From contig OW799234.1 of assembly GCA_941918925.1 (NCBI GenBank), forward strand, positions 95,335,978-95,399,977: a stretch of 64,000 nt of DNA, given 5' to 3'. Source of the DNA: Phyto melanocephala (taxonomy: Eukaryota; Arthropoda; Insecta; Diptera; Rhinophoridae). Both the position numbers and the translations under genes were made by a program. Positions 1-64,000 of the stretch are shown here, piece after piece (position 1 is the stretch's first letter; every line of letters starts with the position of its first letter). The notes below the pieces were generated by a model that was not told the DNA's origin, searched no databases, and saw only the letters and a program-made list of their open reading frames with translations.

Positions 1-750
1 ATTTCTATTATACGTTTTGTATGCCTGCCACATGCACCCTTTTGGCAGTGCTTTTTGTTTTTACTTTGAGCCTTTTTTTGCCATTGTGTTTAAACTTTAC
101 CGTCTATTGTGGTTTTGCTGATGCTGATGTTATTGTTTTTGCTGTTGTCGGTTTTATATTCATTGTTTTGTTTTACGTTTTTTTTTTTCACTATTTTCTG
201 GTAACATCAGCATCAGTCTTTTTAACTTCAGCAACAGCAGTCAAAACTAGAAAATTTTATATGTAAAAAAAAGAAAACAATTTAAACCATAACTAGAAAA
301 ACATTTTACCAAAATAACATCATTATAGCGGCAACAATTGAAGGAAATAGTTAAAAAGCAAAGTTGTTTTTAACCAAGAGTAGTCATAACAAAAACTAAC
401 AAAAGGCCCAACATTTTTTGTACAGAGTGGAGAAGTTCTCAAACCTGCTCAAAACATATTCAAATAGAATTATTAAATGGGTCGTGTTTTTTTTAATCTC
501 TACTCAAGGAAAGATTTTTATAATTAAAAAATTTAATTTTCTCAAATTTGGCCATCTATAAACTACCAACTGTTTAAACATACACGCAGCAGTACATTTG
601 AATTAAAAAATTTAATGTTTTTATTAATTCTTTAAACATAAATTATTAATAGAGAAACCAAAATTAAATTCTTTTAAATAACACGATGAATTTCGTTTCA
701 GATTCTCAAAGGAATTTTATTTTTTTTTTAGGATGAAAATATAAAATATT
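1..750. other. AT-rich non-coding DNA
   Basis: I see no gene here. The 81-residue open frame at 21-266 is a hydrophobic, T-rich translation with no recognisable domain. Poly-A/T runs dominate the stretch. Confidence 0.6.
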
Positions 751-900
751 TCTAATATATAAAATTCTCGTGTCGTGGTGTTTGTGATTAAGCTCCTCCG
801 AAATGGCTCAACCGATTTTCATGAAATTTTGTGCGCATATCATCAGGTAGGTCTAAAAATCGGTCAACATGTACTTTTAATACCACTCAACGCCACGCTT
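751..900 (+). mobile_element. Helitron-type 5' end fragment
   Basis: The stretch opens TCTAATATATAAAATTCTCG and continues with a segment resembling gctcaaccgattttcatgaa. It has the same architecture as the start of the complete Helitron at 16520 (TCTATATATATAAAA, later ctggaccgatttccttgaaa). In Helitrons a 5' TC followed by an AT run is the usual left end. No matching CTRR right end with hairpin was found nearby, so this is called a truncated 5' fragment. The downstream limit is approximate. Confidence 0.55.
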
Positions 901-1740
901 TTCAGGTAGGCTACACTGCTGGACAGATCTTCTTAAAATTTTTAACATAATATAACTTACACTGTGGCATAATTAATAGCATACTTTTTATTTAGCACGC
1001 CTACTTTAACGCCCAATTTTTTAGTACAGTTTTATAGGTAGAAAACAAAAAGCAAAACAAAGAAGGAACAGAAGAACCCCTAAACGGTGTTTGAACAATA
1101 AAAATAACAATTTTAAATGAAATAAACTGCAATTTAAGAAATTATAAAATAAACACACATAAAAGTGCATAAATTGCAGTAAAATAAACAACAAATAGCA
1201 GTGAAAAACAAATAAAACACAAGTTATTTTTTATTATATTTTATATTAGGCTATAAGTTCAATGTGATAATGACAGAATATCTAGGAAAAGTTAGTTACC
1301 CGATACTAGCTGAGTGGAATGCATTTTCGAAACAGCTATGGTTTCATCATCAGCACTCTTTTGATCAGAACTACAAGTGCTGTGTGTAAATATCAACTCT
1401 TTAACTCACTATTTTATTGAAAATTGAAACATAGAATTATTTGTTCTACCTGATTCATGTCTTTCATATAACATTGAGTTAGTACGAAATTTACCAACAT
1501 CTGTTTTTCCTGTATTCTTTTTGCACGTCATTACCACACAAGTAATTAATGATTGCCTTTAGCTACAGATCTACAGATGTCGCTAAAGCAATTTTTTGCA
1601 ATTATGCAGTTGCATTATATGTCACATGTGTTCTAAACAAGATGGTATTAGTTTAACAATGTTAGCCTAATATAAAATATAATAAAAATTAAAATAAGAG
1701 TTCAAATGTAATACTTTAAATACAACAAGTTATTTTTATT
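901..1740. other. AT-rich non-coding DNA containing a ribozyme-like repeat
   Basis: No coding region is evident. The only structured object seen is the hammerhead-like motif at 1312-1358, whose flanks (about 1260-1400) are shared in decayed form with 51780-51870. The rest is A/T-rich sequence without recognised elements. Confidence 0.5.
1312..1358 (-). ncRNA. hammerhead ribozyme-like motif (type I)
   Basis: Read on the minus strand this 47-nt stretch has every part of a hammerhead in order. Stem I is GAGTG (1358-1354) pairing with CACTC (1316-1312). The core CTGATGA (1353-1347) is followed by stem II GAAAC/GTTTC (1345-1341 with 1333-1329) closed by a 7-nt loop, then the core GAA (1328-1326). 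Stem III is the self-complementary AATG/CATT (1325-1318), and C at 1317 is the predicted cleavage residue. One extra U (1346) lies between the core and stem II. Such compact stem III forms, thought to work as dimers, are known from retroelement-borne hammerheads. A decayed relative at 51800-51870 shows this is part of a repeat. Activity is not shown by sequence alone. Confidence 0.6.
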
Positions 1741-1746
1741 GAAGTA
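1741..1746. repeat. target-site duplication, left (GAAGTA)
   Basis: GAAGTA lies directly outside the left inverted repeat and recurs directly outside the right one at 9292-9297. A 6-bp duplication is the length Polinton/Maverick integrases make. Confidence 0.85.
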
Positions 1747-1780
1747 AGTAGTATATTTGTGGGCTTTCTGGGACACCAAA

Positions 1781-2010
1781 TTCATCCTTATGGAGATTGC
1801 ATGAGGATGAATTTTTGTTTTAAATTTTCATCCCAATGGTAATTTCCCATAAGGATGAATTTTTGTTAATAATTTAAAATATTCATCCCAATGGTAATTT
1901 CCATAAGGCTGATTTTTAATTTTTGGTTGATATGCATTTTGTTATTGGTTTGTTTGTCTCAAGTTTCAATTAAAATTTTTTTATTGTCTGCAATTTACTC
2001 ATACGGATGA
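1781..2010. repeat. iterated TTCATCC-type motif near the element terminus
   Basis: A 12-13 bp motif like TTCATCCTTATGG recurs in both orientations: forward at 1781, 1827 and 1882, reverse at about 1800, 1848 and 1902, with a weaker reverse copy at 2000. Opposed copies can pair into hairpins. The right terminus carries the same set. Clustered terminal repeats of this kind could be binding sites for an initiator, terminal protein or integrase; that role is inference. Confidence 0.55.
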
Positions 2011-2376
2011 TTTTTTTGTTGTTAAAATTTTTTTTAAAATTGTGTTGTTAAAATTTTTTTTTTAAATTGTAATATGAGAAAATGCAAAGGTAAATTATTA
2101 TTTGTAAATACATATATAAATACTTACATATATAAATATGTGCATACAAACTTACATGTTTTAGAAAATGTATGTGCAAAATTGTTTAAATAAGAATGTT
2201 AAGAGATGAATTTTCACAGATGAATAATTTAAGAGAAAATAATTTTTATTGAATGTAATTATAGTTTTCCATAAAGATGAATAATTAAAGAGAAAATGAT
2301 CGTTTGAGTGATTTTTATTAAAACAGTAAAGAGGGATTGAATAAAAAAATATATGGAAATAAACTCAAGATATACT

Positions 2377-2420
2377 TATATATAAAAGAACGATAATGAT
2401 AATATTTTTCCTCATTAGTC
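2377..2420 (+). promoter_or_regulatory. TATA box and initiator-like site, left copy
   Basis: TATATATAAAAG (2377-2388) is followed about 33 nt later by TCATTA (2413-2418), close to the arthropod initiator consensus TCAKTY. It lies roughly 40-70 bp upstream of the predicted first exon of the 100-residue protein gene. Confidence 0.5.
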
Positions 2421-2450
2421 TAATCAATACTTAAAAGTATGCTTAATAAA

Positions 2451-2812
2451 ATGGTAAGAAATCGCATCATATTTAGAAGTTTTTTCTAATTTTATTTAAA
2501 ATATTTTAGATGTATGATCAAATAATAAATATTGCCCAAGGTATAATACCTCAGTATACAAAAATTGATGATATCCCCCTACATCAACCATATAAAGTCC
2601 TAAGGTTTGAGTGGAAGGAATCACAATATGGATCAAAAGTCATAGCATATTTGGATAATAATAAATGGTTTTATCTTCCTCAAAGAATTACAAAATTTTT
2701 AAATAAAGAAGATCCATACTTATCTGAAATGAATGATAAAGTGTGGACAATTATTTACAAAGGTCGACAATCAGCAAATGGTTTAGCAGTATTTGAATTA
2801 AACTACATTTAA
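2451..2812 (+). CDS. 100-residue protein in left inverted repeat, unknown function
   Basis: The main open frame is 2510-2812. Its ATG directly follows a good splice acceptor (ATTTTAG), and 56 bp upstream there is ATG followed by GTAAGAAA. I therefore predict a first exon of just ATG (2451-2453), an intron at 2454-2509, and a second exon that supplies another ATG; either start gives almost the same protein. The product has alternating hydrophobic and charged segments suggesting a small beta-rich fold, with a YGSKVIAYLD segment and WFYLPQRI. I recall unnamed arthropod proteins with a similar FLP-x-R pattern but cannot verify a family. It has no signal peptide or membrane segment. An identical gene lies in the right repeat (8217-8578, minus), so the element is diploid for it. 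A nucleic-acid-binding or terminus-related role is only a guess. Confidence 0.65.
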
Positions 2813-3206
2813 GAATTTAAATGTTAAAAACCTCTACCATAAAGTAAATAAATAAAAATACATTTTTTTAATTTAAAAATATTAAATCATTTGTTTTATT
2901 TCTTTGTTTCTTAAAAATCTAAACTTAAGGCTAATAAGATTTGGTCACCATCCTCATCCATATACAGTATTCCCCACGAGTAACTAGAAATCGTAAAAAG
3001 TTAGATTATGAAACTGAAAATGTACAATGGCAAAATATTTAGAAAATAAAACACATTTAATAATTGAAAATATAAAGTTTGTTTATTATTGATAAAAAAA
3101 ATATAATTTCTTAAAATAAATAATTGCAATAGTTATAGTTTGTTTACATAAAAGTTTAATGTATTTAGAATTAATATACAACAATTATTATGGAATTTTG
3201 TATATT
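2813..3206. other. AT-rich spacer at inner edge of left repeat
   Basis: Downstream spacer between the left small gene and the end of the polymerase gene. It contains AATAAA-type polyadenylation signals on both strands (for example aataaaaataca near 2852) and the short minus-strand coding tail at 2911-2983. Confidence 0.5.
2911..2983 (-). pseudogene. acidic C-terminal exon-like fragment
   Basis: The inverted repeat carries the end of the zinc-finger gene, so at this end the same tail (MDEDGDQILLALSLDF, stop at 2911-2913) is read on the minus strand. Just upstream, outside the shared part, the frame stays open through SWGILY and is preceded by a plausible acceptor TTTCTAG ending at 2984. It could be a 3' exon of a transcript from inside the element, or only a by-product of repeat expansion. 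No matching donor was identified. Confidence 0.35.
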
Positions 3207-6200
3207 TTAATATTCTATTTCCATTAGAAATTTATCTAAACTATCATCATTATTAAAGCTCTCTATAATATAATTTTGATCTACAAATTCTACTTCATTA
3301 TCATTTATTTTACAGATATCTTTATCATTATTATATTCTATATCCATTAAATAATAATCATCACTATCATTATTAATAAATTTTTCTTTATAGTGACCCC
3401 AAGCTAGGGTATTAATGTTATTCACACATATAAATCTTTTATTATCTAAATAGCTTAAGGATATCTTGTTAATAAGGGATGTATATACAGTGTGTAGTTT
3501 TGATTTAAAAATATACATATTTCTATAGTAAATTTTTTTATTATATAAGCAATTTTTGTAGTCAGAAAGACTTAGTTTTTTTGTTACGTTCACTTTGACA
3601 CCCTTAGCTTTTTTAACTTCTTCCATATTTTCTGTTTTAAACGAATACATTTTCGCTCTCAACCCAACAAACTCTTTCATTATCTTCCCAAAATTTTCAT
3701 CTTTCATCATACCTAAGACCTTTTTGTTTTTTTGTGGAATATGAAATTGATTATTAGCCTCATATTCAGATGTGTCAAACCTATCTTCAATATCTTTTTT
3801 AATGTCTTCATAAAAGTCATCCGTTTCTATTGTGTATATAAATGAATCTGTATCCATATAATTAAGTTCAACTTTAGTTTTATATTTAGGTATCATATAT
3901 TCATAATGGAAATCATACATCTTCCATTTTGAAAGTTCTAAAATTGTAAAACCTAAATAAATTGGCTTATTATAGTATGAGTAAGTTCTATTTAATTCAA
4001 CCGCGATCATATTTTCTTCAAATATATTACAAGAATTAAATTCTGGCTTAGCAATGAGGGCACGTGCTCCAAGTTTTTTACCAATACTTTCCCATTTATT
4101 CACAATTTTAATATCTTTACGTTTATCAACGTTTTCCATTGTTTTACCGTAAACAGCATTGTTTAATAATTTAAAAAAATTTTTTTCAAATGAGTTTTTC
4201 GCATTAGTTCTATGAAAGTTATTCAAGGAAATATATTTCTTTAACCAATTGGATTGTCGAAACTTTAATATTCTATGAATTTTGGCTAACTTTAAACCAT
4301 GTTTTAAACATTGCTGCAAATTTTTATAATGAATTATATATTCATATTTATTATGTAGATCAACAATCAATTTTGTTTCTTTTGACTCGGGAGGTTTTTT
4401 ATTTTCACAACAGAATGGTAGATTATTATGAATGTCATGGATTTCAACTGGATATATCAAATCAACTTCTAATATATATCCAACACTTGAATCAGTGGGA
4501 ATTGAGTTCAAAGAAAAATTATTAATATCTTCTACCCACTCAAAATTACCCTCAGGCTGAGCTTCTGACATTGCCCAACCATATAAATTGTTTGCATCTA
4601 AATACATTAAGTATTTAGAAGGTAATTCATTATTATAGTCTGATAAATATTTATTATTTGCAATTGAATGTCTTTTTGTACATTGTACTATTCCTCCCCT
4701 AATCCCCCTTTGAATAAATGTTATCATGTCTTTATCAGTAAGTAAATCTAATTTAATATCCGTTATTTTTAGCATGGCATCCCATGAAAGTCCCGGAGCT
4801 GTGTAATAGTGACATGGATCTAATTGATAAATGTTTTTACAAACTGTTCTGAAATTCTCAAAAACATCTGCTAATAATAAAACATCCGTCTTTAAGTACA
4901 ACATTAAATAATCTTCTAAGTTTTTGCAATCGAAAGTTTTCCAAACTTCTTTCGCGTGTGTGTAATCTTCTAGAGAACATTGTGTATCTGTTAACTTATT
5001 ATAAAAATCTGCAATATTAGGTAAACTATTTTCCAAAAGCTTTTCAATAGAATTTAAATAATTATAAGGAAATACGCCTTTTCTTATAAGTAAATTTAAT
5101 TTACTTTCATCATTATACATAGATTTAACAGTCTTTAAATCTCTTTTTTCTAAATTTTTCACAAGATTGTCTAAACTGGATGGCATGAATCTATATGAGT
5201 CAAGAAATCTTATTTCAATGTTATTATCTTCAATTTTTACTGTTTTTGATAACGATATATAGAGTTCTTTATTTAAGGGGATAATATTAATTGAACCATC
5301 GTCAATTTTGTTCAACTCCTTAACAAATAAATGACAATCGTAAGATGAAAAGTTATGGAAAATAACGGGGAAAAACTTTGGAGTTTTATAATTGATATTA
5401 CATGAGTTATGTGCTGGCCCCCTATATTTTCCACTGAAATGACAGTGATCTCTTACTTTAACTTCATTTACAATAATTTTAGAGCAAATATGACAAATGT
5501 CATTTCTATCGAAATCAAGTTTTTCCAGTTCAGTTAAGGGTGTCATTGTTTTACTTTTTGAGATGAAATTTAAATATAAATATTTAACATCATTCACCAG
5601 ACTTTCTATAAATAATTTTGGTGACTCTAATCCCTTAAAACTGCAAAATTTGTTTAAACTATTACTAAAACTACATTTTATATAATAAGCAAATGCATAT
5701 GGAATATGTCTATCAACTAAAGTCGTTGATGAAATATCCCCTTTCGGAATGCATGTTTGAATATTTTCAAATATGCACTCCGAATCTGCATATATAACAA
5801 ACGGTAAGTCTAACTTATTGCTAAAATTGTTAAATTCTAAAACAGACTTATCTGGGCTTGGGACGTATGATATTCTTTTTGTGCAATTCTTCTGGTGTTT
5901 CTGAAGTTTCACTTTTTGATGAAAATACTGTAAACAATCATCACATACAAAAATACTTTCATGATGTCTTGTTTGTTGAGATTTAATAAGTCTGCAAAAA
6001 TTAGAATATAAATATATAAGTTTAACATATAAACTAAATAGAAAGAAATGTAGTACAAGATAAAAATAGCAATTTAAAGTAATTTTATGCACTTTTACTA
6101 ACCTTGAAATATTTTTAATCCACACATAATGTGAAACAACATCCTCTCCAATACATTTTTGAAGAAATAGAATGTTGATGTGCTTAATTTTTTTCGCTTT

Positions 6201-7061
6201 TGTTTTATAATAGGGACCCAATACTAAGTCCGCTTTTTCATCATAGCCAAAAACATTTATACTAATATTATGATTGTTGCTTTCAAATATTTTTATATCT
6301 TTAATTTTTAGCGGGAAGCTTAATCCGTTGAAATTTAAACTGTAACCATTTATATTTATAATATTAAAACTGATATTTACTTTATATTTAAAAGTGCGCT
6401 CTGCATGTGTTTTTAAATCTGAAATGGCTGATATTATGCACCATTTGAAACAAAATTCATCATTATTTTGTACATTTATGCAGGCCTTTTTTAATGTTAA
6501 TTTTTTCGGTAACGGAATGTATGATGTTCCTCTTAATGGTTGATGTTTATTTAAGTTGACTTCAATTTTAATGAGTTGTATAAGAGTCCAACCACTGTCC
6601 TTTTCCTGAAATTCCTCCATTTTCTGTAAAATATTTTGAGTTTTTCTCTCAAATAGATCATCAAACTCCTCCATGTTGAAAATTTCCTTCATTTTTGTTT
6701 GGAAGGTTTTCACTTCCAATGGAGTGTCTTCTAAGGTATCCATGTTAGGCTTGGCGTACAAGGCATAAAACTCCATATTAAATTTCAGGGCATTATGTAT
6801 TTTTAAAAATTTATTAACCTCCTGCTTAATTGGTGCGCAAGCCTCTTTCATAAATAGCTCTGGTAAGAGGCATTCTTCTTTTTTATTGTCATAAGTTAGA
6901 GTTAGCAATCTAGATTTAAAGGCACTTCTAATTATCTTCACATCTAATGGAGATTTTTTAGAAACCACTCCTTTTGAACAAGATGCATGAGTCCTCTCAT
7001 GCCTTTTAAGACTTTCGATATCACTAAAAATTGTTTTACATTCATAACACACAAAAGCCAT
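3207..7061 (-). CDS. protein-primed-type family B DNA polymerase with C2H2 and HNH-like insert
   Basis: The open frame is 1,284 residues, or 1,247 after removal of a predicted 111-bp in-frame intron (5992-6102). A C2H2 finger lies at residues 5-25 (C5, C8, H21, H25) and a second Cys/His cluster at 373-393. The exonuclease motifs are YADSEC (D426, E428), HNFSSYDCHLF (D575) and YLKTD (D726). Between the first two sits an endonuclease VII/HNH-like zinc module (C523, C526, DHCH 538-541, H551, C554). Polymerase motifs follow: YLDANNLYG (D822), the NNAVYGK region (967-973) and YMDTDS (D1070, D1072). All catalytic residues are present, so it may be active. It would copy the element, with priming at the termini inferred from family and long inverted repeats. 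It is divergently arranged with the zinc-finger gene at 7738. Start chosen at the only ATG before the finger. Confidence 0.9.
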   Translation of the reverse strand: MAFVCYECKTIFSDIESLKRHERTHASCSKGVVSKKSPLDVKIIRSAFKSRLLTLTYDNKKEECLLPELFMKEACAPIKQEVNKFLKIHNALKFNMEFYALYAKPNMDTLEDTPLEVKTFQTKMKEIFNMEEFDDLFERKTQNILQKMEEFQEKDSGWTLIQLIKIEVNLNKHQPLRGTSYIPLPKKLTLKKACINVQNNDEFCFKWCIISAISDLKTHAERTFKYKVNISFNIININGYSLNFNGLSFPLKIKDIKIFESNNHNISINVFGYDEKADLVLGPYYKTKAKKIKHINILFLQKCIGEDVVSHYVWIKNISRLVKVHKITLNCYFYLVLHFFLFSLYVKLIYLYSNFCRLIKSQQTRHHESIFVCDDCLQYFHQKVKLQKHQKNCTKRISYVPSPDKSVLEFNNFSNKLDLPFVIYADSECIFENIQTCIPKGDISSTTLVDRHIPYAFAYYIKCSFSNSLNKFCSFKGLESPKLFIESLVNDVKYLYLNFISKSKTMTPLTELEKLDFDRNDICHICSKIIVNEVKVRDHCHFSGKYRGPAHNSCNINYKTPKFFPVIFHNFSSYDCHLFVKELNKIDDGSINIIPLNKELYISLSKTVKIEDNNIEIRFLDSYRFMPSSLDNLVKNLEKRDLKTVKSMYNDESKLNLLIRKGVFPYNYLNSIEKLLENSLPNIADFYNKLTDTQCSLEDYTHAKEVWKTFDCKNLEDYLMLYLKTDVLLLADVFENFRTVCKNIYQLDPCHYYTAPGLSWDAMLKITDIKLDLLTDKDMITFIQRGIRGGIVQCTKRHSIANNKYLSDYNNELPSKYLMYLDANNLYGWAMSEAQPEGNFEWVEDINNFSLNSIPTDSSVGYILEVDLIYPVEIHDIHNNLPFCCENKKPPESKETKLIVDLHNKYEYIIHYKNLQQCLKHGLKLAKIHRILKFRQSNWLKKYISLNNFHRTNAKNSFEKNFFKLLNNAVYGKTMENVDKRKDIKIVNKWESIGKKLGARALIAKPEFNSCNIFEENMIAVELNRTYSYYNKPIYLGFTILELSKWKMYDFHYEYMIPKYKTKVELNYMDTDSFIYTIETDDFYEDIKKDIEDRFDTSEYEANNQFHIPQKNKKVLGMMKDENFGKIMKEFVGLRAKMYSFKTENMEEVKKAKGVKVNVTKKLSLSDYKNCLYNKKIYYRNMYIFKSKLHTVYTSLINKISLSYLDNKRFICVNNINTLAWGHYKEKFINNDSDDYYLMDIEYNNDKDICKINDNEVEFVDQNYIIESFNNDDSLDKFLMEIEY
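5992..6102 (-). other. predicted in-frame intron of the polymerase gene
   Basis: On the minus strand AAG is followed by GTTAGTAAAAG, and 111 bp later TTTTTGCAG precedes the next exon. The translated insert (about residues 321-357) is hydrophobic, Y/F/L-rich and unlike the flanking protein. Its length is a multiple of three without stops, so unspliced and spliced mRNAs both stay open. Confidence 0.7.
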
Positions 7062-7388
7062 TTTTATTTTAAGTTTTTCTTATTTTATTTAAAGAAGTTT
7101 AACAATTTGTTAACTTAATTTTAAATTACAGTTTATATTATTTGTTTTAGATTTACACACAAAATCTTTAATTTTTATACAGACAAATTGACCGATTACT
7201 TTAGTGAACAATACTATGAATTGCACTGGCTATTGCTTTTACTTATTTAAATATTAAATTCATATTTGGTTAGCTTTGTTCAAGGTCATTTTGAAATGTG
7301 TACTGTTGTTCTTTAAATTATTACATAATTATGCTTTTTAGTTTGTTGACTCTAATTATAAAATTCTTATGTCTATATATGTATGTAC

Positions 7389-7435
<47 letters not shown>

Positions 7436-7737
7436 TATATGTTAAATTCAAAGTTAAATTTACCTGAAATTAAAGTGGCGTTTTTATCGGATTCTATTTC
7501 AAAATATGCTTGGTTTATCATTTTTGAACGCAAATCAAATTGTTCGAAAAATATGAGGTGTTCTAATATATATACATAAAATTCTTATACAATATTATAT
7601 ATGTATGTATGCTAAAATCAAAGGCAATTTTAAAATTAAATTCGACGACTTCCTGGGATTATATTTCAAAATATGCTTTGTTTAAAATTATGAGGCTTTC
7701 TCAATAAATATTTTGAAAATAATTTTTAATTTAGAAA
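7062..7737. promoter_or_regulatory. divergent intergenic region with TA microsatellite
   Basis: The non-coding stretch between the polymerase start (minus) and the zinc-finger gene start (plus), so both promoters must lie here or further out. It contains an almost pure TA run at 7393-7440 that can form a hairpin. The 70- and 93-residue open frames over this run are products of the microsatellite. Confidence 0.5.
7393..7440. repeat. (TA)n microsatellite
   Basis: About 24 TA units with one interruption (ATACATATA), self-complementary, at the centre of the divergent intergenic region. Confidence 0.85.
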
Positions 7738-8118
7738 ATGGACTCAAAGTTAAAGTGCGAGTTTTGTCGCTATGTTTCTTTTTTAAATGTCGCAAACAAA
7801 AAAAGACATTTTTTAAATTTTCATAATTTTGCCTTTAAAAAGGCTAAAAGTTACAAAAAAATAAAACCATCCTCATATATAACAGATATATCAGGATGGC
7901 TACCAACAACATCACCCACATCAACAGCAGAACAATCAACAACATCATCAACTGCAGTGTCATCATCATATGAGCAATATATGGATGAGGATGGTGACCA
8001 AATCTTATTAGCCTTAAGTTTAGATTCAACAACATTATCAGCTGCACCATCATCATATGAGCAATATATGGATGAGGATGGTGACCAAATCTTATTAGCC
8101 TTAAGTTTAGATTTTTAA
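7738..8118 (+). CDS. small C2H2 zinc-finger protein with duplicated acidic tail
   Basis: A 126-residue protein. One zinc finger lies near the N-terminus (C7, C10, H24, H29; CEFCRY start) and is followed by a lysine-rich stretch (34-43) and a Ser/Thr-rich linker (about 57-76). A 21-residue acidic/hydrophobic unit, SSYEQYMDEDGDQILLALSL plus D, then occurs twice at residues 76-96 and 105-125. The second unit and the stop codon lie inside the right inverted repeat. The polymerase also begins with a C2H2 finger, so both proteins may bind the same DNA or each other. The tail looks like an activation or interaction segment; that is inference. I do not recognise a named family. The start is the first ATG, 20 bp after the last upstream AATAAA-like run. 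Confidence 0.7.
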   Translation: MDSKLKCEFCRYVSFLNVANKKRHFLNFHNFAFKKAKSYKKIKPSSYITDISGWLPTTSPTSTAEQSTTSSTAVSSSYEQYMDEDGDQILLALSLDSTTLSAAPSSYEQYMDEDGDQILLALSLDF

Positions 8119-8216
8119 GAAACAAAGAAATAAAACAAATGATTTAATATTTTTAAATTAAAAAAATGTATTTTTATTTATTTACTTTATGGTAGAGGTT
8201 TTTAACATTTAAATTC

Positions 8217-8578
8217 TTAAATGTAGTTTAATTCAAATACTGCTAAACCATTTGCTGATTGTCGACCTTTGTAAATAATTGTCCACACTTTATCATTCAT
8301 TTCAGATAAGTATGGATCTTCTTTATTTAAAAATTTTGTAATTCTTTGAGGAAGATAAAACCATTTATTATTATCCAAATATGCTATGACTTTTGATCCA
8401 TATTGTGATTCCTTCCACTCAAACCTTAGGACTTTATATGGTTGATGTAGGGGGATATCATCAATTTTTGTATACTGAGGTATTATACCTTGGGCAATAT
8501 TTATTATTTGATCATACATCTAAAATATTTTAAATAAAATTAGAAAAAACTTCTAAATATGATGCGATTTCTTACCAT
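8217..8578 (-). CDS. 100-residue protein in right inverted repeat, unknown function
   Basis: Mirror copy of the gene at 2451-2812, with an identical protein. The main exon is 8217-8519, the predicted intron 8520-8575 and the ATG exon 8576-8578. The identity, including intron and promoter, indicates that the two ends are kept identical by recent replication or gene conversion. Confidence 0.65.
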
Positions 8579-8608
8579 TTTATTAAGCATACTTTTAAGT
8601 ATTGATTA

Positions 8609-8652
8609 GACTAATGAGGAAAAATATTATCATTATCGTTCTTTTATATATA
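8609..8652 (-). promoter_or_regulatory. TATA box and initiator-like site, right copy
   Basis: Mirror of 2377-2420: TATATATAAAAG on the minus strand at 8652-8641, with the initiator-like TCATTA about 33 nt downstream. Confidence 0.5.
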
Positions 8653-9291
8653 AGTATATCTTGAGTTTATTTCCATATATTTTTTTATTCAATCCCTCTT
8701 TACTGTTTTAATAAAAATCACTCAAACGATCATTTTCTCTTTAATTATTCATTTAATTATTCTTTATGGAAAACTATAATTACATTCAATAAAAATTATT
8801 TTCTCTTAAATTATTCATCTGTGAAAATTCATCTCTTAACATTCTTATTTAAACAATTTTGCACATACATTTTCTAAAACATGTAAGTTTGTATGCACAT
8901 ATTTATATATGTAAGTATTTATATATGTATTTACAAATAATAATTTACCTTTGCATTTTCTCATATTACAATTTAAAAAAAAAATTTTAACAACACAATT
9001 TTAAAAAAAATTTTAACAACAAAAAAATCATCCGTATGAGTAAATTGCAGACAATAAAAAAATTTTAATTGAAACTTGAGACAAACAAACCAATAACAAA
9101 ATGCATATCAACCAAAAATTAAAAATCAGCCTTATGGAAATTACCATTGGGATGAATATTTTAAATTATTAACAAAAATTCATCCTTATGGGAAATTACC
9201 ATTGGGATGAAAATTTAAAACAAAAATTCATCCTCATGCAATCTCCATAAGGATGAATTTGGTGTCCCAGAAAGCCCACAAATATACTACT

Positions 9292-9297
9292 GAAGTA
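9292..9297. repeat. target-site duplication, right (GAAGTA)
   Basis: Exact match to 1741-1746, immediately outside the right inverted repeat. Confidence 0.85.
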
Positions 9298-9373
9298 AAA
9301 AAATATTTCCTAGAAATAATTTATATGGCAAGACAACGTTTGCTGGGCCAGCTATTTTTACTTTATATATTTA

Positions 9374-9493
9374 GGGCCGTATTCATAAAAAATATTTTAG
9401 GTTTATTGAAGGCTTATTTGACAAATTTCTCTACAACATCTGTTAAATAAGCCTTTAATAAGCCTGACATATTTTTTATGAATACAGCAGTTA
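9374..9493. mobile_element. palindromic MITE
   Basis: A roughly 120-bp fold-back sequence with arms running from GTATTCATAAAAAATAT inwards through AGGCTTATTTGACA and its reverse complement. ATATTTA occurs at both flanks (9367-9373 and 9494-9500), a possible 7-bp duplication, although in AT-rich DNA this could be chance. Two similar palindromes lie inside the Helitron (20671-20790, 24974-25090). Confidence 0.55.
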
Positions 9494-9500
9494 ATATTTA

Positions 9501-9882
9501 ATATGCATTGCGCATGTTTGTTGGTTGTTGTCGGAATGCGTAATGATTTTTAGCATCCTTGGGTATCATATGTAAAAGAATAAAAACAACAACAAAAAAA
9601 ACAGAATACAGCAAAACAAAAAAACATATCTTCTTAAAATGTATCCATCTATATTCTTTAGAAAATTTTAACTATTTTCAAATATTTAAAAAATAAACTT
9701 TGATGTATCCGTATGTAGTTTTTATTAATTTTTTTAATTTTAGGAATATGGAAAGATTCACATTTCAAAGGACATTTTTTTGTCCTGACTAATTAAAAAA
9801 ATATTTGTACCCTTACGATACACATATTGATATATGTTTATATTATTTAAAAATTTTGAATCCATTTATTTATTATTTTGAA
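9501..9882. other. AT-rich non-coding DNA
   Basis: No gene or recognised repeat seen, apart from A-rich runs. Confidence 0.5.
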
Positions 9883-10480
9883 TTATACCCTTCACACAGT
9901 GAAAAAGGGTATATATAGGTTTGTCATTCCGTGTGAAATTTCTAAAATTTTCATTTCCGACCCCATAAAGTATATATTTTCTGAAAGCTTATGAATAGGG
10001 GAGTCGATTTAGCTATGTCAGTCTGTCCGTGTGTATGTTGAAATCAACTTTTTGAAGCCCCCGATATTGCCTGGACCCGGGTGAATAATCAGAAATATTC
10101 GGGAGTAGATCGGTATTGAAAATCAAAAACATCAGTACATAAACAGCTGCGATATAAGAAAAAAACACGACCACTTAGTTTTTTTTTCACAACAACAAAA
10201 TTACAACAACAACATACATACATACAAACATGGTATACTGGTTAAAGTAAACGTGGCATCGAATCCCAGCCGGGCCCAAAAATTTTTTTTATTTATTTCT
10301 ATATTTTTTATTTTATATATTATTTATATTTTTATTATTTTTTTTAATTTTTTTTTACATTTATTATTTTTTTTTTTTTTATTATTATTTTTTTATATTT
10401 TTTTTTTTGTTATTAATTTTTTTTGGAAACATACATACGTACATAAACTCAATTTATAATTTTACAATGGGATGCTTTTA
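9883..10480 (-). repeat. family B interspersed repeat, copy 1
   Basis: Begins (as the reverse-complemented end) ATTATACCCTTCACACAGTG and runs through a segment with the CATTCCGTGTGAAATTTC, GACCCCATAAAGTATATA and GTCTGTCCGTGTGTATG stretches shared with 36466-37017 and 43280-43500. It then has a tRNA-like module, a long A/T tract and an outer part ending near ACAATGGGATGC that matches 41885-41945. Such repeats abound in calyptrate flies. Mechanism unknown; it is non-autonomous with no coding region. Confidence 0.6.
10231..10267 (+). repeat. tRNA-like promoter module
   Basis: TGGTATACTGG (10231-10241) fits the pol III A-box pattern and GGCATCGAATCCC (10255-10267) resembles a B-box. Only about 14 nt separate them, too short for a real tRNA, so this is a tRNA-derived remnant inside the family B repeat, not a tRNA gene. 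The module recurs at 36645-36690 and 42068-42113. Confidence 0.45.
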
Positions 10481-10821
10481 TATATGTTTGTGAAAGCGCA
10501 TAGAGAATCGGACTTAAGGGACCTAACGTAAAAAGATCGTATTTATTTACAAATTTACAACATTTACAATTTTGCTATAAAAACTCTAAATGATGTTGCA
10601 ACTCAGTTCATATAATATTGCGAACCAATTTGTTCCTCACTCGGAAAAATACCAAAAGGGATCATCACATAAAAACCAAACCTGCATTTGCTCTCACTGT
10701 TAAAAACTTAGAAACTTGGAGTTTTAGGTAGTGCAGTTGGGTTCTAAATAACCAAGCGTTTTTATTATTTAAATCAAATAACATTTTATCAATTTTCATA
10801 TCAGTTAAGAATTTAACTCTA
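10481..10821. other. non-coding DNA
   Basis: No gene or recognised element. Confidence 0.5.
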
Positions 10822-11707
10822 TTTATACCCTTCACCTGTGGTGCACAAGGGTATATAGCTTTGTCATTTCGTTTGTAATTTCTACAATTTTTTTCTCAGA
10901 TCAGAGTATAGTATCAACCTTTTGGAAATATCTAGGAATAAATCGCTATTAAAATTCAGCTCTATCGCCCCATAACTTTCTGAGATATGAGCGAATTAAA
11001 ACGACTGCCTCTGTTTTTCCATATTTTTACCACCAAAATTAAAATTTTTCAGCCATAGAATAATTTATAGCTTCCTTTGCTACTTTGTAGATTAAATATG
11101 CCTTTAGAGATATTCATGAAAAATTTTGGATAAAGCGGGCTCTAATCTGTTAAGTTATAGGTAAAACTTTTATACTTTTTACATATTCGAAAAATTTACA
11201 AACAAAAATCAATTTGGTTCAGCTTTTAGACAACATTGGTCAATATTGGCATCATCTAAAAGGACTTGACTAGCGCAATATAAGCACTTAAAAAAATTAA
11301 AATTTATGTTGGCCGCCACTACAAAATGTCGGACAATAAATTTTTATATGAGCCAAATCTGGTAAATGTAACTTTTTGAACACCCTCAATATTGAAATCA
11401 AATGAAAGGGCTTCACCAGTAAAATACCGTAAATTATTAAAAAAATGTTAAATCCAAGATGGTGTCTAAACAAAATGGTGGATAAAATTTTATTCACCCA
11501 ATCAATATGGGTATCAAATTAAAGGGCTTCACTAGTAGAATAGAGTTAACTACGTAAAAATTCAAAATCAAGGATGTCGTCGGACATAATAAGGAAAACT
11601 GGCGTACAACATGAAATATAGGTTAAGATACGATGTGAGATTATGCCTATGTACATGATGGTGAAGGGTATTATCAGGCACGGGCGAATATAGCACTCTT
11701 ACTTGTT
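10822..11707 (-). repeat. family C interspersed repeat (GGGTATA/CAAGTAAGAG ends)
   Basis: Starts TTTATACCCTTCACCTGTGG and finishes with the reverse complement of AACAAGTAAGAGTGCTATATTCG, the same two ends as families A and B, but the interior is different. It includes two loosely repeated stretches on the theme aagggcttcac-agt, near 11405 and 11520. No coding region is supported. Confidence 0.55.
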
Positions 11708-13189
11708 TTATTTTTATTTAGTAGGTTTCATAAAACAACATGACTAAACATTACTGGTCATCACACAACGTTACAGCTCTTGTAACTTCAGCGTTAGCCT
11801 TGAGTAAAATAAAACACAACCCCAGTTGCTTTAATTTAGGTTCAGGTTTAGTTGCTAGGCTAAATCCATTTATTTACCTGTCTTGGTGGACTTAAAGGTT
11901 TTAAAAAAGATCCAGCTGTTCAAGGAATTAAACACTTTCGTGTGGAATGTTTTCTGCAAAGTCAAATATTTTATGTATTTTCAACTTTAGCAACTTTTAA
12001 CTTGAATACCATGTGATTTTTTTATCTAACTACTCGAAACACAGCTTACTGTATCGGTCATTTCTTTTCAAACTACACGGTGTCCGCTTTGATTGTTTAT
12101 AATTTTTGATTAAATGAAAGAGAATTCATTTTATATTGATAAATGTTTTATTTAATGTCGGCAATTTGTCAAGACTAATGTTTACCAAAATGACGGTAAA
12201 ACAATCTGGTATACATTCCCGAAGATCATCCTGTACTTAGACTAATTTCTTCTAAAATATGTATATTTAACTTAATATAAACTTTTCATAGATTCTTATA
12301 AGCCAGCACCTCTTTTAATTTACCTCTTGCCATACTTCATTCATACTTATATTTTTATACACCTTTCCCCAAAATACCCTGCTGTTGTTTTCGTTAACAG
12401 ATTATAGTTTATTATAACAGCGGGTGGTAAAGTTATGCAGACAAATTTTGCCGCAAAGTGGGGTCCTTTTTAGAACATTTTGAAGCTTTTTTATTTATAC
12501 TTTTAAATTGTATTCTATTAGTTTTTTTTCTAAGGACTTTAAAAATTCATATAAAAAGGTCTCTGTATCACATCCACATTTATTTACCGTAACTTACAAA
12601 CATATATTTTATTAAGTTAATAAATCTTTTAGTGGTGCCGGAAGTGTAAAGTATTATTTAAACGGAAGTTGTTGGTGTTTAGCACTTGATTTGTGTTTTA
12701 TGTTAATACATATAAATTTGGGTGAAGTGTTGGAAAATTTTAAATATTTATGTATGTGTGGTTGGGTGGGTATAATGTGTAAATTCTTCAGGACTGTGTG
12801 AATAAAAAATCGAATTGAACTTAAAAGTTAACTTTTCTTAAAGTTGTTCTTTTCGTAGGAAAATATGTTTTACAAAATTCAAGCCGATTGGAAATCGTTA
12901 AACCAGCCGCATTGGTCTTAAATTTTAAGGACATAAATAAAATAAAGTTTTTATTTTGTTTTTTGTCTTTTAAAAAACTAAGCTGTTAAGCATAAAGGAG
13001 TTACTCGTACAAAATAAAAATAAATAATTTTTCAAGTTTTAAATAAATTTTTCAATAAATTAATTGATAGAAGGTAAAAAAAAAGTCCTATCAAAAGATG
13101 CTATTATTTCTGCAAATAGTAAAAATGAACACCAACTGGGCAGACACAATTATGTTTCGCTACTAGAAAAGTATGGAATATTACGAGAT
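11708..13189. other. non-coding DNA
   Basis: No gene recognised. AT-rich with scattered homopolymer runs. The short frame at 13064-13255 leads into the mariner relic below. Confidence 0.45.
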
Positions 13190-13800
13190 ACTGTCAAGTC
13201 TGAACGGCGCAGTAACAGCTGTTCTGGTGAGAGTATCGCAGAGTGCCAGAACTAGACGCCTCAAAATTTACCATTAATTGGATGTTTTGAAGGATTTTCC
13301 TAATAATATGCTGACAGCACATCATCTGCTAACCGCTTACCGCCAGTGGCGTGTCATGGGTTGTTGCTCAAACCATCCTAATGAATCCTAGTGAATACAA
13401 TCTTTAATCGAAAATCATAAACAGCGACCATGTAAATTTCAATCTCTGTGGCTGTATAAATAAGCAAAAGCTATAGAGAATTATTACATCCGTACAAAGT
13501 TACTGTATCGTATGGGGTTACGCTGAAGGCGTCATTGATCCTTATTTATTCGAAATGCTGCAGACCAAATGACATAACATACTCCAACCTCGACCAGATA
13601 AATTGGGACTGGATAACATGTAGTTCCAACAAAGCGTTGAATTATTTTAGTCATGCAATTGCCCGTAAAATGGAACAAATCTATAAAACTGTGCTCAAAT
13701 GTATTAAAAGCAAATAAAACGCTACAACGGAAATGGTGTAACTGCGACAAAAATATGCTAAAAATAAATAAAAACGAATAACCAAGAATAATATGTTCGG
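13190..13800 (+). pseudogene. IS630/Tc1-mariner transposase relic
   Basis: A decayed transposase. Fragments in changing frames on the plus strand include VSQSARTRRL with LDVLKDFPNNML (helix-turn-helix side), then GYAEGVIDPYLFE near 13513 and LGLDNM followed by a stop and FQQ near 13605. In the family the last parts correspond to the GVI-PYFFE and LDNMWFQQDGA segments around the second catalytic Asp. Many stops and frameshifts are present. Ends were not identified. Confidence 0.5.
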
Positions 13801-13810
13801 CCATACCGAA

Positions 13811-14502
13811 TCCGGTAATACACTTTACCAGATTCCAATTTTTTGATCCACGCAGTTTTGCTTAATTATTTCCGAAGAACTTTCGATTTTTAAGTTCCAT
13901 ACAGTAAAATGTATTCTATTTGTCATGCCTCTTTACTTGCAAGCCATATTGATCGGGGTTATAAACAAATTGTTGAAGTTTGGCTTCGGATGACATCGTG
14001 GGTTTTAAGCGCTTCTATTGCTTACGGTACTCTACTCGTTAATATTTTTTACGAATAGCCGTAGAGGGATATCATATTCACAACTAATAACAAGGGTATC
14101 TAAAAATCATTCTAGGTCTGAGAAATATTGATTTTATGGTAAAGTTTCGATAATAAGTAATGGGGCTATTGTGACGGATTTCAATACCCATTCACTACAA
14201 AATATTCTAAAAAGGCTGATATTACATAGAGATCAGTGCTATATGTCGTAGCTTCTTAAAGTTTATTTCAACCAACCTTAATTCAAATACACAAGCAGTT
14301 TAATATCACTCAATTGACTTTCCTAATCATCAGCTTTAAAAAAAAATGTACACTTTTTGGGATCGGAATTGAATGTTTTAGAAATTACAAATGGAATAAT
14401 AAGGCTATGTATTCCCTTGGCACCACAGATGAAAAGTATAAATAATTCACGTATGCAAATATTTCAAAGTAAATACAAACGATTTTGTAAAAATGAATTT
14501 TA
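13811..14502. other. non-coding DNA
   Basis: No gene seen. It contains a stretch near 14335-14430 (acactttttgggatcgga and cttggcaccacagatgaaa) that may be a decayed fly interspersed repeat. Confidence 0.4.
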
Positions 14503-14695
14503 GGTTAGGTTAGGTTGAAAAGGAGGGGCACTAAAAGCCCAAACCAACGGCAGGTAAAAACTTATGTCCAACTGGAATGTTGTGCGTTCCATAAGTATGA
14601 ATATAATAGTTATAACAAAAAGAGAATAGAAGAGAAGAGAAAGAAAAGCAGACCAGTCCAGCACACTACTGAGTAGTACACCGGGGCACGATGCT
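14503..14695 (-). mobile_element. SINE-like element, B-box region deleted
   Basis: Shares its middle (agaatagaagagaagagaaag and gaccagtccag) and its head (accggggcac) with the clearer tRNA-SINE at 38586-38789, in the same orientation. At the other end it has a simple tail that reads (AACCT)n on the minus strand. The internal B-box part present in the other copy is missing here. No target duplication found. Confidence 0.5.
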
Positions 14696-16048
14696 TCTTA
14701 CTGACGATATATACAAACTGACATAACTTCAAATAAAACGAAGGTCTCTAAATCGAAAATAACCTGCTAAAAAATTACTAGAATTATTTTCTTAAAAAAT
14801 AATGCTTTTATTATAAGTCCACATATCAATTACCTGTAAATTTAAGAACTAAAATTCCTTTGAATTTAAAGTAGTAACAAAATCTACGAACTGATAATTC
14901 TGCACAAAAAATGTTATATAAAAGTTAATTTATAAAATTTTCACACGAAATTTGTTATTGTTATTGCTACCGTTTCTATTTTTGTTGTTTATTGTTTTTT
15001 AAAATGCCGTAAGCACATCCTTAAAAAAAAACGTTTACAAATTTTTTTAATCCTTTCAAAACAACAACAACAACTTTACAAGCATATTTTTATAAAAATA
15101 AAACAAGTACAAACAATTGTATATGAGTTACTTAATGGGTCCCATTTATAAATGTTGCCTGGATGTGAATGAATGTGAGTAGCGTTCTGTTTTTTTTGTT
15201 TCCTGTGGGTACGCTTGTCTTATTGCTATTTTTACTCCTTTTTCTTATTTTTTAAACCTTTTTGTTTTTCAGTTTTAAAACTCCTTTTCTAAGCAGCGTG
15301 AGTTTGTGTGCTTTAGTAAGTATCTGTTGTATAACTTATGTGCGTGTTAACAAGCAATTAAATAATTATTACGAAAAAGAGCATAATGTTTGTATTGCTC
15401 TGTATTTAAAAAAAAAATAGCTTTCTTGCTCATTGCTTAAACTGCAGGTGTTCTGCTTGTCTTAACTTTTTTAAAGTTACTAAAAAGTCAAATACTTTGT
15501 TATCTTTATGTACGCTACACTTAAAGGCAGAGGTAATATGTGTTTCTCACAATTTTCAACAGAGACCAAAACGATAACGATATACAAATAATTTTAATTG
15601 CTGTCACTTACATTAATCCTTACTCCCTTAGAAGCTTCTAAAATCGAATTTTTTTCCTTACTGGGTATTCTTTGAAGTCAGCCAAATTTTTTTGTAATTT
15701 AATTAACGAAATGTGTAAAGTGAAAGTTCGTGAGATTTAAATACTGTTAAAAAGCTAAATTGATAAAGGAAACTTTTTTAACATATTGTTCGCTAAAAGA
15801 AGCTATACCCTGCCAAAGCACTTCAATGTGATTAACATTAGGAAAACTGCTTTAAAGATACCAACCCGATTGTCTAATTGGCTGTAAAGATTGATTTAAA
15901 ATACAGAAAACTGTGGACGTTTTAAATTCAATTCTAGTTAAAGCAGTCTTTAACTAAGTATCTAGTAAACTATTCCAAATTATATTAGATCCACCCAGGT
16001 ATATGCAACTTCTTAAAACCTGTTTTCCTTCAAGGAAAATTCGTTTAC
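14696..16048. other. non-coding DNA
   Basis: No gene or recognised element; A/T-rich. Confidence 0.45.
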
Positions 16049-16241
16049 TAGGGATGAAAAATTGTTATGCTCAGTTTATTGTAAAAATTTTTAATTCAAA
16101 TATTATATATACATAGATTTTTGTTAACAAGGTAGAGGGTATAAAAGCAAGAAAAATAATTTTATTTAGAATACTTGTTGCCAAAAACCACAGTTTAGAA
16201 TTTCATTAGTACCAAAAGAAAAATCTCATTTCCCATCCCTG
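16049..16241. mobile_element. MITE-like repeat with AGGGATG ends
   Basis: Bounded by TAGGGATGAAAA on the left and TTTCCCATCCCTG on the right. A second copy lies at 53115-53281 (CAGGGATGGAAA to CCTATCCCTG). The CAGGG start resembles hAT-type ends, but no 8-bp target duplication is visible in either copy, so the superfamily is uncertain. Confidence 0.4.
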
Positions 16242-16519
16242 CACAAATAATAAATAACAAGCGAATTTAAAAATTTTCACACTTATTAAATTTATGTTTC
16301 TCTATGTATATGCTATCGTTACCAGATTACCTTGTAAATAAGCATTGGATTCACCTAAACTTCACTTTGAATGATATGTGTGGAAAGATAATAGAAACCA
16401 GAAGTGATTCTAATAAAAAAGATGAACGAAAGATAAAGTTGATCGTAGTTTTGCAGTTTTAAAAGGATGTGCATGTTCAACAATGACTTTAGGTTTTCAA
16501 CTCTTTATGCAATCTTCTA
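16242..16519. other. non-coding DNA before the Helitron
   Basis: No gene seen. The last base (A at 16519) forms the A of the Helitron A/T target. Confidence 0.5.
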
Positions 16520-16683
16520 TCTATATATATAAAAATCAATGTGTGTTTGTATGTTTGTATGTTTGTATGTTTGTTTGTGCTTTATAGACGGCTAAACGGC
16601 TGGACCGATTTCCTTGAAATTTTCACAGAATCTTTCTGTATGTCTGGAAGGAACTATAGGCTATACTTTCGTTTGAAATTGTA

Positions 16684-18260
16684 AGTGGGCGGGGTGCCAC
16701 GCCCTATTAAAGAATAAGTATTAAATATTATATATCACGAAAGTTAATGCAGGTAGAGTCTTCAAATTAAGTACGGTAAGCTTTGACATCCACACGAACA
16801 TTTGGGTAAAAAATGGGCGGACTTGGAATAGTAGGCGTGGCCACATGAATTGAATACTAAAATTCGTATATTTGGAAAACGAAATCGATTAGAGTAGTAA
16901 AATTTCACAAGAGCAACTTTGACATCCAAATAAACATTTCTGGAAAAAATGGGTACATTGGCAATAGTGGGCGTGGCACCTGCCATATGAATTAAATACT
17001 TAAATTTGTATATCTGGAAAACGATATCGATTAGAGTACTAAAATTTTGCAAGAGGAACTTTGACATCCAAATAAACATTTCTGGAAAAAATGGGTACAT
17101 TGGCAATAGTGGGCGTGGCACCTGACATATGAATTAAATACTAAAATTTGTATATCTGGAAAACGATATAGATTAGAGTACCAATATTCTACAAGAGCAA
17201 CTTTGACACCCAAATGAACATTTTTGGAAAAAAAGGGTACATTAGATATAGTGGGCGTGGCACCTGCCATATGAATTAAATACTAAAATTTTTATATCTG
17301 GAAAACGATATCGATTAGAGTACTAAAATTTTGCAAAAGTAATTTTGACATCCAAATAAACATTTTTGGAAAAAATGGGTGCATTATCAGTAGTGGGCGT
17401 GGCACCCACCATATGAATTAAATACTAAAATTCGTATATCTGGAAAACGATATCGATTAGAGTACTAAAATTTTTCAAGGGCAACTTTGACATCCAAATA
17501 AACATTTTTGGAAAAAATGGGTACATTACCAATAGTGGGCGTGGCACCAACATATGAATTAAATACTAAAATTTGTATATCTGGAAAACGATATCGATTA
17601 GAGTACTAAAATTGTGCAAGGGCAACTTTGACATACAAATAAACATTTTTGTAAAAAATGGGTACATTAACAATAGTGGGCGTGGCACCTGCCTAATGAA
17701 TTAAATACTAAAATTTGTATATCTGGAAAACGAAATCGATTAGAGTACTAAAATTCTACAAATGCAACTTTGACACCCAAGTGAACATTTTTGGAAAAAA
17801 TGGGTACATTAGATATAGTGGGCGTGGCACCTGCAATATGAATTAAATACTAAAATTTTTATATCTGGAAAACGATATCGATTAGAGTACTAAAATTTTG
17901 CCAGTGCAACTTTGACACCTAAATAAACATTTCTGGAATAAAATGGGTACATTAGAAATAGTGGGCGTGGCAGCTCTCATAGCAATTGAATACTAAAATT
18001 CGTATATTCGGGAAGCGATAATAGTTAGAGTACCCAAATTTTTGCACGAAAAGCTTTGACATCTATATGACTATTTTGTTAAGAAACGAATGCTTTAGTG
18101 ATAGTGGGCGTGGCACTTTTCATATGAATTAAATACAAGAAATCGTATATAAAGGAAGCGATAATAGTGAAAGTACCCAAATTTTTCAAGAGACAATTTT
18201 ATGTCTATATGATTATTTGAATAAGAAATGTTTGATTTAGTAATAGTAGGCGTGACACTT
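16684..18260. repeat. 142-bp minisatellite, about 11-12 units
   Basis: GTGGGCGTGGC starts recur at 16967, 17109, 17251, 17393, 17534, 17676, 17818, 17961 and 18104, spacing 141-143 bp, with more divergent units on both sides (16684, 16829, 18246). Each unit contains CTGGAAAACGATATCGATT and AACTTTGACATCCAAATAAA. Open frames across the array are repeats of the unit and not genes. It lies in the 5' non-coding part of the Helitron. Confidence 0.85.
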
Positions 18261-18265
18261 GCCAG

Positions 18266-19315
18266 ATCTGTGATCCCCGCAAACGTTTTTAAATTTTATC
18301 ACCTGTAATTTTTTCGGTATAAGAAATTGTTTGACCTGAAAAAAAATTTGTTACCTAATATTCCAAAAATATAAATTTGTAACCCATTAAATTTTGCAAC
18401 GTAGGTGATTAATTTTTTTACCTGTGATCGGTTCCAAAAATCATTTTTAAAGATTTATTATCTGTAATTACCAAATCTGTGATTCCCGGAAACGTTTTTA
18501 CATTTTATTACCTGTAATTTTTTCGGTATAAGAAATTGTTTGACCTGAAATAAAATTTGTTACCCAATATTCCAAAAATATAAATTTGTAACCCATTAAA
18601 TTTTGCAACGCAGGTGAATAATTTTTTAACCTGTGATCGGTTCAAAAAATCATTTTTAAAGATTTATTATCCGTAATTACCAAATCTGTGATGCCCGCAA
18701 ACGTTTTTACATTTTATTACCTGTAATTTTTCCGGTATAAGAAATTGTTTGACCTGAAATAAAATTTGTTACCCAATATTCCAAAAATATAAATTTGTAA
18801 CCCATTAAATTTTGCAACGCAGGTGAATAATTTTTTGACCTGTGATCGGTTCAAAAAATCATTTTTAAAGATTTATTATCCGTAATTACCAAATCTGTGA
18901 TTCCCTGAAACGTTTTTACATTTTATTACCTGTAATTTTTTCGGTATAAGAAATTGTTTGACCTGAAATAAAATTTGTTACCCAATATTCCAAACATATA
19001 AATTTGTAACCCATTAAATTTTGCAACGCAGGTGAATAATTTTTTGACCTGTGATCGGTTCAAAAAATCATTTTTAAAGATTTATTATCCGTAATTACCA
19101 AATCTGTGATCCCCGCAAACGTTTTTACATTTTATTACCTGTAATTTTTTCGGTATAAGAAATTATTTGACCTGAAATAAAATTTGTTACCTAATATTCC
19201 AAAAATATAAATTTGTAACCCATTAAATTTTGCAACGCAAGTGAATAATTTTTTTACCTGTGATCGATTCAAAAAATCATTTTTAAACATTTATTATCCG
19301 TAATTTTTTGTTAAA
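18266..19315. repeat. 209-bp minisatellite, five units
   Basis: ATCTGTGAT starts occur at 18266, 18475, 18684, 18893 and 19102, exactly 209 bp apart. The units contain TTACCTGTAATTTTT, GGTATAAGAAATT and ACCTGTGATCGG and are nearly identical. The array directly follows the 142-bp array and precedes the Helitron gene. Confidence 0.88.
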
Positions 19316-19475
19316 GAAAATTTTCTGACCTGGTAAGAAATTTCTTACCTAAGATTTAAAAAATTATAAATTTGACGTACATTCAATTTTATAATTTAAT
19401 TGAATCTTTGATTCTGAACAAGTTACAAGTTTTTTTTTTTTTTGTGAATATATACTGTAAAAAATTACAAGTAAA

Positions 19476-20657
19476 ATGCCTCCAAAAAAACATCCCTTTC
19501 TAAACGCACCAAATCTGCAGAATCATTGCAATCGCAAAGAGAAAATGAAACTTCAGAAGAGCGTGAAGATCGCCTTAGAACTGAAAGAAGTCGAGCTTCA
19601 ACCTCTAGAGCTGCCGAAACATATGAACAGCATAACGAACGTCTTCAAAGAGAAAGATCACGATCATCAACATCAAGAGCTTCTGAAACACGATCTGAAC
19701 GCGAAACACGCTTGGAAGGTCTTCGACATCATGCTGTAACAGCACGAGCTAACGAGACACCGTCACAACGGGAAGGGCGTCTTCAAAGTCAGCAAAGTCG
19801 TACCTCAATATCACGAGCTACAGAAACATTGTTAGGACGCGTAGAACGCCTAGAAGGTATTCGACATCATGCTGAAACAGTACGAGCTAACGAGACACCG
19901 TCACAACGGGAAGGGCGTCTTCAAAGTCAGCAAAGTCGTACCTCAACATCACGAGCTACAGAAACATTCTTAGAACGCGTAGAACGCCTAGAACGTATTC
20001 GACATCATGCTGAAGCAGCACGAGCTAATGAGACACCGTCACAACGGGAAGGGCGTCTTCAAAGTCAACAAAGTCATACCACAACATCCCGAGCCACTGA
20101 AACACCTTTACAACACGAAGAACGCCTTGAAGGTCTTCGACATCATGCTGTAGCAGTTCGATCTAACGAGACATCGTTGGAACGTGAAGTACGTATTCAA
20201 ACTCAGCGAAATCGTACAAGATCATCACGAGCCACAGAAACTTTCTTACAGCGTGAGGAACGCCTTGAAGATATTCGACGTCACGCCACAACAGTACGAG
20301 CCACCGAGACACCGTTGGAAGGTGAAGAACGTTTAGAAGCTCAGCGGATTCGAACCTCATCAAGGAGAGCAACAGAGAGGATAGAACAATTGAACTTACG
20401 CCGTGAACAAAATCGAAATCGAATGGTTAGTCATCGGAATGCATTTCACACATATGCACGTATTGCATTTAATTACAGGACTAATATTGATTAAGCCGAA
20501 GACCCATTAGTGGCAATAGGTGGCATGAATAAAGTTTGCCAATATTGCAGTGCACTCAAATACAAAAATGAAACACCTGGAATGTGTTGTGCAAACGGTA
20601 AAGTTGTTTTGCCTGAATTGCTTCCTCCACCAGAACCTTTACAGTCATTGATTTCAG
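19476..20657 (+). pseudogene. Helitron gene exon 1: twelve 23-residue STPR-like repeats
   Basis: The likely start is ATG at 19476 (MPPKK). The reading frame then shifts after an A7 tract (about 19484-19490); one more A would join it to the long frame. From about 19556 there are twelve consecutive 23-residue units, in which two types alternate (LQSQQSRTS-SRATET..., LEGIRHHAE--RANET...). Length and pattern match the STPR DNA-binding repeat (23-residue units, ET-R core) known from FMBP-1-like proteins and found ahead of some insect Helitron proteins. A stop at 20492-20494 interrupts the frame, which then stays open (DPLVAIGGMNKVCQYCSALK, with CQYC and MCC cysteines) to a donor at 20658. The repeats probably bind DNA. 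The exon is a pseudogene as it stands unless the A-tract is a sequencing error and the stop is read through. Confidence 0.75.
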
Positions 20658-20840
20658 GTAAGACATTCATGGTCTAATTCATAAACGACTTTGAAATTTA
20701 TCATAGGTTTACAAATCAAATGTTATAAGTATTAAAATGTTGCTTTATAAACCTTTGATAAATTTAAAAGATGTTTATAAATTAGGCCTTAGATATATAT
20801 AAATCTATCATATAACCAAAATATTAAATTAAATTTTTAG
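20658..20840 (+). other. Helitron intron 1 carrying a MITE
   Basis: Donor TCAG/GTAAGA and acceptor ATTTTTAG/GAACG; splicing restores the frame across S-G-T. Of its 183 bp about 120 are the palindromic MITE at 20671-20790, leaving about 63 bp, the same as intron 2. Confidence 0.75.
20671..20790. mobile_element. palindromic MITE in Helitron intron
   Basis: Arms GGTCTAATTCATAAACGAC and GATGTTTATAAATTAGGCC are inverted relatives, with a long AAATTTATCA(A/T)AGGTTTA core in both. A second copy lies at 24974-25090. Confidence 0.6.
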
Positions 20841-21467
20841 GAACGAATGTGGATTCACAACATTTTCTTAGTAAAATAAGGAAATATAATTCGTCTTTCC
20901 AAATGACATCGTTTGGTGCTACCAAAGTAATTCGACACAATTTTATGACCACTTTTCGTGTTCAAGGTCAAATTTACCATAAAATGGGGTCATTGTTGCC
21001 AGTTCCAAATGAAGATCCTAAGTTCTTACAAATTTATTTCATAGGAGAAGCGGATAACAATGACCAAGTGCAACACCGACAGCATTATAACCCTGACACA
21101 AAACAATGGATAGTGGCCGAATTACAAGTGATGTTTCATGAACACAACGAATTAGTAAGGATCTTTAAGCAAGCCAAAGATGACCCACGATTGAGTTCAG
21201 ATGACCATATTATCGCTATTCATGCTGATAAAACACCATCTGGACAACACCAAGGACGATACAATGCACCTACAATGGATGACGTAGCCATTTTAATGGT
21301 AGGTGATCCAGTGGTACCACGAGATATAATTATTCGCCGCCGTAACGAAAGGATCAACAGGATAGCTGAAACTCATCGTTCGTATGATGCACTTCAGTAT
21401 CCAATTATTTTTCCATTTGGTGAAGATGGATATCACTTTGAATTACGGCAAATTAATCCAGAAACAA
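20841..21467 (+). CDS. Helitron gene exon 2
   Basis: The frame is open from the acceptor at 20841 to the donor at 21468 (AACA-A/GTAAGT). The translation (DSQHFLSKIRKYNSSFQMTS ... YDALQYPIIFPFGEDGYHF) is the conserved region that precedes the Helitron Rep domain in animal Helitrons, including the YPIIFPFGEDGY motif. It joins exon 1 and exon 3 in frame. No stop codons inside. Confidence 0.8.
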
Positions 21468-21530
21468 GTAAGTTCAGATTTTAAAATCTAATTTTATACT
21501 TTTTTTTATTTTGGCCTTTTTTACTTTTAG
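21468..21530 (+). other. Helitron intron 2
   Basis: A 63-bp intron, GTAAGTTC to TTACTTTTAG. Removal joins NPET to NESTRKKMSAMDFYAYRI in frame. Confidence 0.8.
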
Positions 21531-24500
21531 ATGAATCAACAAGGAAAAAAATGAGTGCAATGGATTTCTATGCATATCGAATAATGATACGTCAGAACTC
21601 CGTTAATCACATTCTAAATTGCCGCGAATTATTTCACCAGTATATTGTCGATATGTACGCGAAAATTGAAACGGAACGTCTATTATACATACGACTTAAC
21701 CAAGCAAAATTACGAGTGGATAACTATATTCATCTTCGGGATGCATTAAATAGCCATAATGACATCAATCCCACTGAAATTGGCCAAGCTATTATTCTTC
21801 CAGCAACATTTACTGGCAGCTCACGGCATATGCAGGAGTACTGTCAAGATGCAATGACATATGTTCGATCATATGGACGGCCAGATTTGTTCATTACATT
21901 TACCTGTAATCCAAAGTGGGATGAAATACTATCTGAATTGTCCACTGGTCAAACACCAATACATCGGCACGATATAACAGCACGCGTGTTTAAACAAAAA
22001 TTAAAATCCCTTATGGATTTTATTGTAAAATTTCATGTATTTGGAGAAACACGGTGCTGGATGTATTCCGTCGAGTGGCAGAAACGTGGATTGCCACATG
22101 CCCATATTCTCATTTGGTTGGTTGAAAAAATTACCCCAGATCTTATTGATGATATAATTTCTGCAGAGATACCCGATCCAAATGTTGATCCAAGCCTGTA
22201 CGAAATTGTTATCAAAAATATGATTCATGGTCCATGTGGAACCATTAATGCGAATTCTCCATGCATGGTGGATGGAAAATGCACAAAGAAATATCCACGG
22301 CAATTGATTCAAGAAACAATCTCGGGAAACGATGGCTACCCACTTTATCGTCGACGGTCTGTGGATAATAGTGGACGATCAATTTCAATTAAGGTACGTG
22401 GAAATGATGTTGATGTTGATAATCGGTGGATAGTACCTTACTGTCCATTGCTTTCAAGAACATTTAAAGCGCATATTAATGTAGAGTATTGTCATTCAGT
22501 AAAGTCTATCAAATACATCTGCAAATATGTTACTAAAGGGTCAGATATGGCTGTATTTTCATTACAAAATCCAAACGATGAAATTACGCAATATAAAATG
22601 GCCAGATACATCAGTAGCAATGAAGCAGTATGGCGAATTTTGGGATTTACAATTCATGAACGCCATCCAACTGTTGTTCATTTATCAGTGCACTTGGAAA
22701 ATGGACAACGTGTTTACTTTACAGAAAGAAATGCGCGGGAGAGAGCAACAGCACCCTCAGCTACAACATTACCATCTTCTTTTAATCTTTGCAGAAATGA
22801 TTTGTTTGCTAAAACATTGTTGTATTCCGAAATTCCAAGGTATTATACGTGGAACGCGTCATCAAAGAATTTTCAACGTCGTAAGCAAGGGAAACCTGTT
22901 GAAGGATGGCCAAATTTATATTCAACCGATGCATTGGGCAGGGTGTATACCGTCCATCCTCAAAATGCAGAATGCTTCTATTTAAGAATGCTTCTTATTA
23001 ATGTTCGGGGGCCAATATCTTTCGAGAACTTGCGTACTGTTGATGGGGAAGTATGTGCAACAAATCGTGAGGCCTGTCAGAAACTGCAGTTATTAGAGAA
23101 CGATTGTCATTGGGAAACAACGCTTGAAGATGCTTCAGTAATAAAACATCCATGGAAAATACGATCGCTATTTTCGATAATATTGGTATCGTGCTCACCT
23201 TCTAATCCAAAAGATCTTTGGCACAAATTTAAAACATATATGGCTGAAGATATTTTACACAGAGAGAGAGTTATCACCAATAATGCAACGCTTGAACTAA
23301 ATGAAACTATGTACAATGAGGTAATAATTTTACTGGAAGACAAATGTTTGGAGATAAAGAGTGTGACACTTATTGAAGTAGGAATGATAGCCCCAATCAG
23401 ATCAGGAACCCATGCAAACGATCAGGAACTACGACGTGAGAGAGACTATGATCACCAAAATTTGGAAAATTTACTAGAAGTAAATTTACCACATTTGCAA
23501 CAAGAGCAGAGTATTGTATACAATACTATAATGGCAGCAATAACAAACAAACATGGAGGCCTCTATTTTATTGACGCACCTGGAGGAACTGGAAAAACGT
23601 TTTTGATTTCATTAATATTAGCAAAAGTTCGTTCGGAAAAAAATATTGCATTAGCTATTGCATCATCCGGTATTGCAGCAACACTCTTAGACGGTGGTAG
23701 AACAGCACATTCTGCACTTAAATTACCCTTAAAGCCTCAATTTTCCGAAGACTACACATGCAACATAAAGAAAAATTCTTCAATGGGTAAAGTACTGCAA
23801 CAATGTGAAATCATAGTGTGGGATGAGTGCACAATGGCACATAAGAAATCTTTGGAAGCCCTTAATCGTACCTTACAGGATTTAAGAGGCAATAATAGAA
23901 TTTTTGGAGGTGCCTTAGTTTTGCTGGCTGGCGATTTCCGCCAAACACTTCCTGTTATACCGGGATCAACACCAGCTGATGAGCTAAATGCGTGTCTGAA
24001 ATCATCACACCTTTGGCAATATGTTCACAGTTTAAAACTTACGACTAATAGGCGTGTTCAGTTGCAACGTGATGCTTCAGCTACAACTTTTTCCAAACAA
24101 TTACTTGATTTAGGTAACGGGAGAATTCCAATGGATCCTACAACGAAATATATAAGTTTTCCATCTGACTTTTGCAGGATGACACAATCTATAGAAGAGT
24201 TAATAAATTGTGTTTTTCCCAACATCGGACAAAATTTTAAAAACAATGAATGGTTATGTGAACGTGCGCTATTGGCAGCCAAAAATATTGACGTTAATTC
24301 CATCAACAGCAAAATTTTGAACAAAATCGATGGTGACCTGAAAACTTATAAATCGATAGACACAGTAACAAATATTGAGGATGTCGTGAATTATCCAGTT
24401 GAATTTTTAAATTCGCTGGATTTACCGGGTTTTCCACCAAATGATTTACGGTTGAAAATTGGTGTTCCCATAATTTTACTCAGGAACATTGATCCGCCTC

Positions 24501-24862
24501 GACTTTGTAATGGTACTCGACTTACAGTAAAAAAATTAATGAACAATTTAATCGAGGCGACCATTATTACTGGAAAGTTTAAGGGAACTGATGTATTGTT
24601 GCCACGTATTCCCATGACAACATCGGAAATGCTATTCGATTTTAAGCGCTTGCAGTTTCCTATTCGCCTAGCATTTGCAATGACCATAAACAAAGCTCAA
24701 GGTCAGTCCCTGCAAGTTTGTGATCTTCACCTAGAAAATCCATGTTTCTCACATGGACAGCTTTACGTTGCATGTTCGCGAGTTGGAAAACCCGCAGATC
24801 TCTCTGTGTATGCACCAGGTGGAAAAACCAAAAACATCGTTTATCCTAAGGCATTAGAATAA
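21531..24862 (+). CDS. Helitron gene exon 3: Rep and Pif1-type helicase
   Basis: Uninterrupted to the stop; numbering here is from the ATG at 21551 (1,103 residues). The Helitron-like N domain begins at residue 1 (DFYAYR). The Rep nuclease shows TFTCNPKW (116-123), the HUH motif PHAHIL (H183, H185) and the two-tyrosine motif KYICKY (Y322, Y326). The SF1B/Pif1-type helicase shows Walker A APGGTGKT (676-683), Walker B WDEC (757-760), GDFRQTLP (794-801), TNRR (about 832-835), INKAQGQS (1046-1053) and YVACSR (1072-1077). All catalytic residues I can identify are present. The protein nicks and unwinds Helitron DNA for rolling-circle transposition. If the N-terminal lesions are tolerated or bypassed, the enzymatic part could be functional. 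Confidence 0.92.
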
Positions 24863-24973
24863 GAATTAATTAATAGTAAAAGTTTTTTATATTATAAACA
24901 TTTCTATTTTATTGCAGTAATGTTAGCAGCTAAGTAAATTAATTTATTATTTTTAAATTGTTGATGTAGACTA

Positions 24974-25090
24974 ATGGTCTTATTAATAAACGGTTTTAAA
25001 ATTTATCAAAGGTTTATGAATCAAATTCTATACGAAAATTTTGCATTATAAACATTTGATAAATTTAAAAGTCGTTTATGAATAAGGTCG
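24974..25090. mobile_element. palindromic MITE in Helitron 3' region
   Basis: Arms TGGTCTTATTAATAAACGG and CGTTTATGAATAAGGTC with AATTTATCAAAGGTTTATGA and its mirror, related to the intron 1 MITE. It lies 112 bp downstream of the gene's stop codon. Confidence 0.6.
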
Positions 25091-25202
25091 TAAATATATT
25101 GCATATCACACAATATTAGAGTAATACTAATCTGTAAGAAAAATTTTAGATTTTAATTGCAAAATAAATATATTTTTGAACTATAAAATTTTTATTTCAT
25201 TA

Positions 25203-25238
25203 CGATGGGGGTGGCGAAGCACACCGGGTATTAGCTAG
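25203..25238 (+). terminator. Helitron 3' terminal hairpin and CTAG end
   Basis: GGTGGCGAAGCACACC can form a small hairpin (GGTG/CACC), followed about 12 nt later by CTAG. In Helitrons this hairpin plus CTRR is the transposition terminator. Confidence 0.75.
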
Positions 25239-26664
25239 TAAAATATAAAAATATTCCGGTGTCAACTATATATTTTAGAGAGACATTTAGTTCAGTTCTT
25301 TTGCCTAATATAACCTTCAGTAACATCGATTGAAAGTACGAAAATTGGTTAAGAAAGCACAATGTTCACATTATGTTCGACTTTGTTAGTATGGGTAATT
25401 ATGTACGTTTAATAAAATTTGTTATTGCTTAGTGTTTAAATTTCGGCTGATAACTCGCTTTAAGGAAATTAAAGTTCGTTTCTGCCTATCACTTGCTCAA
25501 CAATTCCTGTATCCAGTTTGTACAACTTCCTTGCATACACGTTCCTAAAGTGTTGGCGTGCTAAATGAACTTTTTCTTACGCTCTCCCCCAACCCTACAA
25601 TTAGAAAAAAATGCCATTATTTAAGTATTTAGCTACGAGTGTCGTGTTTTCGAATTGTGTTAAGTGAATGTGAATGCGCACGTGGTAATTAGTGATAATT
25701 TTTTAATTGCTGTCAAATGTCGATTTATTGTTTTTTTTTAAAAAAGGCAAAGAACAGGAAAAAAAAGTATTCTTTACGTTTCCCCAAGATTTTAGCCAAG
25801 TTGATAAGAAAACAAATACAAAGTTTTGTGGTATTAATTGTTAAACGTTTTCAATAATGTTTTTTGTTTTATTATTTATTTAGTTTTCTTTTTTTCTCAA
25901 CGGGTGCAGTTTGTTTTATTGCTCAATGAACAGATAATCAAGTGATAAAAGTACACTTTTTTAATTGTTCTCATTTTCGAAACTTAATAACATAAACACA
26001 AAAAAGTTTTAATTAATTATTTAATTTCAAATAAAGGACAATAAGAATAGTTGATGACAATTACTGATAAATGCCTTCAGGACTTTTTCTTTATATTTTT
26101 TATTAACAACGTTGATTAGAGTAAATTTAGTTTTAAACAATTTTTATATAGTTTATTTTTAAACTCAGGGTTATATACATATATTTCATTGAGCTATATT
26201 TCTATTTTTATTACTTTTTTTTAAATTTCATAAATTTCATTTTTTTCCGCCATAAAAGCAAACGTTTTTAATATTACTACCTTAGCTAAGAACAAAGAAT
26301 CTCTCTCTCTTAATCAAAATCATACGCATTGTAAATCCCTTACAATATCGCGGTTGGAAATTTTCATTTAGTTTTCTTTCGCGCGAATTTGAAATTATTC
26401 ATTCATATGCACACACACACACTCATATACTTTTTCTATTGCAAGCACTCATGTTTCCGTTTTTATTCACATGTTAATAAAATCACAATAGGAACAGGAA
26501 AACAGAAGAGTAACTTTTTGGCTCGGCTAAGCTGAATACCAGAAACACTAAATTATTTATTGAAGTGATTGATTATATTTAAGTCTGATTAAGTTTTATC
26601 TGAGTCCAATGGTTTCACGCAGAAGTTACAAGATTTGAAATATTTGTATGCAATATAATATATC
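25239..26664. other. non-coding DNA
   Basis: No gene or recognised element; AT-rich with short CA repeats near 26410. Confidence 0.5.
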
Positions 26665-27590
26665 GGGTGTCCCAACTAGAACGCAATTTTTAAATTTTAA
26701 ATAAAACACAGATAAATAATTATTTTCTTTCAGATATTTAAAAAAAAATTCGTGAAACTTTATTATATCGTAAAGTAGACAGAATGAGGTTATGTATGGA
26801 ACAATATATCGTGCAGATGGCCGCCGCGGCTTTGCTGGCACACACGCGATCTTTTAATGAAATTTTCAATGACCTTTTTGCATAAATGCTGCGGTATTTC
26901 ATTAATGCAGCGTCCAATTTCCTCTTTTAAGGCTTGAGTCGTCGTCGGCTTATTCGCGTAAACCATCGACTTCAAAAAACCCCAAAGAAAAAAATCTAAA
27001 GCTGTTAAATCACACGATCTAGGCGGCCAATTCTGGTCTCCAAAACGAGAAATAACAAGACCGGGAAATGACTGATGCAGCAATTGAATTGTTTCTCTGG
27101 CTGTATGACATATGGCGCCATCTTGTTGAAACCACATGCCCTCCACATTTATTTCTTCAACTCTAGGCAAGATAAAACTGGTTATCATTTTACGATACCG
27201 AACACCATTGACTGTTTGCGCTTGACCTGCCTCATTTTCATAAAAAAAAGGTCCAATGATTCCTCCAGCCCAAAAACCACACCACACAGTGACACGTTGC
27301 TTCTCGTGAATCATTCGAGGATTTTCCTCACCCCAAATGCGACAATTCTGCCTATTGACGAAGCTATCAAGATGGAAATGGGATGATCGCAATTTGCGAA
27401 CTGCAGCCGCAAAACTTTCACCATTTTGGTAAAACAATTTCACAATGAGAATGCGTTGTTCATTCGTGTAGCGCTCCATTTTTACTAACCTCGTATTCTT
27501 AACTAGCAAGCAATAACAATTGTTCAAATGTCAAACAATAACACTTCGAATGGCGCCAAATTTAAAAATTGCGTTCTAGTTGGGACACCC
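26665..27590 (-). mobile_element. mariner-like element, internally deleted
   Basis: 926 bp bounded by inverted repeats GGGTGTCCCAACTAGAACGC (left, inward) and its reverse complement (right), which continue with AATTTTTAAATTT. TA dinucleotides lie within two bases of both ends, but the exact TA duplication cannot be placed unambiguously. It contains a transposase frame on the minus strand. Confidence 0.75.
26790..27480 (-). pseudogene. mariner-like transposase, deletion of first catalytic region
   Basis: Open from MERYTNEQR (start at 27480) to the stop. The N-terminal helix-turn-helix start (QRILIVKLFYQNGESFAAAV) runs straight into HFHLDSFVNRQNCRIWGEEN, so the middle of the protein, including the first catalytic Asp (family SDEAHF), is missing. 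The second catalytic segment MWFQQDGAICHTA and the third NWPPRSCDLTALDFFLWG are present, with 36 residues between the Asp of QQDG and that of SCDL, or 41 to the next Asp. The frame remains open despite the deletion. Related relics lie at 38290-38540, 41198-41845 and 62388-62815. Confidence 0.75.
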
Positions 27591-27779
27591 ATAGTTTGTA
27601 ATTTTTTAATACAAGGAGGGCCAAAAGTCTTCATGATGTTTAAAAATTAAATTAATTTTTCGTTTCTATATATTTATTTCAGATAAAACAAAAAAAACCT
27701 AGAAATGAATATAGTTTTATAATTTAAATTAGTAATCAATTATTTAAATACAAAGTAACTAATATAAACTTTTTAAGGT
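27591..27779. other. short non-coding spacer
   Basis: A/T-rich spacer between two mariner-type relics. It includes gggccaaaagtcttcatgat, possibly the left terminus of the next relic. Confidence 0.35.
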
Positions 27780-28260
27780 TAGACTGATTCGTTGCTTAGT
27801 TCATGAACACCACCAAAATGGTACTTTGAGAGATTTACCTCAAACGGGTAGACCACGTTTAATTTGAACTGTGGAAAATATTGAGGCTGTAGAGCAAAGT
27901 GTTATGAAAACACCAGAAACATTTACCAGAAGGCGTTCTACTCAGCTTGGAATGACTTTTACCCCACTAAGGCACATTAAAAAAAAATATTTACTGCTAT
28001 TCCTATATACGCAGATAATCTGCAACGTCTAAATTTTTGGAGTTAATTAGGCCAGAAATGATGAATCTCATTATAATTTAAACAGCTTTGCAATTAACCA
28101 GAACTGTTTTGAAGTGCTGAAAACACAAAACCCTTTCACCAACGCCAATTAACCGCTATTAGTTGGTGTAGCATTACATCCGAAAATATCACTCTCATTG
28201 GTAATTTAGATGAAAGTACTGTAATCGTAAACGGAGAGTGGTATCGGTTTATGAAAAACT
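27780..28260 (+). pseudogene. mariner-like transposase relic
   Basis: Plus-strand fragments: VRLIRCLVHEHHQNGTLRDL followed by PQTGRPR, VENIEAVEQSV and RRRSTQLGMT (helix-turn-helix half), then near 28165 ITLIGN and STVIVNGEWYRFM, matching the VTVNGERYR segment of this family. Stops and deletions separate them. Confidence 0.55.
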
Positions 28261-29468
28261 TTCTGATCATAAAAACAGACCTGAGAAAGTTTTCTCATGG
28301 ATGGAAATCCATAAAGCCAGTTCAATATGTAATGTGCGCCTTTAAATCACCAATGCTTAAAACTGCTTCAAAAATATAAATCGTCTATAAGTCCCTAATT
28401 ATTTATGGTTATCTAGTTTGAAAATTCATCAAACAAAATCATGGCTTTACTAAAAATTTTTTTCGACGCCAGAAGATCTTTCAACGTTTTATTTAAAACC
28501 CTAAAAAAATTTTTTTTAACCATCGAGCATTCTTCCCATAGAATTAAGAAAGTTGATGTCTGGTTAATTTTCCTGGTCAATGACAGGGCAGCAACAAATA
28601 AAAGAAACTTAATTGCGCAATTAAATAAACCTCAAAAGCTGCAAAACTAAGAATAGACTTCTCATCATTAAGGAAGTCAATACCATCTCGTTGTGGGCAA
28701 AAAGTCACACAAAGTTTTCTGTTGCTGGTTCAACTGCGAAACATTTATACGAATTAACTCGGATATACAATTGTTGTTTCCTTTGTATCTTGTAGTTTAG
28801 TGCATTGAAAGTACTGTCAAAGTCTTAAGTAACTAGTTACCGATTATCATGTAAGTGCTCCTTTTGGATACTTGATACTCTAACGAAATTACTCGATACT
28901 TCGAAAACCATTTTTTAAAATACAAGTTCATATGCCTAGTCTGAATGTGTGGATATGAATTTTAAAAAAGCATTCAAAAATTTCGCAGTACAGCCAAGGA
29001 CTAAGCACAAAATCAACTGCCATAAAAACAAATTTATAATTTTTAAAAACTTTTAAGGACTTCTTCAAATAAACAATTTTATTTGATTTTTTTTTTTTAC
29101 ATCAAAAAAAATCAGAATTTTAGATTCTTTATAAAAGAAAACTTAATACCGATTTTGTGTATCTGCAATCTTAAGGCCAGTATGCATTTCTGACTAAATT
29201 TCAGTATAAATTTATGTTTAGCAACAAACTTGAGCATTGAAAACCTTTCAGTTAATTTTTCGATAGCCAGTAGTTAACAAAATTTTTAATATTTTTTATC
29301 TAACACAGGGATATCATCATTGCTTTAAATGTAACTTTATTGCCATCAACTGAATGTTTACATTTTGTAAATTTTTGTCCGACAAAATCCTAACTTTAAC
29401 TAGCGCCAAGTTGCATTACACAGTGGCAATTTGTTTATAGAATTCGTGTTTTGTCATATCCCACTAAT
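28261..29468. other. non-coding DNA
   Basis: No convincing gene. A 69-residue frame at 28441-28650 has no recognisable domain. Confidence 0.4.
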
Positions 29469-29894
29469 GCTATAAACACAATCAAGTCCACCGACCATCG
29501 ACTACAAGATGTCAAAAATAGCATACATGCGTACTTATGAGAATAATTATTTTAGCCGCTACACGACTACCGCTACCGGGCTACTTTTGTAGCCCGTAGC
29601 CAACTTAGGCTAATTTCTATTTTTTTTGGCTACAAAAAACAGATTAGTGCTGCCAATACAATAAATGCATGAAATGGTGGTTTTAAAAACGCAATACATT
29701 AAATATCGCTATTAAGAACGCGAAAACTATTATAGTGGCACCATTGAAAAATAATAATCATCTGTTTGTTTGTTTGTAGTTAGTGGTCGGTAGTCGTTAA
29801 AAGAATTAAGTAGCTGGCGACTTGGCTATTTTTGTAGCCAGCTACTTTTGTAGTCGGTAGTCGATGGTGGGTAGCCTTTGATTGTGTTTATAGC
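29469..29894. mobile_element. fold-back TIR element with GCTATAAACACAATCA ends
   Basis: Ends GCTATAAACACAATCAAG and TTGATTGTGTTTATAGC are inverted. The interior holds several inverted modules built on GTAGTCG, CTACTTTTGTAGCC and TAGCC. A shorter relative in opposite orientation lies at 59457-59695. If the duplication is TA, the true ends are TAAACACAATC. Non-autonomous. Confidence 0.65.
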
Positions 29895-32129
29895 TTAAAA
29901 GTACAATTCAGCAGTTTCTAAAAGGTTTTGTATTGCGAATTAATGGAAAAAATTTTAATTAATTGGCAAAAGTGTCGACTCTAAAAAAGTCTAATTTGAA
30001 ACTTCTGCAGTTTTTTGCAACATTGTCTTTAATTTTAATGGTAAAATTTAAAAAAATTCGGAATGTCTTTCCTGTTTTAAAATTATACATTTCTTTAACA
30101 TTCCATGCAATATTTTCATTTATAAATCAAACTCACCTGACCTCTACCGTAGAGTGCACGGGAGAAAAAAACAATGAAAATAGAAACCAACAACAAAGAA
30201 AGTATATGAAAATAAAAGAATATTAATATGAATGAAATAGAGAAATATAAATAAAAATATTACTACAATGCCAAAGCTGAGTAAAACAAAAAAAAATGGA
30301 AAATAATTATTCACATCTTATGCTGATTGAATGAAAGCCTAAAATAAAAAAATGCAGGTGCTTACAGCTAAAAGTCACCAGCTGCTTAAAATATTGAATA
30401 AATGAAAAAGAAACTGAAAATCCCCGCTGCTCACACTAAAATAAATGTGATAAACAAAATATTTTCTATAACTTTTGAAGGTTATTATTTAAATAAAGTG
30501 AAAGGATTTCTATTATGATTAATTGTAAGCAGAGCTTTAAGGCTTTCCATAGTTTTGGTTAACTGTCAGTTTTTTCATGTGGTCTACATTCATAACCACA
30601 CTTCAAAGTTTTGCCATCTCTAATGATGGTGTGACAATTGTTTCTCATTTCACCGCATTGGATTTTCTTAAACAAATTTTTAATAATATTGTTGCACCTT
30701 GTCAAGGATTAGAAATAAGCAAATATTTATACTAACACCTTCTGTGCGAGTGTAACGCCAACTTCCCATCCTTTTACTTATCACGTTTCTCATTTGATAT
30801 GCCACATTATATTCTAACTTTACTAACTATAGTTTATGGCCACAGGATAAACAATAATGACATCCTTTCGCTGTGTATTGTAATTAACATTATTAGCAGC
30901 TCACACTGCCAATGGCCATTGCTGAGTTTTTAGTTTTAATTGTTACTGAGTCATTGTATCGTTTTCGTTATCTCTGTCGTTTGCGTTGTGCTGCTCTTTG
31001 CGTTTTTCTCCTTTTCCATGCCAGTTTGTTATGTGATTATTGTTTTTTTTTATTACCACCCCCCTGCTAATGCTGCTAATGTTTTGAATTTGTCCCCCTT
31101 CCACTTGTAAGGGGTTTTTAGTATGAGAATATTTTTAGTGAATTTTAATGAAGTGAAAGTAATCGTTGGCATATTTTTGTGGCTTATGAAAATTGCATGC
31201 TTGAGATACAAGAGATAAAAGTGGAATGTTTTATATGGCTTAAAATTTACTAAAGCAAAGCTGTGTGAGCATTGTTTAATTTTATTATAATACAACATTA
31301 TTATTTTAAGAAAATTAAATGTAAATTGAAAGAAGCTTTTGTCAAAAAATCATATTCCACTAATTTCTTGTTCTTCAAAAATCAACTAAATTATCAAGTT
31401 TATAATTTAAGGTTTGAAGTTTTGAAGTTTTCAAAACAGTCGAACTTTAACAAAAACGCAAGGGCTAAGTCTTATTGCGCTTAACGTTAATGCCACACTT
31501 AACAAGGTCTTTGCATCGTTCAATTCTACTGAATTCTTTGTCTCTCAACAATTTCAAATTTCATATAAAAAATATTTAAACGCGAATTTAAAAATTTTTT
31601 ACATAGAGTTTGACATTGAAATTAGAAAGCAAAAACTTTCAACTGATCAGTAACGGATACAATGTTAAATGTATCATGGTTAATTCTAATGTTGTGTCCA
31701 TAACAGTCGATAGATTAACCAGAATAAATATAAAATATTTGTTTTGCAGCCAACTTCAACAATTACCCAACGCTCTCTATAAATAAGAATTTTCAGTGTC
31801 ATAGCATTGCCCGCGTTATATACATATGTATATGATTTACGCAGCTATTTACTACACATGTACGACAATATAAGTTTTTAAATTAATAAATATAATTTCA
31901 GGTATAAAACAATTTATTTATTAATTTATATCAATTCAAGAACTATAATTATTACTTAGAAATCCATCAGCTTATTTAATTTTGCTTATGTTTCCAGCAA
32001 CAGGATTCAGCATTTCAGAAGACTTATTTAATATCTAACAGCAAATTAAATTACTTTAAAAAAATGCAGCTTGAAATAATTCATATTAAATTCTTACTTA
32101 TAAAGAAAATATTAAAAATACAAAAAAAA
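29895..32129. other. non-coding DNA
   Basis: No gene recognised. Small open frames at 29963-30226, 31053-31298 and 31272-31484 have no supported homology. Confidence 0.4.
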
Positions 32130-34012
32130 ACAAGTAAGAGCACTATATTCGGCTGTGCCGAATCTTTTATACCCACCACCAATTTTGTGTACATTTAAAG
32201 CACAATATTTATTATTTTGTTAATCGCTATGGAATAATCTTTTATAATAAAATATGTATCACTTTCTTTGTAGAGGGTGGTTAAATTTTAAGGGCCCATG
32301 TTGAAGGTGAACTACACCTAGTCTTTAAATTTGTTTTCTGCATTTCACTTGACATTTCTCAATCTCAAACTTACTCAATTTGATTTGTGGAAATATACGC
32401 AAATGAGCAACGCTTTAAAGTTATTCAGGTTTCTTATAAAAATGGGCGTTCAAATTAAAATGCATTTTGTGCACTTCGAAATTCTTTTCAACAACATAAT
32501 CGCTCAAATTCGTCCACAATCGGGAGAATTGTAAAAATATTTAAATTTCTGCAAAACAGGTCTGTATAAAATGTTAGAAAACCTGTAAATGCCTTCTTAG
32601 TTCGTTGAATGGGAACCACTGCTGGTTTTTGCGATAGTGTGGCAAAAGAGCAGTCAACCTCGCCTCATCATCATGCCCAACAATTGAGCATCAACATTGT
32701 CATTGAGAATTTGGATCATCGGATAGAGGAGTGACGCCAAGGATGGGGGGGTGGTCATTTGGCCAATATTTTGTTAAATACATAATTGAACCATACAAAT
32801 ATTATAATTACAAAAAGAAATAATAATAATATCCTAAATAATTTGTGTTTTATTTAAATTCAACATCGGTCCTTAAAATTTAACCACCCTTTATAACTTC
32901 GATATGCTACTAAAATGCTTTTGTAAATGTAGTCTTTCAATAAAAGTGGGCGTTAAAGTAGGCGTGTCAATAAAGTTTCTGCTAATAAATACAACTTAGA
33001 TATTTCAATATAGTGCTTTATTTTCCCAAAAACTTTGTCAATAGAGAAATTACATGAATTTAAGATAAACCGTTATATTTGAGCTGGGCGTAAAAGTGGG
33101 CGTGTCACCTAAAATTTTTGGCACAACAATTACATTGATTAGAGGGATATACGTAGCAAATTTGATCATCATACCTCTAATTTTGGCGGTTTTATGAGCT
33201 TTTAAATTTCATTAACGGTAGATAACGTGAAAAGTGGGCGATATAGTAGGTGTGTCAAAGTTGTTTTTGCGAATGAGTACAACCTAGGAGTTTCAATATA
33301 GCCCTTTGTTATTCCAAAATCTTTATTAATTGAGAAATTATATGAATTTTAGTTAAAACGTTATAAGGGAGGTGGGCGTAAAAGTGGGCGTGACACATTG
33401 ATTTTCCGTTACAAGAAAGCGTTTTACCGAAAAATCAAGTGTGCAAAATTTCAGAGTCGTACATCCAATTTTGTTGCTTTTATGACGTTTTTGTTTTTAA
33501 ATATACCGAAAAATACACTGTGCGGTATAAATTTTCGTACATTTTGATCGATAACTCCTTTCCTAATGCATATATTTCTATAATTTTCAGGGAATAATAC
33601 TGTTTTTACTCAGGTAATTTATATTCGAAGTTTCATGAGTCTACGTTAATGCGTTTGGACACAATTCCATTTTATTCGATGTTCGAAGGACACGGTTATT
33701 TCGACCTATTCTTGCTTTTCGAGCTATAACTCTCTTCCTAATATAATCGATTTAGCCCATTTTCAATACCAAACAAACCTTGTCTGTAACAAAGATTCTG
33801 GCAAAATTTGAGCCCCCTAGCTTTTTTGGTGCGACCTCTATCGTGCTTTCAACAGACGGACAGACGGACGGACATAGCTAGATCGTCATCAATTCAAACC
33901 CTGATTCAGAATATATATACTTTATGGGGTCTAAAATGGATATTTCGATGTGTTACAAACGGAATGACAAAATTAATATACCCCCACCATTTTTTTGGTG
34001 GCGGGTATAAAA
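32130..34012 (+). repeat. family A interspersed repeat, copy 1
   Basis: Starts CAAGTAAGAGCACTATATTC with a TTCGGC/GCCGAA hairpin and TTTTATACCCACCACC, and ends with the inverse GGTGGCGGGTATAAAA, giving short subterminal inverted repeats. It contains a nested mariner MITE (32273-32891), stretches with AAGTGGGCG/TAGGCGTGTC motifs in a partly tandem arrangement, and a 3' part with GACGGACAGACGGACGG and ACTTTATGGGGTCTAAAATG. No coding region. This type is common in calyptrate flies; the mechanism is unknown to me. Confidence 0.7.
32273..32891. mobile_element. mariner-type MITE nested in family A copy 1
   Basis: Inverted ends GAGGGTGGTTAAATTTTAAG and CTTAAAATTTAACCACCCTT are flanked by TA. Degenerate traces of a transposase N-terminus (compare 49476-49664) and of a later segment are fused, so it derives from an internally deleted transposon. 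It occupies the same site in copies 2 and 3. Confidence 0.7.
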
Positions 34013-34058
34013 AATATAAATATCTAAAAATTTTTTAAAAAATAAAAAAAAAATATAA

Positions 34059-36465
34059 ACAAGTAAGAGCACTATATTCGGCTGTGCCGAATCTTTTATA
34101 CCCACCACCAATTTTGTGTACATTTAAAGCACATTATTTATTATTTTGTTAATCGCTACGGAATAATCTCTTTAAAATAAAATATGTATTACTTTATTTG
34201 TAGAGGGTGGTTAATTTTTAAGGGCCCTTGTTGAAGGTGAACCCCACATAAACAACAAATTGTTTTTGCATTTCATTTGACGTTTCTCTATCTCAGACTA
34301 ATTTAATTTGAACAGTGGAAAGATACGCAAATGAGCAACGCGTTAAAGTTATTCTGGTTTAATTATTTATTTTATTTGACCTCTTTTTTTAAATTTTTAT
34401 ATTTAATTATCCAAGCCTAAGGTCACACAACAGTTTTTATTCTTTTTTTATATAAATGCAACACAAATTAAACAATATTTTATTTCTCAATATTTCGCTA
34501 CTCTTTCGTGTAGCATCTTCAGGAAAATTAATTATTATTAATTATTATTAATTAATTATTTGTTAATTAATTTTCAGGTTTAATATTCAGTTTTTTTATG
34601 AAAATGGGCGTTCAAATCAAAATGCATTTTGTGCACTTCGTAATTCTTTTGATCAACATAATCGTTCAAATTCGTCCACAATCGGGAGAATTGTAAAAAA
34701 TATTTAAATTTCTGCAAAACAGGTCTGTATAAAATGTTAGAAAATCTGTGAATGCCTTCTTAGTTCGTTGAATGGGAACCATTGCTGTTTTTTGCGATAG
34801 TGTGACAAAAGAGCAGTCAACCTCGACTCATCATCATGCCCAACAATTGAGCATCAACATTGTCATTGAAAATTTGGACCATCAGATAGAGGAGGGTCGC
34901 CAAGGATGGGGTGGGGGGCATTTGGTCGATATTTTGTTCCATACATAATTGAACCATACAAATATTATAATTACAAAAAGAAATAATAATAATATCCTAA
35001 ATAATTTGTGTTTTATTTAAATTCAACATCGGTCCTTAAAATTTAACCACCCTTTATAACTTCGATAGGCTACTAAAATGCTTGTAAATGTAGTCTTTCA
35101 ATGAAAGTGGGAGCTAAAGTAGGTGTGTCAATAAAGTTTCTGCTAATAAATACAACTTAGATATTTCCCAAAAACTTTATTTTCCCAAAAACTGTGTCAA
35201 TAGAGAAATTACATTAATTTAAGATAAACTGTTATATGGGAGGTATGCGTAAAAGTGGGCGTGTCACCTAAAGTTTTTGGCAAAACAATTACATTGATTA
35301 GAAGGATATACGTAGCGAATTTCATCATCATACCTCTTATTTTGGCGGTTTTATGAGCTTTTAAATTTCATTAACGGTAGATAACGTAAAAAGTGGGCGT
35401 TATAGTAGGCGTATCAAAGTTGGTTTTGCGAATGAGTACAACTTAGATGTTTCAATATAGCCCTTTATTATTCCAAAATCTTTATTAATAGAAAAATTGT
35501 ATGAATTTTAGGTAAAACGTTATATAGGAGGTGGGCGTAAAAGTGGGCGTGGCACCTTAATTTTCTGGCACGGTAATGAAATTGCCTAGGGGGATATACG
35601 TAGCAAATTTGATCATCATACCTCTAATTTTGGCGGTTTTATGAGCTTTTAAATTTCATTAACGGTAGATAACGTAAAAAGTGGGCGTTATAGTAGGCGT
35701 GTCAAAGTTATTTTTGCGAATGAGCACAACTTAGGTGTTTCAATATAGCCCTTTGTTATTCCAAAATCTTTATTAATAGAGGAATTATATGAATTTTAGT
35801 TAAAACGTTATATAGGAGGTGGGCGTAAAAGTGGGTGTGGCATATTGATTTTCCGTTACCAAAAAGCACGTCACCAAAACACAAAGTGTGCAAAATTTCA
35901 GAGTCGTACATCAAATTTTGTTGCTTTTATGACGTTTTTGTTTTTGAATATACCGAAAAATACACTGTGCGGTAAAAATTTTCGTACATTTTGATCGATA
36001 ACTCCTCTCCTAATGCATAGATTTAGATAATTTTTGGGGAAAAATATTGATTTTACTCAGGAAATATATATTCGAAGTTTCATGAGTCTAGGGTAATGCG
36101 TTTGGACACAATTCCACTTTATTCGATGTTCGAAAGACACGGTTTTTTCGACCTACTCTTGCTTTTCGAGCTATAACTCTCTTCCTAATATTCCGATTTA
36201 GCCCATTTTCAATACCAAACAAACCTTGTCTATAAGAAAGATTCTGGCAAAATTTAAGCCCCCTAGCTTTTTCGGTGCGACCTCTATCGTGCTTTCAACA
36301 GACGGACAGACGGACAGACGGATGGACATAGCTAGATCGTCATCAAATCAAACCCTGATTCAGAATATGTATACTTTATGGGGTCTAAAATGGATATTTC
36401 GATGTGTTACAAACGGAATGACAAAATGAATATACCCCCACCATTTTTTTGGTGGCGGGTATAAA
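34059..36465 (+). repeat. family A interspersed repeat, copy 2
   Basis: Head-to-tail with copy 1, separated by 46 bp of A-rich DNA. It is longer because an approximately 288-bp internal unit (AAGTGGGCGTTATAGTAGGC at about 35391 and 35679) is present more often and because of an insertion in the nested MITE. Confidence 0.7.
34203..35054. mobile_element. mariner-type MITE nested in family A copy 2
   Basis: Same element and site as in copy 1, TA-flanked. It holds an extra stretch of roughly 230 bp (about 34355-34580) absent from copy 1. That insert ends in ATTAATTATTATT repeats and is flanked by similar ggtttaat sequences, so it is probably a later insertion or local expansion. Confidence 0.6.
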
Positions 36466-37017
36466 AAAATATAAATAATATATATAAAATAAAAAAAAAT
36501 ATTAAAAAAATTTTAAAAAATATTAAAAAAAATAATAAATAAAACAAAATTAAGAAAATATTAAAAAAAAATTAAAAAAAAAATTAAAAAAAAGGTATTA
36601 AAAAAATAATAAATATATAAATAAAATAAAACAAAAATTTTTTGGGCTCAGCTGCGGTTCGATGCCACGTTTATTCTAACCAGTATACCACGTCTGTATG
36701 TATGTATGTTGTTGTTGTATATTGTTTTTGTTTCAGTTGTTTATGTACCGATGTTTCTGATTTTCAATATCGATCTACTCCCGAATATTTCTGATATTTT
36801 AGTACTTCACCCGGGTCCAGGTGATGTCGGGGGGCTTTAAAAAGTTGATTTCAACATACACACGGACAGACGGTCAGACTGACAGAGCTTAATCGACTCC
36901 CCTATTCATAAGCTTTCAGAAAATATATACTTTACGGGGTCGGAAATTAAAATTGTAGAAATTTCACACGGAATGACAAACCTATATATACCCTTTTTCA
37001 CTGAGTGAAGGGTATAA
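36466..37017 (+). repeat. family B interspersed repeat fragment, copy 2
   Basis: A-rich tract, tRNA-like module (36645-36690, minus), TTGTTGTTG run, ACTCCCGAATATTTCTGAT, then CATACACACGGACAGACGG and an end CACTGAGTGAAGGGTATAA. It lies directly against family A copy 2. Confidence 0.6.
36645..36690 (-). repeat. tRNA-like promoter module
   Basis: On the minus strand TGGTATACTGGTTAGAATAA is followed by GGCATCGAACCGCAGC: A-box-like and degenerate B-box-like segments with shortened spacing, as at 10231-10267. Confidence 0.4.
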
Positions 37018-37599
37018 GAACAAAGCAAAAAAACAAACTAAATAAACAAGATAACCCATGTTGATACAAATTGTTTTTGTAAAGGGTGCTTAATAAGTAC
37101 AGTACAAAAGAAAAACATAGAGAAAGATAGAGAGAAGATAACAATTTAAACTCCTGTTTAAAAGATGGTTTATTGGGTTATTTTTGTTTTACATTTGGGG
37201 TTCATAGATTATATTTTGTCCTGTCACATACCCCAGTTAGAAAAATCGCCACAGACGACGTTGCCCTTTACTATTACTTTCAAGACATTTTAAAATATCT
37301 TTGCACGAAATTTTTCGCTAGCAAAAATATGAAAAAGATCGTTCGTTAACGAACACTCTGGTAAAAAATCATGTATAAAATTCGGTTTACAACAAATTTA
37401 GCTACATCGCTGTGTTTGTGGTGTATTAAAGTGTGCTGAGGATATGATAAACGACAATATCTTCGAATTATTCGTGAGTATTCCAATGAAAACATTAAAA
37501 ATATTTAACTTAAAAGCTTGCTTTCTAAAAAAAATTATAAGATAATAATAATAACTAAATGTTTATGTATATATTTATATGTATTTATATATATATATA
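37018..37599. other. non-coding DNA
   Basis: No gene or recognised element apart from a TA-rich run next to the following MITE. Confidence 0.45.
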
Positions 37600-37849
37600 T
37601 CTGTGGCTTGGAGCTAAAAGGGCCAATGTCACTTTTTTTGGTCTTTTAAGCTAATCATTGCATTAGATTTGTTTTCTTGCTTTATTTCATTATGGTAAAA
37701 CAGCTAAAGTCATACTTAACCTAGAACAGCTTTAGAAATAAAATACTGGCCAATGTCACTATGAAAGTATCTATAAAAGTTAAAGTTCAATTAAAATTTT
37801 CTCAAAAGTTAATATATTGACATAGGCCTTTTTAGCTCCAAGCCACAGA
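37600..37849. mobile_element. 250-bp TA-flanked MITE
   Basis: Inverted ends TCTGTGGCTTGGAGCTAAAA and its reverse complement (TTTTTAGCTCCAAGCCACAG), flanked by TA on both sides. The GGCCAATGTCA / TGACATAGGCC inner part is also inverted. No coding capacity. A Tc1/mariner-type duplication is likely. Confidence 0.75.
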
Positions 37850-38289
37850 TATACAGTGTATACATTGCTAAACAAAATACAAATATTATATGGTCGGCAA
37901 TGAGTACTTACTTACTTAAGTGATTCCGTGACCGTTTGCTTATAAAAGTCACTAACGATTTCGTTGAGATTTTCTCAATACATCTTCCACGACAAAACAT
38001 TGTGTTGCACCCATAGCTTACTGGGTGATAACTCCTAAGCTACTTAACCGATTTGATTAAGACCTGGATTCTATACATCTGTAAGATATTTACTTTCAAA
38101 TAATTTATTTTTTATCAAATGCATAATGGGATATACATTGCGAGCGTAAACTGTATTAAAAGAAGAAGACATCCCTATCAATATAAAGGCTGTTTTTTAG
38201 AGACATAGAAGTTTGAAATCGAATAAAATAATTATGAATTTTTTAATTCAAATGAAATTTACCTTGTTTGGCATCATAATTTAAATATG

Positions 38290-38570
38290 ATTTTTGGCAT
38301 ATGATCGCCGGTTATCTCGGACGTAGTTTAATCTAGAGATCCAATATTCGTCCTCCGTATACTAACGACTTCACATATTCCAACAGAAAGTAGTCTAGCA
38401 AAGTAAAATCGCACGATCTTATAGGCCAATTCACGTATCCGAAATGTAAAACTATGCGGTTACTAAAATTTTCCTTTAATAAATCAACAGTGGCACAAGG
38501 TGTGTAACACGTAGCGATGTATTGTTGAAACCTGCGTTTTTAAAGAATTATAAACCAATCTTTCCATCAG
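38290..38570 (-). pseudogene. mariner-like transposase relic
   Basis: The minus strand encodes pieces of the second and third catalytic segments: a QQYIA-CYTPCATVDLL stretch (from the QQDGA-CHTA region) and NWPIRSCDFTLLDYF with YVKSLVYGG. Frameshifts and stops are present. It belongs to the same transposase group as 26790-27480. A SINE is inserted at its upstream side (38586-38789). Confidence 0.6.
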
Positions 38571-38585
38571 CCTATAAAGCATGTA

Positions 38586-38789
38586 GGTAGGTAGGTAAGG
38601 CTGGTGCAAAGGTACCCTCACCCGGAGACCATTACGGTCCATTGTGACGCCGTAATATAGGAATTAAAAGAAAAATAAAAATAGTTAGAATAGAGAAGAA
38701 AGAGAAGAAGACCAGTCCAGAGTTTTTAGCGGGAATTGAACCCGCAACCCCCAAACCAGCAGACTATTGACTAGTCCACCGGGGCACCC
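38586..38789 (-). mobile_element. tRNA-derived SINE
   Basis: On the minus strand the head reads GGGTGCCCCGGTGGACTAGT with an A-box-like segment (38778-38768), and a near-perfect B-box GGTTCAATTCC sits at 38742-38732. A tRNA-unrelated body follows and the element ends in a (CCTA)n-type tail (TACCTACCTACC at 38597-38586). The flanks ATAAAGCATGTA (38574-38585) and ATAAGACATGTA (38790-38801) are a likely 12-bp target duplication with two differences. Transcription would be by RNA polymerase III with mobilisation by a LINE. A deleted relative lies at 14503-14695. Confidence 0.75.
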
Positions 38790-38801
38790 ATAAGACATGT
38801 A

Positions 38802-40977
38802 ATGGTGCCTCAACAAACACTTATATAAATATGGCAGTTTTGTTTATTAACTAAATACTTGACAGATGACAAAATGCCTGCCAATTAAAAATGGGTTGCC
38901 AACTTTAAGTTTTGACCTGTATAAACAACACCAGGAATTATATACTTCATCGATCAGCTTTCGCAAAGAGATTACTTTCTTAATGACATGGATTGTACAG
39001 ATACTTTCAACATTTTAGCAAAATCAAAAAGTTGTTAATTTGTTTTAAAAATTTGCTTACATTTCATTTAAATTTAAATGGTGTCAGTTAAATGAATCAG
39101 GTTATTAAAATTCTGTTGCAACATTTAAAATAAAATTATGATTATTGTCTAAAAATAAGTTTTTTTTTAGTTAAACAGAACAAGAAAATGTAAACACTTA
39201 CATTTTTAAATACAAATTTTATAAACAAAATATATATTTATGCAAATTTAAATGCAAATATTCTCTAAATAGTTTAGTTTTATCTTATAATTACACATGA
39301 ATATGATTTGCAAATGAGTGTAAGCAGTTGTGTGTGTGTGTGTGGATGTTAAACTATAAAACTTTTCGTAACAACACAACACCTGTGTTTAAGTTTGTAT
39401 GATTTTATTTTCTTTAACTATTTTTTTCCCCAAATACATGCAAACCAAAGTTCTTGTGTCATCATAAAAAGCCGCAAAATCTAAACAACAATACAAGCAA
39501 GCAAGTGCAACCAAAGGCAACAACAATAGCAAACAAAATGTTCATACTCTATGTTAAAGTGCACATATGTTTTAGAATACACAGTTATGCATGTAAATAT
39601 GTTTGTACTTAGAAAAGATAAAGTTTTTCTTGGGCATAATTTTCTTTGGGCCCCAAACCCCCCAATGTCATACCAACATAAAAACAATTTTATTTAGTGT
39701 TGTTCTATTGAATGGGTTGTAGTAATATGTAGATGCATGCCAACCTTCACTTATTGTTGTTAGTTTATCTGATCTGAAGTTGTTTGGAAATGTGTTGCCT
39801 CTAAAGAAATATTTAAATATTGTTGTGTCTTTCGAAATTTTTCCTTTAGCAGCTTTTAAGTTACAAACTCGTTTTATTTTGGTTTTAGGCTTCTTAAAAT
39901 TGATTCAATAATGTTTTTATGCTTTCGGTTATGTGTGTCCTTTATATATTCCATTACGGTTTGTTTCTGCTTTACATGTATGTACATGTAATAGTATTTG
40001 TCTTGTGGCTTACCAGGACCAAGAAAGTAAAATGAGAGTTCTATTGCCACATAAAATGCATCTGTTGCATGATGGTCATTGGCAAAACATTTTATTTATT
40101 GATTGCATAAATTGTGTGCAGTTAGATATTTTTGCATTAAGACTATTTTAATGTAAAAAATTGCATAATGGTTTTCTGAGGAAAGATTTTAATATAAAAG
40201 GATCTTCAATAGTGCCAAAACAATTTTGTTATTTCGAGTGAATACAGACAAGCAGCGGTTGATATACATACATATTTAAAAATTAATATTTAAAAAAAAA
40301 AAAAACAAAAAAAAAACAATTATTTAAAATCATTTAAAAACAAGCGACAAATTTAAATCAAAAGGAATACAATTTTTTAAGAAATTTTGTTTTAATAAAA
40401 ACCGTTTTGATTAGTTTATTTATAGTTTAGTTTTATCTTTTTACAAAATAAATGTTTGCATCAATGCTCACTTTTTATACAAATTCGTCTGTGTGGATTG
40501 ACAGCCTTTCATCGGTTTCAATTAAATTTCATCAAAACAACATCTCAACAATACTTTGGCTAAGTGTGCTTGGCTTGCTGTGTTTTATTAATTACTATGT
40601 TGCCTTTTGCGTTGTAACGTCAGTTACAGTTCGTGTAATTCTGCGTTTACATTAGTCATCGATAATAAAGATCGTATGTAAATGATGCATTCAATTGGGC
40701 TTATTAACATAATATGACGATACAAAATGTATATATGATAAAATGTAATGATATAAAACATATAGTAAAAAACGATTTTCCAGCAAAATAAAAAAAAAAA
40801 TTCCAAAAATTTCACCACTTTGTTTAAAAATCACTAAACATATAAATAGGAGTACTTAAAAATCGCCACAATTGGCGTAAAATCTCCATATCTGACAGTC
40901 CTGATTTTGTTAATAAAAGCAATGCTACGATAATACCAAGATATTTTTATATAGGCAACGGCAAATTGCTACAACTA
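38802..40977. other. non-coding DNA
   Basis: No gene recognised. A TG run lies at about 39330-39345. Small frames at 39481-39687, 39933-40151 and 40452-40655 show no supported domain. Confidence 0.45.
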
Positions 40978-41197
40978 ACAAGTAAGAGTGCTATGTTCGG
41001 CCGTGCCGAATCTTTTATACCCTTCACAACGTATAGTCATGCAATAACAATTGTTTGTCTCACCATTCATCTCATTAATATGAAATAAAGGGTGGTTTTT
41101 TAGCTGTTATCTTTTTGGCAACACTGGTTTAAACAACTGACGCACGTTTTGTGTTTTGTTTCACTGTCAAACATCTTCAGTTTGGTCTATAATTTAA

Positions 41198-41845
41198 CCA
41201 TGAATCGTCTTACAAGCGAACAACGCTAGCAAACTATTAAATTTTATTATCAAAATGCGTGCCCTGTTAAGAAAATTCATCGCGCGCTTCTTGTGTTCAG
41301 CGACGAATCTAATTTTTGGCTCAATGGGTACTTTAATAAGCAGAATTGTCGATTTTGGAGTGAAGATCAGCCAGAAGCATTGCAAAAGGCATCATTGGAC
41401 CGCACTTCTTCAAAGATGATGCTAATTGTAATGTAACTGTGAATGGTGAGGGCTACCGTGAGATAATATCCAACTTTTTTTGCCCAAAATGCAAGAGCTT
41501 GACTTGCATGACATGTGGTTTCAACAAGACGGTGCCACATGCTAAGCAGCACGCTTAACAATGGACTTATTGAGAGGCGAGTTCGGTGAACAATTTATTT
41601 CACGTTTGGCACCGGTCAATTGGCCGCCTAGATCGTGCGATTGAACACCTTTAGACAATTTTTTGTGGGGCTATGTTAAAGCTCATGTCCATACACACAT
41701 GCCCGCTTCAATTGACGCATTGGAAGACAACATTGAAGCATTTATTCATGAGATACCGGTCGAAATGTTAGAAAGAGTATGGCAAAATTGAACTAAGCGC
41801 ATGGACCATTTGAGGCGCAGTCACGGTCAATATTTGCATGAAATA
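41198..41845 (+). pseudogene. mariner-like transposase relic inside family B
   Basis: Begins MNRLTSEQR then a stop, QTIKFYYQNACPVKKIHRAL, then directly VFSDESNFWLNGYFNKQNCR (an internal deletion like that at 26790-27480, but keeping the first Asp). Later come VTVNGEGYREI, DMWFQQDGATC (second Asp), NWPPRSCD with a stop, LDNFLWGYVKAHVH, and the C-terminal IHEIPVEMLERVW. A left terminus resembling AAGGGTGGTTTTTTAGCTGT lies at 41089. Multiple stops make it non-functional. Confidence 0.75.
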
Positions 41846-42067
41846 ATCTTCAAACAAAAAAAAATCACGTTTTACGTACATACATTTAAAAAACATAAAT
41901 ATATATAAAAACATCTCATTGTAAAATTATAAATTGAGTTTATGTATTTACTTATGTTAAAAAAAAATAAAAAAAAATAAAAAATATAAAAAAAATAAAA
42001 AATAAATAAAAAAATAAATAAAAAAAAATTTTTTTTAAAAATAAGTAAAAAAAATAAAAAAAAATGT

Positions 42068-42113
42068 TTGGCTCAGCTAGGATTCGATGCCACATTCACT
42101 CTGACCAGTATAC
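42068..42113 (-). repeat. tRNA-like promoter module
   Basis: Minus strand: TGGTATACTGGTCAGAGTGA then GGCATCGAATCCTAGC. The B-box-like part keeps TCGAATCC. Same shortened arrangement as the other two copies. Confidence 0.45.
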
Positions 42114-43500
42114 CAAGTTTGTTAGTATGTGTTGTATGTTGTTGTTGTGAAAAAAAACTGGTAGTCGTTGTTTTTTCCTCATATCTTAGTTGTTAATGTA
42201 CCGACTTTTCTGATTTTCAATACCGAACTGATCCGAATATTTCTGGTAGTTTAATACCTCACGCGGGTCCAGGCGATGTCAAGAGGCTTCAAAAAGTTGA
42301 TTTCAGCCAAAGATCTGCAACTAATACTAATTAAGTAAGTCAATTTGAATAATTATTCATTATTTCGTTGATTTATACGCATTCATACTTATTGAAAAGC
42401 CTTCACTTCTTATACGAACTTTTAAGTTTAAGGTACTTATAGTATTCATATTCAGTAACACGTATGACTTGGTTGATTGCTATCATCGTTCACGCAAGAT
42501 AAAAGGACGAACAAAAGCACGTATGACTTGCGTACTCATTATGAAGTTGTGTCTTTTAACTAGGCTTGCCAAATTACAATTTGACATTCACCATAATAAT
42601 TGTGGATTGTTAAAAAATATACAATATATATTTAACAAATTAATACAAAAACAACAAGCAAAAATAAAGTGCTTTCTTTGATGTCTGTTTAAGAGATTTA
42701 GATTTTGTTTTTGCGTAATATCTTTAAAATTTAAGTGAGCACCTAAAAACGCAGTTTTTTTATTTGCTGCGAAAAATTTGAACATATAAATAATAAACAA
42801 AAAAAAAATGTTATTGTTTACCTCATATTAACCTCATATTAACCAAAACTTAGCCTAAAGGCCATATTCCGTTGCATTTATTTAAAAATTAATAGTGATA
42901 CTTGCAAAAATTGTATATTACACATTGTAAAATTGCAAATTTTCTTGCGGCTAAAAAATATCTTGCAATCTCCGACCTGGCAACATTGTTTATTCTTCAT
43001 ACAAATGAGAGCTGTTAATGTGTTTGTTGTTGAATCGACTTGCATCATTCTATGAAGATAAGTAGTTTCTTATAAATATGAATCTACGTAAGTAGTCTTG
43101 CAAATCATATAAATATGGGACGCTACAAATATAAGTACGACGTAGTACTTATGCTCATTGAGAGTTGTACTTATAAATCAACGTTGTTGTGGGTATACTT
43201 ACGTCAGCTCAGTTAAATTTCAATGATTTATACGCACTTATACTCAAATTTTAACGCTAACTATGAATAGTGAAAAAACGACTCAAAGCCGATCACTGAT
43301 TTCAACACACACACGGACAGACGGACAGCCAGAAAGACGGGTAGGACTTAATCAACTCATCTATATATAAGCTTTCAGAAAATATATACTTTATGGGATC
43401 GGAAATGAAAATTATAAAAATTTCACACGGAATGACTATTTAACCTACATATATGTATATGTATGTGTACCCTTTTTCCCTTTTTGTGAATGGTATATAA

Positions 43501-43914
43501 AGTTGCTTTGTTGCTGCATATATAATAATGTCTTAGTATTATCGTAGTATTGCATAAATTAGGAATGGACAAGTTGTTGTGTTTAGGTAAGTTTAATACA
43601 GTTTAAAATGTAATATATTTGTTAAACCCACCATAGAGGATTTAAAATCAACAAATATAAATAAATTTAATACAATTGTTATTGAAAACCTACACTAACG
43701 TCCATTGTTTAATACCGACACAAAGATCTCATTTTCCATCTTTTTTTATATAAAGGAAATGAAGGCGAATTTGATAAATTGTGATATTACGCTTCCCGGT
43801 CAGCTGTCGAAACAAAACTACCTTATGAACGTTCCTTGAACAATGCCATGCTATTAAATTTCAACCTAAATTTTAATAATTAATTTTAAATAATTATTAT
43901 ATTTAATGTAGATA

Positions 43915-43950
<36 letters not shown>

Positions 43951-45264
43951 TTACTAATATTACATGCAATATATGAAATTTATTTAAAATCGTTCATAAA
44001 ATTTAAAACAAAAGTTTTATATAAAAAAAATTTTATAAAATATTTTTTTTAATAAAAATGTTTCTAAAATTTTTCTTTAAAAATACCTTTAAAAATGTTT
44101 TACAAAGTTTATTAAGTTCTCTTCTTATCATTTATTATTTGACTTTTCGCAATGCAAATGAAACAATAAATTTTATTGTTTTTACTTAAATATATTATGC
44201 AAATTCCTTTTCTCTTAATGATTATGAAAATCATCTTAGAATTTACCAACCTTCCTCCTGCCCACCTCCATCAAACACTAAAATAAATATCCGCTTTTTA
44301 ATTAATCGCATCCATGTCACTCATTTAGCTCCCTTCTTTCTGCATACACTTTGTTCGCTTTTTTATTTGTTTTAATTTCTCCAGCTCACTTTTTAATCGA
44401 CATGTAATTAAAGACTCATTAAGTCAGTACATTGTCATTCTCTGACATGTTCAAGTGCAATGTTTATCTTAAGGAATTCTAAAAATTGTAATAAAGAATT
44501 TTCCTAAGCATTTTCTACACTCTTCCTAACTTTTTTCATTTTCATTTTCTGTTTTTTTCTTTAATTAATTTTAAATTTAAATACTGAACATAAGAATGTA
44601 AAGGGGAGTGATGTTTGACTGACGTTAAATGTCTTCAACAATTATCATTTTGGAATTTTATTTGAATATTTTCTTTTCGAGTTAATAAAATGTTAAAAGG
44701 AAAGGTTTGTACAATATCGTACTATTTTTAATTATGCAAGTAATTATTTAAGTAAGTTTAGGTATTAAGACTATGTAGTATAATATAAAAGAAAAAAAAA
44801 ATAGTAATAGGCTTAAAGTAAATTTCAGTACAAAATGAAATCAAGTGCTTTAAACAAGTGTTCTATCCACAACTTGATACAAGAAATTTTCTTCAATAAT
44901 GTTGAAAAAAGGATGATATTTTTAACTTTCTATCTCTGTTATGTTTATGAGACATTCTGCAGAACAATGATAAAAACGTCTTGTTAAAAAAATATATACA
45001 ATATAAATAGAGAAATTGTCAGCAAAATGCTTACAAGTTCTGTTAAATCCAACAACATAAAACTCTTACACTTACTTGTGAATAGATCAATTATTTTTCT
45101 TATTTTTTTAACATCTATAGAAGAGGTTAATATTAATTGAAGTTATTATTTACTATTTTATTACAGTTTTGTGCAAAAATATTTATAAATTAATCTATGA
45201 ATGAAAGAGCAAATTAACTACTAGAATTTATTATTTTTTTTTTTTTTCGAAAATAGGCTACCCT
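43501..45264. other. non-coding DNA
   Basis: No gene recognised. An (AAT)n microsatellite lies at 43916-43944. Confidence 0.5.
43916..43944. repeat. (AAT)n microsatellite
   Basis: About nine consecutive TAA units. Confidence 0.9.
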
Positions 45265-46270
45265 TTTTATACCCGCCACCAAAAAAATGGTGGGGGTATA
45301 TTCATTTTGTCATTCCGTTTGTAACACATCGAAATATCCATTTTAGACCCTATAAAGTATATATATTCTGAATCAGGGTTTGATTTGATGACGATCTAGC
45401 TATGTCCGTCCGTCTGTTGAAAGCACGATAGAGGTCGCACCGAAAAAGCTAGGGGGCTCAAATTTTGCCAGAATCTTTCTTATAGACAAGGTTTGTTTAG
45501 TATTGAAAATGAGCTAAATCGGAATATTAGGAAGAGAGTTATAGCTCGAAAAGCAAGAGTAGGTCGAAAAAACCGTGTCCTTCGAACATCGAATAAAATG
45601 GAATTGTGTCCAAACGCATTAACGTAGACTCATGAAACTTCGAATATATATTTCCTGAGTAAAAACAATATTTTTCCCCAAAAATTGTCTAAATCTGTGC
45701 ATTAGGAGAGGAGTTATCGATCAAAATGTACGAAAATTTATACCGCACAGTGTATTTTTCGGTATATTTAAAAACAAAAACGTCATAAAAGCAACAAAAT
45801 TGGATGTACGACTCTGAAATTTTGCACACTTCGCTTTTTGGTGAGTGGCTTTTCTGTAACGGAAAATCAATGTGCCACGCCCATTTTTACGCCCACCTCC
45901 CATATAACGTATTAACTAAAATTCATATAATTTCTCTATTAATAAAGATTTTGGAATAACAAAGGGCTATATTGAAACACCTAAGTTGTACTCATTCGCA
46001 AAAATAACTTTGACACGCCTACTATAACGCCCACTTTTCACGTTATCTACCGTTAATGAAATTTAAAAGCTCATAAAACCGCCAAAATTACAGGTATGAT
46101 GATCAAATTTGCTACGTATATTCCCCTAGGCAATATCATTACTGTGCCAGAAAATTAAGGTGCCACGCCCACTTTTACGCCCACCTCCCATATAACGTTT
46201 TACCTAAAATTCATATAATTTCTCTATTAATAAAGATTTTGGAATAATAAAGTGCAATATTGAAACACCT

Positions 46271-48244
46271 ACATACACATGTAGGGGGAATATCGAAGCA
46301 GACCACTACTATCACGGGTCCCTTTTCGACCCCCTTCGCTCCTCAGTGATTTCGTGTCTACCGATCAGTATACCTTCAATCACTGAGTCCCGCGCCACAA
46401 CCGGCGTTTGCTCTGGACTAGGAAAACGATTTCACACTGCCGACTGGTGATTGTCGAGAATCCTCATCGCACAGTCCTTTGTAATCGCCAGCATCTCCCT
46501 CAGACTAAGGTCCCCCATCGCACTCACACTTAAAGTGTGCTTGCCTGTGATCCTTAATCTTCCGCTTGCCAACGCCGGACACTCGCATACTACATGCGCT
46601 GCCGTCTCGGCATCCTCCAGGAACATTCTACAAATATCATCATCCACGATTTGCATCCTCTTAAGATGATATTTGAAGTTACCATGTCCTGTAATCAACG
46701 CAGTGATCCAGCTCATCATACTCCGATTAAAACCGAGTATCTTCACTGCACCCCTGCCAAGTGGCTCCCTGAGCACCATACGGGCCTGTCTACACGTGGT
46801 TCCCTCCATCCACCTTCGCAAGTTTATAGAGTTCACCCATTGAAAGATCCTCGCCCGCACTAACCCATTACCCAGAGCAGTTCTGGGTTCCGGTCCGCAG
46901 AATGCAGCCTGCATCGTGTCTACCGATCAGTATACCTTCAATCACTGAGTCCCGCGCCACAACCGGCGTTTGCTCTGGACTAGGAAAACGATTTCACACT
47001 GCCGACTGGTGATTGTCGAGAATCCTCATCGCACAGTCCTTTGTAATCGCCAGCATCTCCCTCAGACTAAGGTCCCCCATCGCACTCACACTTAAAGTGT
47101 GCTTGCCTGTGATCCTTAATCTTCCGCTTGCCAACGCCGGACACTCGCATACTACATGCGCTGCCGTCTCGGCATCCTCCAGGAACATTCTACAAATATC
47201 ATCATCCACGATTTGCATCCTCTTAAGATGATATTTGAAGTTACCATGTCCTGTAATCAACGCAGTGATCCAGCTCATCATACTCCGATTAAAACCGAGT
47301 ATCTTCACTGCACCCCTGCCAAGTGGCTCCCTGAGCACCATACGGGCCTGTCTACACGTGGTTCCCTCCATCCACCTTCGCAAGTTTATAGAGTTCACCC
47401 ATTGAAAGATCCTCGCCCGCACTAACCCATTACCCAGAGCAGTTCTGGGTTCCGGTCCGCAGAATGCAGCCTCAGACCCCTTCCTCGCAAGTTCGTCAGC
47501 AGCCTCATTCCCAGCTATGCCCACGTGTCCCTTAACCCACATCAGCGTTACCTCATTTGTAGAGGCACACCTATTGAGCTTTAGAACACACTCAAGCACC
47601 AAAGAGGAGTTCACATCTATCCGCTGCATACGTTTTATAACCGACTGGTTGTCAAGTGCAATAAGAATTCTCTTCCCATACATTCGACATTCCAACAGGT
47701 GGTCCAACGCGTGCAGCAAACCAAGCATTTCTGCCTGATAGACTGACACGTACTCCCCCAGATTCAGGGTGCAGGATAAGTTCAACTCAGATGAGTACAC
47801 ACCAGCACCTGCCCTTCCGTCCATAAAGGACCCATCAGTAAAGATACTGATGTCATTCTCCATGCACTCATCGTGCATGAATCCATCCGCTATAAGCGTG
47901 TGATGTAGCCTTTCGACCACCTTCACTCGACTCATGCGCTCCATCGGCATCTGAGCCTCCCTAACCTCTTTATCCACGAGGTCCAGGATTCTCCTATGCC
48001 CCAAAACCGATCCAAAGCGATACCACATGCCATCGCTTCGCATCCGAATCGCCGATCTTGCCGCCGTCTCCCTTACAAATAAGTCCAACGGCAGCAATCC
48101 CAGCATTGCCTCCATCGCTTGCGTTGGTGTGGTACGTATCGCGCCACATATACCAATGCAAGCAATCCTTTGAACCCCGTCCAACTTCCGCCTAATCGTC
48201 GCCTGGGAGGCCTTCGGCCACCAGACAACAGATGCGTAAGTGAT
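46271..48244 (-). mobile_element. 5'-truncated non-LTR retrotransposon with duplicated 3' part
   Basis: Inserted in family A: CACCT occurs at both edges (46266-46270 and 48245-48249) and removing the insert joins the repeat. Its coding strand is minus. Only the end of the reverse transcriptase and the RNase H and C-terminal regions remain. Unlike its surroundings it is GC-balanced. The 3' end has no poly-A and finishes TACATGTGTATGT. A 558-bp part is present twice in tandem (46353-46910 and 46915-47472). Confidence 0.8.
46353..46910 (-). repeat. tandem duplicate of retrotransposon 3' region, copy a
   Basis: Identical as far as I can read to 46915-47472, offset 562 bp, with the 4-bp filler GCAT at the joint. 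It encodes the last 157 or so residues again (AAFCGPEPRTALG... to the stop near 46432) behind a chance start codon. Confidence 0.85.
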
Positions 48245-48247
48245 CAC
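46994..48247 (-). pseudogene. retrotransposon RNase H domain and C-terminus
   Basis: A 417-residue frame, open from the truncation (the first codon is GTG in the flank, so it is not a natural start). Residues 1-110 are the end of a reverse transcriptase thumb/connection region (ASVVWWPKA, RIACIGICGAIRTTPT). RNase H follows with all four acidic residues: FTDGS (D138), QAEMLGLLHAL (E173), IALDNQS (D199) and GHVGIAGNEAADELA (D251). The C-terminal part has a HVVCECPAL cysteine/histidine motif, typical of Jockey/I/LOA-type elements with RNase H. The frame is intact, so the insertion is fairly young, but it lacks the endonuclease and most of the reverse transcriptase. Confidence 0.85.
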
Positions 48248-49180
48248 CTAAGTTGTACTCATTAGCAAAAACAACTTTGACACGCCTACTATAACGCCCA
48301 CTTTCACTTTTGAATTGTGTCCAGACGCATAAACGTAGTCATGAAACTTCGAGTATATATTTATCGAGTCAAAAGAATATTTTTCCTTGAAAATCGTTTA
48401 AATCTATGAATTAGGAAAAGAGTTATAGATAAAAATTTACGAAAATTTATACCGCACAGTGTATATTTCAAATTTAAAACGTAATAAAACTGACAAAACT
48501 ATATGTACGATTCTGACATTTTGCAAACATGGCTTTTTGGTCAAAGTCTTCGTTATAACGGAAAATAGATGTGCCACGCACACTTTTTTCCTTAAATTTT
48601 TATAAAAATATATTAGTCATATATATTAGCATTTATTCATCTTACACTGCGCCATTTATTGTACTGTAGCTAAATATAAGATAAAGATGATAAGATAGAT
48701 GACTCTACTAGCAACTACTAGATGGCATGCTAACAACTTATGCTTTTGTTCTCCTGAAGTTATGCTCTATTAAAAATGGGAATTTAGGAAAATTTTGACC
48801 TATGTCAAAAAAAAATTATCTCTAAACATTATAAACAATTTATTTTCATGTACTAATGGCTAACAAATTTTAAAATTATACAAAACTTATTTCGTTTGAA
48901 AATCTTTTAAAATCTTTTAAATTTCCCGTTTTAGAAAAATGCAGAGAATGTATATTTTAAATCACCCTGTAGCCCTTAAAATTTAACCTTAAATTAATTT
49001 TCTTCCTCTTAAATTCATATAAATTCTCTATGAATAAAGATTTTGGAATACTAAAGGACTATATTGAAATATCTAAGTTATGTTTATTAGCAGAAACTTT
49101 ATTGACACGCGTATTTTAACGGCCACTTTCATTGAAAGACTAAATTTACGAAAACATTTTACTAGCATACCGAAGTTATA

Positions 49181-49770
49181 ATGGGTGGTTTAATTTTAAG
49201 AGACAATGTTGATTTTGAATAAAATTATTATGAAATTATTATCATTTATTTTTATAATGATAATATTTGTATGCTTCAATTATGTATGGAACAAAATATC
49301 GGCCAAATGGCCCCCCAACCTAGGCGGCACACCACGATCCGATGGTCCAAATTTTCAATGACACTGTTGATGCTCGATTGTTGGGCACGATGATGTGTCG
49401 AGGTTGCTTGCTCTTTTGCCACGTTATCATGAAAAACAGCAGAACTAAGATGGCATTCACAGATGTTTTCACATTTCATACAGACCTGCTTTGCAGACAT
49501 TTAAATATTTTTACAATTCTTACGATTGTGGACGAATTCGAACGATTATGTTGACCAAAAGAATCCCGAAGTGCACAAAATGCATTTTGATTTGAACGCC
49601 CATTTTTACAAAAATCTTTAATATTTAAAAGCGTCTCTCGATTGCGTATCTTTCCACGGTTCAAATTGAGTTAGTCTGAGATTGAGAAATGTCAAATGAA
49701 ATGCAAGAAAAAAGTTGAAGTTTAGGTGTGGTTCACCTTCAACATGGGCCCTTAAAATTTAATCACCCTC
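49181..49770 (-). mobile_element. mariner-type MITE nested in family A copy 3
   Basis: Ends ATGGGTGGTTTAATTTTAAG and CTTAAAATTTAATCACCCTC, with TA outside both. On the minus strand a 62-residue frame (49476-49664) holds a transposase N-terminus, RETLLNIKDFCKNGRSNQNA and FGQHNRSNSSTIVRIVKIF, clearer than in copies 1 and 2. It ends at a deletion. Confidence 0.7.
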
Positions 49771-49915
49771 TACAAAGAAAGTGATACATATTTTTTTATA
49801 AAGAAATTATTCTATAGCGATTAACAAAACAATAAATATTGTGCTTTAAATGTACACAAAATTGGTGGTGGGTATAAAAGATTCGGCACAGCCGAATATA
49901 GTGCTCTTACTTGTT

Positions 49916-50896
49916 ATTGTATAATATACCTGTGACAAAAAGCAAAAACTGCTTGAGTCGACATAAGCTGCAATTGAGATTTTTTCGTTAATAGAATCCC
50001 GAAATTCAAAACTACCCTTAGGCAAACTTTTTTTTAAACTATTTTGGACAACCTTACATGAACTAATAATGTAAAAAATTATTGCATACATATTTTAAAA
50101 ATCAATATCAATGGGAATAATAACTTATATTAACTTATAATCGAGCCAAATATAAGAAAATCATAGTGCTCTTTAATTTATATAAGGCAGAATTCATATA
50201 CTACTCTTTTTTTTAATTAAATAAATTTTAAAAAATCAACTCAAATTTCAAAGTGTTTTCCTGGAAAACTATAAAACAAACATAAGCGGTTTTTCCCTAT
50301 TACCACACATATATACAATTCACAAGTATCGTATTATCGTATTGCCATAATGCTACAATTTTTAAAAACTTGGAAGAAGGCTAAACATTTTACAATAAAC
50401 AATACTTTAAATTTTTTTTTTTAATTTAAAATTTTTGAAAAAAATTTAATGCTCAGTAACTCTAAATTCAATTATGTTCAGGGCTTATTTAACACTATCA
50501 TTAAAAAACACATGCCTTTTGTTTTTGTATATATGCCGGCATATGCAACAGAATTGTTTTATTTTCTTCTTTAATTTAAATAATTTTTAATTTTGTTTTT
50601 TTGTAAAACGTTTTATACCAACTAAAACTGAAGTTTGACAGATGCCAACAAATTTTAAAACAAAGTTGGTAATGCTTATAAATTGTGTATAAAAAAATAG
50701 TCAGCTGATTGGATACGATTACCTTATTAATTTATCTTGATTATGTTGATTAATAAAAATAAATAAACAAATAATAAACAATTCAAATTTTAGGATTTCA
50801 TGAGAATAGACAAGTAGTATTTAAAAATTTTAACTCACCCAGTAATCAAACAACACATTATCTGTGAAGGCAAACATAAAACTTATGACTAAAGTA
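49916..50896. other. non-coding DNA
   Basis: No gene or recognised element. Confidence 0.5.
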
Positions 50897-51627
50897 CACG
50901 CAAAGAAAAACCATTGTTACGACATCATCACGATGGTCATATTATTTTTTCTAAAACAATATTTGGTTGTCGAAAACAAGTAATAGTTATTTTTGTTTCA
51001 TTTCATCATATATTTTGTCACGATAATCAAGCATTTGTTTGAATTGTATCATTTAATGTTTACTTTTCGTAAAAAATTCAAAATGGTTATCATTTAAAAA
51101 TAGTATGATTTAAAAAAATTAATTTGACAAAAATAACATTATCTTTAAAAGCATTAAAAGTTACAAATAATCATTAAATAATAATTGAGACAACAGTATG
51201 ATTACAAAATAATCAAGCTATGATTTTTTTTTAATAATAATTTGATATCAATTGTTCTTGTTCTTGCTGAATAAATTTTTATTATTTTAAAAGTTTGAGA
51301 TGTCAAAAAAAGGAACAAAAATTTTGAAAAATTAAAGAAAATTTAAAAATAAACGAGAAAATGTAAAAAAATTCGAATAAAAATTGCAATTAAATTGGTG
51401 AGTACAAGCAATATGTGTATCTTACAGCAAAAGACAGTAATTTGCCGTAAAAAAGCAAAGATTGTCGATTTTAATTGTAGTCATATATATGATTATTGAA
51501 TGATGCTTAAATTAAACATAATAATGATAACTGGTAACCATTATTATTTTAAACATAATCATACAATTCAATCGTAGTATGTTGCTCTTCGATTATGGTT
51601 ACCACAACCATATTTTTTCTTTGCGTG
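50897..51627. mobile_element. 731-bp TIR element with CACGCAAAGAAAAA ends
   Basis: Inverted ends CACGCAAAGAAAAACCAT... and ...ATTTTTTCTTTGCGTG with TA on both sides (50895-50896, 51628-51629). The inner part is also partly inverted (GATGGTCAT / ATGGTTACCACAACCAT). No coding frame, so it is non-autonomous, probably Tc1/mariner-type. A fragment of the same family lies at 56880-56993. Confidence 0.7.
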
Positions 51628-51799
51628 TATATATCACCTTATATAAGTGATAACATACTGTTCATTTGTAAATTATTTTTATTTAAAAAAAAAATATATT
51701 ATTTTTATACTGTCACACTGCCAGATTTTTTAATTATTTTCTAGAAAATTAAAAGGAACCGACAATCAAGGTGGTAGTGGTCAGTTATAGTCACGGCTT

Positions 51800-51870
51800 G
51801 ATAAGACGCATTTTCGAAGCCGTATGGTTTAAAATGACTCCAACTCAGAATCCTCTGCAAGCAGTATGAA
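51800..51870 (-). repeat. decayed relative of the hammerhead-bearing repeat
   Basis: GCATTTTCGAA (51808-51818), CGTATGGTTT and CAGAATCCTCTGCAAGCAGTATG line up with 1321-1385 in the same order and orientation. The core CTGATGA is lost here (GAGTCATT on the minus strand), but GAAAATGCGTC, with a classic GTC cleavage triplet, is kept. It supports the view that the motif at 1312-1358 belongs to a repeat family. Confidence 0.45.
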
Positions 51871-53020
51871 TTGAATTTTCAAAGCTTCATATTTGAATTT
51901 TTTACGTTGAAAACAGACATTAAGATGAAACGAAAATATGTTTCATTGCTTGCGTTAATTTGGCTCAAAAGATCTGTATTCATTTGTTAATTTTAAATTA
52001 TCTGCTCATTTTACATGACCATACGGTTTTAATTTTTACAATAAGCTTTAAAGATTGAACACAGAGAACTTTGGCTGTTATATCCACAGATTCTCATTCT
52101 AATACCGAACTTTCACAAATATTTTATGTGTCAATTTATAATTTTTACAACTCCTTTCCTGATTGACAAACTTTTATTATTTTTAGGTTAACCGCAAAAA
52201 GTTCAAAAGGACTTTATATTACTGAGCAACACACTTGTCAGTGTATTCTTAATATCGTGTGTCCCACTAAGCAGTGTTTTAATAATGGCTTAATTTATAA
52301 TGTGATATATAAGTAGTTATTTGTCAGTCATTTGCTGTACAATTTCTTATTGTGAAATTTGATTGAAACTATTTCTAAAAGTATTAGTAATAATGAGATA
52401 CAGTTCATTAGCAAACTGATGTCTTAGGGTTTATCACTAATTTTTTAATTGCTAACTAACGTGTCGCAGAATAAATAATAGGCCGATTTTCGTTATAAGA
52501 ACTGAAGGACATACTACTAATGAATTTTTTCGAATGCTAAAATCAAGATCTTATTTATAGAAGTAAGTATTTATTTATTTGAGTCATTAGTTGTAAGCTA
52601 GAATGGTAAGTTCTCATTTGAGTCCCTATTTGTAAGCGAGCGTGGTACGTACTTGTCGCCAATCAAATATCTATATTAAAGTAAAAGGTTTAGATGCCAA
52701 ATTGTAAATATAAAAGAACTTATTTCAGTACTTTCAACATATTCTTTGCAATTTTGAGTTTTTGTTTTTCGATAATTCAACACTCAAACAACCAAGAAAT
52801 TTTTAAGTTTTTTTTTCATTAGCTCCTGTCAAATATATAAATAAGCGCCAGTCAAAAATATCTGCCCAAAATAGACTACAAAATTGTTTTGTTAGATACA
52901 ACGATACTACTGACAAAGAGCTATTTAAAATTTGTCTTCTCAGGCACCCTTTGATTATACTTTAATACATTTAAGAGCCTTAAGGTCATTAAAAACAAAC
53001 CAAAAAAAAATTTAAGCTGG
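51871..53020. other. non-coding DNA
   Basis: No gene recognised. It contains the TACTTACTTATAAATAG-type module listed next. Confidence 0.45.
52540..52660. repeat. AAGTAAGT / TTATAAATAG / GACTCAAAT-type repeat module
   Basis: Alternating direct and inverted short pieces (cttatttatagaagtaagta, gagtccctatttgtaagcga, ggtacgtacttg). The same pieces in the opposite sense occur at 59090-59240. The fold-back character suggests a decayed MITE. Confidence 0.4.
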
Positions 53021-53114
53021 AACCGAAGCATATCCATAAGGTATATATAACGGCGAATTGATACAACAAAGCAACTTTTCAGGGGATGTTTTATGTCAAG
53101 GCCAATTCGTATAT

Positions 53115-53281
53115 CAGGGATGGAAAAGTTGTTTTTACATACCAAAAAAAGGATATAAATTTTTTAAACACATTTTTAATGACGCAAAAGCAACAATATA
53201 CATAAATTTAGCACATTTAGTATCAAAAAAGTATTAAGTTAATTGTATAATACCGAAACCAAATCACATCTCCTATCCCTG
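53115..53281. mobile_element. MITE-like repeat with CAGGGATGG ends
   Basis: Left CAGGGATGGAAAAG, right CACATCTCCTATCCCTG; relative of 16049-16241. No target duplication evident. Confidence 0.4.
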
Positions 53282-53297
53282 CAATAATAAATGAAAT

Positions 53298-53382
53298 CAA
53301 GGCGAATTCAAAATATTCTGACAAAGAGTTTCCTCATCAGCTGGGCTGATAATTTCACCTGTATGAATTCGCCTTGGCTGGA
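53298..53382. repeat. inverted repeat of CAAGGCGAATTC
   Basis: CAAGGCGAATTCA at 53298 and TGAATTCGCCTTGG near 53370 are inverted, with CATCAGCTGGGCTGATAA between. Related pieces (GGCGAATTGATACAAC, CAAGGCCAATTCGTAT) occur at 53053 and 53097. Probably remains of a repeat into which the CAGGGATGG element inserted. Confidence 0.4.
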
Positions 53383-53389
53383 ACTGAAC

Positions 53390-54439
53390 AAAAATTTAAA
53401 ACCAAAATGAATTTTATTACCATAAAGTTGCACTACAAAAAATCGTTATTTTAGCAGCAAACATTTTTTAAATTTTATAGTCGCTGCTGTGACCTGTTAT
53501 GTGTCGGGACTTTTTGACTGACGTGGCAGTTAGAGTGTTAAATTCTTGAAATAAATTTTTTATAAATTTCAATGTTACTTTATTTTAACTTATCAAAATT
53601 TATTGCGAAAATTGCTACATATAAACGCCAGCCTGCACGGCCACACTCCAATGTCGTTGTTAAGCCTTAAAGCCAAAAAATAATTAAATAAATTAAACCG
53701 ATTCTATAAATTTGTTTAACGCTTTATTGTATGTTACTTCACTTAAAATTGTTGCCTTAAAAAAATTAAATATAAACACCAGACACATATAAAATAAAAA
53801 CTACAATTATACCTAAACAAATTGAACAAATCAACAAAAGTTATTTAAAATATTAACAACAACAACAAAACGAGCATAAATGAAATGACATGTTAACATG
53901 AGATGTCATAAATATAAACAATTTGCACTTAATAAATAAATATTAAATTGAATGAATGTGTAAATTGATGTATAAACAAATGTTCATGCAATATGATAGT
54001 TATGCACACACATATATAAATAGGATAAACAGGATCATATCCCACTCGACCTGATATTTGAAATTAGTGATAGTTCAAATGAGCGAAGCTTTTTTGAAAG
54101 AAAAATAGTATAACCGTCTTTCTCTCAAAGGACAACCGTCTTTTTCCAGGACAAAAAAAAAGTTCTTTAAAACAAAAGAAATAACGTTTTTTGTTTGTGC
54201 AAGCAGAACAATACAAAAGTTGACAACTTAATCATACTTCAGTCGGAGTGTGTTTAGTAATCGATGCCAAAAGCGAACATTTACAAAAACATTTTTCTAA
54301 TAAGCTGAGGAAGTTTTTCTCCGAACGAGGACCTAGTAGTAAAATATGCATTAGAGATTTTGTATATATCTTTTGATCTAAAAACAAATTTGCATTTAAC
54401 GATGAAAATTTTTACAAAATAACTCAAAAGCGACTCCAA
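53390..54439. other. non-coding DNA
   Basis: No gene recognised. Confidence 0.45.
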
Positions 54440-54545
54440 TATGCAAATGGCAGGATAACAAAATCATAAAATGACCATAATTTACTTTCAACTGTTAATG
54501 AAGATTAGCAGTTAATAGCTGAATAATCAAGCATTTTTTCTCATA
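54440..54545. repeat. repeat fragment shared with 56880-56950
   Basis: CAACTGTTAATGAAGATTAG and CAGTTAATAGCTGAATAATC are the reverse complement (few differences) of 56895-56940, and weaker similarity continues into gaccataatttac. Confidence 0.5.
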
Positions 54546-54639
54546 TATTTTTCTTAATTGAGTATTTTAACTATATATGTCAGTATTGTATATTTGACCT
54601 TCTCCGAGAAAAGGGACCTAGTGTGTCGAAAAACGGGTT

Positions 54640-55330
54640 TGGACTTAAGAAAACGAGCGTGGGAAAATCGATACAATCCTAAATTCTTTTTTTCGTCAGT
54701 CTTCGAATTTTTTTCGGTCTTTAGTGATCTGGTACTTCGATTTTCTTCCGTTTGACAATTTCAGTTTTTTCTTTTTTTGTCGTTTTTACTTCAGCTTTCT
54801 TTTTCTCGTGATCCGGTGCTTCAATATTTATTTTTTGCTGGCAGGTTCAGATTTATTTTTAGATTTTCGCTTTTGAGTTCACTCGTCTTAGGAGCTACAG
54901 AATCCCGTTTCTGTAATCAGTACATAAGACCCTGACATTCTCATACAAATACCACTTGCGATCTAACGATAAACCGCTTGGTGCAATGAGCGGAGGTAAT
55001 TCGTTTTATAGCTTAGCCGTTAATCGCAGATTAAATCTTTCTTCTTCCGAATCCACAAGTTCTTTACATTTAATTTTGTTTTTTTTTAGTCAAAGTTGAG
55101 GTACTTGGTAATACCTAAAATGCAAACGTTTACAAAATTAATTTAAATGAATTTGAAAAATTAAAATTACAAAATCGCGATAGTTTACCTGGTAATATTT
55201 TGTAAAATCTTTCGAAATGAGTAACCTATATTCGCCGCTCTACTTCACTTTCATTCACAGCGTTGTTTGAATTATTACTGCTAGATCTATTGACCACATT
55301 TACAAAATCTTGGTAGTAATCTACATTTGA
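54640..55330 (-). pseudogene. unrecognised coding relic with an intron
   Basis: On the minus strand two stretches read as protein. The upstream one (55325-55189) gives DYYQDFVNVVNRSSSNNSNN, then ESEVERRI, a stop, and THFERFYKILP. A plausible intron follows (55188-55115: CCAG/GTAAAC to GCATTTTAG). The downstream one gives ITKYLNFD, VDSEEERFNLRLTAKL, a stop, and NELPPLIAPSGLSLDRKWYL, then Lys/Glu-rich sequence (DHEKKKAEVKTTKKEKTEIV) near 54720-54820. Stops and frameshifts interrupt it. The composition looks like real protein, but I do not recognise the family. It may be a decayed duplicate of a host gene, kept with its intron, so not a retrocopy. Confidence 0.4.
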
Positions 55331-56171
55331 GCAACTTTATTTTAGTTTCATAAATCCATCATAGCAAAGAGAGTAGCAACAACAGCAAAGGTATTGTCAC
55401 GCTAAAAGCGAAAACAAATACATCACAACTTAGGCATGATGTCACCAAAGTCGGCACCCAATAATAACCATACGAAATCGCATCTCCCAACTGAAGGTGA
55501 GTTCACAGTGATAATGTGTTATGAAACTTTGAATGCGTTGTTCTTGAAACTTCATTTTCACTCACTTTTCTGGGAGAAGGTCACATATGCTCCTATTCTG
55601 ATTTAAAATGAAATTTAAAATTTTATTTAACTATTTTTACTAGGGGCAAAATGGATTGATACAAAACCTTCGTTATCTAAGTGATTAAAAACGAATGTGT
55701 AGTGATATCAAAAACAAAAAATTTTTGAAATCTGAATTGAATTATAAAATCAGTGTTTTAAATTCACTATTGATATTACTAAATATTCGCTTTGGCTGTT
55801 GTTAACGAATATTTGACATCAAAAGATCTGCTGCTATAAACTGAGCGACAGGTGAGCTCTAGGGGCTTATTTTCGATCTAAAATGATAGTCGTGATCGAT
55901 TGGTTCCCAAAAATATAAGTTAAAAAAACTTCCAAACGCGATATTATTTTTGAACGCCGTGGTCAAGTGGCTTTTTATTTATACAATTGTAAATATGATC
56001 TCAATTGTGAAAGTGTATGTGCATATCCATATTAATATATTTAAATAAAATTGTTGATGAATTGTTTTTTATTAAAAAAAGTCTGCACAAATATACTCAA
56101 CCCAAAAAAATTAAAACTTATAAATATTTAAATAAACACATCGCACAGTGATTTGTCATTAAACAAAATTA
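55331..56171. other. non-coding DNA
   Basis: No gene or recognised element. Confidence 0.45.
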
Positions 56172-56450
56172 ACAAGTAAGAGCACTTTTTTTTAATCCCA
56201 CCACCAATTCTGTGTACTTTTATAGCACAAAATGTATTATTTTGTTGTTAACAGTAATCGCTATGGAATAATCTCTTTAACCTAAAATATGTTTTACTTT
56301 CTTTGTGTAGCTTCGATGTGCAATTAATATATATCCTTAAATTTAGTCTAACAATGAAACATTAAGAATCTCTTTATTAGAAATGATACTACTGACTCCT
56401 TTTTACTACAATGTCTGTTGTGCTTTAAAAAGACGGACAGACGGATATGT
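56172..56450 (+). repeat. decayed family A fragment
   Basis: AACAAGTAAGAGCAC, then ATCCCACCACCAATTCTGTG, ATCGCTATGGAATAATCTC and near the end AGACGGACAGACGGA match the two ends of family A; the interior is deleted. Confidence 0.6.
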
Positions 56451-56879
56451 ATATGGCTTCACTTGAAAAATTTTAGGAAGTTATGACATTAAGACAATAC
56501 AACACTTAGGACTTCTTGTAGATATAACAACTGTGTTTTATGTATGCGTGTATGTGTGTACATATGTATATTATTAGAACATAATTAAATTTTTCAGATT
56601 TTAAAATTTTTATTTTTTAATTTCTTTAATATATATATAATAATAATAATATAGATATATCGGTAAATCTTGAAAGCTAGACGCAATTATGAAATCGAAG
56701 TGCAATTTTAAGTTTATCATCAGCAATAACTTGTAAAATTATTATCAGACTATGGGCTGCTGTACTTGATATTGAACATATTAGACAAGTTTAAAATAAC
56801 TATTGCTTGTTTAAGACAACTGAATATTGTTACAGATACACAATATTGACATATATAGTAAAAGTACTGTATTATAAAA
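56451..56879. other. non-coding DNA
   Basis: No gene seen; TA and AAT short repeats near 56620-56655. Confidence 0.5.
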
Positions 56880-56993
56880 TTTTTTTAAAAAAAGTATTGA
56901 TTATTCAGCTGACAACTGCTAATCTCCATTAACAGTTGTATGTTTATCATGATCATGGTATGATGATGTCGGTGACATGGTTTTTCTTTGCGA
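56880..56993 (-). repeat. end fragment of the CACGCAAAGAAAAA family
   Basis: GATGATGTCGGTGACATGG and TTTTTCTTTGCG match, in reverse complement, the left end of the element at 50897. The adjoining CAGCTGACAACTGCTAATCT part matches 54489-54530. It suggests a longer member of the family with a different interior. Confidence 0.5.
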
Positions 56994-59089
56994 TTACTGA
57001 ATTTTTCAAATCTTTATATTGTGATGAGAGTTTTTGCTAAACGTGTATTTCTTGTTTTACAACTAAACTGTCTATGATATGATTATGATTTAAATATCAG
57101 CTATAGGACTTCAAAAGCACCCTAAAACGTAATATGAAGAAACGTAACAAACATTACGAAAAAGGTTTGAAAATAGCTCCACTTATTTCCAAAACTGAAG
57201 TTTCAACAAAAATCGCAAATTTTTGTTTTTGTCACTATAGCTATCTAAATTGTGAATATTAGTTGATTGGCTATTAAAGTATTTAGTTACAAATAATTAT
57301 TTAACTACAAAGTCATCTGTCGGATTTTAAAGCATAATAATGTAAATATGTTTTTGTCATTCTTTGATGGAACATGAGGTTCCTTGTCGTATAAGAATCT
57401 TCAGCCCGATAAAAAGATTTGAGAGAAACAATCAAACTGGTACCACAGAATGAAAGAATAAAGTAAATATCTATATACAGAATGATTTTTGTATACAGAT
57501 ATATGTACAAGAGATATTAAAACCGATAAAAGTCTTCTAAACCCTTAGGAGTACTTGAGGACCTTACTGTTGTTTTATTTTGATGTTTAAAACAAAATAT
57601 ATTTTGGTTTTAAATTAATGCCCTAATTACGAAAAACTTTGTTAAGATGTTTTTCAAAAATTAATTTATTCTTAATCGTTTTACTTTCAAACATTGTATA
57701 GCGTTATATTGCTCTCGTATAAGTCCAACTATTTTGCCGATTTTATTTTGACAATAAATTACTGTGCGTCAAGTAAAATTTACACACATAATATACAAGT
57801 AGATACAATCACTTAAATTCATTGGTATGGCAGAAAAACTGTTTTTACACACATGTAATTTTATATTTTTTTTCAAAATCTATGAAAAAAAATTCAACGA
57901 TTCAATACACTGTTTAAAGGTCATAAATATTGATATAGAAATTAATATTTAAGTAAGTAAAATGAAAATGTGCGAACAACAGTGAAAAAAACCGAAATCA
58001 TTTAACATTTCATAAACTGTTTGCTACATTTAGAGGTCAATAAATCAGCTCTTCAAGAAGAAATATCAACAACATAACAGCAGGACTAATAATGAAAATA
58101 ATAAAGTCAATATGTATTAAATAAATACAAAAAATTATTTACACACACAATGGCGTATTATATACTGGGGCAAAGTTATGGCAAAAGTTAAGGTTACGAA
58201 CAAATATTGGTGTATAAAAAGGAAAATATAAATATAGTTTTTCTAGGTACGAGTAATCGCTGGGCAAAAGGGGTGTTTGTGTATACGTTTGCGTTTGTAT
58301 TTGGGTGCCCTGTATGCAGGCAGCAACATGTGATAATATTTGTTCAAGTTTTGATAGCAAACGAATACAACTTTTTTCTATGTCTATTGGTAAAGGGGAG
58401 AAGTACATTCTTCTTTGTACTCAGTGACATGAAAATTTTATTAACTTAATCTTTAGCTTAGAAGGTACAATTATAGGACATACTTTGGGATGCGGTGGCA
58501 AATTTCACCCCTCTTTTAATTTTCTAAAATTTTTTAAAATGATAAAATAATAATAAATAACAGAATTTTATTTTTTATCTAAACAAAACTGGCATTTTAT
58601 TTCACATGCTATTTTTTTATTTTACCAAAAACTTAAGGCAGAATTAGTTTGAACGTTCTGTGCTGTTATGAATCAGTTGTTTTGTTTCTGTTCAATTGAA
58701 AATCTGTATGTGTGGTTTGTTGTTACTTTTTCGTTATGTTTGGTTGCGGACAAATCTGTAGAAAATAGAATTCAACGTTAAGTGACGGCCATTGAAAGAG
58801 AAACAGCTGTTATTAACGTGACTACACCAGAGAGACTCATTTTGCTTTTACATGAAATCTGACACTGCAAATTTCTTTTTTATATATGAACTTTGACGAG
58901 AAAAATATACAAAAAATATAATAAGTTTGTTCTTGTTAGGTTTGCTTATAAAGTAAAGCAGATAAATTTTTACAGAAGAAGTAATTACAAAAATTAAACT
59001 TAACATAATAATGATTTGAATATACTAAGAAACAGTTCCTCACTACTTGCAATTTGTCATCTAAACCCACTTTAACACGGCGATGTCAT
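56994..59089. other. non-coding DNA
   Basis: No gene recognised. Frames at 58139-58408 (minus) and 58207-58449 (plus) overlap each other and show no domain. Confidence 0.45.
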
Positions 59090-59240
59090 TAGAGGCAAGT
59101 ACCATGTACGCTTACGAATAGGGGCTCAAGTAAGTACTTACCGCACTCACTTACAAATATGGACTCAAATAATTACGCTCGCTTATAAATAGAGACTTAA
59201 AAAGTACTTACTTTTATAGGAATAAATAAGTACTTGATTA
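59090..59240. repeat. AAGTACTTAC / ATAAATAG module, second copy
   Basis: Repeated pieces aagtacttac, cttacaaatatggactcaaa and gcttataaatagagactta match 52540-52660 in inverse sense. Confidence 0.4.
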
Positions 59241-59456
59241 ACATAACCTAAATAATCCATTAATATTAAGTGCTTACGAAAGTCGTTCTGTTCTTTAAAG
59301 GGCGAAAACTCGGTTTGAATTGCCGGTATATTAAAAACATTATTACTTCTACCCTAAATGTGTTAAACTAAATGAGAATTATAAAAGCTTATGAATTGCA
59401 ATAAGAAATTGTATTACGTATGAATTTAAGCAAATGTCTGGAAAATAAGAACTTAA

Positions 59457-59695
59457 GCTATAAACACAATCATTCCATTCCACAACCATTTCATGCATTT
59501 ATTGTATTGGCAGCACTAATCTGTTTTCTGTAGCCAAGAAAAATATAAATTAGCCTAAGTTGGCTACGGGCTACAAAAGTAGCCGTGTAGTCGGTAGTCG
59601 TGTAGCGGCTAAAAGAATTATTCTCATAAGCACGCATGTATGCTATTTTTGACATCTTGTAGTCGATGGTCGGTGAACTTGATTGTGTTTATAGC
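59457..59695. mobile_element. fold-back TIR element with GCTATAAACACAATCA ends, short copy
   Basis: Ends GCTATAAACACAATCATTCC and CTTGATTGTGTTTATAGC. The interior carries GCTACGGGCTACAAAAGTAG, GTAGTCGGTAGTCGTG and CTTGTAGTCGATGGTCGG in the reverse order of the copy at 29469-29894. Confidence 0.65.
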
Positions 59696-60469
59696 ATTAT
59701 GTATCAGATTATAAATAGGCGATATGTAATAGGCATTGAAAAATACGTTGTTAGGTAAGAGCGAGTTTTTGCTGGGATCTTAAACCACAAGATAAAAAAA
59801 AATTAAAAACAGAACAAAAATTTAACGGCATTTTTGTCACAGCCCAGAGTGTGTATAAAAATAAACAAAAGAGATCGTGTAAACAAAGTGATGTAAGTAG
59901 GTAAAACCAATTAATTCTCTCGCTAGCCTTTTTTAAAGAATGTTTTTTTGAAGTTTTTTTCCAAATTTCGTGAGTATTGGAATAGTAAGTACAAATGCGT
60001 TTGCAGCGGTTATATACAAAATTTTATAAAAATGTGGTCAGAGACTTTAAGGTTTTTTTTAAAAAGATATTTTTCTCCAATAATTAAAAAGGCATGTGGT
60101 AAAATAAGTTTTTCATAAATCTGACTTAAAGTTGGTATAATAGATAATATTGAATACTTACCGCTGATGTGGTGATAAACTATTTTTAGAGAGAAAGTTA
60201 AATATAGACAAGTGATAAATGGTATCTCAGCATGTAATTTTCTTGCTACAATAACCTAAAAGCAAATAAATATCAGTGTTTGAAGTTGATACAAGCTAGG
60301 CCAAACTTTAAATTTATAAAGAGGATCACTTTACGAATTAATTAATTTTTAGGAATTTAGGAATTTGTTGTCGAAAATATAAAAAAGGTGACTTAAATAA
60401 ACGATATAACTTTAAGTCTGCCAGTATTGGATATCTAGGGAAAGTAACCTGTTTCAATTTAAGTTAATA
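59696..60469. other. non-coding DNA
   Basis: No gene or recognised element. Confidence 0.5.
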
Positions 60470-61743
60470 AGGGGTGTCTCGAAATGCTTTTTAACATTTT
60501 AAAATGTCTCCCAAATCTAGTTTCTTTCAAACAAAAAATACATTTTATTGGCGTTATGGAGAAAAATTTCTAAACTTTATTATGCAAAAAACCAAAGTTT
60601 CAAATTTTATTTTCTTTTGCAAAATTTCGCACTGTTTTCTTAACGCTTTACATTAAACGTTGGACACATGTTTTACCGAAGTGTTTGGTAGCTTTTTTCC
60701 AAATAAATCCAAATTTTTTTACATTTGCAGAAGCTTTGAACTTTATTCTTAGGTACTGCTTAATTATAGCCCAATAGTGTTCAATAGGCCTTAGCCCTGG
60801 ACAATTAGGTGGATTCATATTTTTCGGTACAAAATTTTTTTTTGTTGTCCTCATACCACTCAAGGACGTCTTTGCTGTAGTGGCAGCCTGCCAAGTCGGG
60901 CCAAAACAGTGGAGGTATATTTTGGCTTCTGTATAATGGCTATACAGCCTTTTTCAGGCACTCATTAATATAAAATTGGCTGTTCATTGTACGATTCACA
61001 ATGATTGCCTTTGAAGTTTTCCCACATGTTCATATTGCTTCCCATATATTTTTTGGCTAATTTTGAACTCTTTTTATACTTAAATTTATCGGAAACATTA
61101 GCTCTTTTATTAGAAATATAAAAACCCTGACCAGGAAGCTCTGAATATTCAGCCTTACAAAATACATCCATTAAAGTTATTTAGTTTGTGACGTAGCAAC
61201 TGTCTTGCTCTTATTCTTGCCGTTTTTGTTCCTTTTTCGTTTCGGTTTAAAGCTTTCTTGACTTTGAAGGTTCTTAAATTTTCTTTTTTCTTTATTCGTC
61301 CTACAAGCGACTTCGAAATATTTAGTTTTCGTGCGATATCGCGAATGGAAATGTTTGGATTTTGTTTCCAAAGTGCCTTCACCTTTTTAGCGATTTGAGG
61401 ATTCCTAAAACCACGAGGCCCTCCACCTTTCTTGTGCTTAATAGACAAGTCCTTTTTGAATTTAAAAATAACGTTACGGGCAGTCTGTTTGGCACTTTTA
61501 TCCGTCGCGCAACTTTAGCGTAAGAAAGTTGTTTATTTTCATTATAAATATCCACAATATTTTTTCTTACTTTTTCTCTATTTGACGACATTTTAAATAC
61601 GGATTAAATAATTTGAATAAACTTATTAACAAAGTATTGTTGACACTTATAACTATCACAGAGTAGAACAAACAAATCAATTAAATAATAATTGTTTGCG
61701 TAGTGCCCTGTAAAAATGTAAAAAAGCATTTCGAGACACCCCT
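60470..61743 (-). mobile_element. Tc1-like element, DD37E-type, decayed
   Basis: 1,274 bp, flanked by TA (60468-60469, 61744-61745), with inverted ends AGGGGTGTCTCGAAATGC and GCATTTCGAGACACCCCT. The gap between terminus and coding region is about 150 bp at the 61743 side. Its transposase, on the minus strand, is broken by frameshifts. Confidence 0.85.
60648..61591 (-). pseudogene. Tc1/IS630 transposase relic (DD37E-like)
   Basis: Starts MSSNREKVRKNIVDIYNENK (61591). A frame change leads to SIKHKKGGGPRGFRNPQIAK and a second helix-turn-helix NPNISIRDIARKLNISKSLV (about 61370-61310). Another change leads to FCKAEYSELPGQGFY and GSNMNMWENFKG. Then PPLFWPDLAGCHYSKDVLEW carries the second catalytic Asp, and after a shift MNPPNCPGLRPIEHYWAIIK carries the Glu, about 37 residues later. 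The first catalytic Asp is not clearly identifiable. The D-37-E spacing points to the ITmD37E/maT-related part of the superfamily; the exact family needs alignment. At least three frameshifts make it inactive. Confidence 0.75.
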
Positions 61744-61745
61744 TA

Positions 61746-62271
61746 ATAACACCGCTATGTTCAGTAAATTGTACTCACATTTGTAATTTAATGTACAAAC
61801 TTTAGATAATTATTCCTTTGCTATAACTATTCCTTAAGCGATATCAGAGGTAAGCTAGAAGACTTCGAATCAGATCGAATGCGTGTAAAGGTGTGACTCG
61901 AAATCTCTAACATGCCTCAGCAACTTCAGTTCATATTTTTCGTCAAAAAATCGTTAACACAACTTATTATTCGTTAAGTTATAAAGCAGTTTAAATTAAT
62001 AAAGCAGTTTTACAATAAATTATTTAACAATTTTTTAAGAATGGGAATACTATAGAATTACACAAAATATTTGTAAAAAGAGGGGAGCAACAACAAATTA
62101 TTTCACATAAATTCAAATTATTAAAATGCTTTAAACAATCAGCTGGTATATATAAGAAGATACTAAAAAATTAACAACACTATAGCGAAGGAGAATCAAA
62201 TTATAAAAGAAAAGAAAATCAGAGGCAGAAATGTAACACCACCTTCACAGTTAAAGGTAAAAATTAATTTC
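61746..62271. other. non-coding DNA
   Basis: No gene or recognised element. Confidence 0.5.
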
Positions 62272-62273
62272 TA

Positions 62274-62815
62274 AAGGGTCCGCCATCTAACGTTTTTTTT
62301 TTCAACTAGTGCCTATTTCGTGAATAGTAACACTTAGCTCATGTCTGATTTGACAGATAATTAGTTTTATCCTTCCGCTGAACGAATATGGTTGAACAAC
62401 GCTGGGAAATATTGCGGCATTACTTTGGCCGATTTTGCCAAAAAAAAATCATCTTTTCAGATGAAGCTCATTTTGATCTTGGCGGGTATGTAAACAAGGA
62501 AAATTGCTGCATTTGGGGCACAGAAAACCCGCACGTATACATTGAAAAGCCGATACACCCAAAACGAGTCACTGGTTGGTGCGGATTTAGGTCCAGAGGC
62601 ATAATTGGGCCATTTTACTTCGAAAATGAGCAAGGAGTGGCCGTAGTCAATGGCGATCGTTATCGGGCCATGTTGAACAAATTTTTGTTCACAAAAATTG
62701 AAGAAGAGGATATTGGCAACATTTGGTTTGAACAGGACGGCGCTACGTGCCACACAGCCGAAGCTACACTTTTTTGTATAGCATTTAAAAAAAAAAAGTT
62801 ATTTGGCGGACCCTT
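62274..62815 (+). mobile_element. mariner-like element, internally and 3'-deleted
   Basis: 542 bp between TA pairs (62272-62273 and 62816-62817), ends AAGGGTCCGCCATCTAACG and GGCGGACCCTT. The ends resemble those of other fly mariner-like elements. The transposase frame inside is truncated by deletion. Confidence 0.8.
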
Positions 62816-62828
62816 TACATTAATATAA
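62388..62828 (+). pseudogene. truncated mariner-like transposase
   Basis: A 146-residue frame. After a short odd N-terminus (MVEQRWEILRHYFG) it enters the catalytic part with IIFSDEAHFDLGGYVNKENC (first Asp), WGTENPH, RVTGWCGFRSRGIIGPFYF, VVNGDRYRAMLNKF and NIWFEQDGATCHTAEATL (second Asp). It then runs into the right terminal repeat. The helix-turn-helix domain and the third Asp are missing, so it is inactive, but this middle region is well preserved. Same broad group as 26790-27480. Confidence 0.8.
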
Positions 62829-64000
62829 ATTTTGGTTACGAAAATTATGCTATTCATTAAAATCCAGCCATCAAAAAAATAATACAATTATTAAAATGAA
62901 AAAATAATAGTTTTAATACAAAAAATATTGAGAAAGTACAATTTAAATTGTTTTAAGAAAATTAATTATAACTTATATGATTTCTTACAATAAAAATAAT
63001 AGTAAACCTAATCAAGTCTATAATTAAACTTTCGGATAATTTTATATAAAAAATGTATAGCATCAGTTATATAAATAACTAAAACACTTTGAAATAAAGC
63101 TTCCACGACCACTTGTAAAATGCTAAATTCATCCCTACCAGGAGCAGATTAATCACGCCTTTTCTTGTGCACTGCTGTAAGGAAGTAAGTACAGCAGAAA
63201 TATTTAACACAATAATTCTTCCTCTTTATTCTACAGCCAAAACAAAAGACAGTATCAAAAACATACTTTTTGCGCTTTCGTATGCAAGCAAATTTCGTAT
63301 TTTTATGTTGGTGGGTTACTAAACTCCTAAATATTCATTGGAATAGCAAACCAGATTTTACCTGACATTTATATTTATTGCAAATAATTGAAAAGTTTTT
63401 AAAGAGTTGTTCTAAACCTTAAGTTTTTAACTAATGTTTACATTTTAATGTATGTATGCATATGTACACAAGTCTGTACATATTTCCTACCAACTTTTTC
63501 CCCTTACCAATACCGAAGCAATAAACGAAATGCTACCCCATATTCTGCGGATATGTCGAAACTCAATTTGTTTGTATTTATACAACAATTCAATGTCATA
63601 TTTACTTAAAACCAATAAATTTTATATGAGTTCATAATCGATTTTTGACTTGAAATTGAAACATTTACGATTTGAAAGACATTTATGAGTTTAACAAGTA
63701 AAACATCTAAAATCTGTAGAGAATTTTAGTTACACACATACTATAAAACCAGCAAAGTTCTTATACTAACGTCCTTACACATGCTAGTATCTAAATAACA
63801 TCATCAATTCTCCTAATATAAAGCTACAGTTACAAACGCACACAATAAATAAATGCGCAATTCAGCAAATGTTGTATGTATGTGCGAAAGTGGTAAACAT
63901 CTATATGTTATCACACCATCTTAAGAAAATATTAAAGAAATTGTTAAACGTCATGAGTTTGAAATAAGAATAAAAATATAAAAAAAGCGTATGTGATCTG
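62818..64000. other. non-coding DNA
   Basis: No gene or recognised element; a short frame at 63452-63637 has no domain. Confidence 0.5.

Follow-up and report, generated by a model that had tools for sequence, protein, structure and literature searches.

Replication of Polintons is accepted to be protein-primed on the basis of the homology of their PolB, and copy-back defective genomes are familiar from linear viruses, where one end is present twice in inverted orientation and other genes are lost. In insects, the Sf-RVN Mavericks 1 and 2 of Spodoptera cells encode, according to the sections of the source used here, ATP, INT, CAP, PRO and a POLB with a weak match to Endonuclease VII (PMC5803895). 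We analysed a 64,000-nucleotide stretch of the Phyto melanocephala genome (the window) containing a 7.5-kb element at 1747-9291 that very probably descends, in defective form, from a young and abundant Polinton (Maverick/polintovirus) family whose 13.9-kb members share this genome. The half with the ATPase, integrase, capsid genes and protease has been lost, and an inverted copy of the zinc-finger end, joined inside the ORF O171, stands in its place.

Structure of the 7.5-kb element

The element is enclosed by an exact target-site duplication, GAAGTA, on the left (1741..1746) and right (9292..9297) when the two flanks are compared, and each terminus begins with AGTAGTATATTTG, giving 5'-AG ends on long inverted repeats. 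The left arm (1,218 bp; 1747..2964) and right arm (1,227 bp; 8065..9291) align with no mismatches and a single 9-bp indel, an insertion that only the right arm has: it occurs neither in the left arm nor at any of 18 loci of other copies. Apart from this insertion the right arm is the native zinc-finger end. The left arm is composite, its outer ~630 bp (1747-2376) being the native terminal inverted repeat (TIR) and its inner ~588 bp an inverted copy of sequence normally located at the zinc-finger end, including 51 bp of the zinc-finger gene. Both arms contain the same 100-aa ORF (left copy 2510..2812, plus strand; native copy 8217..8519, minus strand, from the ORF list and a genome search); the standard copy that was read at both ends has it at just one of them. 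The zinc-finger gene tail that the end duplication brought into the left arm (2914..2964, minus strand; 100% identical by tblastn to residues 110-126) is joined at the rearrangement junction (2964..2965) to codon 147 of O171. Full-length relatives have O171 between PolB on one side and O114/ATPase on the other; here its last 25 codons and stop remain (2965..3042, plus strand). The initial annotation had missed that the inner left arm copies the far end with its zinc-finger piece, and that 2965-3042 derives from the end of a further Polinton ORF.

PolB occupies a 1,284-codon open frame (3207..7061, minus strand) and a 126-aa zinc-finger-like ORF lies at 7738..8118 (plus strand), its 3' part within both the right arm and an 87-bp tandem duplication. 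GC content of the element is 25%. The family's integrase is absent from 1747-9291, as are the packaging ATPase, cysteine protease and capsid protein. Earlier observations of an exact 6-bp duplication, AG-starting 1.2-kb arms, an open PolB with its motif strings, a zinc-finger-like protein and a terminal gene at each end are thereby all confirmed.

The PolB protein of the window copy contains the motif strings characteristic of polymerase and exonuclease activity. Pfam places an Endonuclease VII-like stretch (E 1.1e-4) and an N-terminal C2H2-like stretch just under the cut-off, gives no match of the window PolB to PF03175, which is matched by 2 of the 14 aligned sequences, and does not include the OTU family among its results for PolB, for which C and H motifs were seen by eye. 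A PDB search with the PolB profile returned zinc fingers only and no polymerase, and the single sequence retrieved no polymerase either. Protein alignment reveals an in-frame, intron-like insert of 111 nt in PolB (5992..6102, minus strand; GTTAGT...GCAG), reading GTTAGT...TTTTTGCAG from 6102 to 5992, which is missing from 13 of 13 other aligned protein records, several of them spliced gene models. Of the 7,985 candidates scored in the PolB search, 7,747 passed; the best 120 listed are 45-77% identical, the named ones being from insects and the first from Calliphora vicina (77%), and together with the 6-bp duplication and AG ends these relatives bear out the earlier assignment of Polinton-type termini and PolB. 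The PolB sequences of other copies in this genome match that of the window copy at 99-100% identity.

The 126-aa ORF has no convincing Pfam match (best E 0.047) and is called a zinc finger for its visible CxxC...H...H pattern. No fold is assignable to the 100-aa terminal protein from its predicted structure (pLDDT 43), and it has only 2 homologues among 5.8 billion proteins. Neither this protein nor a single PolB query retrieved any IMG/VR contig, and a search with the PolB alignment found two distant PolB contigs. These were set aside, one ORF in each giving a weak match or none to the capsid profile (E 0.018 and 0.17).

Full-length parents in the same genome

Searching the genome (740 Mb, 9 contigs) with the 100-aa gene produced 151 matches, the best 150 of which include 14 inverted pairs less than 20 kb apart, counting that of the window. 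Interior sequence was taken for 11 of the 13 other pairs, and 2 of these 11 interiors, C2:40814254-40826886 and C2:22167991-22180563, contain the full gene set, some genes being broken, in the order ZnF-PolB-O171-O114-ATPase-INT-P303-P145-MCP-PRO-O91-O95. Pfam identifies the ATPase (Pox_A32, 1.8e-5), the integrase (rve, 1.2e-14, with a weak chromodomain match) and the protease (Peptidase_C5, 6e-7). The parent capsid protein (MCP) has no Pfam match and found no capsid in the PDB by sequence. A 91%-identical homologue, modelled from a 43-sequence alignment (pLDDT 85), matches the capsid proteins of Sputnik (E 2.4e-14), PBCV-1 and mavirus, and on this model the family MCP is predicted to be a double-jelly-roll capsid protein.

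Comparison with these copies establishes the parentage of the window element. Window 2961-7684 is 97.7% identical to one full-set copy and 2958-7684 is 99.1% identical to the other, and the C-terminal part of its PolB (440 aa) is 100% identical to that at C2:44841851, inside a 13,860-bp element. With full-length relatives at 97.7-100% over the common part, the proposal in the initial annotation of a minimal self-replicating, virion-less element as a kind of its own is not supported. The PolB C-terminal part was found at 96 places, 47 of which, counting that of the window, fall short of a perfect score by no more than 3.2 bits, and the integrase at 128, many of the same-family integrase genes having an open frame. 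At 61 of the 68 PolB places compared, an integrase in the same orientation lies no more than 6 kb away. The remaining seven include the window copy; C3:53253264, whose integrase is broken; C3:42724807, for which an integrase match of 71% was left out of the rows compared; C5:100168851, a simple deletion in which O171 runs into the protease gene; and C4:101119133, with none of the family's genes in the 2.3 kb after PolB.

Twenty loci with a perfect copy of the 100-aa gene were returned, and at 19 of them the zinc-finger end leads on to the zinc-finger ORF and then to PolB. The exception is the window's left arm and one of the 19 is the window's right end, leaving 18 in other copies. One of these (L005+L042) is 13,860 bp long, is flanked on either side by GTAAAC, and has a 630-bp TIR (99.84%), the 100-aa gene at a single end and the capsid and protease genes at the opposite end. 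The native TIR also ends at 630 bp at the far ends of L012, L015, L017 and L020, where the stretch was long enough. The other 17 copies were read over ~1.2 kb about the position where the far end should lie, which gives spans and duplications only rather than internal genes. The far terminus was found in 16 of these 17, with spans of 13,750-13,975 bp. Fourteen have an exact target duplication; the exceptions are L014, whose duplication matches at 5 of 6 positions, L004, with no match, and L020, whose terminus lies outside the stretch read. Overall, 15 of the 18 sampled relatives have an exact 6-bp target duplication, far above chance, and all 15 duplications differ. The recent mobility suggested previously is upheld by these many near-identical relatives with different target duplications and by the substitution-free arms of the window copy. 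In the full-length C2:40814254 copy the capsid-end TIR extends 1,067 bp, as far as the stop of the 100-aa gene, which makes it another case of a lengthened end.

Structure of the rearrangement

An 80-mer spanning the junction at 2964/2965 has one full match in the genome (40 of 201 candidates scored; among the 55 matches listed). Elsewhere its halves match apart, and where both are listed they lie on opposite strands at a distance of ~5 kb. The capsid-less structure of the window copy thus occurs once among the matches listed, a result the initial annotation had itself named as counting against its reading, and one that goes against a separate PolB lineage. Its other stated counter-case, full-length relatives of this copy, also applies, since elements that do carry the integrase, ATPase, protease and capsid genes are present in the genome. 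Simple internal deletion was nevertheless ruled out for the window copy by the overlong left arm and the foreign tail. The copy was shortened by a deletion combined with the duplication, in inverted orientation, of one end. Judged by its sequence, the element is classed as a non-autonomous Polinton derivative, having ends and internal sequence in common with the complete family and lacking genes. No base is shared exactly at the break, and TAT adjoins it on both sides.

Four relatives also have the 100-aa gene at both ends and exact target duplications: 12,379 bp (TATATC), 12,380 bp (ACTGTG), 8,296 bp (GAGAAT) and 10,112 bp (TTTGTC). In all four each end consists of the outer zinc-finger end fused to the inside of the capsid end, and PolB is gone save for a fragment in L032. 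The capsid-side genes are doubled in L023, L037 and L032, and in L031 flanking sequence only is doubled. The capsid-end junction falls at 2533 (L042 numbering) in L023, L037 and L031 and at 2467 in L032. In the window, L031 and L032 the zinc-finger tail is left within 2 bp of one spot (CCATAT) for three different partners, and TAT precedes the acceptor in each. The L031 junction may be a later ~57-bp deletion of the L023/L037 type, so that the shared spot would not represent three independent switches. TAT is in any case frequent in so AT-rich an element.

The 12,379- and 12,380-bp copies are one palindromic form, 99.93% identical over 9,953 bp, with inner arms of 100% and 99.89% identity. Further palindromes include C1:85945000-85952000, whose arms are 2,903 bp or longer (99.97%), and a diverged branch of five copies (100-aa gene 93-95%) that form long palindromes with a 118-aa ORF and inner arms of 4.0-5.6 kb (99.4-99.98%). 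The end motif was not found in these five copies, leaving their target duplications unread.

Origin of the window copy

We consider snap-back during end-primed replication, followed by insertion by the integrase of full-length copies, to be the likeliest origin of the window copy, and a reasonably probable one. A linear copy of the element would be replicated from its ends by its own end-primed PolB, which would switch onto the complementary strand (snap-back or copy-back template switching) and so leave one end present twice, and the shortened molecule would then be inserted by integrase from full-length copies. The absence of a polymerase among the PDB matches of the PolB profile, and of a PF03175 match in the window protein, weighs against the end-primed step. 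A helper integrase acting in trans, as the initial annotation had put forward, is conceivable from the family's open integrase genes. The occurrence of one 12.38-kb palindrome at two sites with different duplications means that rearranged forms can be mobile and, accordingly, that rearrangement can precede insertion. As for the window copy, its junction is single in the genome, among the matches listed, and nothing places its rearrangement before insertion.

This last observation also fits an origin in place, which we regard as possible and less probable than snap-back. A 13.9-kb copy would have inserted, broken and been repaired inward from the opposite TIR, with end joining, and the intact termini and target duplication and the want of an exact shared base at the junction agree with such a course, but the 12.38-kb form at its two differently duplicated sites speaks against it. 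Palindromes and inverted end duplications can also come from chromosomal repair. The added junction comparison left the odds between snap-back and repair unchanged.

Extending snap-back to the family as a whole is a more speculative proposal that we think unlikely as it stands. Under it, snap-back favouring one switch site within the tail of the zinc-finger gene would have made a population of defective-genome-like Polintons, comprising the PolB-end-doubled form of the window and capsid-end-doubled forms with integrase and without whole PolB (at least four). Some of these would multiply as satellites, making the system partly multipartite and helper-dependent, and the junctions would record linear end-primed replication in an animal.

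Two further explanations have very little probability. Many near-identical copies permit mis-joins, and two repeat copies might have been mis-joined in the assembly, but the same 6-bp duplication flanks both sides of the window copy and the 9-bp insertion private to the right arm speaks against a duplicated assembly stretch. Slightly less probable still is a minimal autonomous or satellite capsid-less PolB lineage, for which the open PolB, the intact ends and duplication and the open family integrase genes in the genome could be cited, but against which stand the junction found once among the matches listed, the identity of the PolB C-terminal part to that of a full-length copy and the broken O171 and zinc-finger gene pieces inside the element.

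Comparison with known systems

A candidate new lineage is thereby removed and a better question put in its place, as inverted-end and palindromic derivatives in one genome, within a young family of many near-identical copies, make the replication route of virus-like transposons readable from their junctions. Structural completeness, in the sense of duplication, ends and open polymerase, does not on its own show that an element is of an autonomous kind. The window copy is a defective member of the Polinton/Maverick kind, resembling it in the 6-bp target duplication, AG ends, TIRs and PolB, and its parents also in the rve integrase, A32-like ATPase, adenain-like protease and double-jelly-roll capsid protein; the window copy differs in being without all but PolB and small ORFs and in having one end duplicated. 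The parent family is similar to the Sf-RVN Mavericks as an insect Maverick with these genes, whereas the Sf-RVN gene set is larger and an end duplication is not described in the sections of that report used here (PMC5803895). As far as the portions of the source used here go, it is like Alpha-class adintoviruses in its insect-associated PolB and integrase (PMC11071296); for the parent capsid protein it is the double-jelly-roll fold that is predicted. Copy-back defective virus genomes show the same doubled inverted end and gene loss, but here these take the form of transposon insertions in a chromosome.

Repeats and mobile elements in the window

The zinc-finger ORF of the Polinton element carries at its 3′ end an 87-bp tandem duplication (positions 7940-8113; 91% identity), which spans the inner edge of the element's right inverted arm. 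Immediately outside the element lies an inverted repeat of 63 nt (9364-9500; 83% identity), possibly a small foldback repeat. The window also contains a Helitron (20828-24862) with a 1,125-aa open frame (21485-24862) encoding Helitron_like_N and PIF1 helicase domains, preceded by a second open frame that reads like the start of the first. An exact 300-nt direct repeat with a spacing of 562 nt (46352-47213) sits at the end of a non-LTR-like frame bearing RNase H.

Related elements elsewhere in the genome

A long palindromic element carrying a 118-aa ORF is represented by five copies (L024, L025/L026, L029/L030, L033/L034 and L038/L039), and none of the PolB, integrase or capsid genes of the main Polinton family were found in them. 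In all copies except L033/L034 (four of five), the two arms of a copy resemble each other more closely than different copies do. A separate, near-perfect palindrome (L079; G000:C1:85945000-85952000) has integrase, P303 and ATPase genes in both arms around a centre of 73 nt.

Gene-by-gene comparison of a further branch, represented by locus L078 (G000:C5:66694810-66702343), with the main Polinton family revealed 96-97% identity in the ATPase and the family ORFs O114 and O171, and 98% in the adjoining integrase, whereas the zinc-finger ORF shares 61% and PolB just 40-56% identity with their main-family counterparts. This contrast in gene identities suggests that the PolB module of the branch was recently swapped between Polintons.
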